Source: a virus. Taken from it: a DNA stretch of 30,198 nt. The notes under the pieces were generated by a model. The model was not told where the DNA came from and ran no database searches. It worked only from the letters and a program-made list of their open reading frames with translations. This document shows, piece after piece, positions 1 through 30,198 of the stretch (positions are counted from its first letter, which is position 1; each line of letters starts with the position of its first letter). Where the stretch lies: the IMG/VR virus record IMGVR_UViG_3300042450_000745, positions 1 through 30,198 of that record; one strand, written 5' to 3'. The position numbers were made by a program, and so were the translations under genes.

Positions 1-273
1 AAAGAGGTCATTAACTCAGCCGATAGCGAAATGAGAAAACACCTACCAGAGGAGAAATATAATTGCTACGGGGTTGAGTTCACACCGACAAATGGAGGCA
101 ATACTATTGACTACTCAGACGATCCGATTTATTGCCAATTAAAAGCCGACCTGGATGCAAGGGTTGAATTATTAAAACTAGCACAAAAGCAGACAATAAT
201 TGACGCATACGGAAACGACGTTCCCAAAGTGGGAACAACTCCTCGCAAAAATTCAATATCACTAAAATTTTAA
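1..273 (+). CDS. Hypothetical early protein, 5'-truncated by the window edge
   Basis: The frame is open from base 1 and encodes 90 residues to the stop at 273. It is the C-terminal part of the same protein that is complete at 29655-30098, differing at three residues (Tyr/Leu, Thr/Ser, Thr/Ser). The protein has a repeated acidic-helical character (for example KADLDARVELLKLAQKQ) and ends in a basic tail. I recognise no enzyme motif. The first in-frame ATG here (31) is internal and should not be taken as the start. It precedes the small gene at 279 by 5 bp, so the two are likely co-transcribed. Confidence 0.85.
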   Translation, partial: KEVINSADSEMRKHLPEEKYNCYGVEFTPTNGGNTIDYSDDPIYCQLKADLDARVELLKLAQKQTIIDAYGNDVPKVGTTPRKNSISLKF

Positions 274-373
274 TAAAAATGAGAATAGGTCAAAAAGTAA
301 GATTAAAACAAACGAGTATTTTTGCAATAGAGCCAGACAGACACAATCCAACCGACAAAATCGGAGTTATAGT
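1..373. repeat. Left copy of imperfect terminal direct repeat
   Basis: Positions 1-373 align without gaps to 29826-30198. I count 16 mismatches, all between positions 9 and 246; 247-373 is identical. Eleven mismatches are silent third-position changes in the gene covered, and the other five fall in three codons that change an amino acid. The divergence is therefore evolutionary rather than random sequencing error. It defines a repeat unit of 29,825 bp. Confidence 0.95.
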
Positions 374-491
374 TGAAATCGGAAACGAGTTACAAAATGA
401 AAGGCGAACTTCGGGACTTCCAGTTTTAGTAAATTGGGGCAAGTTTACAAATACATATCGTTATTTAGATTTGGAGGAGGTTTATGAGTAA
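279..491 (+). CDS. Small hypothetical protein, possibly SH3/KOW-like
   Basis: Encodes 70 residues. The start MRIGQKVRLKQ, followed by alternating hydrophobic strands (IGVIVEIGN, LPVLVNWG), looks like a small beta-barrel of the SH3/KOW kind. That is a fold impression from pattern, not a family match. The first 95 bp are repeated unchanged at 30104-30198. The stop at 489-491 overlaps the start of the next small gene at 484, as expected for one operon with the truncated gene upstream. Function unknown. Confidence 0.75.
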   Translation: MRIGQKVRLKQTSIFAIEPDRHNPTDKIGVIVEIGNELQNERRTSGLPVLVNWGKFTNTYRYLDLEEVYE

Positions 492-615
492 GCAAAGCGA
501 GTTAACCAGGATCAAAAGAGTTATTAATTTTTACTATAAAAGAGGTATTAATTCCGAAAGAGTAAATAATTTATACAGAAAAATTTTGTTAATTAAAAAA
601 AATTATATAATTTAG
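484..615 (+). CDS. 43-residue basic hypothetical protein
   Basis: ATG at 484 overlaps the upstream stop by 8 bp and the frame runs to TAG at 613-615. The product is strongly basic (many Lys and Arg, few acidic residues), with a run of Tyr, Asn and Ile near the end. No motif recognised. Translational coupling with the gene at 279 is the main argument for it being real. Its 3' end overlaps the -7 box of the promoter for the next gene. Confidence 0.5.
   Translation: MSKQSELTRIKRVINFYYKRGINSERVNNLYRKILLIKKNYII
585..615 (+). promoter_or_regulatory. Bacteroidota-type promoter for the SSB-like gene
   Basis: TTTG ending at 588 (-33 element) is followed 19 bp later by TAATTTAG at 608-615. The latter differs from the TAnnTTTG -7 consensus at one base. 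Transcription would start near 620, giving a leader of about 60 nt before the ATG at 679. Confidence 0.55.
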
Positions 616-630
616 CGTTATCATAATACC

Positions 631-662
631 GATGCAAGGTTTGAGCATCTTAATTTCAGACC
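631..662 (+). promoter_or_regulatory. Leader with interleaved inverted repeats (pseudoknot candidate 1)
   Basis: Arms in order: A GATGC (631-635), B GGTTTG (638-643), A' GCATC (645-649), B' CAGACC (657-662). A pairs with A' over 5 bp. B pairs with B' over 6 bp with one G-U pair. The crossed order is that of a compact H-type pseudoknot, 17 nt before the start codon at 679. It is the smallest of four leaders in this window with the same topology. Confidence 0.5.
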
Positions 663-678
663 ATAAATAAATAAAATT

Positions 679-1368
679 ATGAGTACAATTTCAAACAGAA
701 AACAAGCGTTTTCACAACCACAAACAAATCCCTCAACTAAATTTATTGAGTGGAAATCAAATGACAAATGTTTTAGCTTTTACGATCGTGAAACTTCGGC
801 AAACGTGTCAATCCAGTTACCTTTTAAATTTTTAGTCCTTGACGAATTACACACGGTCAAAGGTTGGAACGACGCAAGCTCGAGTCAAATCAATTCCAAC
901 GAGGTAAAATTTATCTCACGTGACGAAATGGTTGTCAAACCATTCAAAGGAAATGAAATCGCTAAGGGACTCTACAAAGACATTAAAGAGAAAATTAAGG
1001 CGGCCGGAGGTCATTATGTTAAGAGCGTCTATTGTATGCTCGAAGACGGATCAATCGCTAATTTACAACTTAAGGGAGCAGCGTGCCAAAGTTACGGAGA
1101 TTTTACAGCAAAGACTCGCTCACGTTTAACGGACGAGTGGGTTGTCGTTGACAAAGCAATTGACGGCAAAAAGGGAGCTGTTAAATATACGACGCCAGGT
1201 TTTGCGTTTGATAAGTCATTAAGCGAGTCGGAGGCTGACTTAGCCGATGAGGCTTATAATGTATTGGAGGCATATTTAAAAACTTATTTGGCAAAGGCTG
1301 AGCCAATTGATGCAATCGCTCCAATTGAGAGCGATGAGGTTATCGAGGACGACGATTTGGACTTTTAG
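679..1368 (+). CDS. Probable single-stranded DNA-binding protein
   Basis: A 229-residue protein with a compact mixed alpha/beta body and a strongly acidic C-terminal tail ending EDDDLDF. A short acidic tail with a terminal Phe is the hallmark by which bacterial SSB and phage SSBs (T7 gp2.5, T4 gp32) contact replication partners. No OB-fold motif is recognisable by eye, so the SSB call rests on the tail, the size, and the position next to the primase-helicase. The primase-helicase two genes downstream ends in a similar tail (DENDLAF). The gene has its own promoter (585-615), a pseudoknot-like leader and a strong terminator (1415-1444), so it can be expressed at high level as a single gene. The T4 gp32 mRNA is autoregulated through a leader pseudoknot, which makes this leader suggestive. 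Alternative: another ssDNA-associated recombination protein. Confidence 0.6.
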   Translation: MSTISNRKQAFSQPQTNPSTKFIEWKSNDKCFSFYDRETSANVSIQLPFKFLVLDELHTVKGWNDASSSQINSNEVKFISRDEMVVKPFKGNEIAKGLYKDIKEKIKAAGGHYVKSVYCMLEDGSIANLQLKGAACQSYGDFTAKTRSRLTDEWVVVDKAIDGKKGAVKYTTPGFAFDKSLSESEADLADEAYNVLEAYLKTYLAKAEPIDAIAPIESDEVIEDDDLDF

Positions 1369-1414
1369 ATTATTGTTGGTTAATAATTGGATTTGGGTGT
1401 CCCAGGTCGGAATT

Positions 1415-1444
1415 AAGGTTTACAGAAATGTAAGCCTTTTTTTT
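1415..1444 (+). terminator. Intrinsic terminator after the SSB-like gene
   Basis: A 10-bp stem AAGGTTTACA (1415-1424) / TGTAAGCCTT (1429-1438), with one T-G pair and a GAAA loop, is followed by a run of eight T ending at 1444. Confidence 0.85.
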
Positions 1445-1448
1445 GCTC

Positions 1449-1645
1449 AAAACAGCAAAACAGCAAAACACAAAAAAACGCCTCTCTTATATATATATTT
1501 TATAAAAGATAAAAAAAAAATATTTTTCGGCAAAAAGTAAAAAAATGCTGTTTTGCTGTTTTTTATAGTCAAAATGTAATGTAAAGCCACGCTATCAGTA
1601 CAACAGCAAAAAAATGAAATGCTGTCTTTTAAGTGTATTATGCTG
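1449..1645. other. Candidate replication origin: CAGCA iteron cluster with AT-rich core
   Basis: Seven CAGCA/TGCTG cores lie in about 190 bp: CAGCA at 1453, 1461 and 1604; TGCTG at 1546, 1554, 1620 and 1641. Three copies match AACAGCAAAA exactly on the + strand and one on the - strand. The first two pairs form a perfect 16-bp inverted repeat (1449-1464 with 1547-1562). Between them lies an extremely AT-rich stretch (1489-1535) that could be a DNA-unwinding element. The region is non-coding and lies between the SSB-like and primase-helicase genes. It could instead be an operator array for the replication operon. Confidence 0.55.
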
Positions 1646-1670
1646 TTTTTAAAAAAAATATTAAAAAAAG

Positions 1671-1701
1671 TTAGTTTATTAAAAATAAATTTATATATTT
1701 G
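1671..1701 (+). promoter_or_regulatory. Bacteroidota-type promoter of the primase-helicase operon
   Basis: TTAG (1671-1674) sits 19 bp upstream of a perfect TAnnTTTG box, TATATTTG, at 1694-1701. Transcription should start at about 1706-1708, inside or beside the first arm of the structured leader. Confidence 0.7.
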
Positions 1702-1702
1702 T

Positions 1703-1784
1703 ACCACTTCGACAATCAAAGAAAACATTATTACTAAGGGATAATGAAACCAGTGTCGAAGTTGGTGGATTTATCCCTTTTTAA
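1703..1784 (+). promoter_or_regulatory. Leader with interleaved inverted repeats (pseudoknot candidate 2)
   Basis: Arm A ACTTCGACA (1706-1714) pairs with A' TGTCGAAGT (1754-1762), 9 bp perfect. It is extended by ACC/GGT (1703-1705 with 1764-1766) after a one-base bulge. Arm B AAGGGATAA (1736-1744) pairs with B' TTATCCCTT (1771-1779), 9 bp perfect. The order A-B-A'-B' is crossed. B' runs into TTTTTT, so the B hairpin alone could act as a terminator while A-A' would compete with it in space. The start codon of the next gene is at 1797. Confidence 0.7.
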
Positions 1785-1796
1785 ATTTATTTATTT

Positions 1797-2042
1797 ATGA
1801 AATTATTTATCACAAACAAATACGAAATGGAGAACGTATTTGATGACTTAGACTCCAAAACTTTTAGCTCAAAACTTATTCACTCGAGCGCTTACAACGA
1901 ATTATTAAAATCGATTGATGTCGATAATTGCATCCCGTTAACTTTGACTCCAGACTACGACGATTTTGGAGTTGTCATTTTAGATTTTATGACTAAAAAA
2001 AATGACATTTACTATTATAAATTTAACGGAACAGCAAAGTAA
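1797..2042 (+). CDS. Hypothetical 81-residue protein, first gene of the primase operon
   Basis: Encodes 81 residues with a net acidic middle part (DDLDSK, DVDN, DYDDFG) and a short Tyr-rich C-terminus. No motif recognised. It lies immediately downstream of the structured leader and is separated from the primase-helicase start at 2045 by only 2 bp, so the pair is surely co-transcribed. Either it supports replication or it is a leader-proximal small protein whose translation affects the operon. Function unknown. Confidence 0.7.
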   Translation: MKLFITNKYEMENVFDDLDSKTFSSKLIHSSAYNELLKSIDVDNCIPLTLTPDYDDFGVVILDFMTKKNDIYYYKFNGTAK

Positions 2043-2044
2043 TT

Positions 2045-4390
2045 ATGATAACAATATTTTCAAAAATCACAGAAGTTGAAAATCCATTTTTTGATGAGAT
2101 TGACAATGTACTATTATCTTTTAAAGACGGAAGTAATAAAGATAAAATTGAGTCTTTACGATTGATAAATGACAAAGAGAAACGCAACCAGGCGAAAGGA
2201 AAATTAAAGTCCGTTTGTTTTAGTGGTGAATTTTCTCGACGAGCTGCAAAAAATTGCGTTACTCATTCCGGATTTGCGTGTTTGGATTTTGACGACGTGG
2301 ACGATGCAATTTGTTTAAGAGATAGTTTACAGGATAACGAGTATATTTATAGCGCTTTTATAAGTCCGTCAGGAAACGGAGTTAAGGCAATCGTAAAAAT
2401 ACCAGCCGAAATTCAAAATCATAAAAAATATTATGAGGCTCTTTGCGAAACTTTTGACACAAACCTAGATACAAAGACAAAAGATATATCTCGAGTTTGT
2501 TATGAGAGTTTTGATCCTGACTTGTTTATTAACCATAATTCAAAAGTTTGGATTTTAAAAAACGAGTTTACAGAGATAACTCGCAAAAATAATTATCCAA
2601 CTCACTTTCAAATTAACGACACCTCAAAAAAGGTTGACGTAATTATAAAATGGTTTAATAAAAAATTTACTTTAAACGCTGGAGAGAGAAATAATAATCT
2701 TTTTAAATTGGGATCCGGTTTAAACAGAGCCGGACTTCCAATGGACGAGGCGATTGGAATGTTTAAAAATTTCTATTCAGCCGGATTAACTGACTCGGAA
2801 CTTGAGACAATTGTAAAAAGCGCTTATAAAAATACGAGCGAGTTTGACAGCCTTACTTTGGTTGACGATAATAAAATCAGGGAGGCTCAGGACATACTAA
2901 AAAAGGGGGTGCAAAAAGCCAAAAAACAATTTCGCAAAGACGGATTAACGGATACAGATATTGAGGAGTTAATCGATTTCGATTTTGAGGACGATTTTTT
3001 GGTTTTTTGGGACACCGACAAAAATGGAAAACTATCTTTAAACGATTACAAATTCAAATTGTTTTTAGAAAATCGAGGGTTTTATAAAGTCCAACTAAAT
3101 GACAAAGAGTTTACTTTTGTCAAAGTTTACAATAATATTATAAACGAGGTCAACGAGGTTCAAATTAAAGATTTTGTACTTAATCACGTTATTGAGGTAG
3201 ATATGCAAGTCTATAATTTCTTTGCTAAGTCAACGACAAAATTTACAGAGGGATATTTAAACCAACTCGACACAAAGGAATTAACAATGATCCGAGACTC
3301 AGCCGAAACGTCTTATTTATTTTTTAAAAATAAAGTCGTTGAGGTAAAAATTGACTCGGTTAATTTTATCGATTACATTAATATCGGAGGCTTTGTTTGG
3401 CAAAAAAACATAATAGACTATAATTTTAAAATCACTCAAGACAAGTCCGATTTTGAAACTTTTATTTTAAATATCTCCAACCAGGATCAGAGCAGAAAAA
3501 TAGCGCTTGAAACCTCAATCGGTTACTTATTAAATACCTATAAAAAACAAGACGAGGGATTGGCGATTGTTTACTACGATGAGACTTTAAATGACAACCC
3601 AAGCGGACGAACTGGTAAAACTTTAATATCAAAAGCTCTCGGACATTTGCGTAAAATGGTAACTTTAAACGGAAAGGAATTTAACAATAAAGGTCAATTT
3701 CCATATCAAACTATTAACCTCGACGATAATATTATATGTTTTGACGATATGGAGCGCTCGTTTAAATTTGAAACGTTATTTAGTATAATAACAGGAAACT
3801 TGACTTTAAACAAAAAGAACTTGCAACCGATTGAAATACCATTTTATAAAAGTCCAAAAATTTTATTTACTTCAAATTATATTTTATCCGGAGTTGGAGA
3901 CTCGCACGATGCTAGAAAAATTGAAATCGAATTATTTAGACACTACTCAAAAAAATATAAACCGGTTAACGAGTTTGGTAAAATGTTTTTTGACGGTTGG
4001 AATGAGTCTGAGTGGAACGCATTTTTTAATTATATGATTTCAAACATTCAAAAGTATTTTAAAAATGGTTTGATATACTCAGAACTTAAAACCGGTAAAA
4101 CAAAGAAATTAATTGCAAACACTTGCGAGGATTTTTATGACTTTTGTGAGAATGAATATTTATGGAAAAACGATTATTTTTATACTACTAAGGAGATAAT
4201 GCAATCGTATGCCGACGGATCTAGAGAGATGCCTCGAAATATGAATGTCAGTTGGTTTGGACGTTGGTTGGGTACTTACTTTGAATTTAAGCAATGGAAA
4301 CGAGAAGACACTACAAACGGAGGTATTCGTAAATTTTCGATTAACGGATTTATTACAGAGGTTGAAGACGAAAACGACTTAGCTTTTTAA
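2045..4390 (+). CDS. Primase-helicase: VirE-N/AEP-like plus SF3-type helicase
   Basis: A 781-residue multidomain replication protein. Residues ~75-125 (CLDFDDVDD ... FISPSGNGVKAIVKIP) match the BT4734/VirE N-terminal domain found in Bacteroidota primases; the acidic LDFDD is the likely metal-binding site. Residues ~210-270 (GERNNNLFKLGSGL ... IVKSAYKN) look like the primase C-terminal helical PriCT domain. Residues ~519-526 (PSGRTGKT) form a Walker A motif and ~563-570 (IICFDDM) Walker B, followed by an ILFTSNY sensor-like strand typical of SF3 helicases. It should prime and unwind DNA at the phage origin, which probably lies just upstream. The C-terminus EDENDLAF is acidic with a final Phe, like that of the SSB-like protein. 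The next gene starts 2 bp downstream. Confidence 0.85.
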   Translation: MITIFSKITEVENPFFDEIDNVLLSFKDGSNKDKIESLRLINDKEKRNQAKGKLKSVCFSGEFSRRAAKNCVTHSGFACLDFDDVDDAICLRDSLQDNEYIYSAFISPSGNGVKAIVKIPAEIQNHKKYYEALCETFDTNLDTKTKDISRVCYESFDPDLFINHNSKVWILKNEFTEITRKNNYPTHFQINDTSKKVDVIIKWFNKKFTLNAGERNNNLFKLGSGLNRAGLPMDEAIGMFKNFYSAGLTDSELETIVKSAYKNTSEFDSLTLVDDNKIREAQDILKKGVQKAKKQFRKDGLTDTDIEELIDFDFEDDFLVFWDTDKNGKLSLNDYKFKLFLENRGFYKVQLNDKEFTFVKVYNNIINEVNEVQIKDFVLNHVIEVDMQVYNFFAKSTTKFTEGYLNQLDTKELTMIRDSAETSYLFFKNKVVEVKIDSVNFIDYINIGGFVWQKNIIDYNFKITQDKSDFETFILNISNQDQSRKIALETSIGYLLNTYKKQDEGLAIVYYDETLNDNPSGRTGKTLISKALGHLRKMVTLNGKEFNNKGQFPYQTINLDDNIICFDDMERSFKFETLFSIITGNLTLNKKNLQPIEIPFYKSPKILFTSNYILSGVGDSHDARKIEIELFRHYSKKYKPVNEFGKMFFDGWNESEWNAFFNYMISNIQKYFKNGLIYSELKTGKTKKLIANTCEDFYDFCENEYLWKNDYFYTTKEIMQSYADGSREMPRNMNVSWFGRWLGTYFEFKQWKREDTTNGGIRKFSINGFITEVEDENDLAF

Positions 4391-4392
4391 TT

Positions 4393-5616
4393 ATGCTAAA
4401 ACTTAGAGAATATCAGACAAAATTAGCTAACGAAGGAGTTGAAATTTTAAGACATAAAAAAATAGTTTACTATTGCTGCGAAGTCCGCACAGGCAAAACA
4501 GCTATTGCGTTGGAAACTTGTAAACTATTTGGAGCTAAAAAGGTATTATTTGTAACTAAGAAAAAAGCTATCTCCAGCATCGAGCGAGATCATTTTAATT
4601 TTGGTTATGAGTTTGAAATTGTAATAATAAACGATCAAAGTTTACATAAAATTGAGGATACCGATTTTGACTTAGTCGTTTCGGATGAGAATCACAAATA
4701 TGGAGCTTTCCCAAAGCCGAATAAAGTCGCTCAGCTATTTAAAAAACGTTATTCAAAACTCCCAATGATATTTTTGTCAGGAACGCCAACGCCAGAGAGT
4801 CATTCGCAATGGTTTAATCAATTTTGGGTTTCGGATTATTCGCCTTTTAAACAATATACTAACTTTTACAAGTGGGCTGTCGATTATGTGGACGTAAAAG
4901 AAAAACGCTTAGGCTATGCAATTATAAAAGATTACAGCCAGGCAAAAGAGTCATTAATAAAAAGAGTCATTCAAAACTATTTATTGACTTTTACTCAGGC
5001 TCAAGCGGGTTTCACAACCTCAGTTAATGAAATGATTTTAGAATGTGAAATGCAACCGATAACTTATGAAGTTATAAAACGATTAAAAAGAGACTTAGTT
5101 GTTAAAAATACCGACGGCCAGGTTATTCTCGGAGATACTGGAGTAAAATTGATGCAAAAAGTTCACCAACTAAGCTCAGGGACTTGTAAATTTGAAGACG
5201 GATCGAGTAAAGTAATTGATTATTCAAAAGCTGAATTTACTCTCGAAAAATTTTCGGGAGTAAAAATTGCAATTTTTTACGTCTTCAAAGAGGAATGGAA
5301 CGCTCTCAAATCAGTTTACGGAGATAATTTGACAAACGATGTCGAAGAGTTTGACAATAGCAATAAATGTATTGCTTTGCAAATCGTATCCGGACGTGAG
5401 GGAATAAGTTTGCAAAATGCAAAGTATTTAGTTTATTATAATATTGCTTTTAGCGCAACAAGTTACTGGCAATCTCGCGACAGATTAACGACAATGCAAA
5501 GGCAATCAAATGAAATCTTTTGGATATTTAGCAAAGGAGGAATTGAACTTGATATTTATAAAACAGTATTAAAGAAACGCGATTACACACTTAAAATCTT
5601 CAAAGAAAATGGATAA
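4393..5616 (+). CDS. SF2 (SNF2/DEAD-like) DNA helicase
   Basis: A 407-residue ATPase. Visible motifs: motif I EVRTGKT (residues ~30-36), motif II SDENH (~97-101, a DExH variant), motif III SGTPTP (~129-134) and motif VI WQSRDRLTTMQRQ (~359-371), where the arginines match the QxxGRxxRxGQ arginine fingers of SNF2-like helicases. It is shorter than most SNF2 proteins, as is usual for phage replication helicases. It follows the primase-helicase with a 2-bp gap and is the last gene of that operon; a new promoter begins at 5659. Its role is probably strand remodelling in replication or recombination, perhaps with the VRR-NUC nuclease at 7567, a pairing common in phages. Confidence 0.85.
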   Translation: MLKLREYQTKLANEGVEILRHKKIVYYCCEVRTGKTAIALETCKLFGAKKVLFVTKKKAISSIERDHFNFGYEFEIVIINDQSLHKIEDTDFDLVVSDENHKYGAFPKPNKVAQLFKKRYSKLPMIFLSGTPTPESHSQWFNQFWVSDYSPFKQYTNFYKWAVDYVDVKEKRLGYAIIKDYSQAKESLIKRVIQNYLLTFTQAQAGFTTSVNEMILECEMQPITYEVIKRLKRDLVVKNTDGQVILGDTGVKLMQKVHQLSSGTCKFEDGSSKVIDYSKAEFTLEKFSGVKIAIFYVFKEEWNALKSVYGDNLTNDVEEFDNSNKCIALQIVSGREGISLQNAKYLVYYNIAFSATSYWQSRDRLTTMQRQSNEIFWIFSKGGIELDIYKTVLKKRDYTLKIFKENG

Positions 5617-5658
5617 GTTAATATTATGTTAAAATATAATATATTAAAATAAGTTTTG

Positions 5659-5666
5659 TATATTTG
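5659..5666 (+). promoter_or_regulatory. -7 promoter element TATATTTG
   Basis: A perfect TAnnTTTG box. No clear TTG lies 19-20 bp upstream, so the -33 half is weak. Its position directly before a structured leader is the same as at 1694. Confidence 0.55.
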
Positions 5667-5670
5667 TACA

Positions 5671-5746
5671 ACCGCCAAAGTGAAAGCATTAACAACCCTT
5701 CTCTTTTGTACTTGGCGGTATCATTTGAGAGGGGTTTATTTTTTAA
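5671..5746 (+). promoter_or_regulatory. Leader with interleaved inverted repeats (pseudoknot candidate 3)
   Basis: Arm A ACCGCCAA (5671-5678) pairs with A' TTGGCGGT (5712-5719), with two more pairs after a bulged A. Arm B AACCCTTCTC (5694-5703) pairs with B' GAGAGGGGTT (5727-5736), 10 bp with one T-G pair. The order is A-B-A'-B', and B' is followed closely by TTTATTTTTT. The stem sequences share nothing with leader 2 although the layout is the same. Confidence 0.7.
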
Positions 5747-5755
5747 ATTAATATT

Positions 5756-6160
5756 ATGAAAATAAGTGAATTACCAAAGGATGTAAGATTATTAGCTTTA
5801 GATTATCAAAAAAATCAAATTGAAATTATTAATAATAAATATGATAAAAATACAGATCATTTATGTTATGCGTTTAATTGGAATCACACAATGGAAGGTT
5901 TTGAATATTGGAGAAATTGGGATTTAAAATTACCAATAAAAACTAAATTTGAATATGACTCGAATGGAGTAACCAAACCTAAGCAATATCAAATCGGTAT
6001 CGATACCTTTGAGAGAGCTGAGGCAAATTTAAGTAAGGAGGAAATTCTAGCGATTTGCAAATTTAATATTGATAAATACAACTGGAGAAAAAAAGACCAA
6101 GACAAAGAGGATTTTAAAAAGATTATTGACTATGCCAATTGGGCGATAAAAAATTTATAA
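5756..6160 (+). CDS. DUF3310-like protein with an added N-terminal region
   Basis: 134 residues. The C-terminal half (~residues 80-134) carries ICKFNIDKYNWRKKDQ and EDFKKIIDYANWAIK. These resemble the phage DUF3310 family pattern (GNxxKYxWRxxxK ... EDLxKAxxYL), sometimes annotated as a nucleotide kinase-like or SaV-like protein; the biochemical role is not established. The N-terminal half (ISELPKDVRLLALDY ... YAFNWNHTMEGFEYWRNW) is Trp-rich and looks like a separate small domain. It is the first gene after the third structured leader and directly abuts the next gene. Confidence 0.65.
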   Translation: MKISELPKDVRLLALDYQKNQIEIINNKYDKNTDHLCYAFNWNHTMEGFEYWRNWDLKLPIKTKFEYDSNGVTKPKQYQIGIDTFERAEANLSKEEILAICKFNIDKYNWRKKDQDKEDFKKIIDYANWAIKNL

Positions 6161-6424
6161 ATGGACTATCTAATTGTAAAAAATAATAAAATCGGTATTC
6201 ACTTAGAGCCTCAAGTCGGAAATTCCGGGCGTGAGTTCCGAATGATTGGAACGGCTAAAAATTTAGAGATGCCGGAGAAATGGAGTAATCAAAAAAAATC
6301 AATGTCAAATCATTATATTTATACTTTTAAATATTTAGATAATGGAGAGATTTTTGAAATGGAGTTTGATTATAACGATAATTTTGTAAAGAAATTCTCT
6401 CCGACATTTATGTCGGGGAGATAA
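6161..6424 (+). CDS. Hypothetical 87-residue protein
   Basis: Starts directly after the preceding stop codon. Predicted mostly beta, with alternating aromatic and charged residues (YIYTFKYLDNGEIFEMEFDY). No catalytic motif is visible. The last codons (SPTFMSGR) are formed by a strong hairpin at 6397-6420, so the C-terminus is constrained by an RNA or DNA structure. Confidence 0.65.
   Translation: MDYLIVKNNKIGIHLEPQVGNSGREFRMIGTAKNLEMPEKWSNQKKSMSNHYIYTFKYLDNGEIFEMEFDYNDNFVKKFSPTFMSGR
6397..6420. other. 10-bp hairpin overlapping the stop region of the 6161 gene
   Basis: CTCTCCGACA (6397-6406) and TGTCGGGGAG (6411-6420) pair over 10 bp with one T-G pair and a TTTA loop. No T run follows, so it is not a classical terminator. 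It could be an mRNA processing or stability element between the operon's first genes and the small genes that follow. Confidence 0.6.
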
Positions 6425-6435
6425 ATATTAAACCT

Positions 6436-6528
6436 ATGATTTTAATAGCAGCGATTATTGTATATGAATTTATAAGACCGTCAATAATTTGGCTTTGGTA
6501 TTATATTATAAAACTATTCTCAAAATGA
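6436..6528 (+). CDS. 30-residue membrane peptide
   Basis: ATG at 6436 encodes 30 residues that are almost entirely hydrophobic and aromatic (LIAAIIVYEFI, IIWLWYYIIKLF), ending with Lys. This is one predicted transmembrane helix. Its TGA overlaps the next start as ATGA (6525-6528), the usual coupling in this phage. Function unknown; small membrane peptides in phage early regions often act on the host envelope or on superinfection, but nothing here shows that. Confidence 0.5.
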   Translation: MILIAAIIVYEFIRPSIIWLWYYIIKLFSK

Positions 6529-6701
6529 AAGGCAAAAAACACATTCCTAAAAAGAAACTCGACCAACTCGATGAGGTAGTCGATTTTGTAACGTGGTTGC
6601 GTTTGGAGTGCGATTTCAATTCAATATACCTTTGGGATTACAAAGGTCAAAATTTAACCTTAAACGAATTATTAATTATTTATAAAAAACGATATGAATA
6701 A
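6525..6701 (+). CDS. Hypothetical 58-residue protein
   Basis: I choose the ATG at 6525 because it overlaps the preceding stop as ATGA; a longer in-frame extension to 6489 would overlap the membrane peptide. The product is basic at its N-terminus (KGKKHIPKKK), then amphipathic and helical (LDQLDEVVDFVTWL, LNELLIIYKK). No known family recognised. The 3' end overlaps the next small gene. Confidence 0.55.
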   Translation: MKGKKHIPKKKLDQLDEVVDFVTWLRLECDFNSIYLWDYKGQNLTLNELLIIYKKRYE

Positions 6702-6786
6702 CAGAGAGGAATTAATTGTGGAAATATTAGCTTGGATTTCAGTGATAACTTTGGCGACCGCCTTAATTTATTTAATGACACGATAA
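6694..6786 (+). CDS. 30-residue single-helix membrane peptide
   Basis: ATG at 6694 overlaps the upstream stop by 8 bp, and the stop overlaps the next start by 1 bp. The sequence has an acidic N-terminus followed by a hydrophobic helix (ILAWISVITLATALIYL) and a final Thr-Arg. It is the second mini membrane protein within 350 bp. Coupling at both ends supports it being translated. Confidence 0.5.
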   Translation: MNNREELIVEILAWISVITLATALIYLMTR

Positions 6787-6968
6787 TGAAAATAACTATT
6801 GAAAGCTACGGCAAAAAACACAGCGTTGAAACGCAAAACGACGATTTAACTATCGACGAACACTTACAAATCATTTACGGATTATTAATTCAGTTGACTT
6901 TCAATTCGGAATGTATTAAACACGGATTGCTTGATTTAGCTGAGGAGATAAATAATTCAGCAATATGA
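6786..6968 (+). CDS. Hypothetical 60-residue protein
   Basis: The ATG at 6786 overlaps the preceding TAA by one base; the frame stays open upstream to 6732, but that would overlap the membrane peptide. The product opens with a beta strand (KITIESYGKKHSVET) and continues with two helices (IDEHLQIIYGLLIQLTF, LLDLAEEINN). This pattern is shared by many small phage proteins of unknown function. Last gene before the promoter at 7012. Confidence 0.6.
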   Translation: MKITIESYGKKHSVETQNDDLTIDEHLQIIYGLLIQLTFNSECIKHGLLDLAEEINNSAI

Positions 6969-7011
6969 AAAATAAAATTACATTTTTTAATTATAATAAA
7001 ATATAATTTTG

Positions 7012-7019
7012 TATATTTG
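7012..7019 (+). promoter_or_regulatory. -7 promoter element TATATTTG before the HNH gene
   Basis: A perfect TAnnTTTG box. A T-rich stretch at 6983-6988 is the only -33 candidate. It precedes a structured leader, as at 1694 and 5659. Confidence 0.5.
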
Positions 7020-7028
7020 TTTAGTGTT

Positions 7029-7101
7029 GTCGCAGACACAAGTAAAAATTTAAATAAATTCAACCTTGAAAGAACTGCGACTCTTGATAGGTTGTTTTTT
7101 T
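7029..7101 (+). promoter_or_regulatory. Leader with interleaved inverted repeats (pseudoknot candidate 4)
   Basis: Arm A GTCGCAG (7029-7035) pairs with A' CTGCGAC (7075-7081), 7 bp perfect. Arm B CAACCT (7061-7066) pairs with B' AGGTTG (7089-7094), 6 bp perfect. The order A-B-A'-B' is crossed, and seven T follow B'. The HNH start codon is at 7107. Confidence 0.65.
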
Positions 7102-7106
7102 ATTAT

Positions 7107-7598
7107 ATGGAAGTATGGAAAAAAATTGAAGGATTTGAAGATTATGAAATTTCAAATTTTGGTAATGTTAAAAATTTAAAAACAAATAAAATTTTAAAAA
7201 AAAGTTTTAATTCTGATTTTTATCATAAAGTTGGTTTACATAATAATTTTGGACAAAAAAATTTTAATATTCATAGATTAGTAGCAATTGCTTTTATTTT
7301 AAATATAGAAAATAAAGAAACTGTTAATCATATTAATGGAATTAAAATTGACAATAGAGTTGAAAATTTAGAATGGGCAACTAGAAAGGAGCAATTTGAT
7401 CACGCAATTAATACTGGACTTTTTATAAGACCAATAGCTAAAAAAGTTATAAATAAAAAAACAGGAATAATTTATAATAGTACTTCTGAATTATGTATAT
7501 TATTTAATATTAAATTAAGTACATTAAGACATAAATTAAATGGAACAAGAAAAAATAATACTAATTATGAGTATATCAGAACAGCAATTGCAAACTAA
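7107..7598 (+). CDS. HNH homing-type endonuclease with NUMOD4 motif
   Basis: Using ATG at 7107 gives 163 residues; a longer frame from 7017 would run through the leader. The N-terminus VWKKIEGFEDYEISNFGNV is the NUMOD4 DNA-binding motif. Residues ~73-90 (VNHINGIKIDNRVENLEW) are the HNH core, with His75, Asn77 and the DNR...NLEW signature. The C-terminus (NSTSELCILFNIKLSTLRHKLNG) resembles a NUMOD1 helix-turn-helix. Such enzymes nick or cut specific DNA and spread their own gene. Base composition is visibly more AT-rich than the neighbours, with long A and T runs, consistent with recent arrival. Its 3' end overlaps the next gene by 32 bp. No intron is evident, so it is free-standing. Confidence 0.88.
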   Translation: MEVWKKIEGFEDYEISNFGNVKNLKTNKILKKSFNSDFYHKVGLHNNFGQKNFNIHRLVAIAFILNIENKETVNHINGIKIDNRVENLEWATRKEQFDHAINTGLFIRPIAKKVINKKTGIIYNSTSELCILFNIKLSTLRHKLNGTRKNNTNYEYIRTAIAN

Positions 7599-7833
7599 GA
7601 TAAAAAAGAAACTACAGGCGGAGGGTTATTTTGTTACCAAACTAATTAAAACCTCAACAAATGGCATTCCGGATTTATTAGCTATCAAAGACGGACAGGC
7701 GACGTTTATCGAAGTAAAAAAGAAAAATGGTATATTATCCCCTTTACAAGGATTGAGACTCTCAGAGCTTAAAAAACACGGCTGTCAAGTTTATGTTTGG
7801 AGCGATTGGGGTGTTGAATTTAAAAGTAAATAA
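7567..7833 (+). CDS. VRR-NUC family nuclease
   Basis: ATG at 7567 gives 88 residues; the in-frame extension to 7540 lies inside the HNH gene. The motifs GIPDLL (Asp36) and EVKKK (Glu49-x-Lys51), followed by LSPLQGLRLSEL, are the PD-(D/E)xK core and the PxQ helix of VRR-NUC proteins. This small stand-alone size is typical for phages. VRR-NUC enzymes act on branched DNA (Holliday junctions, flaps), and in phages they commonly accompany an SF2 helicase, here at 4393. Likely job: resolving or trimming replication and recombination intermediates before packaging. The next gene starts 3 bp downstream. Confidence 0.85.
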   Translation: MSISEQQLQTKIKKKLQAEGYFVTKLIKTSTNGIPDLLAIKDGQATFIEVKKKNGILSPLQGLRLSELKKHGCQVYVWSDWGVEFKSK

Positions 7834-7836
7834 TTT

Positions 7837-8454
7837 ATGCTTACAATTACAAACGAGGATAATATGGAGTTAATGGCTCGCTATCCCGATAATTATTTTG
7901 ATTTAGCTATTGTCGATCCTCCTTATGGGATTAATATTAATATCTCAATGGGAAGACGTAAAGGAGATAAAAAAAGTAATTATCATAAATTTGCTGGGAA
8001 TGACAATTCAATTCCTAATGAAAAATATTTTAATGAACTTAAAAGAGTTTCAAAAAATCAGATAATTTGGGGAGGTAATTATATGACTGAATTTTTACCT
8101 GCGTCACCTTGTTGGCTATTATGGGACAAAGGGTTTTCGGAGGATGTTACTTTTGCTCAGTTTGAAATGGCTTGGACTTCTTTTAACTCAAGTGCAAAAA
8201 AATTTGATAAGCATCCAAACCAATTAAATAGAATACACCCAACTCAAAAGCCAGTAGCTCTTTATAAATGGTTACTCGATAAATATTCAAAGCCAGGAGA
8301 TAAAATAATCGACACTCATCTCGGTAGTGGCTCAATCGCTATTGCGTGCCATGATTACGGCTTTGACTTAACCGCTTGCGAGCTTGACAATGAGTATTTT
8401 GACAAAGCAATCGAGAGAATTAAAAATCATACAAATCAAACAAAATTATTCTAA
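7837..8454 (+). CDS. DNA adenine/cytosine-N4 methyltransferase (N6/N4 MTase family)
   Basis: 205 residues. Catalytic motif IV is DPPY at residues 27-30, and the AdoMet-binding motif I is DTHLGSGS at ~159-166. This permuted order (IV before I) marks the beta-class D12/N4-N6 family. HPTQKPVALYKWLL before motif I is also characteristic. The space between motifs is short, leaving a small target-recognition region. No restriction enzyme accompanies it, so it is an orphan methylase probably guarding phage DNA against host restriction or marking DNA. Last gene of the early/replication block. Confidence 0.88.
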   Translation: MLTITNEDNMELMARYPDNYFDLAIVDPPYGININISMGRRKGDKKSNYHKFAGNDNSIPNEKYFNELKRVSKNQIIWGGNYMTEFLPASPCWLLWDKGFSEDVTFAQFEMAWTSFNSSAKKFDKHPNQLNRIHPTQKPVALYKWLLDKYSKPGDKIIDTHLGSGSIAIACHDYGFDLTACELDNEYFDKAIERIKNHTNQTKLF

Positions 8455-8455
8455 A

Positions 8456-8492
8456 TTTGTTACAAAATAACTTTTTACCGTTATATTAATAT
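8456..8492 (+). promoter_or_regulatory. Late bipartite element, copy 1
   Basis: TTTG (8456-8459), ACAAAA (8462-8467) and GTTATA (8480-8485) followed by TTAATAT. The ACAAAA-to-GTTATA distance is 18 bp start to start, as in the other three copies. Here the position of the start codon is occupied by ATA, and the real ATG lies 20 bp further on. Confidence 0.6.
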
Positions 8493-8498
8493 AATTAC

Positions 8499-8506
8499 TA
8501 TATTTG
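8499..8506 (+). promoter_or_regulatory. -7 promoter element TATATTTG before 8511
   Basis: A perfect TAnnTTTG box ending 4 bp before the ATG at 8511. Transcription would start at or just past the ATG, so the mRNA would be leaderless or nearly so. It may give host-type early expression of the sigma-like operon in addition to the late element just upstream. Confidence 0.5.
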
Positions 8507-8510
8507 TCAA

Positions 8511-8744
8511 ATGATTAAACCTTACACGATATCGACTCAAATGTGGTTGGAACAAGAAGACGATAATTTTGGTTTCAATGGCTCGTATGTAGATTTTAGA
8601 GTCAATGTCGATAGTATTGACGGTTTTTGGGTTGAGGCTGACGACGAAATTGTTTTAATAATTAGAGGGACGGCTTACTATATTGAGAACGAGACTCACG
8701 TTTTAAATTTTTTAAACGAGTTTTTTAATCCAATGCGGTTATGA
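8511..8744 (+). CDS. Hypothetical 77-residue protein upstream of the sigma-like gene
   Basis: An acidic, beta-rich small protein (YVDFRVNVDSIDGFWVEADDEIVLIIRG) with a C-terminal helix (ETHVLNFLNEFF). No family recognised. Its TGA overlaps the ATG of the sigma-like gene as ATGA (8741-8744), so the two are translationally coupled; a partner or modulator role for the regulator is possible but not shown. Confidence 0.65.
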   Translation: MIKPYTISTQMWLEQEDDNFGFNGSYVDFRVNVDSIDGFWVEADDEIVLIIRGTAYYIENETHVLNFLNEFFNPMRL

Positions 8745-9169
8745 TTATCCACGAACTCGCTAAAAAGGACGCGCAATGGAGAAAAATGGCTTTACAAATT
8801 TGTAAAAACAAAGACTTAGCAGACGAGTTAGTTCAAAATATGTATATAAAATTATCCGAGAGGACAATTCCAGTCTCAGACGGATATATATTTGTAACTT
8901 TGAGGTCATTATTTTATGACTCTCTTAAAAATAACGATATTTTAATCGACGATTTTAGTAAATTTGAAGTCGAAGACGAGGAATATAACGAGGGAATTGA
9001 TTATAAAGAGCTTTCAAAAGACCTAACTTGGTACGAAAGGACTTTATTTGAACTCTCAACGCTTCATGGACAGCGTGAACTATCGAGACAAACAGGAATA
9101 CACATACAAACTATCCATCGAGTTAATAAGATGGTTAAAATTAAACTAAATGGCAAAAAAAAGGATTAA
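8741..9169 (+). CDS. Sigma-70-like regulator (probable late transcription factor)
   Basis: 142 residues. The N-terminal ~70 (WRKMALQICKNKDLADELVQNMYIKLSE ... GYIFVTLRSLFYDSL) match the pattern of sigma region 2: a hydrophobic helix, then (D/E)xADELVQ and a following aromatic helix. The C-terminal ~50 (LTWYERTLFELSTLHGQRELSRQTGIHIQTIHRVNKMVKIKL) look like the region 4 helix-turn-helix. The acidic linker is short, giving an ECF-like layout at the low end of size. It sits at the junction between replication and morphogenesis genes and upstream of four copies of a shared promoter-like element, so I infer that it directs late transcription. Alternative: a terminase- or DNA-associated HTH protein. 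Confidence 0.6.
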   Translation: MIIHELAKKDAQWRKMALQICKNKDLADELVQNMYIKLSERTIPVSDGYIFVTLRSLFYDSLKNNDILIDDFSKFEVEDEEYNEGIDYKELSKDLTWYERTLFELSTLHGQRELSRQTGIHIQTIHRVNKMVKIKLNGKKKD

Positions 9170-9521
9170 AAAAGAAATTCAAGGACTTGGAGACGTTGTC
9201 GCCAATCTAACCTCAGCGGTTGGAATTGAGCCTTGCTTAGATTGTAAAGAGAGACAATTCTCTTTAAACAGACTTTTTAACTTTAAAAAGGTTAAGTCTG
9301 AAATGACTCCAATTGATAAGGAACATTTTACTCTATTTTTAGAGGCAAAAGGTCAAAGAGTAATCGACGGAAAACGAACTGAGTTATTATTTGAAGACGT
9401 TGACTATTTAAACGGACTTTATAAACACTATTTTGGCATCGACAATTCTAATTGTCCGAATTGCTCAAAAGTTCACGAAACAATTATCAAAGACTTATTT
9501 AAATTATATAGTTTTAAATAA
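9150..9521 (+). CDS. Zinc-motif protein of unknown function
   Basis: 123 residues, start overlapping the sigma-like gene by 20 bp. There are two CxxC pairs: CLDC (~29-32) and CPNC (~102-105), likely binding a metal ion together. The N-terminal part IQGLGDVVANLTSAVGIEPCLDCKERQFSLNRLFNF is a segment I have seen in hypothetical proteins of Bacteroidota phages near the terminase. A basic start (AKKRIKKEIQ) suggests nucleic-acid contact. No enzymatic motif. A role in DNA recognition for packaging or in late transcription would fit its place, but this is inference. Confidence 0.65.
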   Translation: MAKKRIKKEIQGLGDVVANLTSAVGIEPCLDCKERQFSLNRLFNFKKVKSEMTPIDKEHFTLFLEAKGQRVIDGKRTELLFEDVDYLNGLYKHYFGIDNSNCPNCSKVHETIIKDLFKLYSFK

Positions 9522-9665
9522 AAATACTGGCTTTAGAAAGTAAAGAAAACTAAAGGGAGTTTAAACCTACTTTACAAGGTTGTGAAATCGGGAGCGTGAG
9601 AAAATAGATACGACGCAAGTTAGTAGAATAGGTGGGAAAGGCTAACATTTTTTTAAAATATAATT
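9522..9665 (+). other. Structured non-coding stretch before the terminase genes
   Basis: 144 bp without a convincing reading frame and visibly richer in G than the surrounding intergenic DNA. Candidate hairpins: CTTTA/TAAAG (9531-9535 with 9541-9545), AAACT/AGTTT (around 9548-9563), GTAAAG/CTTTAC across the second one, and GTTAG/CTAAC (9619-9623 with 9642-9646), the last followed by seven T (9648-9654) like a terminator. It could be a small RNA, or a packaging (cos/pac) site given its position next to the terminase genes. I cannot decide between these. Confidence 0.4.
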
Positions 9666-9893
9666 ATGAAAGTAACTAAAAAACAAAAACAAGAGGAATT
9701 ATATAATTTCCTTGACGCTGTAATCGAAAACGCACCAGCAGACCTATCAATCAACGAAATTTGGATGCCTGACAACTTATTCAAGTTATTAAAAACGAAG
9801 TCTTATAAGGGCTTTAAAATGTTTACTTCGATGTTTTTAACGAATAACGAAGTAATTTTGGGGAGATATAACGGCAAAGCTCAGATTAATTAA
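9666..9893 (+). CDS. Hypothetical 75-residue protein before small terminase
   Basis: A basic start (MKVTKKQKQEE), a helical middle (LYNFLDAVIENAP) and the segment EIWMPDNLFKLLKTKSYKGFKMF. No family recognised. It begins 12 bp after the T run that ends the structured non-coding stretch and ends 4 bp before the TTG-initiated small terminase gene, suggesting the same transcript as the terminase. Confidence 0.6.
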   Translation: MKVTKKQKQEELYNFLDAVIENAPADLSINEIWMPDNLFKLLKTKSYKGFKMFTSMFLTNNEVILGRYNGKAQIN

Positions 9894-9897
9894 TTAA

Positions 9898-10218
9898 TTG
9901 AACATTCAAAATATTTCAATTTTGACAGATAAAAGGAAATTTAACGGAGGTTCAAGAGCAGTTGTTCGACCAGACGACAAACGTCTAATGACAAAGTCCG
10001 AAATGCAAGACACTTACGAGCGATTGAAACCTTTTTTACCGGAGGCGATATTGCAACTCGAGGCAGCGATGCAAGCTGGAGAAAAATGGGCGATTGAATT
10101 GTGGTTTAAATACTTCTTTGGAATGCCAAAGCAGACAATCGACCAGCATATTAGTATTGAGAAACCGATTTTTAATTCCTTAGATTTGGATGTTTCAAAA
10201 GACGACGGCTCAGAGTAA
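9898..10218 (+). CDS. Putative terminase small subunit
   Basis: 106 residues from a TTG start at 9898, placed 4 bp after the previous stop; the first in-frame ATG (9990) would remove about a third of the protein. The segment LPEAILQLEAAMQAGEKWAIELWFKYFFGMPKQT, with its helix plus GxPKQT, is the conserved core of small-terminase-like proteins of Bacteroidota phages. The basic N-terminal GGSRAVVRPDDKR could contact DNA. It directly precedes and overlaps the large terminase gene by 29 bp. It should recognise phage DNA and regulate the large subunit. No canonical HTH is obvious, so the call rests on core and location. Confidence 0.65.
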   Translation: MNIQNISILTDKRKFNGGSRAVVRPDDKRLMTKSEMQDTYERLKPFLPEAILQLEAAMQAGEKWAIELWFKYFFGMPKQTIDQHISIEKPIFNSLDLDVSKDDGSE

Positions 10219-11353
10219 AATTGCCAAACTAAGAAAACGAGTTAGGATTGTGCAAGGTGGAACGAGTAGTTCCAAAACGTTTTCGATATTGCCACTTCTT
10301 ATAACTTACGCTATTGAAAACCCGTTTTCGGAAATATCAATAGTTAGTGAGAGCATTCCTCATTTAAAAAGGGGAGCTTTAAAAGACTTCCAAAAGATAA
10401 TGTTAATGACTGACAACTATCGAGATGCTAATTTCAATCGGTCGTCCTTAAAATATACATTCTCGAATAATTCCTATATTGAATTTTTTAGCGTCGACCA
10501 ACCCGACAAACTCAGGGGAGCGAGACGTGATATTCTATTTATAAATGAGTGCAATAATATCGACTTTGAAAGTTATCAGCAACTCGCAATCCGGACCAAA
10601 AAATTTATATACCTTGACTACAACCCTACGAATGAATTTTGGGTGCAAACGGAACTATTAAACGATCCGGACTCTGACTTTGTTATTTTAACGTACAAGG
10701 ATAACGAGGCACTCGATCCAGCAATCGTTCGAGAGATTGAGAAAGCAAAAGACAAAGCACTTACCTCAACGTATTGGGCAAACTGGTGGAATGTTTACGG
10801 ACTCGGTCAACTTGGCTCACTTGAGGGAGTGATATTCCAAAATTGGGAGCAAATCGATACCATACCAACGGAGGCAAAATTCTTAGGAAGTGGACTCGAT
10901 TTTGGTTACTCGAATGATCCGACAGCGCATATTGCAATATACGATTTTAATGGTAAAATAATCGTTGACGAATTGATTTATTCAACCTCACTTTTGAACT
11001 CGGATATTATTAGACTAATGAAGCAGGAACGAACGGCTCCAATTTGGGCAGACTCAGCCGAGCCGAAGTCAATCGAGGAAATAAGACGAGCGGGTTTCAA
11101 TATTAAACCAGTTGTTAAAGGTGCCGACTCAATCAATTATGGAATATCGGTACTTCAACAAAAGGACATTTTAGTTACTAAGTCAAGCACTAATCTAATT
11201 AAAGAGTTGAGGAATTATAGTTGGGACGTTGACAAAACGGGAAAAAAATTAAACCGACCTATCGACGAATTTAACCACGCAATCGACGCTCTGAGATACT
11301 TTGCAATGATGAGCCTAGCGATAAATAAAAGTCGTCGCTTAATAATCACATAA
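10190..11353 (+). CDS. terL: Terminase large subunit (Terminase_3/PBSX XtmB type)
   Basis: 387 residues. The packaging ATPase has Walker A GGTSSSKT (residues 23-30) and Walker B ILFINE (~115-120), followed by the coupling motif LDYNPTN. The C-terminal RNase H-like nuclease shows GLDFGYSNDPTA (~235), IWADSAEP and DEFNHAIDALRY, whose Asp residues hold the two metals. The length is typical for the family. It cuts concatemeric DNA and pumps it into the prohead. The gene ends 38 bp before the next unit, which has its own late element. Separation from the portal gene by about 10 kb of tail and capsid genes is unusual. Confidence 0.95.
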   Translation: MFQKTTAQSKIAKLRKRVRIVQGGTSSSKTFSILPLLITYAIENPFSEISIVSESIPHLKRGALKDFQKIMLMTDNYRDANFNRSSLKYTFSNNSYIEFFSVDQPDKLRGARRDILFINECNNIDFESYQQLAIRTKKFIYLDYNPTNEFWVQTELLNDPDSDFVILTYKDNEALDPAIVREIEKAKDKALTSTYWANWWNVYGLGQLGSLEGVIFQNWEQIDTIPTEAKFLGSGLDFGYSNDPTAHIAIYDFNGKIIVDELIYSTSLLNSDIIRLMKQERTAPIWADSAEPKSIEEIRRAGFNIKPVVKGADSINYGISVLQQKDILVTKSSTNLIKELRNYSWDVDKTGKKLNRPIDEFNHAIDALRYFAMMSLAINKSRRLIIT

Positions 11354-11356
11354 TTT

Positions 11357-11394
11357 TTATAAACAAAATCACTTTTTTTAGTTATATATATATG
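11357..11394 (+). promoter_or_regulatory. Late bipartite element, copy 2 (tail operon)
   Basis: ACAAAA starts at 11363 and GTTATA at 11381, 18 bp apart; the ATG at 11392 begins 11 bp after the start of GTTATA. If GTTATA is the -10 box, transcription would begin at the A of the ATG (leaderless mRNA). Confidence 0.6.
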
Positions 11395-12084
11395 AGAGTA
11401 GTAATTCCAACGGATTTAAAGGAGATTAAATTGTCTCAATATTTGAGATATTTAAAAGTATTAAAAGACAACCAAGACGATGAGACCTTTGTGTGTATTC
11501 AAATGGTTGCTATATTTTGTAACCTCAGCGTGGCTGACGTTATGAAAATACCAGTCAACGATTTCTCTGAAATAGTGGAAAATTTGGCTAAGGTATTAGA
11601 TCAAAAACCCGAGAGAGTTAAAACATTTAAAATGAACGGGGTTGAGTTTGGTTTTATTCCAAACTTAGATAAAATGACACTTGGCGAACACGCAACGATT
11701 GACTCGTTACTCGGCAACGATGAGAATTTAAGTTTATTGATGTCTGTTTTGTATCGTCCAATTATTAAAAAGGTAACGCCATTTTATCAAATTGAGCAAT
11801 ACGACGGAGACGAAAGCAAAGCGGAGTTATTTAACGATGTAAGAATGGATGTAGTAATCGGATCAATACTTTTTTTTTGGAATTTAAGCAAGGAATTATT
11901 GAGCAATATCCTATTGCATTTGGAGAGCAAGGCGATGAGGGAGGGGAAATCTCTCGAGGAGGTTTCCACGAACGCTGGGGGTGGTTTCAATCTTTTGTTC
12001 GACTTTCGAGAGAGCTTGGAATTAAACCTCGAGAAGTTGGAAGCGAGCCTCTTCACGAGTCACTCACGCTTTTATCTTACTTAA
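11392..12084 (+). CDS. Tail assembly chaperone-like protein, frame 0 product
   Basis: 230 residues. The N-terminal part (IPTDLKEIKLSQYLRYLKVL ... FCNLSVADVMKIPVNDFSEIVENL ... GVEFGFIPNLDKMTLGEHATIDSLLG ... SVLYRPI) is a pattern shared by Bacteroidota phage proteins encoded near the tape measure. After the nine-T tract at 11870-11878 the zero frame continues for about 67 codons (FFWNLSKELLSNILLHLES ...), which still resembles the family's C-terminus. The same DNA is also open in the -1 frame, where a very different conserved-looking sequence is encoded. This recalls the lambda G/GT pair, in which a slippage makes two chaperone forms. Head gene of the tail operon. Confidence 0.6.
   Translation: MRVVIPTDLKEIKLSQYLRYLKVLKDNQDDETFVCIQMVAIFCNLSVADVMKIPVNDFSEIVENLAKVLDQKPERVKTFKMNGVEFGFIPNLDKMTLGEHATIDSLLGNDENLSLLMSVLYRPIIKKVTPFYQIEQYDGDESKAELFNDVRMDVVIGSILFFWNLSKELLSNILLHLESKAMREGKSLEEVSTNAGGGFNLLFDFRESLELNLEKLEASLFTSHSRFYLT
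11870..11878 (+). promoter_or_regulatory. T9 tract, candidate slippery site for -1 frameshift
   Basis: Nine T followed by GG; in frame 0 it reads CTT TTT TTT TGG. A slip of one base backwards would continue in the -1 frame as TTG GAA TTT. That frame is open to 12137. Confidence 0.45.
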
Positions 12085-12137
12085 TCGACGAAAGTAAAGA
12101 GGAGGCAAAACAAATTAAAAATCACTTTAAAAAATGA
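11877..12137 (+). CDS. -1 frame extension of the chaperone-like gene
   Basis: Open from the T tract to TGA at 12135-12137, about 86 residues. The core GGFHERWGWFQSFVRLSRELG ... EVGSEPLHESLTLLSYLIDESKEE looks like a real folded segment: (F/W)xE(K/R)WGW(F/Y) followed by two amphipathic helices is familiar from small tail-region proteins of Bacteroidota phages. Third-position bases in this frame are more A/T than in frame 0, as in most genes here. There is no ATG; expression would need either a -1 frameshift at 11870-11878 or initiation at the TTG at 11877. The stop overlaps the next ATG (12134). A sequencing indel in the T tract is the sober alternative. Confidence 0.6.
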   Translation: MEFKQGIIEQYPIAFGEQGDEGGEISRGGFHERWGWFQSFVRLSRELGIKPREVGSEPLHESLTLLSYLIDESKEEAKQIKNHFKK

Positions 12138-12598
12138 GAGCATTTTATCAGGCAGTAGAATATATTAAGAGTACGTTAGAAAACGCACCGCTTTTGAATA
12201 CCATAACTCACGGAACAGACATAATCGACAATGTTAAAAAAAATATATTCCCACTTGCTCACATTAATATCCTCAGCTCGTCAATTAGCTCTGGAGTTGT
12301 TAATTTTACTTTTGAGGTTGCTGTTGTAGATATTAGAAATATCTCAAAAATCAAAATCAATGACAAATTTTTAGGGAATGACAACGAGCTTGACAACTTA
12401 AACACTTGTCACGCCATTTTGAATTATATGATTACTCAAATGAGATTGCAACGAAGTGACGACGATATTGAATTGCAAAACAATCCGACTTTACAGCCAA
12501 TCCTTTTAGCGTTTACAAACGCCTTAGACGGTTGGAAGTGTGATATTGAAATAAGCGTACCGAATAATGATTTTAGTGTTTGTATAATTGGAGACTAA
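12134..12598 (+). CDS. Tail terminator-like protein
   Basis: 154 residues. The segment THGTDIIDNVKKNIFPLAHINI followed by beta strands (VNFTFEVAVVDIRN) is the pattern of tail completion/terminator proteins (gpU-like fold) in Bacteroidota siphoviruses. The long helix LNTCHAILNYMITQMRL also fits. It would cap the tail tube and join it to the head. It overlaps the upstream -1 frame by 4 bp and the downstream TTG-initiated gene by 11 bp, so it is tightly coupled in the tail operon. Confidence 0.6.
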   Translation: MRAFYQAVEYIKSTLENAPLLNTITHGTDIIDNVKKNIFPLAHINILSSSISSGVVNFTFEVAVVDIRNISKIKINDKFLGNDNELDNLNTCHAILNYMITQMRLQRSDDDIELQNNPTLQPILLAFTNALDGWKCDIEISVPNNDFSVCIIGD

Positions 12599-13112
12599 AA
12601 ACGTACAGCAAGCCTTAAACGAGTTCGGAGCGTCCGTAGTTGAGCGAGCGAGGCTTAATTTAAAAACTGGAGGACGTTACGGAACGCATAACGCATCCGG
12701 TCAATTATCAAAGTCGTTAGATTACAAAACCAAAGAGAGTAAAAATTCAATCTCGTTTGACTTTTACGCTGAGAGTTATTGGAAGGAGTTAGATTTTGGA
12801 ACAAAAGGGAGTGAGTCAAGTGCAAAAGCTCCAAACTCTCCTTATAAAGCACAAGCCTCAAGGGGCGCAATTGATAAATGGGTTGTTCGCAAAGGCATTC
12901 AAGGAGTGCGGGGGGCTGGAGGTCAATTTGCAAATCGTCGAATAATGGTCACCTCGATAACAAACTCGATAAATAGGACAGGAACTTACGAGACGAGATT
13001 TTTTAGAAGTGCCTTTGATTTGGAATATAAAAATTTTGATAATAATATAGTTGAAAAATACGGCTTAGATTTGGAGTCATTTTTGAAATTTACACTAAAA
13101 GATAATTTATAA
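12588..13112 (+). CDS. HK97 gp10-like head-tail/neck protein
   Basis: 174 residues. A TAA lies immediately upstream in frame and no ATG follows early, so the TTG at 12588 is the likely start. An N-terminal helix (VQQALNEFGASVVERARLNL) leads to the strand pattern SGQLSKSLDYKTKES ... DFYAESYWKELDFGTKG and APNSPY. This is the usual signature of the HK97 gp10/minor neck family, where the (Y/W)xxxxDFGxKG segment is diagnostic. It should sit at the head-tail junction beside the tail terminator. Its stop overlaps the next ATG as TAATG. Confidence 0.65.
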   Translation: METKNVQQALNEFGASVVERARLNLKTGGRYGTHNASGQLSKSLDYKTKESKNSISFDFYAESYWKELDFGTKGSESSAKAPNSPYKAQASRGAIDKWVVRKGIQGVRGAGGQFANRRIMVTSITNSINRTGTYETRFFRSAFDLEYKNFDNNIVEKYGLDLESFLKFTLKDNL

Positions 13113-13273
13113 TGAATATAGTTAAAATTTATAGAGAAAACGATACAATTCCAACTTTTACAATAGAGAGTGAAAACGTAATTGACTCAAGTCAATACGT
13201 TATTTTGTGGGATTGTAAAGAGGAAATATATATTAATGAAAAATTGATTGAAACAAAATATCACACAGTATGA
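13112..13273 (+). CDS. 53-residue hypothetical protein in the tail operon
   Basis: ATG at 13112 shares bases with the preceding TAA, and its TGA overlaps the next ATG at 13270 as ATGA. The product is mostly beta (NIVKIYREN, TIPTFTIES, YVILWDCKEEIYINEKLI). No family recognised. Coupling on both sides and the unbroken operon support it; it may be a small tail or baseplate accessory. Confidence 0.6.
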   Translation: MNIVKIYRENDTIPTFTIESENVIDSSQYVILWDCKEEIYINEKLIETKYHTV

Positions 13274-14388
13274 AAGTAGTTAAAGTTAGAAGTCCATTTA
13301 TAATACAAATAAACGAAACGGCTCAAATAGGTAGTAAAATAGAAATATTTATTTGGAATTATGGAGGCTCAGCTCCAGCAACTCCAACTTATACTTTGAG
13401 TAAACCGATACCGACTACAAATCAAAGATTGACGTCTTATAACGTTTCGAACTTTGTTAAAGAATATATCGATAACATAAAAGCAACTTACGTTCCATTT
13501 TACGGAGAGGTTGAACAAAATAACGAATGGGCATTATTTAGAGTAAAAAGATATAAATTAGTAGGAACTACATATACACTTTTAGACACGATAGACTATG
13601 TGGGTGTAAATGGTTTCACTAATTATACAGACGGAATACAAAACCCAAGCGAAGTAAAACTATTATTATTATCAAATACAAATATTAATAATTATTATTA
13701 TTCTCAAGCTACTTATCCAAGCTCATTAATACAGTATTTTAATTTATTAGTAGATAAGCCAACAGCCACAACTACCACAATAGATGTAAAATACGAAAGG
13801 ATAGACGGTACTGTTTATTCAATTACTAATAATTTAGCAGTTGGTTTTGGTGGAATTTTTAATTTCGCTCAACCTATTACACCCGTAAAAGCTAATGGTA
13901 ATTTTATTAACGGTTGCAAGGTTACAATCACATACACTCCAGCAACTGGAAGTCCAATAATTTTACCATCGTTTTTTACATATCCAGTTTGTGAGCCTAA
14001 ATACACGCCAGTACTTTGCGACTTTGTAAATAGATACGGAGGTTGGCAGACAATTACTTTTTTTAAGGCTCAAACCAATAACATAACAGCTAAAAGCGAC
14101 GAATATAAATTGATGCCAAAAGAGGTGGATTACAATGTATTTAGAGGACAGAGCAAATCGTTTAATTTTAACGGAAGTCAAAACGTAATTTTAAACTCAG
14201 GTTGGGTTGACGAGAATTATAGCGAGTTAATAACTGACTTACTTTTAAGCGAGACTGTATTATTAGATCAAAAGCCAGTTAATTTAAAAACTCAAAGCTC
14301 AGAGCTAAAAACAAAGGTAAAAAATAGACTTATTAATTATACAATAGAGTTTGAATATAATTTTAATTTAATAAATGACGTTATATAA
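13270..14388 (+). CDS. Probable tail/baseplate structural protein
   Basis: 372 residues, rich in beta strands, Thr, Asn and Tyr, with no signal peptide or helix-rich part. The last ~90 residues (DYNVFRGQSKSFNFNGSQNV, NSGWVDENYSELITDLLLSE, LINYTIEFEYNFN) follow a pattern I associate with tail proteins encoded just before the large baseplate protein in Bacteroidota phages. The adjacent position (the next ATG follows directly) supports a shared role in the distal tail, possibly Dit-like. Function beyond structural is not visible. Confidence 0.55.
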   Translation: MKVVKVRSPFIIQINETAQIGSKIEIFIWNYGGSAPATPTYTLSKPIPTTNQRLTSYNVSNFVKEYIDNIKATYVPFYGEVEQNNEWALFRVKRYKLVGTTYTLLDTIDYVGVNGFTNYTDGIQNPSEVKLLLLSNTNINNYYYSQATYPSSLIQYFNLLVDKPTATTTTIDVKYERIDGTVYSITNNLAVGFGGIFNFAQPITPVKANGNFINGCKVTITYTPATGSPIILPSFFTYPVCEPKYTPVLCDFVNRYGGWQTITFFKAQTNNITAKSDEYKLMPKEVDYNVFRGQSKSFNFNGSQNVILNSGWVDENYSELITDLLLSETVLLDQKPVNLKTQSSELKTKVKNRLINYTIEFEYNFNLINDVI

Positions 14389-16545
14389 ATGAAATTAAAT
14401 TTAGCTTTATTTTTAGAGACTACCAAATTAACAGATTTAACTCAAGGAGCGATTGGCTCTTTTAGTGATCGAGTTCAATCCGACGGAGGTACTTTTGACG
14501 CTGCAAATTGTTTAAGTACTACCTTAAATGATTTGGGTGGACTTAATGGAATTGGCAATGTTTACGAGCGCATCGACTTATTTAACGACGAGACTATCTC
14601 GATAACTCAAGTTATTCAAGACGTCAAAGATATTAGTCTAATTTTTACGAATTTTACTAAGACATTTTCAATTCCAGCGAGTGACGAAAACAATAGACTA
14701 TTTAAACATTATTATAATTACGATATTGACGGAGGTTTTGATGCGAGAGTAAAAATAAACGGGTATATCGAGATTGATGCCAACCGATTTAACAGTGGTA
14801 AAGTCAAACTTGAGGGTGTTGATATGAAAAATAATCAACCTTATGCTTATAGAATTACTTATTATGGCGATACGGTTAACCTAAAAGACGTTATCGGAGA
14901 GGATAAATTGAACGCTTTGCCTTTGTCAAACTATAATTTGGCTTATAATAACACAACTGTAAAGACAAAATTCCAAGCCAACCCAGCGACAACCGATGTA
15001 ATTGCACCTTTTATCTCGCATACTAATAGATATTTTTATGATAGCTCAAGCGGACACAGCGAAGAGCCTCACAATTTATATTATCAAAGTGGAGGAGGAC
15101 ACAATCACGGACTATTGTGGTCGGATTTAAAATATGCTATTCGTTTAGATGCGATTATCCAAGCTATCGGAACTCAATACGGATTGGTATTTAGCGACGA
15201 CTTTTTTAATAGTACCAATTTAGACTATTATAATTTATTTATGTGGTTACATAGAGCCAAAGGAGATGTACAAGGAGTTGAGAGTGGAATTTTGCCTCCT
15301 GAGTTAATTACAACTTGGGACTTTGGAAGTTCGATTTTTTTGCAAGACAATCAATATGAAGCTCCCTCTTATGTAACTATAAACACATTCTCAGCAACTG
15401 ATTACAAATTTATAATTTATAGGGATGGCGAATTATGGTGGTCGAGTAATACTTTAAACGGAACACAAAATGATTTACCAATTCCATCTTTATACCTTGA
15501 GGGAAGTTATACATTTTACATTCAAAGTCAGGTTGTCATTACAATAAATTCTATTATGTTACAACTTGGGTATTATTATGATGACCAAAATAATCAGCAA
15601 CAAATAGGATATGATAATTTTTTTACCTCAACTTTTAATACAAATAATACTTTTATTTTTGATATTGCTCAGCAAGTTCCTGAGATAAAAGTTATAGATT
15701 TTTTGACTGGTATTTTTAGAATGTTTAATCTTACGGCTTACGTTGAAAATGGAATTGTAATTGTAAAAACTTTAAATGATTTTTATGCAACCTCAGAAGT
15801 TTACGACGTTACGCAATATATCAAAGTAGATAGTAATAGCGTGAATGTGGCTTTACCTTTTAAACAAATCGAGTTTGGATATGAAGACACAAAAACGCTT
15901 TTGGCTTTAAAACATTCTCAGCAATTTAACTACGATTGGGCAAAAGAGATTTATAATGAAATGCCAGAAATTGAGGGACCGGTTTATAAAGTAATACTTC
16001 CATTTTCTCATTTTAAATATGAGCGACTATTTAATATAAACGCACCGACAACTCCTTTAAATATTCAGTGGGGATATTCGGCAACGGATAATTTTAACGC
16101 TGCGACAGGAAACTACGAGGCAGCGTTAGGGAAACCACTTTTATTTTATCCGATATTAGTCACTGGAGTGCCAAATATGTCTTGGAGACCTAACACTACA
16201 ACTCACGAAAATATTACGTCTTATATTGCTCCGTCTAATTCTTTGAGTTTTGATCCGAATGTAAGTAAAACAAACATAAATTTTAAGGCAGAATTGAACG
16301 AGTGGACTTTTGGAAACGATTTTACGGACACTTTATTTTTAAATTATTATCAGGATTACATTATGCAAGTTTTTAACCCTAAAAATAGACTAACAAAAAT
16401 AAAAGCGATTTTACCTTTGAGTATATTGTTAAATTTTGAATTAAATGATAGGTTTAAAATTGTGGATCGTCTATTTAGAATAAATAAAATTACTACTAAC
16501 TTAACAACTGGAGAGAGTGATATGGAACTCTTAAACGAATTATGA
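14389..16545 (+). CDS. Large baseplate/tail tip protein
   Basis: 718 residues. Residues ~55-160 (ERIDLFNDETISITQVIQDVKDISLIFTNFTKTFSIPASDENNRLFKHYYN ... FDARVKI) are the strongly conserved opening of a large Bacteroidota phage tail protein, here preceded by about 50 extra residues. These contain DRVQSDGGTFDAANCLSTTL, a motif also present in the tiny protein at 24795. The middle is Tyr/Asn-rich and beta-like; the C-terminus (LSILLNFELNDRFKIVDRLFRINKITTNLTTGESDMELL) resembles gp27/Tal-like hub ends. It probably forms the tail tip. ATGA overlap with the next gene. Confidence 0.7.
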   Translation: MKLNLALFLETTKLTDLTQGAIGSFSDRVQSDGGTFDAANCLSTTLNDLGGLNGIGNVYERIDLFNDETISITQVIQDVKDISLIFTNFTKTFSIPASDENNRLFKHYYNYDIDGGFDARVKINGYIEIDANRFNSGKVKLEGVDMKNNQPYAYRITYYGDTVNLKDVIGEDKLNALPLSNYNLAYNNTTVKTKFQANPATTDVIAPFISHTNRYFYDSSSGHSEEPHNLYYQSGGGHNHGLLWSDLKYAIRLDAIIQAIGTQYGLVFSDDFFNSTNLDYYNLFMWLHRAKGDVQGVESGILPPELITTWDFGSSIFLQDNQYEAPSYVTINTFSATDYKFIIYRDGELWWSSNTLNGTQNDLPIPSLYLEGSYTFYIQSQVVITINSIMLQLGYYYDDQNNQQQIGYDNFFTSTFNTNNTFIFDIAQQVPEIKVIDFLTGIFRMFNLTAYVENGIVIVKTLNDFYATSEVYDVTQYIKVDSNSVNVALPFKQIEFGYEDTKTLLALKHSQQFNYDWAKEIYNEMPEIEGPVYKVILPFSHFKYERLFNINAPTTPLNIQWGYSATDNFNAATGNYEAALGKPLLFYPILVTGVPNMSWRPNTTTHENITSYIAPSNSLSFDPNVSKTNINFKAELNEWTFGNDFTDTLFLNYYQDYIMQVFNPKNRLTKIKAILPLSILLNFELNDRFKIVDRLFRINKITTNLTTGESDMELLNEL

Positions 16546-16691
16546 TAAATAACATTTTAGAAATGCTCAAACACGCTGAGCAATACGAACACAATGAAAT
16601 AATCTCTTCCGCAAAAGGAAAATATGAACTTCCAAAATCTTATTTTGAACTATTTAAAAAAGCAATGAAATGGCAATCGAAAAAATAATTG
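16542..16691 (+). CDS. 49-residue protein before the tape measure
   Basis: ATG at 16542 overlaps the baseplate stop as ATGA, and the 3' end overlaps the tape measure start by 22 bp. The product is helical and charged (ILEMLKHAEQYEHNEIISSAKGKYELPKSYFELFKKAMK). No known family. Coupling on both sides argues that it is translated; a tail assembly accessory is plausible. Confidence 0.6.
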
Positions 16692-18682
16692 ATTTAAAAA
16701 TTCAAGGTAATGCAGACGAGGCTGTCGGAACCTTACGCTCACAATTAAAACAAGCTCAAGCGGAAGTTGCAACTTTGTCAGAAAAATTCGGAGTTACTTC
16801 GGTTGAAGCTGCTAACGCTGCAACAAAAGCCGCTGAGTTAAGAGATAGGATTGGAGATGCAAGCGCTTTGACAGATGCGTTTAATCCTGACGCTAAATTT
16901 AAAGCTGTGACTTCGTCTTTGGCTGGAGTTGCCTCAGGATTTGGAGCTATACAATCCTCAATGGCGTTATTTGGAGCAGAGTCTCAAGACGTTGAAAAAA
17001 CGCTTTTAAAAGTTCAAAGCGCAATGCAATTAACTCAATTCTTACAACAGTCAGGAGAGAGTATCGACTCGTTTCAACAATTGGGTGCGGTTATTCAATC
17101 GACAACTTCTTATCAAAAATTAAATAGTCTTGCAACCGCTGCCGCAGCGGCCGTTCAAAAATTATTCACCGGTGCGGTAAATACGACAGCAACTTCATTT
17201 AACGCTTTAAAAACCGCAATAGTATCGACAGGAATTGGAGCTTTGGTTGTAGGTATTGGCTATTTGATAGCTAAAATGAATGAGAATGCGGATGCAACTG
17301 AAAAATTGACTTTAGAGCAAGAGTCTTTAAATAAACAGCTTGAAATTACAAAAAAATTAACCGACGACAATGCGAAAGCAATTGATTATGATACTCAAAT
17401 AAAATTAGCAAATGCTAAAAAAGTTGGTGCGTCGGATAAGGAGTTATTGCGAATACAATTAGACGGTTACGAGGCTAAGGGAAAGGCAAATAATAAAGAG
17501 ATTGAGGATATTCAAAACACTCAAAGTAAAGCAATTAATTTAACAAAAGAGCAAAATAAAAGAATACAGGATTTAAGAGAGCAAAATTTAGATTTACAAA
17601 GGAAAGGAAATGTAGATATTGCTAATTCGGATGCTGACTTAGCTAATAAACAAAGAGAGGCAAGTAAAAAAGCTGGAGAAGAGAGCGCAGCAAATAAAAA
17701 GAAAAATAGAGAAGAGAGAGAGGCTGAAAGGAAAAAAGACGCTGAGGCTTTAAAGGCAGCATTACAAGCGCAAAAAGATGCTGAGTTAATCCAAAGACAA
17801 GAGATAACAAAAGCAATAGGAGACGCTCAAGACAAACAAGCTGAGGCTAATATGACAGCTAGCGAGGTAGAGCAAAGAGTTGTTAAAGATAAATATTTTG
17901 GTTTAATCGAGTTAGCAAAACAACAAAACCGATCAAAGGAGGAAATTGACGCATTAGAAGTTCAAAGGCTAAATGAATTAAATGACATAAAAGATAAATT
18001 TCGACTTCAAGACGACGAGAAAAAAACGGCAGAGTTAGAAAAAATAGTAAGTGACTCAACGGCAACTTTTGACGCGAGACTTGCTGCAATAGACGCAGAG
18101 CAAGCCTTATTTGAAAAGCAATTTGAAGACAAAGTAATTACAGAGGAAGAGTATAATCGTAAAGTAAAAGGATTATCAAAGTCAAGAGAGGATATTGACA
18201 AAGCAGAGAAAGCAGCAAAGGCAGCAAACTTAAAAGCGGTTGGAGATTTGTTAGGAAACCTATCAAGTCTTTTGGGTGAAAGTACCGCAGCGGGTAAAGC
18301 GGCAGCGGTTGCTCAAGCGACTATCTCAACTTACCAAGCGGCTGTTTCGTCTTATAATTCATTATCAGGTATTCCAATTGTGGGGCCGGCTTTGGGAGCT
18401 GTAGCTGCTGGAGTTGCTGTTGCCTCAGGAATTGCAAATGTAAATAAAATTTTATCAGTACAAGTGCCAGGCGGAGGAGGTGGAGGAGGTACAGCTCCAA
18501 CTGCAGCGGCGATGCCGTCGCCTCCAAGTTTCAACACGGTTGGATCAAGTTCAACAAATCAACTCGCTCAGACGATAGGAAGTCAATCTCAAACTCCGAT
18601 AAAAACTTTTGTTGTAGCGTCGGACGTTAGTACAGCTCAGGCTCTCGATAGGTCAATTATATCGAATGCGTCGATAGGTTAA
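16670..18682 (+). CDS. Tail tape measure protein
   Basis: 670 residues. The N-terminal ~130 (LRSQLKQAQAEVATLSEKFG ... AAELRDRIGDA ... FNPDAKFKAVTSSLAGVASGFGAIQSSMALFG) are the typical start of Bacteroidota tape measures. A hydrophobic membrane-like helix lies at ~182-203 (VSTGIGALVVGIGYLIAKM). A long, highly charged coiled coil follows (~205-510), then an Ala-rich hydrophobic segment (VVGPALGAVAAGVAVASGIANV-like) and a Gly/Pro-rich tail (~600-625). It sets tail length; at about 0.15 nm per residue, as in lambda-like tails, the tail would be near 100 nm. Last gene of the tail operon, followed by 341 bp of non-coding DNA. Confidence 0.88.
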   Translation: MAIEKIIDLKIQGNADEAVGTLRSQLKQAQAEVATLSEKFGVTSVEAANAATKAAELRDRIGDASALTDAFNPDAKFKAVTSSLAGVASGFGAIQSSMALFGAESQDVEKTLLKVQSAMQLTQFLQQSGESIDSFQQLGAVIQSTTSYQKLNSLATAAAAAVQKLFTGAVNTTATSFNALKTAIVSTGIGALVVGIGYLIAKMNENADATEKLTLEQESLNKQLEITKKLTDDNAKAIDYDTQIKLANAKKVGASDKELLRIQLDGYEAKGKANNKEIEDIQNTQSKAINLTKEQNKRIQDLREQNLDLQRKGNVDIANSDADLANKQREASKKAGEESAANKKKNREEREAERKKDAEALKAALQAQKDAELIQRQEITKAIGDAQDKQAEANMTASEVEQRVVKDKYFGLIELAKQQNRSKEEIDALEVQRLNELNDIKDKFRLQDDEKKTAELEKIVSDSTATFDARLAAIDAEQALFEKQFEDKVITEEEYNRKVKGLSKSREDIDKAEKAAKAANLKAVGDLLGNLSSLLGESTAAGKAAAVAQATISTYQAAVSSYNSLSGIPIVGPALGAVAAGVAVASGIANVNKILSVQVPGGGGGGGTAPTAAAMPSPPSFNTVGSSSTNQLAQTIGSQSQTPIKTFVVASDVSTAQALDRSIISNASIG

Positions 18683-18727
18683 TATAGATAAAATCTATTA
18701 TAAAAATATTTAGTATAGATAAAATCT
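18683..18727. repeat. 14-bp direct repeat TATAGATAAAATCT, two copies
   Basis: Identical copies at 18683-18696 and 18714-18727, 31 bp apart, just after the tape measure stop. The spacing of about three helical turns would put both on the same DNA face, as for a protein binding site. Nothing else is recognised nearby except an imperfect AT-rich hairpin around 18784-18816. Confidence 0.6.
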
Positions 18728-18888
18728 TGAGCTGTGAAGTATTGATTTTATTAGGATTTTGCGTTAAATTAAAAAACTTTAAAAAGACAATATAATATAT
18801 ATAAAGTCCTTTTAATTAAAATAAACGTTTAAAAATAGCCTTAAAATTAATATGGATTTACAAGCTAAAAGTTAAAATAAAAAATAAA

Positions 18889-18942
18889 TTTTAAGCCTAT
18901 AACCTTAAAAAATAAATTAATTTTAAGGTTATAGGCTTAAAA
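18889..18942. repeat. 22-bp perfect inverted repeat in the tail-head intergenic region
   Basis: Left arm 18889-18910 and right arm 18921-18942 are perfectly complementary (core AAGCCTATAACCTT), with a 10-nt AT spacer. On the + strand the stem is followed by A-rich DNA, so it is not a classical terminator for the tail operon. Read on the - strand it is followed by T-rich DNA and would terminate antisense transcription. A role as protein binding site, RNA processing hairpin or replication structure is possible. Confidence 0.8.
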
Positions 18943-18988
18943 AACAAAAAAAAAGTTGTGTCATTAAATTAAAATTTAATGCAAAAAG

Positions 18989-19026
18989 TTTATAACAAAA
19001 CACTAAAAAAAAGTTATAGTAATATG
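18989..19026 (+). promoter_or_regulatory. Late bipartite element, copy 3 (head operon)
   Basis: ACAAAACACT starts at 18995 and GTTATA at 19013, again 18 bp apart, and the ATG at 19024 lies 11 bp after the start of GTTATA. Here the spacer is a run of A instead of T, so the boxes rather than the T run are conserved. It argues for a protease start at 19024 instead of the ATG at 18979. Confidence 0.6.
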
Positions 19027-20118
19027 GAGACTTACAAAGTTATTTTTAACGAAGAGGAAAACGAGGGAGTTTATGCTGTGTCTTTAGTTTCAGATCCAGC
19101 GATAGGAGTTAATTTTATAACGCTATCAAATCAAAAAGAAATTAAACTTGCAACCGTAAATGAGGAGCAACGAATTTTGATGGGTGCAATATTAATTCCA
19201 AACCAACCGATTTACAGAAATCAGGACGGACACGAATTTAATATCGTATTCCCAAAAGAAACGATAAAACAAGTTCAACAAAATTTCGCATTAAAGGGGT
19301 ATCAAAATAATTCAACCATTGAACACTCAGGAAATAATATTGCAAATGTAACATTTGTTGAAAGTTGGATAAAAGAGGACGAGGTACACGATAAGTCAGT
19401 ACACTACGGATTTAACGAAGAGGTTGGGACTTGGTTTGGATTAATGAAAATTAATAACGACGAGATTTGGAACGATTACGTTAAGACTGGTAAAGTCAAA
19501 GGATTTTCGATTGACGGAGTCTTTGATATGGAGAAAGTAAATTTAAAAACAGAGATTAATATGAATTTAGAAAGTATCGTTAACGCGATAAAAGATGGTT
19601 TCGCATCGATAAAATTATCGAACGAGGCAGAGCAAGTTAAAGTCGTTATTGCAATGGCTACAATGATGCTAAAAGATGGTGTGACTATTTTAGAGGCTGA
19701 GTCTTTTGAGGCTGAGCAAGCGGTTTTTATCGTTACTGAAAATGGCGACAAAGTTCCAGCTCCAGTTGGAAAACACGAACTTGAAGACGGAAGAATTTTA
19801 GTAATTACTCAAGAGGGAATAATTGCTGAGATTAAAGACGCAATGGTTGAAGAGGAAACTCCAGCCGATGACGTTGAGGTTGAAGTTGAAATGACAACTG
19901 AGGAAATGATTAAAGCAATCGTAACCAATATGAGCGTTGAAGTTTCAAAACAAATTGAAGCAATTAGAACTGAATTAAGTGCTAAAATTGCTGAGGTTAA
20001 AACTACTCAAGTTGAAGTGAAAGCGTCAACAAAAGCAAAGCCGGAAGTTGCTGAAACTTCAACAAAAAACGTGAAACTTTCAAGATCACAAAAAATATTA
20101 AATAACTTAAAAAAATAA
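19024..20118 (+). CDS. XkdF-like prohead protease fused to a scaffold-like region
   Basis: From ATG 19024 the product has 364 residues. Residues ~1-170 (EGVYAVSLVSDPAIGVNF ... MGAILIPNQPIYR ... STIEHSG ... VESWIKEDE ... WFGLMKINNDEIWNDYVKTGKVKGFSIDGVF) match the phage XkdF serine protease domain, including the TIEHSG and GFSIDG segments. The rest is acidic and helical (DVEVEVEMTTEEMIKAIVTNMSVEVSKQIEAIRTELSAKI), as expected for an internal scaffold that the protease degrades in maturation, and ends with a basic helix. It precedes the capsid gene by 9 bp. The start is set by the late element at 18989-19026. Confidence 0.82.
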   Translation: METYKVIFNEEENEGVYAVSLVSDPAIGVNFITLSNQKEIKLATVNEEQRILMGAILIPNQPIYRNQDGHEFNIVFPKETIKQVQQNFALKGYQNNSTIEHSGNNIANVTFVESWIKEDEVHDKSVHYGFNEEVGTWFGLMKINNDEIWNDYVKTGKVKGFSIDGVFDMEKVNLKTEINMNLESIVNAIKDGFASIKLSNEAEQVKVVIAMATMMLKDGVTILEAESFEAEQAVFIVTENGDKVPAPVGKHELEDGRILVITQEGIIAEIKDAMVEEETPADDVEVEVEMTTEEMIKAIVTNMSVEVSKQIEAIRTELSAKIAEVKTTQVEVKASTKAKPEVAETSTKNVKLSRSQKILNNLKK

Positions 20119-20127
20119 TTTAAAAAA

Positions 20128-21030
20128 ATGGCTACAACTACAACTGTAAGTTCAAACTACAACGGAACGGCTGCCGGTGCAATTATCGGTCAAGCGTTCA
20201 AAACTATTGACACAATAGAAAAAAACGCGGTTACTATCGCTGAAAACGTAAACCATAAATTGTCTTTGCGTAAAATTGCGTACACAGACGGAACAACTGC
20301 TTATACTTGCGGTTTTGCTCCAGCTGGTACAATCGTTTTAAACGAAAATACAATCGAGCCTTTCAAATTCAAAAATGATTTTGATGTTTGTAAAGAAGAT
20401 TTCAGACAGACTTGGTCTGACGGAATTATGGGAGCGGGAGCTGCTAACTCAAGCGCACCAAGCGATATTATGGACGCTATCCAAGCGGAAGTTTTAGGAG
20501 CTATCGGTGAAAAATTAGAGTCTGACATGTGGACGTCTTCAACTAACTTTGACGGTTTCTTAACTTTATTCGCTGACGATGCTGACGTTAACAAACCAAC
20601 TGCTGACGCTACGGTTACCGAGGCAAATGTATTGGCTAAATATTTAAAACCAGCTTTAAACGACGTGCCAGTTGCATTGAGAAATAAAGAGTTAATCATT
20701 GCTGTATCTCCAGACGTTGCTCAGGCTTACGCTTTTTACTTATCTACTCAAGGGATTGTTTATGGAATGGGAAATACTGATTTTGCTTTAGCATTCGGAC
20801 GTCACACTTTGACTGTATTAAACGGATTGCCATCAAACTCAGTTGTTATCTACGAACGTAAAAACTTAGTATTTGCGACAGGCTTAACAGCTGATCACAA
20901 CCAAGTTGCACTTGTTGACGAAGACGAAATCGGTTTATTGACTGGTAAAGTTAGAGGTAAAGTAGTTTACAACGTAGGTGTTGGATACTACAACGCAGAG
21001 GAAATTGTTTGGTTATCTTACGAAGCATAA
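20128..21030 (+). CDS. Major capsid protein (HK97 fold)
   Basis: 300 residues. Codon use is the most regular in the window (more C-ending codons, as in highly expressed genes). The C-terminal half carries LIIAVSPDVAQAYAFYL, FGRHTLTVLNGLPSNSVVIYERKNLVFATGL, DHNQVALVDEDEIGLLTGKVRGKVVYNVGVGYY. This is the arrangement of Bacteroidota HK97-type capsid proteins (P-domain strand, loop, A-domain). It follows directly after the protease/scaffold and is closed by a strong terminator at 21044-21069, as expected for an abundant structural protein. It forms the icosahedral shell. Confidence 0.88.
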   Translation: MATTTTVSSNYNGTAAGAIIGQAFKTIDTIEKNAVTIAENVNHKLSLRKIAYTDGTTAYTCGFAPAGTIVLNENTIEPFKFKNDFDVCKEDFRQTWSDGIMGAGAANSSAPSDIMDAIQAEVLGAIGEKLESDMWTSSTNFDGFLTLFADDADVNKPTADATVTEANVLAKYLKPALNDVPVALRNKELIIAVSPDVAQAYAFYLSTQGIVYGMGNTDFALAFGRHTLTVLNGLPSNSVVIYERKNLVFATGLTADHNQVALVDEDEIGLLTGKVRGKVVYNVGVGYYNAEEIVWLSYEA

Positions 21031-21043
21031 TATTAACATAAAT

Positions 21044-21069
21044 ACCGCTCATTAAGTTGGGCGGTTTTT
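21044..21069 (+). terminator. Intrinsic terminator after the major capsid gene
   Basis: Stem ACCGCTC (21044-21050) / GGGCGGT (21059-21065), 7 bp with one T-G pair, 8-nt loop, followed by TTTTT. The next gene starts only 20 bp later without an obvious promoter, so partial read-through must feed it, which would favour capsid production. Confidence 0.85.
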
Positions 21070-21088
21070 AATAAAAAAATATATATAT

Positions 21089-21613
21089 ATGTCATGTCTT
21101 ATTAGTGCTGGAAAATTGCTTGGATGCAAAGACCAGCGAGGAGGTTATAAAAATTTATACTTTGCAAATTACGACGATTATAGTTTTGTTATTGCAGCTC
21201 ACGAGGTTACAAGTTTGGGATCTTTAGACGAAGTTTTCAAATACGAAGTTAAAGCGACTACAAATACATTAACAGAAACCGGAACAAGCTCACAGGATAA
21301 CGGAACTTTTTTAAACGCTCAATCTTTAGCGGTTACACTTCCAAAATTGTCGGCTGACTTACAAGCTCAGGTACAATTGATTTGCGCGTCTCGTCCTTAC
21401 GTTTTCGTAGAGGATTATAATGGAAATATTATTTTAGTTGGTGCAGCTAACGGAACGATGTCAAATTGCACAAAAGTAACCGGAGGAGCTGGAGCTGACT
21501 TGTCAGGTTTCACTTTGACGATTGCTGGAGAAGAGAGCAATTTAAGTCCATTTTTGGACTCAGCAACTAAGAGCGCATTATTCGCTTTAGTTAGCAACGT
21601 GGTTGTTTCCTAA
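21089..21613 (+). CDS. Putative major tail tube protein
   Basis: 174 residues, beta-rich with a Cys-containing N-terminus (MSCLISAGKLLGCKDQRGGYKNLYFANYDDYSF). The segments FEDYNGNIILVGAANG-like (residues ~109-125) and GGAGADLSGFTLTIAGEESNLSPFL (~133-157) follow the pattern of tail tube-like structural proteins in Bacteroidota phages: VEDxNGxxxxxGxxNG, then GxxxxDLxGxxLTxxGEE. It sits between capsid and portal genes and is followed by its own terminator, consistent with an abundant virion protein. Alternative: a head decoration protein. Confidence 0.55.
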   Translation: MSCLISAGKLLGCKDQRGGYKNLYFANYDDYSFVIAAHEVTSLGSLDEVFKYEVKATTNTLTETGTSSQDNGTFLNAQSLAVTLPKLSADLQAQVQLICASRPYVFVEDYNGNIILVGAANGTMSNCTKVTGGAGADLSGFTLTIAGEESNLSPFLDSATKSALFALVSNVVVS

Positions 21614-21632
21614 TTTTCTTTCATAGTTTTTT

Positions 21633-21661
21633 AAAAAAAAGTCACTTCGGTGGCTTTTTTT
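21633..21661 (+). terminator. Intrinsic terminator with TTCG loop
   Basis: AAAGTCAC (ending 21645) and GTGGCTTT (from 21650) pair around a TTCG tetraloop at 21646-21649 with one T-G pair; A and T runs on both sides allow it to work in either direction. Confidence 0.88.
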
Positions 21662-21696
21662 GTTACAAAACACTTTTTTTTAGTTATATTAATATG
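21659..21696 (+). promoter_or_regulatory. Late bipartite element, copy 4 (portal operon)
   Basis: TTTG (21659-21662 when read from the T run), ACAAAACACT from 21665, GTTATA at 21683, ATG at 21694. The ACAAAA-to-GTTATA distance is 18 bp and GTTATA-to-ATG 11 bp. It shares the 12-mer TTTGTTACAAAA with copy 1 (8456-8467). It lies directly after the terminator, where a new promoter is needed. Confidence 0.65.
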
Positions 21697-22002
21697 TGGA
21701 TATTTAATTTAACAGCGCCTTATCAATTCAAATGTATTCCTCGTTATTATAACGAGGGCGAATTGACGTTTTTTTTACGCGATGAGCTTAGAGATATTAC
21801 TTATACTATTGAAGTTTTAGAAATTTTATACGAAAATAAGATTTTAAAATTAGATTTTGATGAGCCTATTTTAATAGAGGGGCAAAGTTTTGAAATTACA
21901 ATAAATGAGGACGACGTTTTAATATATAGAGGCAAGGCTTTTGCAACTGCTCAGACTGACTTAGAAAATTTTGAACTCAACAAAGGAGTTTTAAAAGTAT
22001 AA
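21694..22002 (+). CDS. Hypothetical 102-residue protein before portal
   Basis: All-beta appearance (MWIFNLTAPYQFKCIPRYYNEGELTFFLRD, DITYTIEVLEILYENKILKLDF, GQSFEITINEDDVLIYRGKAF). No family recognised; the strand pattern and acidic tail would suit a small virion or tail accessory. Its start is fixed by the late element, which ends exactly at this ATG. It is the first gene of the portal operon, 4 bp before the portal start. Confidence 0.65.
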   Translation: MWIFNLTAPYQFKCIPRYYNEGELTFFLRDELRDITYTIEVLEILYENKILKLDFDEPILIEGQSFEITINEDDVLIYRGKAFATAQTDLENFELNKGVLKV

Positions 22003-22006
22003 ATTT

Positions 22007-23929
22007 ATGGAAAAATTACAAATTATAAACCTATCAAACTACATTCGTCCCGAAATTCGAGAAGTTGCTGGAAAAAAATGGGTTTTAAATGGAGATAAAA
22101 ACAGTTTTTATCAAACTATTATTGACGCTTACAACGGATCGCCAACTAACTCAGCTATAATTGACTCTTATAGTCAGTTTATTTATGGCAAAGGATTGAC
22201 GTCGGACGACAAAGCTAAAAAACCAAGCGAATGGGCCGCGATAATTTCGTTAGTTTCAAAAAAAGATTTGCGTAAAATATGTAAAGATTTTGAAATGTTT
22301 GGCGAGGCATCGATTGAAATAAAATATATAAATAATAAAATACAACGCTGTTTTCATATTGCAAAACAAAGGATTGCTCCAGAGGTTGCAAACGAAGACG
22401 GAGACATTACTGGATATTATTATAGTTATGATTTTTCAAATGTAAATAAATACAAGCCGGAACGCTTTGACGCTTTTGGTTTTGGAGAGGGTTTAAGCGA
22501 ACGCTCTGAAATTTATATTATTAGAGATTACCAGGTCGGGCAATTTTATTATAGTAATCCAAGTTACGTCTCAGGGATTTCGTGGGCAAAAATGGAGGAG
22601 GAAATTAGCAACTACTCAATCAATCACATTCAAAAAGGGTTGTCATTCGGTCATATTATAAATATGAATTGCGGTATTCAAGAGAGTGCTGAGACAATTC
22701 AAGAAAATACGAGACAAATTCGCAATCACTTAACCGGATCACAAAACGCCGGAGCATTCTTTTTAAATTGGAACGATAATAAAGACAGCGAAATTACGAT
22801 TTCGGCTTTGGAAGTTTCGGACGCTCACCAGCAATATGCTTACTTAAGTGCTGAGGCAAGACAGCAACTTTGCACCTCTCACAAATTAACGTCTCCGATG
22901 TTAGTAGGGATAAAAGAGGCAAATGGTTTTAGCTCAAACGCTGAGGAAATAAAAGTTGGATTTGCTGAATTAATGATTAATGTAATACGTCCAAAACAAG
23001 AGATTATTTTAGACGGATTAATGGAGATTTTTGCCGTTAACGGAATTACTTTGGATTTACAATTTGAAGACTTAAGAGCTGAGGAAGTATTGGCGGAAAT
23101 TGTAACCGACTCAAATGGAACGGAAGTTGCAACGGTTACAAACGACGCTGCCGTTTCTTATAATGGCGCACAAATTACCTCAGCGATTGACATATTTGCA
23201 AAAGTAAAAGAGGGGATTTTAACAATCGAGCAAGCGATAGTTTTCTTAGTTCAATTCCTTAATATTCCAGTTGGAGTTGCTCAATCATTATTTAGTAATC
23301 AAAGCGCTCCGTTGACTCAGTTAGCAAGTCAAAAGGTTTGTTGTTCAAAAGACGATAACGGACTTTCGGAAGTTGCCGACGCTCTTATTGAAATGGGCGA
23401 AATTGTAAACGAGGACGAGTGGATTGAGATTGACTCAATACCAGTAACCAAAGAGCTAGAGATTAACGAAATAACTTTGAATTTAGCGAGGTCATTTGCA
23501 AGTTTTCCAAATGTAACAAGCGAACAAGACACCGAGCTTTTTAAGATACGATATTCTTACGAGGGTAGTTTGGGAGCTGAGAGAGAATTTTGTAGTAAAA
23601 TGGTAAGCGCTGGACGTACTTATCGCAAGGAGGATATTACAATCGCAGAGACAAAAGTTGTTAATGCGGGACTTGGTCCAGACGGAGCTGACAATTATTC
23701 TATTTGGCTTTATAAAGGTGGCGTAAATTGTAACCATTTTTGGATGCGAAAAATATATTTGCGTAAAAATAACGAGAGAATAAGCGTAAACGAGGCTCGA
23801 AAAATGATTTTAGACTTAGATCCGGCAGACAGACCAAGTGCAAAATGGCAAGAGAATGAGATTGAAGTGGCACAAATTGCCTCAGCGAGTAACAATTTTT
23901 GGTCATTAACTCCAAATTATAGACAATAA
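22007..23929 (+). CDS. Portal protein with fused C-terminal head-morphogenesis-like domain
   Basis: 640 residues. Residues ~1-430 look like a portal: an opening with DSYSQFIYGKGLTSDD, DFEMFGEASIEIKY, a clip-like middle, LTGSQNAGAFFLNWND, and the helix DAHQQYAYLSAEARQQLCTSHKLTSPMLVGI followed by GFSSNAEEIKVGF. Residues ~510-610 form a separate domain (FKIRYSYEGSLGAEREFCSKMVSAGRTYRKEDI ... NAGLGPDGADNYSIWLYKGGVNCNHFWMRKIYLR) with Cys and His residues. It resembles the domain attached to portal or Mu F-like minor head proteins of Bacteroidota phages. The portal forms the 12-mer DNA entry gate. The gene lies unusually far from terL and after the capsid. Confidence 0.75.
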   Translation: MEKLQIINLSNYIRPEIREVAGKKWVLNGDKNSFYQTIIDAYNGSPTNSAIIDSYSQFIYGKGLTSDDKAKKPSEWAAIISLVSKKDLRKICKDFEMFGEASIEIKYINNKIQRCFHIAKQRIAPEVANEDGDITGYYYSYDFSNVNKYKPERFDAFGFGEGLSERSEIYIIRDYQVGQFYYSNPSYVSGISWAKMEEEISNYSINHIQKGLSFGHIINMNCGIQESAETIQENTRQIRNHLTGSQNAGAFFLNWNDNKDSEITISALEVSDAHQQYAYLSAEARQQLCTSHKLTSPMLVGIKEANGFSSNAEEIKVGFAELMINVIRPKQEIILDGLMEIFAVNGITLDLQFEDLRAEEVLAEIVTDSNGTEVATVTNDAAVSYNGAQITSAIDIFAKVKEGILTIEQAIVFLVQFLNIPVGVAQSLFSNQSAPLTQLASQKVCCSKDDNGLSEVADALIEMGEIVNEDEWIEIDSIPVTKELEINEITLNLARSFASFPNVTSEQDTELFKIRYSYEGSLGAEREFCSKMVSAGRTYRKEDITIAETKVVNAGLGPDGADNYSIWLYKGGVNCNHFWMRKIYLRKNNERISVNEARKMILDLDPADRPSAKWQENEIEVAQIASASNNFWSLTPNYRQ

Positions 23930-24438
23930 TGGCAACGACAATACTTTTAAGAGAGAACGAACTTACTAAAAATACGCTTTTGGGTGGGAATATTGATATA
24001 GATTTATATATCCCTTGTATTGCAGACGCTCAAAGAACAAGACTTGAGGAGATTTTAGGGGAAACTTTATATAATAAGATTTGCTTAGACTTTGAAAACG
24101 ACGATTTGGATGGCGATTATTTGACTTTATACGATGGCTACATTGTTCCGTTTATAATTGCAGCGGCAGCGGTTGAATATTTATTAATTGGAGCTTACAA
24201 AGTTAATAATAATGGAATATTTAAGGCGCAACCGGATAACTCAATCGCAATCGATAAAACCGAAGTCGACTATCTCGTTAATAATATGAGGTTAAAGTCG
24301 GAAATGTACCGAGATAGGATGTTTCGTTGGTTAGCAAAATACCATTTACCTGAGTATGTTAGTAGTTCAACAAATATAGTCAATCCAATTCGTTCAAATT
24401 TAATTTGTGGAAAATGGTGGTTAGACAAACCTTATTAA
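23929..24438 (+). CDS. Head-tail connector-like protein (DUF6712-like)
   Basis: 169 residues. IDLYIPCIADAQRTRLEEILGETLYNKI, followed by a long hydrophobic helix (YIVPFIIAAAAVEYLLIGAYKV) and AKYHLPEYV, follows the pattern of the helical connector/adaptor proteins encoded just after portal in Bacteroidota phages. Starts at the last base of the portal stop codon (overlap TAATG). Likely attaches to the portal ring as an adaptor. The family name is from memory of the pattern and could be wrong. Confidence 0.6.
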   Translation: MATTILLRENELTKNTLLGGNIDIDLYIPCIADAQRTRLEEILGETLYNKICLDFENDDLDGDYLTLYDGYIVPFIIAAAAVEYLLIGAYKVNNNGIFKAQPDNSIAIDKTEVDYLVNNMRLKSEMYRDRMFRWLAKYHLPEYVSSSTNIVNPIRSNLICGKWWLDKPY

Positions 24439-24439
24439 G

Positions 24440-24547
24440 ATGAGAAAAACAGACAAAAGAACAGAGGTAAATATTAAGAAATTAAAAAAATTTATAGTAA
24501 AATTAAACAATAACAATAAAATAAAAAAAGATGAGCGTAGATATTAG
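24440..24547 (+). CDS. Possible 35-residue basic peptide
   Basis: ATG two bases after the connector stop, running to TAG at 24545-24547. The sequence is nearly all Lys, Arg and Asn with a short hydrophobic stretch. It overlaps the next gene by 17 bp. It may be a real small gene, or merely A-rich spacer DNA that happens to be open. Confidence 0.25.
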   Translation: MRKTDKRTEVNIKKLKKFIVKLNNNNKIKKDERRY

Positions 24548-24794
24548 AACAGACAACGAGTATAGAGTTGCTGAGTTTGGGGATTTTGGATTTAGAGTAT
24601 TAACTGGAGCGTCGGCTGGGACAGAGCGATTTTCAACCATTATGGCGTTAGAGGATAGCACGATTGGAGTTACTTCAACTCGAGCTGGAGCTGCAAGTGC
24701 GACGATAATTTTATTAGCCGGAATGTCAATTTATGGAGACTTAGCCGTTACTTCGCTAACTGGGAAAGTGATTGCATATTTAAGAGGAATATAA
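24531..24794 (+). CDS. Small virion-like protein of unknown function
   Basis: 87 residues with small, Ala/Gly/Thr-rich strands (RVAEFGDFGFRVLTGASAGTERFSTIMALEDSTIGVTS ... TIILLAGMSIYGDLAVTSLTGKVIAYL). The pattern GMSIYGxxxxxxLxxGxVIAY is one I associate with small structural proteins in Bacteroidota phages, perhaps decoration or tail-fibre-related. No signal peptide. It sits between connector and fibre genes. Function is inferred only from position. Confidence 0.6.
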   Translation: MSVDIRTDNEYRVAEFGDFGFRVLTGASAGTERFSTIMALEDSTIGVTSTRAGAASATIILLAGMSIYGDLAVTSLTGKVIAYLRGI

Positions 24795-24950
24795 ATGAAC
24801 GGCTTAGGACTAGGACTGGGAAAAATTAATTTTTTTGATCGATTTGTTAGTAATTTAATAAAATTGTTCAAAGCAAGAGTGAGCGCTGACTCAGGAACAT
24901 TTGAGGCAGAGAGTTGCTTAAAAACTACATTAAAAAATTTAAACAAATGA
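24795..24950 (+). CDS. 51-residue protein with RVxxDxGTFE motif
   Basis: ATG at 24795 immediately follows the preceding stop, and the TGA overlaps the next ATG at 24947 as ATGA. An N-terminal Gly/Leu run (NGLGLGLGKINFFDRF) leads into ARVSADSGTFEAESCLKTTL. That segment closely resembles DRVQSDGGTFDAANCLSTTL in the baseplate protein at 14389. The repeated module suggests a short element used to attach or chaperone tail parts. Coupling and shared motif make it convincing despite its size. Confidence 0.7.
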   Translation: MNGLGLGLGKINFFDRFVSNLIKLFKARVSADSGTFEAESCLKTTLKNLNK

Positions 24951-26107
24951 GTTTATTAGATAAGGCGAGTTTGGTAGTAACGCCAAACGCATACAAAGCA
25001 AGCAAGTTATATTCAGTAGTTCCAAACACAACTTTGGGCGATATGACAGTAGTTCGTGCTACAACAGCAACAAGAGTAAACAGTTTAGGTTTAATTGAAA
25101 GCGTAGCTGTAAACGTACCTCGTATTGATTACACAAACGGAAGTTGTCCGAGTTTATTGGTTGAGCCACAGAGGACTAATTATGTGTTATATTCAGAGCA
25201 GTTTGACAATGCTGCTTGGACTACAGACAATGCTACTGTAACGGCTAATAATACAATTGCGCCTGATGGTAATTTAACAGCTGATAGACTTGTAGGAACT
25301 AATACAGGCACTTATGATTGTAGGGTTTTTAGAGACGTATCTTCTGCTGGTACAAGTGGGGCAGCTGTCGTGAGTATATGGGCAAAAGCAGATGTAGCTC
25401 AAAAAATGACAATAGGTATTAGTAATAGAGAATACCAAACTTTTGACTTAACAACATTATGGGTTAGATATAGCTTATTAGTTTCTTTAGGTGGTAGTAA
25501 TAATTTCAATATTTTTGCGGCTCAAGTAGATTCTTCAGGTACTGTAACTCCAGGGACACAAGGTACTATTTACATATGGGGCGCACAGCTCGAAGCAGGT
25601 GCTTACGCAACTTCATATATTCCAACAGTTGCATCTTCAGTAACTCGTAACGCTGATGTTATTTCTAAAACAGGAATAAGTAGTTTAATAGGGCAAACAG
25701 AGGGAACTATATTTGTTGATGCTAATTTAAGTGTAAACGCAAATGAAAGAAGATTAATATCAGTATCAAATGGAACTGAAACACAAAGGATAATTATTTG
25801 GACTTTAGGAACTGTTTTATATGCAACATTTAATACAATGAGTGTTACTTTGGGTAACTTTCCAATAGGAATAGTAAAAATAGCAGTAGCTTATACCATA
25901 TCAGGAGCAAATACAAATTATAGTATTAAAGTAAATAATAATTCTTTAGTAAGCGGAAGTGTAGTTGCTGCTCCAAATCCTTTAAATTCTATTAATATAG
26001 GAGCAAATACAAGTTTAGGTTTATTTTTGCAAGATTCAATAAATTCAATACAATTATATAAAACTCCTTTAACAAATACAGAAATAACAAGTCTAACAAC
26101 ACTATAA
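24947..26107 (+). CDS. Tail fibre/receptor-binding protein with lectin-like domain
   Basis: 386 residues from ATG 24947, chosen over an upstream TTG because of the ATGA overlap. Residues ~60-80 (LVEPQRTNYVLYSEQFDNAAWT) begin a carbohydrate-binding domain seen in phage fibre proteins: NNTIAPDGNLTADRLVG, VSIWAKADVAQKMTIGI, TIYIWGAQLEAGAYATSYIPT, VTRNADVISKTG. The rest (IFVDANLSVNANERRLISVSNG ... INIGANTSLGLFLQDSINSIQLYKTPLT) is a ConA/LamG-like jelly-roll. It should bind surface sugars of the host. Codon use is slightly different from its neighbours (more A-ending codons), as is common for exchanged host-range genes. Confidence 0.75.
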   Translation: MSLLDKASLVVTPNAYKASKLYSVVPNTTLGDMTVVRATTATRVNSLGLIESVAVNVPRIDYTNGSCPSLLVEPQRTNYVLYSEQFDNAAWTTDNATVTANNTIAPDGNLTADRLVGTNTGTYDCRVFRDVSSAGTSGAAVVSIWAKADVAQKMTIGISNREYQTFDLTTLWVRYSLLVSLGGSNNFNIFAAQVDSSGTVTPGTQGTIYIWGAQLEAGAYATSYIPTVASSVTRNADVISKTGISSLIGQTEGTIFVDANLSVNANERRLISVSNGTETQRIIIWTLGTVLYATFNTMSVTLGNFPIGIVKIAVAYTISGANTNYSIKVNNNSLVSGSVVAAPNPLNSINIGANTSLGLFLQDSINSIQLYKTPLTNTEITSLTTL

Positions 26108-26484
26108 TGGAAATTTACAAACTTAATTACACAGACAAAGAAACTGCAATAGCTGATTTATTAGCAAAAGGAGTTTATGTAGAAGTAGAAAACCTTGACA
26201 AAGAAATTACTTTACAATACGGAAAAGGTGTTCAGGCAATTGTAGAAATTGGTAAAATTGTTTTAGAAAATGGAACATACGATGCTGAATTTAACGTAAT
26301 AACAGAAGCTGTTTATACTGATGGATATGCTTTTGATGTAATGAGTGATATTGAAATAGTTTTCGAAAGCGAAATATTCCCAAACAATCCCGTACATAGT
26401 TTTGCGGGTTGTGTTGAAGTAGCAGATGAATATATACCAAATGATTTAATAATTGGTTTAAAAATTGAAAATAGAAAAAAATAA
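26107..26484 (+). CDS. Hypothetical protein between fibre and lysis genes
   Basis: 125 residues. It opens MEIYKLNYTDKETAIADLLAKGVYVE and continues GKGVQAIVEIGKIVLENGTYDAE ... YAFDVMSDIEIVFESEIFPNNPVHSFAGC. This arrangement is found in hypothetical proteins located just before the lysis genes in Bacteroidota phages; the function is not established. It overlaps the fibre stop by one base (TAATG). It could be a fibre chaperone. Confidence 0.65.
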   Translation: MEIYKLNYTDKETAIADLLAKGVYVEVENLDKEITLQYGKGVQAIVEIGKIVLENGTYDAEFNVITEAVYTDGYAFDVMSDIEIVFESEIFPNNPVHSFAGCVEVADEYIPNDLIIGLKIENRKK

Positions 26485-26491
26485 TTTTTGA

Positions 26492-26674
26492 ATGAGTAAA
26501 GAGCAATTAGATATAATATTAAGTAAATGGATTTCTCGCAAGTTACTTGTTTTTATGGTAGCTTGCGTTGGATTATTTAATCATACGTTAACCTCTTCGG
26601 ATTGGGTTGTTATTGCGACGGCTTATATTGGTATCGAGGGAATTACGAATATAGTTGAAAGATTAAGAAAATGA
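26492..26674 (+). CDS. Small membrane protein, candidate holin
   Basis: 60 residues with two hydrophobic segments (KLLVFMVACVGLFNHTL; WVVIATAYIGIEGITNIV) and a charged C-terminus VERLRK. This size and two-helix layout fit a small holin that permeabilises the inner membrane at lysis time. ATGA overlap with another membrane protein, then the lysozyme gene, forming a lysis cassette. No holin family signature is visible, so the role is inferred from size, topology and place. Confidence 0.55.
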   Translation: MSKEQLDIILSKWISRKLLVFMVACVGLFNHTLTSSDWVVIATAYIGIEGITNIVERLRK

Positions 26675-26844
26675 GACAATACTTTTTAGACCTTAAACCA
26701 TCCCTATTGACTGGATTATTTTATACAATATCTTTTACAGACGTTGACGCTACAATGAAAATTGTCGCTTTTATATTGGCCTCCGGTTATACCTTACGCC
26801 GTTGGTATCTTTTAGAAAAAAATAAAAATAATGAAATTAAATAA
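26671..26844 (+). CDS. Second small membrane protein of the lysis cassette
   Basis: ATG at 26671 overlaps the upstream stop, and the 3' end overlaps the lysozyme start by 14 bp. 57 residues: hydrophobic segments LLTGLFYTISF and IVAFILASGYTL, with a basic tail (LRRWYLLEKNKNN). It may be the holin or an antiholin paired with the protein at 26492. Confidence 0.6.
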   Translation: MRQYFLDLKPSLLTGLFYTISFTDVDATMKIVAFILASGYTLRRWYLLEKNKNNEIK

Positions 26845-27286
26845 CGCTGGTTATCTTTTAATTTGTAAATTTGAAGGCTTAAGCTTAATTCCTTATTTAT
26901 GTTCGGCCAAAGTTCCGACAATAGGATACGGAAATTGTTACTATCCAAACGGAAAAAAAGTGACAATGCAAGACAAAGCAATTACAAAGCCAGAGGCGTT
27001 TGAAATGTTTAAATTTATAGCCGATAAATTCGCTTTAAAAGTAAATGAATTGATAAAATCAAATGTTAATCAAAATCAATTCAACGCTTGCGTTAGTTTG
27101 AGTTATAATATAGGCCAAAATTCATTTGCTAAAAGTACATTATTAAAAAAAATCAATTTTAATCCGGATGACTTAACTATTAAAAACGAGTTTTTAAAAT
27201 GGAATAAGGCCGGAGGTAAAGAAATAAAAGGATTGACAAATAGAAGAGAACAGGAAAGCCAAATTTATTATGAAAGTAACTTATAA
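26831..27286 (+). CDS. GH24 lysozyme (endolysin)
   Basis: 151 residues, a usual length for T4-type lysozymes. The catalytic Glu is in CKFEGL (Glu15), and TIGYG (Thr30) matches T4 Thr26. The position of T4 Asp20 is Cys24 (YLCSAKVPTIGYG), a substitution seen in part of the family. QFNACVSLSYNIGQNSFAKSTLL and GLTNRREQE are the standard GH24 helices. No signal peptide, so it needs a holin to reach the peptidoglycan. It overlaps the downstream phosphoesterase gene by 17 bp. It cleaves the N-acetylmuramic acid to N-acetylglucosamine bond. Confidence 0.92.
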   Translation: MKLNNAGYLLICKFEGLSLIPYLCSAKVPTIGYGNCYYPNGKKVTMQDKAITKPEAFEMFKFIADKFALKVNELIKSNVNQNQFNACVSLSYNIGQNSFAKSTLLKKINFNPDDLTIKNEFLKWNKAGGKEIKGLTNRREQESQIYYESNL

Positions 27287-28262
27287 GGGTGAAATTGTTA
27301 GAGAATATTTACTTAAATTTCCACACGCATCCACGAACGCAATCTCTCGTCTATTGGTTGCAGATAATCCGATCGATTTTAATAGTGTAGAGGCAGCGCG
27401 AGGACTTGTAAGAGCGCATCGCGGAGAATTACAAAGAAGTGTAAAAGATTTAACCTCAGTAAGAACAGCAAAAGAAAGAAAACAATTTATGGAAAAAAAT
27501 TTTGAGTTACCAGAGTCGGACTACGAAAAACAAAGCGAAGTAATCGTCCCAAACAAAAACATTTTATTTTTAAGTGATATTCACTTTCCCTATCAAAACA
27601 ACGACGCTCTTAAGTTAGCGATTGATTATGGTAAATCCGAGAAAGTCGATTGCGTTTATTTAAACGGAGATACTATCGATATGTATATGCTATCTCGATT
27701 TATTAAAGACAGACGTCTTAGAAATATAGCCGATGAGTTAGAAATGACACGAAATTTTTTAAAGAATTTACAGGATCACTTCCAAGCTCCGATTTATTAC
27801 AAAATTGGAAACCACGAAGACCGTTGGCAAAACTTTTTAAAGTTGCAAGCTCCTGAGCTTTTAGGAATACCGGATTTTGAACTCTCAACGATTTTAAGAT
27901 TTGGAGAGGCTGGAGTTCAAGAGGTAAAAAGTAAGCAAATTGCCAAAGCTGGTAAATTGCCATTATTACACGGACACGAATTTTTCAGCGGGTTTGCGCC
28001 TCCGGTTAATCCAGCTCGAGGATTGTATATGAAAGCTAAGGAAAGCTCAATTATAGGACACCATCACAGAACGTCCGAACACACGGAGGTTTCGTTAAGT
28101 GGAACTGTGACAACGACTTGGAGCGTTGGTTGTTTATGTGGTTTACAACCTGAGTATATGCCATTTAATAGTTGGAATAATGGCTTTGCTCATATTTTAG
28201 TGGAAAAAAATGGCGATTATGAGGTCAATAATCTTAGAATAGTGGAAAATAAAATACGATAA
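27270..28262 (+). CDS. Calcineurin-like metallophosphoesterase with N-terminal HTH-like domain
   Basis: 330 residues. The dinuclear-metal motifs are complete: DIHFP (Asp103, His105), GDTID (Asp134), GNHED (Asn181, His182), HGH (His234, His236) and GHHH (263-266). The N-terminal ~90 residues (GEIVREYLLKFPHASTNAISRLLV ... AARGLVRAHRGELQ) look like a winged-helix or HTH segment, so it may bind nucleic acid. Phages carry such enzymes as putative nucleases or nucleotidases. Its place inside the lysis cassette is odd and suggests insertion of a moron-like gene, although overlapping stops couple it to the lysozyme. Confidence 0.85.
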   Translation: MKVTYKGEIVREYLLKFPHASTNAISRLLVADNPIDFNSVEAARGLVRAHRGELQRSVKDLTSVRTAKERKQFMEKNFELPESDYEKQSEVIVPNKNILFLSDIHFPYQNNDALKLAIDYGKSEKVDCVYLNGDTIDMYMLSRFIKDRRLRNIADELEMTRNFLKNLQDHFQAPIYYKIGNHEDRWQNFLKLQAPELLGIPDFELSTILRFGEAGVQEVKSKQIAKAGKLPLLHGHEFFSGFAPPVNPARGLYMKAKESSIIGHHHRTSEHTEVSLSGTVTTTWSVGCLCGLQPEYMPFNSWNNGFAHILVEKNGDYEVNNLRIVENKIR

Positions 28263-28272
28263 TATACTTATA

Positions 28273-28758
28273 ATGGAAAATAAATTTAAAAAAGTTAGTT
28301 TTATCCTTATTATATTGTTATTTGTGGGGTGTGGAACTCGTAAAGTAAACAAAAGTAATACTGAAATCACAACAAAAGGCGAAATTTCGATCTCCGATAC
28401 TACTAAAATTGTGACAAATACGGCTTATAATATTGAGAAAGTCGTTAATGATTTTGAAATTGAGCCGATTGATAGCACAAAAGCGCTTATAATTATTGAT
28501 AATAATGGTAAAAAGACCTCGTATATTAATGGTAAAATACGCCACAGACGTGAAAACAGCGTAAATAAGACACTAAAAAACGAGATTGTACAAAGTAGTC
28601 ATAAAAAAAACATTAAGTCAACCACGCAAACCAAAACAAGCGTTAAGCAAATAGAACGCAAAGCATCGTTTATAAGTGAATTTTGGTGGCTTTGGCTTAT
28701 ATTATTAATAATAGTTTTATATTACGTTAGTAGAAAATTTATACCCTTTCGCATATAA
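28273..28758 (+). CDS. u-spanin-like lipoprotein
   Basis: 161 residues. The N-terminus is a lipoprotein signal (KKVSFILIILLFVGC) with lipobox FVGC, so the mature chain should start at the lipidated Cys. The periplasmic part is polar and rich in Thr, Lys and Ser. The C-terminus is a strong transmembrane helix (FWWLWLILLIIVLYYV) followed by basic residues RKFIPFRI. A lipobox at one end and a membrane anchor at the other is the topology of a unimolecular spanin, which fuses inner and outer membranes in the last step of lysis. It ends the late operon. Its last 32 bp are part of an imperfect direct repeat. Confidence 0.75.
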   Translation: MENKFKKVSFILIILLFVGCGTRKVNKSNTEITTKGEISISDTTKIVTNTAYNIEKVVNDFEIEPIDSTKALIIIDNNGKKTSYINGKIRHRRENSVNKTLKNEIVQSSHKKNIKSTTQTKTSVKQIERKASFISEFWWLWLILLIIVLYYVSRKFIPFRI

Positions 28759-28798
28759 AATAGCGTTTTAGTAGAAAATTATACCTATTTACATATAA
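28727..28798. repeat. Imperfect ~31-bp direct repeat at the end of the spanin gene
   Basis: 28727-28758 (TTAGTAGAAAATTTATACCC..., to the stop codon) and 28768-28798 (TTAGTAGAAAATTATACC...) align with one gap and a few changes and both end CATATAA. The second copy is a degenerate duplicate of the gene's end. Confidence 0.7.
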
Positions 28799-28809
28799 TT
28801 AATATACTA

Positions 28810-28844
28810 AAATACCCGTAATTATTCGTAAATACCCGTAATTA
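28810..28844. repeat. 15-bp tandem direct repeat AAATACCCGTAATTA
   Basis: Identical copies at 28810-28824 and 28830-28844, offset by 20 bp (about two helical turns). They could be operator sites controlling the early promoter at 28931, although a strong terminator lies between. Confidence 0.65.
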
Positions 28845-28846
28845 AT

Positions 28847-28878
28847 AAAACCCTCTCAATTTTTTGAAAGGGTTTTTT
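28847..28878 (+). terminator. Terminator at the end of the late region
   Basis: AAAACCCTCTCAA (28847-28859) pairs with TTGAAAGGGTTTT (from 28864) with one C-A mismatch, a short T loop, and six T at 28873-28878. Confidence 0.85.
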
Positions 28879-28930
28879 GTTAAAGTTATGTTAATTAAAT
28901 AAAAAAGTTTTTTTATGACTATTTTAAATG

Positions 28931-28938
28931 TATATTTG
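28931..28938 (+). promoter_or_regulatory. -7 promoter element TATATTTG of the early small-gene operon
   Basis: A perfect TAnnTTTG box with a T-rich stretch at 28907-28914 at the -33 position. The 32-nt leader before 28971 shows no inverted repeats, unlike the four leaders of the replication region. Confidence 0.6.
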
Positions 28939-28970
28939 TACTCAGATAACAACAAATAAATAAAACAATT

Positions 28971-29045
28971 ATGAAAAAGCAAAAACACCAAATTTATTTT
29001 ATTGCAATCGCTGCAGTATATTTTTTACTTCAAAATTTAAGATAA
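28971..29045 (+). CDS. 24-residue membrane peptide
   Basis: The first ATG after the promoter. A basic start (MKKQKHQ) is followed by one hydrophobic helix (IYFIAIAAVYFLL) and QNLR. The next gene begins 2 bp after its stop. It could be a leader peptide or a small membrane protein. Its position and composition are the only evidence. Confidence 0.4.
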   Translation: MKKQKHQIYFIAIAAVYFLLQNLR

Positions 29046-29047
29046 TT

Positions 29048-29272
29048 ATGAGAAATTTATTAGAACGTTTAAAACCTGAGTATTTAGAATTATTGGAAGC
29101 TGATGGAATTAAATATCCGTTTTTAGTTCAAGGAATAAAAAATGTATTAATTAAAAACTTTTCTTACATCTCATTGGATGTTTATACAGCAAATCAATTA
29201 TGTACAGTTTCAAATGTAAAATTCGGAATTTTAGAATTAGATAATTTATTTATAAAAGATGGGAAGGAATAA
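29048..29272 (+). CDS. Hypothetical 74-residue protein
   Basis: Helical start (MRNLLERLKPEYLELLEADG) followed by a mixed region (FLVQGIKNVLIKNFSYISLDVYTANQLC, FGILELDNLFI). No family recognised. It overlaps the next small gene by 14 bp in another frame, in line with the packed early operon. Confidence 0.6.
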   Translation: MRNLLERLKPEYLELLEADGIKYPFLVQGIKNVLIKNFSYISLDVYTANQLCTVSNVKFGILELDNLFIKDGKE

Positions 29273-29417
29273 AATACCAACAGATCAAAAGAAAAAACGT
29301 TTAGACGTTTACATTGAAACAAAAGAGCATAACATTATAATCGAAAATAAGTTATTGCCAGAAATAATTGAAACAATTAATAAATTAATAAAAGAATGGA
29401 AAACAAAGCAAAATTAA
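29259..29417 (+). CDS. 52-residue protein, possible ribbon-helix-helix DNA binder
   Basis: ATG at 29259 lies inside the end of the preceding gene, and its end overlaps the next by 22 bp. The sequence MGRNKIPTDQKKKRLDVYIE followed by two helices (LLPEIIETINKLIKEW) resembles small Arc/MetJ-like proteins, which open with a basic arm and one beta strand before a helix pair. It could be an early repressor. The call is tentative, since the helices are short and no family residue is decisive. Confidence 0.45.
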   Translation: MGRNKIPTDQKKKRLDVYIETKEHNIIIENKLLPEIIETINKLIKEWKTKQN

Positions 29418-29518
29418 AAGAGGTTAAAAAGTTTGATAAATGGATGCGTAAAACGGTCCAGTCAATACACTACTCAAACAACGAAAAAATGTGCAACGCT
29501 TATCAAAAAATTAATTAA
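29396..29518 (+). CDS. 40-residue basic protein
   Basis: ATG at 29396 to TAA at 29516-29518, directly followed by the next ATG. Basic and helical (NKAKLKEVKKFDKWMRKTVQSIHYSNNEKM). No motif. The longer frame that could be read through this region from 29433 is a different frame and was not preferred, because the chain of overlapping small genes explains it better. Confidence 0.45.
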   Translation: MENKAKLKEVKKFDKWMRKTVQSIHYSNNEKMCNAYQKIN

Positions 29519-29653
29519 ATGGAAAATTACGACAATTGGAAAACAGAGACTCCAAACGAGTCAAAAGAAAACGAGTGTAAATTTTGCGGAGAGGAAACCG
29601 ACAGCAAATATTGTTCAACTGAATGTCGCAAGGCATACGAAATCGAAAATTAA
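29519..29653 (+). CDS. 44-residue zinc-finger protein
   Basis: The second half is CKFCGEETDSKYCSTECRKAY: Cys20 and Cys23, then Cys32 and Cys36. This treble-clef-like CxxC ... YCSxxCRxxY pattern is known from small zinc-ribbon proteins (DUF2116-like) of bacteria and phages. It starts directly after the preceding stop and ends one base before the next ATG. Its role is probably in nucleic-acid or protein binding; the exact function is unknown. Confidence 0.7.
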   Translation: MENYDNWKTETPNESKENECKFCGEETDSKYCSTECRKAYEIEN

Positions 29654-29654
29654 A

Positions 29655-30098
29655 ATGGGAGCAAGTTCAAGTTTATTTTTAGAAAATTCAGAGCAAGTCT
29701 TAACAATGTATGAGCCAACTTTTACAAAAAAGGACGCAATCTTAACAGGAAAGCGAATGGTTGACAATGTAATCGAAAGCGGAGAGATTGACAAACACCA
29801 TTTTATGGCGAATATTTGCCGATTAAAAGAGGTAATTAATTCAGCCGATAGCGAAATGAGAAAACACCTACCGGAGGAGAAACTTAATTGCTACGGGGTT
29901 GAGTTTACACCGACAAATGGAGGTAATTCGATTGACTACTCAGACGATCCGATTTATTGCCAATTAAAAGCCGACCTGGATGCAAGGGTTGAATTATTAA
30001 AACTCGCTCAAAAACAGTCAATAATTGACGCATACGGAAACGACGTTCCCAAAGTGGGAACGACACCTCGAAAAAATTCAATATCACTAAAATTTTAA
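29655..30098 (+). CDS. Hypothetical early protein, complete copy of the window-edge gene
   Basis: ATG at 29655 gives 147 residues; extension to 29433 would cover two small genes in another frame. The N-terminal half (GASSSLFLENSEQVLTMYEPTFTKKDAILTGKRMVDNVIESGEIDKHHFMANICRL) is helical and polar. The C-terminal half is the same as that encoded at 1-273 except for three residues. No family recognised. That 11 of the 16 base differences to the left copy are silent shows purifying selection on this protein. Confidence 0.75.
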   Translation: MGASSSLFLENSEQVLTMYEPTFTKKDAILTGKRMVDNVIESGEIDKHHFMANICRLKEVINSADSEMRKHLPEEKLNCYGVEFTPTNGGNSIDYSDDPIYCQLKADLDARVELLKLAQKQSIIDAYGNDVPKVGTTPRKNSISLKF

Positions 30099-30198
30099 TA
30101 AAAATGAGAATAGGTCAAAAAGTAAGATTAAAACAAACGAGTATTTTTGCAATAGAGCCAGACAGACACAATCCAACCGACAAAATCGGAGTTATAGT
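29826..30198. repeat. Right copy of imperfect terminal direct repeat
   Basis: Aligns to 1-373 without gaps with 16 mismatches (about 4%). The last 127 bp (30072-30198) are identical to 247-373. Confidence 0.95.
30104..30198 (+). CDS. 5' part of the SH3-like small gene, cut by the window edge
   Basis: Identical to the first 95 bp of the gene at 279-491. It shows that gene order continues across the junction exactly as at the left end, so the early operon is continuous in the real molecule. Confidence 0.8.
   Translation, partial: MRIGQKVRLKQTSIFAIEPDRHNPTDKIGVI

Follow-up and report, generated by a model that had tools for sequence, protein, structure and literature searches.

A predicted compact ECF-type sigma factor and a candidate bipartite late promoter whose spacing follows the sigma lineage in putative Bacteroidota phages

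The closest described system to the one analysed here is that of phage 7-11. In the accessible part of PMC8948821, its protein SaPh711_gp47 is described as a phage sigma factor with region 4, which works with the host core polymerase on bipartite late promoters (GTAAtg-16-aCTA) standing before late genes, with transcription starts 6-9 bp from the element; the positions of these promoters are conserved with those of phiEco32, while their sequences differ. The same part of PMC8948821 presents gp36 of phiEco32 as a phage sigma factor that uses the host core for middle and late genes, with a single-element promoter (tAATGTAtA), no recognisable region 4 and gp79 as a working partner. The present locus resembles both systems in its phage sigma factor and the probable use of the host core polymerase, and it shares with 7-11 the presence of region 4 and of bipartite late elements, as well as element positions that are kept where sequences change. 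It differs from 7-11 in host phylum and promoter sequence, being likened to it by description and not by sequence relationship, its predicted starts are anchored to the start codon and its spacing varies by lineage; from phiEco32 it differs by its region 4 and by an element with two parts. A further small divergent phage late sigma factor is gp55 of T4, where late transcription uses gp33 and the sliding clamp. Both gp55 and the present protein are small divergent phage sigma factors, whereas the present element comprises two half-sites.

Homologues occur in the cultured Nonlabens phages P12024S and P12024L. Gene 35 of P12024L (JQ823123; 30% identity in the alignment) likewise lies upstream of terL, is annotated with Sigma-70 region 2 in a record that assigns it no function, and comes with an N14-GTTAATA element of its own. 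The kind of system is already known from phiEco32 and 7-11, while the family, the element and the spacer pattern look new. No description of the present sigma family or element was found among the open-access papers searched, and the accessible parts of PMC7077304, PMC4615864 and PMC8776804 mention no sigma factor. Altogether, it is considered highly probable that the locus encodes a phage ECF-type sigma factor that is started from a host-type box, drives late operons through the element and amplifies its own expression.

The window, meaning the whole stretch of 30,198 bases (33% GC) that was analysed, is the IMG/VR record IMGVR_UViG_3300042450_000745. All of its ORFs longer than 132 aa lie on the + strand. 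The sequence of its first 373 bases (1-373) recurs at its other end (29826-30198) with 16 mismatches, as if the contig extended beyond the end of a circular or permuted genome and continued in a variant copy. A Bacteroidota host is suggested by the Flavobacterium-phage relatives of terL, the Nonlabens phage, the host-type boxes and one MAG relative. The records used for comparison are metagenomic and mostly incomplete. The features of the window referred to below are the following:

1694..1701, + strand: host-type TATATTTG box on the replication side
5659..5666, + strand: host-type TATATTTG box on the replication side
7012..7019, + strand: host-type TATATTTG box on the replication side
Upstream of the sigma gene: replication genes, BT4734-like/PriCT_1 primase and helicase
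8458..8490, + strand: element copy 1, TTACAAAA-N12-GTTATAT, upstream of the sigma operon, 24 nt ahead of the start codon (ATG) of the 77-aa ORF
8499..8506, + strand: host-type -7 box TATATTTG, beside element copy 1
8511..8744, + strand: 77-aa ORF, co-directional with the sigma gene and overlapping its start by 4 nt
8741..9169, + strand: open ORF for the predicted ECF-type sigma factor of 142 aa, region 2 at about residues 1-65 and region 4 at about 86-140
9150..9521, + strand: 123-aa ORF with two CxxC pairs, overlapping the sigma end; phrog_32048, function not assigned by PHROG
10190-11353: terL, downstream of the sigma gene
11359..11391, + strand: element copy 2, GTTATAT-N4-ATG, before the first gene after terL
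11392..12084, + strand: phrog_32199 gene, first after terL, function not assigned by PHROG
16670-18682: tape measure gene, later than the phrog_32199 gene
18991..19023, + strand: element copy 3, TAACAAAA-N12-GTTATAG-N4-ATG, before the head protease gene
19024..20118, + strand: head maturation protease-like gene, Peptidase_S78_2 / phrog_24921 (scanned from 18979)
21661..21693, + strand: element copy 4, TTACAAAA-N12-GTTATAT-N4-ATG, before the portal operon
21694..23929, + strand: 102-aa ORF and portal protein (22007-23929)
Downstream of the sigma gene: tail protein and lysozyme genes, in the same module as tape measure, protease and portal
28931..28938, + strand: host-type TATATTTG box after the lysozyme/phosphoesterase genes

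From the sequence alone, region 2-like and region 4-like HTH segments had been proposed for the 142-residue product. Both were recovered, with LADELVQNMYIKL as a region-2.2-like stretch and an HTH at the C-terminus. The single sequence gives only hints, since its NCBIfam matches to NF058625 (E 0.0019) and TIGR02937 (E 0.0037) both lie under the curated cut-offs; for TIGR02937, the determined 16.9 bits do not reach the threshold of 42.9, which is a curated naming cut-off and not a defining biological feature. A Pfam scan of the window protein alone gave no significant match, and phmmer against the PDB no relevant one. The assignment is settled by the family, for which 95 relatives were confirmed in IMG/VR with the protein query and 304 with the alignment query (best 80 of each kept). 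The Pfam cut-off of 24 for Sigma70_r2 was passed by three of the five relatives scanned (27.8, 27.3 and 25.2 bits), while one remained under it and one showed no match. TIGR02937 was matched by two relatives with E-values of 9.5e-8 and 4.8e-11, the better one amounting to 42.6 bits, 0.3 bits short of the cut-off. Furthermore, the profile of the A3 family (26 members) matches the solved sigma factor 5uxx (RpoE) over residues 14-138, covering both domains (E 3.1e-6), and the C-terminal part alone (62-140) of a clade-IV relative, L368, matches the sigma C model NF006930 (E 2.4e-6). Pfam region-4 models matched neither the window protein nor the five relatives scanned, a Pfam scan of seven clade-V members gave no sigma match, and tblastn of three distant sigma proteins against the phage collection gave no match at E 0.001.

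The AlphaFold2 model of the window protein, which is of moderate confidence (pLDDT 74.7, pTM 0.41), comprises two helical domains and a low-confidence linker. ECF sigma factors (SigH, SigE, SigL, RpoE and SigR) are among the solved structures nearest to it. The fold of region 2 (residues 1-63) aligned with 1h3l_A at a Z of 8.7 and an rmsd of 1.9; that of region 4 (residues 86-140) aligned with SigF region 4 at a Z of 7.6 and an rmsd of 2.0, where Z alone could be chance, as can be the case below 8 for small helical domains. Since the query-normalised Foldseek TM-scores of the model do not exceed 0.40, the relative placement of the domains is unreliable. As in ECF sigma factors, regions 2 and 4 are present and regions 1.1 and 3 are absent in the 142 aa. 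Profile and fold comparison, one route by which the sequence-only reading could have failed, placed the family among ECF sigma factors and not elsewhere, and the protein is accordingly predicted to be a compact ECF-type sigma factor. In one relative (L121:10001-10531), about 34 extra residues stand between region 2 and region 4 with the frame kept, representing a natural variant of linker length.

The element follows the consensus ACAAAW-N12-GTTATAT, often continued by N4 and an ATG. Counting the A of the ATG as +1, GTTATAT covers -11 to -5 and thus lies close to the host -7 box. The four copies that had been reported do exist: a scoring matrix derived from 17 related genomes (72 sites, 49 of them distinct), with the window left out, ranked them as the top four sites of the window, all on the + strand, at 21661-21693 (34.2), 8458-8490 (32.5), 11359-11391 (30.1) and 18991-19023 (17.2). 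The next best site of the window reached 7.8 and the best on the - strand 6.5, while in sixty simulated windows the top score had a median of 9.5 and went up to 20.9. The site at 18991-19023 is weaker by score alone; it is upheld because of its exact N12 and N4-ATG geometry and because of sites at the same place in two related genomes, G008 and G009. Based on this geometry, the start of the head-protease gene is set at 19024 and not at the longest-ORF start of 18979.

Likewise, the sigma gene lies just downstream of copy 1, with only the 77-aa ORF intervening, and ahead of the operons of the other copies, as copies 2-4 precede the tail-module, head-protease and portal operons. Three of the four copies are therefore placed as in phage late sigma systems of the phiEco32/7-11 type, with a common cognate element before late genes of the same genome. 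Judged by gene content, the sigma gene marks the boundary between the early and the late block.

In the window and 14 long relatives, the pattern ACAA-N14-GTTATAT (equal to ACAAAW-N12-GTTATAT) occurred 44 times on the sigma strand and never on the opposite one; other spacings tried in the same 15 records gave 0-2 matches on the + strand, a gap of 9 with its 7 matches being the one exception, and never more than 3 on the - strand. Among the protein-found loci of the clade, which overlap with these 15 records, all 91 contained the element, amounting to 163 sites on the sigma strand and 0 on the opposite one. It was also present in all 17 of the clade's whole records, which overlap with the 91 loci. 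The 30 matches with N7 on the + strand of the 91 loci look like second ACAA matches within the same sites, as in ACAAAACAACATTTTT. In one subclade (G010-G014, G081, G214 and G215), further late copies use GTTATTA, GTTAATA or GTTATAA with the N12 kept.

Starting from the element, the sigma family was retrieved as well. Among the matches listed of an IMG/VR scan for the element (N12, N4-ATG; best 80 of 119 stretches), 27 of 77 records carried a sigma homologue by profile, compared to 0 of 38 stretches, here the complete set of matches, for a scrambled half-site (Fisher p 3.6e-6). Twelve of these 27 carriers are distant from the window's clade (12/62 vs 0/38, p 0.003, among the matches listed). 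For records of at least 15 kb the values were 19/33, again among the matches listed, and 0/27 for the scrambled control, whose records include many larger phages, so that the two sets differ in kind. No sigma match was present in 50 of the 77 motif-found records among the matches listed, many of them short fragments and four of 75-93 kb; short fragments and chance matches likely explain these cases. An N15 spacer was dropped as negative control, and the scrambled half-site used instead, since N15 proved to be a genuine promoter class of other sigma lineages (sigma is carried by 9 of 79 N15 records).

The question arises whether the element could be read by the host holoenzyme with the help of a different phage activator, such as the two-CxxC protein (9150-9521), with the sigma-like protein merely assisting or appropriating the host polymerase. 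Relatives of the two-CxxC protein were found in every lineage, amounting to 65 of 65 lineage-grouped records (18/18 in the window's clade, 19/19 in four others and 28/28 in clade V, there only after one profile iteration, with position and cysteines checked in the other lineages). However, the host -7 box TAnnTTTG is absent from the element, which carries GTTATAT in its place, while host-type boxes stand separately. In addition, the full element occurred at 4 sites in 148 genomes from the phylum to which a Bacteroidetes MAG belongs, compared to 10 for a reversed control, and this chance level indicates that it is not a host promoter class. The promoter-reading folds belong to the sigma protein, and the gene of the two-CxxC homologue in P12024L looks like a late product because a late element of its own precedes it. 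Reading by an activator is therefore judged improbable, and the two-CxxC protein is possibly a late co-factor or a packaging protein. The 77-aa ORF on the other side of the sigma gene is present in 77 of 77 loci, window included (overlap of 4 nt in 72 and of 7 nt in 5), and in 0 of 47 records outside the window's clade; it is not a general sigma partner.

With a uniform pattern (ACAA..GTTAWWW..ATG, spacings of 8-20), the modal spacer was determined for each lineage. N12 prevailed in three sets: the window's clade, with 46 of 58 sites (1 on the opposite strand), a second group, with 14 of 16, and G083, with 3 of 4. The mode was N13 in another group (7 of 12), N14 for the P12024 clade (17 of 22) and N15 in the A4 clade, or clade V (20 of 41 loose sites in protein-found and 14 of 22 in motif-found records). 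In the P12024 (Nonlabens-phage) clade, GTTATAT is replaced by GTTAATA or GTTATTA; the element of P12024L reads ACAAAW-N14-GTTAATA-N4-ATG, in addition to one N13 and one GTTAATT site. A protein search had supplied the window's clade, the P12024 clade and 20 A4 records. Motif searches had supplied the other N12 groups as well as part of the N15 set, which are therefore biased to their own spacing. The N13 group was retrieved via a match to N12, yet its mode is N13.

In the A4 family, N15 sites were located within the 10-kb flanks in 3 of 80 loci, and in most of the records retrieved by the N15 motif, a distance of over 10 kb separates the late sites from the sigma gene. When twenty longer A4/clade-V records were scanned whole, 13 showed the N15 pattern, with 21 sites on the + and 1 on the - strand, or 18 and 0 when an ATG was required 3-7 nt further on; some of the + sites without ATG may be chance, and the protein-found records of clade V are noisier than others. 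On the sigma tree, a quick-method tree with long branches in which near-copies add to the clustering of labels, the spacer labels required 16 changes compared to a shuffled mean of 35.0, with 0 of 200 shuffles as low, and N13 formed one clade (99 on this tree). A strict per-genome rule left 13 of 66 rows unlabelled, produced the odd labels N8, N9, N19 and N20, and gave the N15 label to no more than 11 of the 28 rows of clade V. Altogether, the geometry of the element shifts with the sigma lineage, the spacer being 12, 13, 14 or 15 nt.

In the distant genomes that were scanned, the late genes behind the elements remain the same despite the change of the spacer. In G083 and G026 the elements stand, as in the window, before phrog_32199, which follows terL, before the head protease gene phrog_24921 and before a small ORF that precedes the portal gene phrog_33693; in G115 before the latter two; and in P12024L before homologues of the window genes at 13270 and 14389. 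L559, a Bacteroidetes MAG contig and the only sigma relative (41%) in the genome-contig collection, lacks the ACAA pattern, and no full element was found anywhere in its genome; its upstream half-sites are altered, while GTTATAT-N4-ATG is kept at two places, one of them directly after an ORF taken as terL by position. FpV9, a terL relative without a tblastn sigma match, showed no N12-GTTATAT site and only three stray loose matches.

The earlier suggestion that a phage sigma factor serves the late promoters is thus strengthened by the family and its fold, by the co-occurrence of element and sigma, by the chance level in hosts and by the variation of geometry with lineage. The protein could also be a sigma mimic, i.e. 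a PhyR-like anti-anti-sigma factor or a decoy, which captures host anti-sigma factors and reads no promoters. While the weaker structural matches include sigma-like domains of PhyR (3t0y), the architecture of PhyR includes a receiver domain for which 142 aa are too short, and both the retrieval of sigma by an element scan of a collection and the co-variation of element geometry with sigma lineage render this explanation very unlikely. That the element is no promoter and instead acts as an operator, a processing site or a translation signal conserved ahead of late ATGs, as the constant 4 nt between GTTATAT and ATG might be read, is hardly credible given the second half-site at exact spacing, the 24 nt that separate copy 1 from its ATG with both half-sites kept, the Bacteroidota genomes that do not use the element and the strict strand bias (163 vs 0).

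For a phage sigma factor acting on late promoters, the following course would result. According to the accessible part of PMC9723704, the -7 box of the Flavobacteriia sigma-A promoter consensus is TAnnTTTG. The five TATATTTG boxes of the window (1694, 5659, 7012, 8499 and 28931) all lie outside the late block, with three more matches within ORFs (8887, 23754 and 25708). Early on, the host polymerase would start at these boxes, including the one beside copy 1, and the sigma factor would be made. It may then bind the host core polymerase and direct it to ACAAAW-N12-GTTATAT, where region 4 would read ACAAAW and region 2 GTTATAT. Copy 1 would boost the expression of the sigma factor itself, and copies 2-4 would switch on the tail, head and portal operons, whose late timing we infer from gene content. 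Late transcripts would begin at or beside the ATG; its position exactly 4 nt past GTTATAT at 76 of 163 sites fits leaderless late transcripts.

The combination of a host-driven start with self-amplification, which the sequence-only reading had derived from the host-type box next to copy 1, held in part. The box is located at 8499-8506 as claimed, and all 77 loci that offer 400 nt or more of upstream sequence (window included; 4 of 81 fell short) carry an element no further than 330 nt ahead of the sigma gene. On the other hand, TATATTTG was found in only 51 of these 77, and in three genomes of the other subclade (G010, G012 and G014) copy 1 lies inside an upstream ORF.

Whether the locus represents a late sigma class that is widespread among Bacteroidota phages and new to the literature, with the same half-sites throughout, a spacing of 12, 13, 14 or 15 nt and a -10 variant particular to each lineage, and late mRNAs that begin at the start codon, is regarded as evenly balanced. 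The phylum is one of unusual promoters and translation starts. Since leaderless mRNAs comprise only 5.5% in F. psychrophilum (accessible part of PMC9723704), a whole leaderless late class would be unusual. If true, sigma factor and promoter spacing would co-diversify while the promoter positions stay fixed, which would challenge the view that the geometry of sigma on the polymerase fixes the spacing. The matched sigma/promoter sets with different spacers would constitute a natural experiment on promoter spacing and could provide compact orthogonal parts for gene expression in a phylum where tools are few, and the homologues in the cultured phages P12024S and P12024L make the claim testable at the bench. 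Furthermore, the timing of late genes in a large group of small Bacteroidota phages would be explained by the use of host promoters, followed by that of a phage sigma factor.
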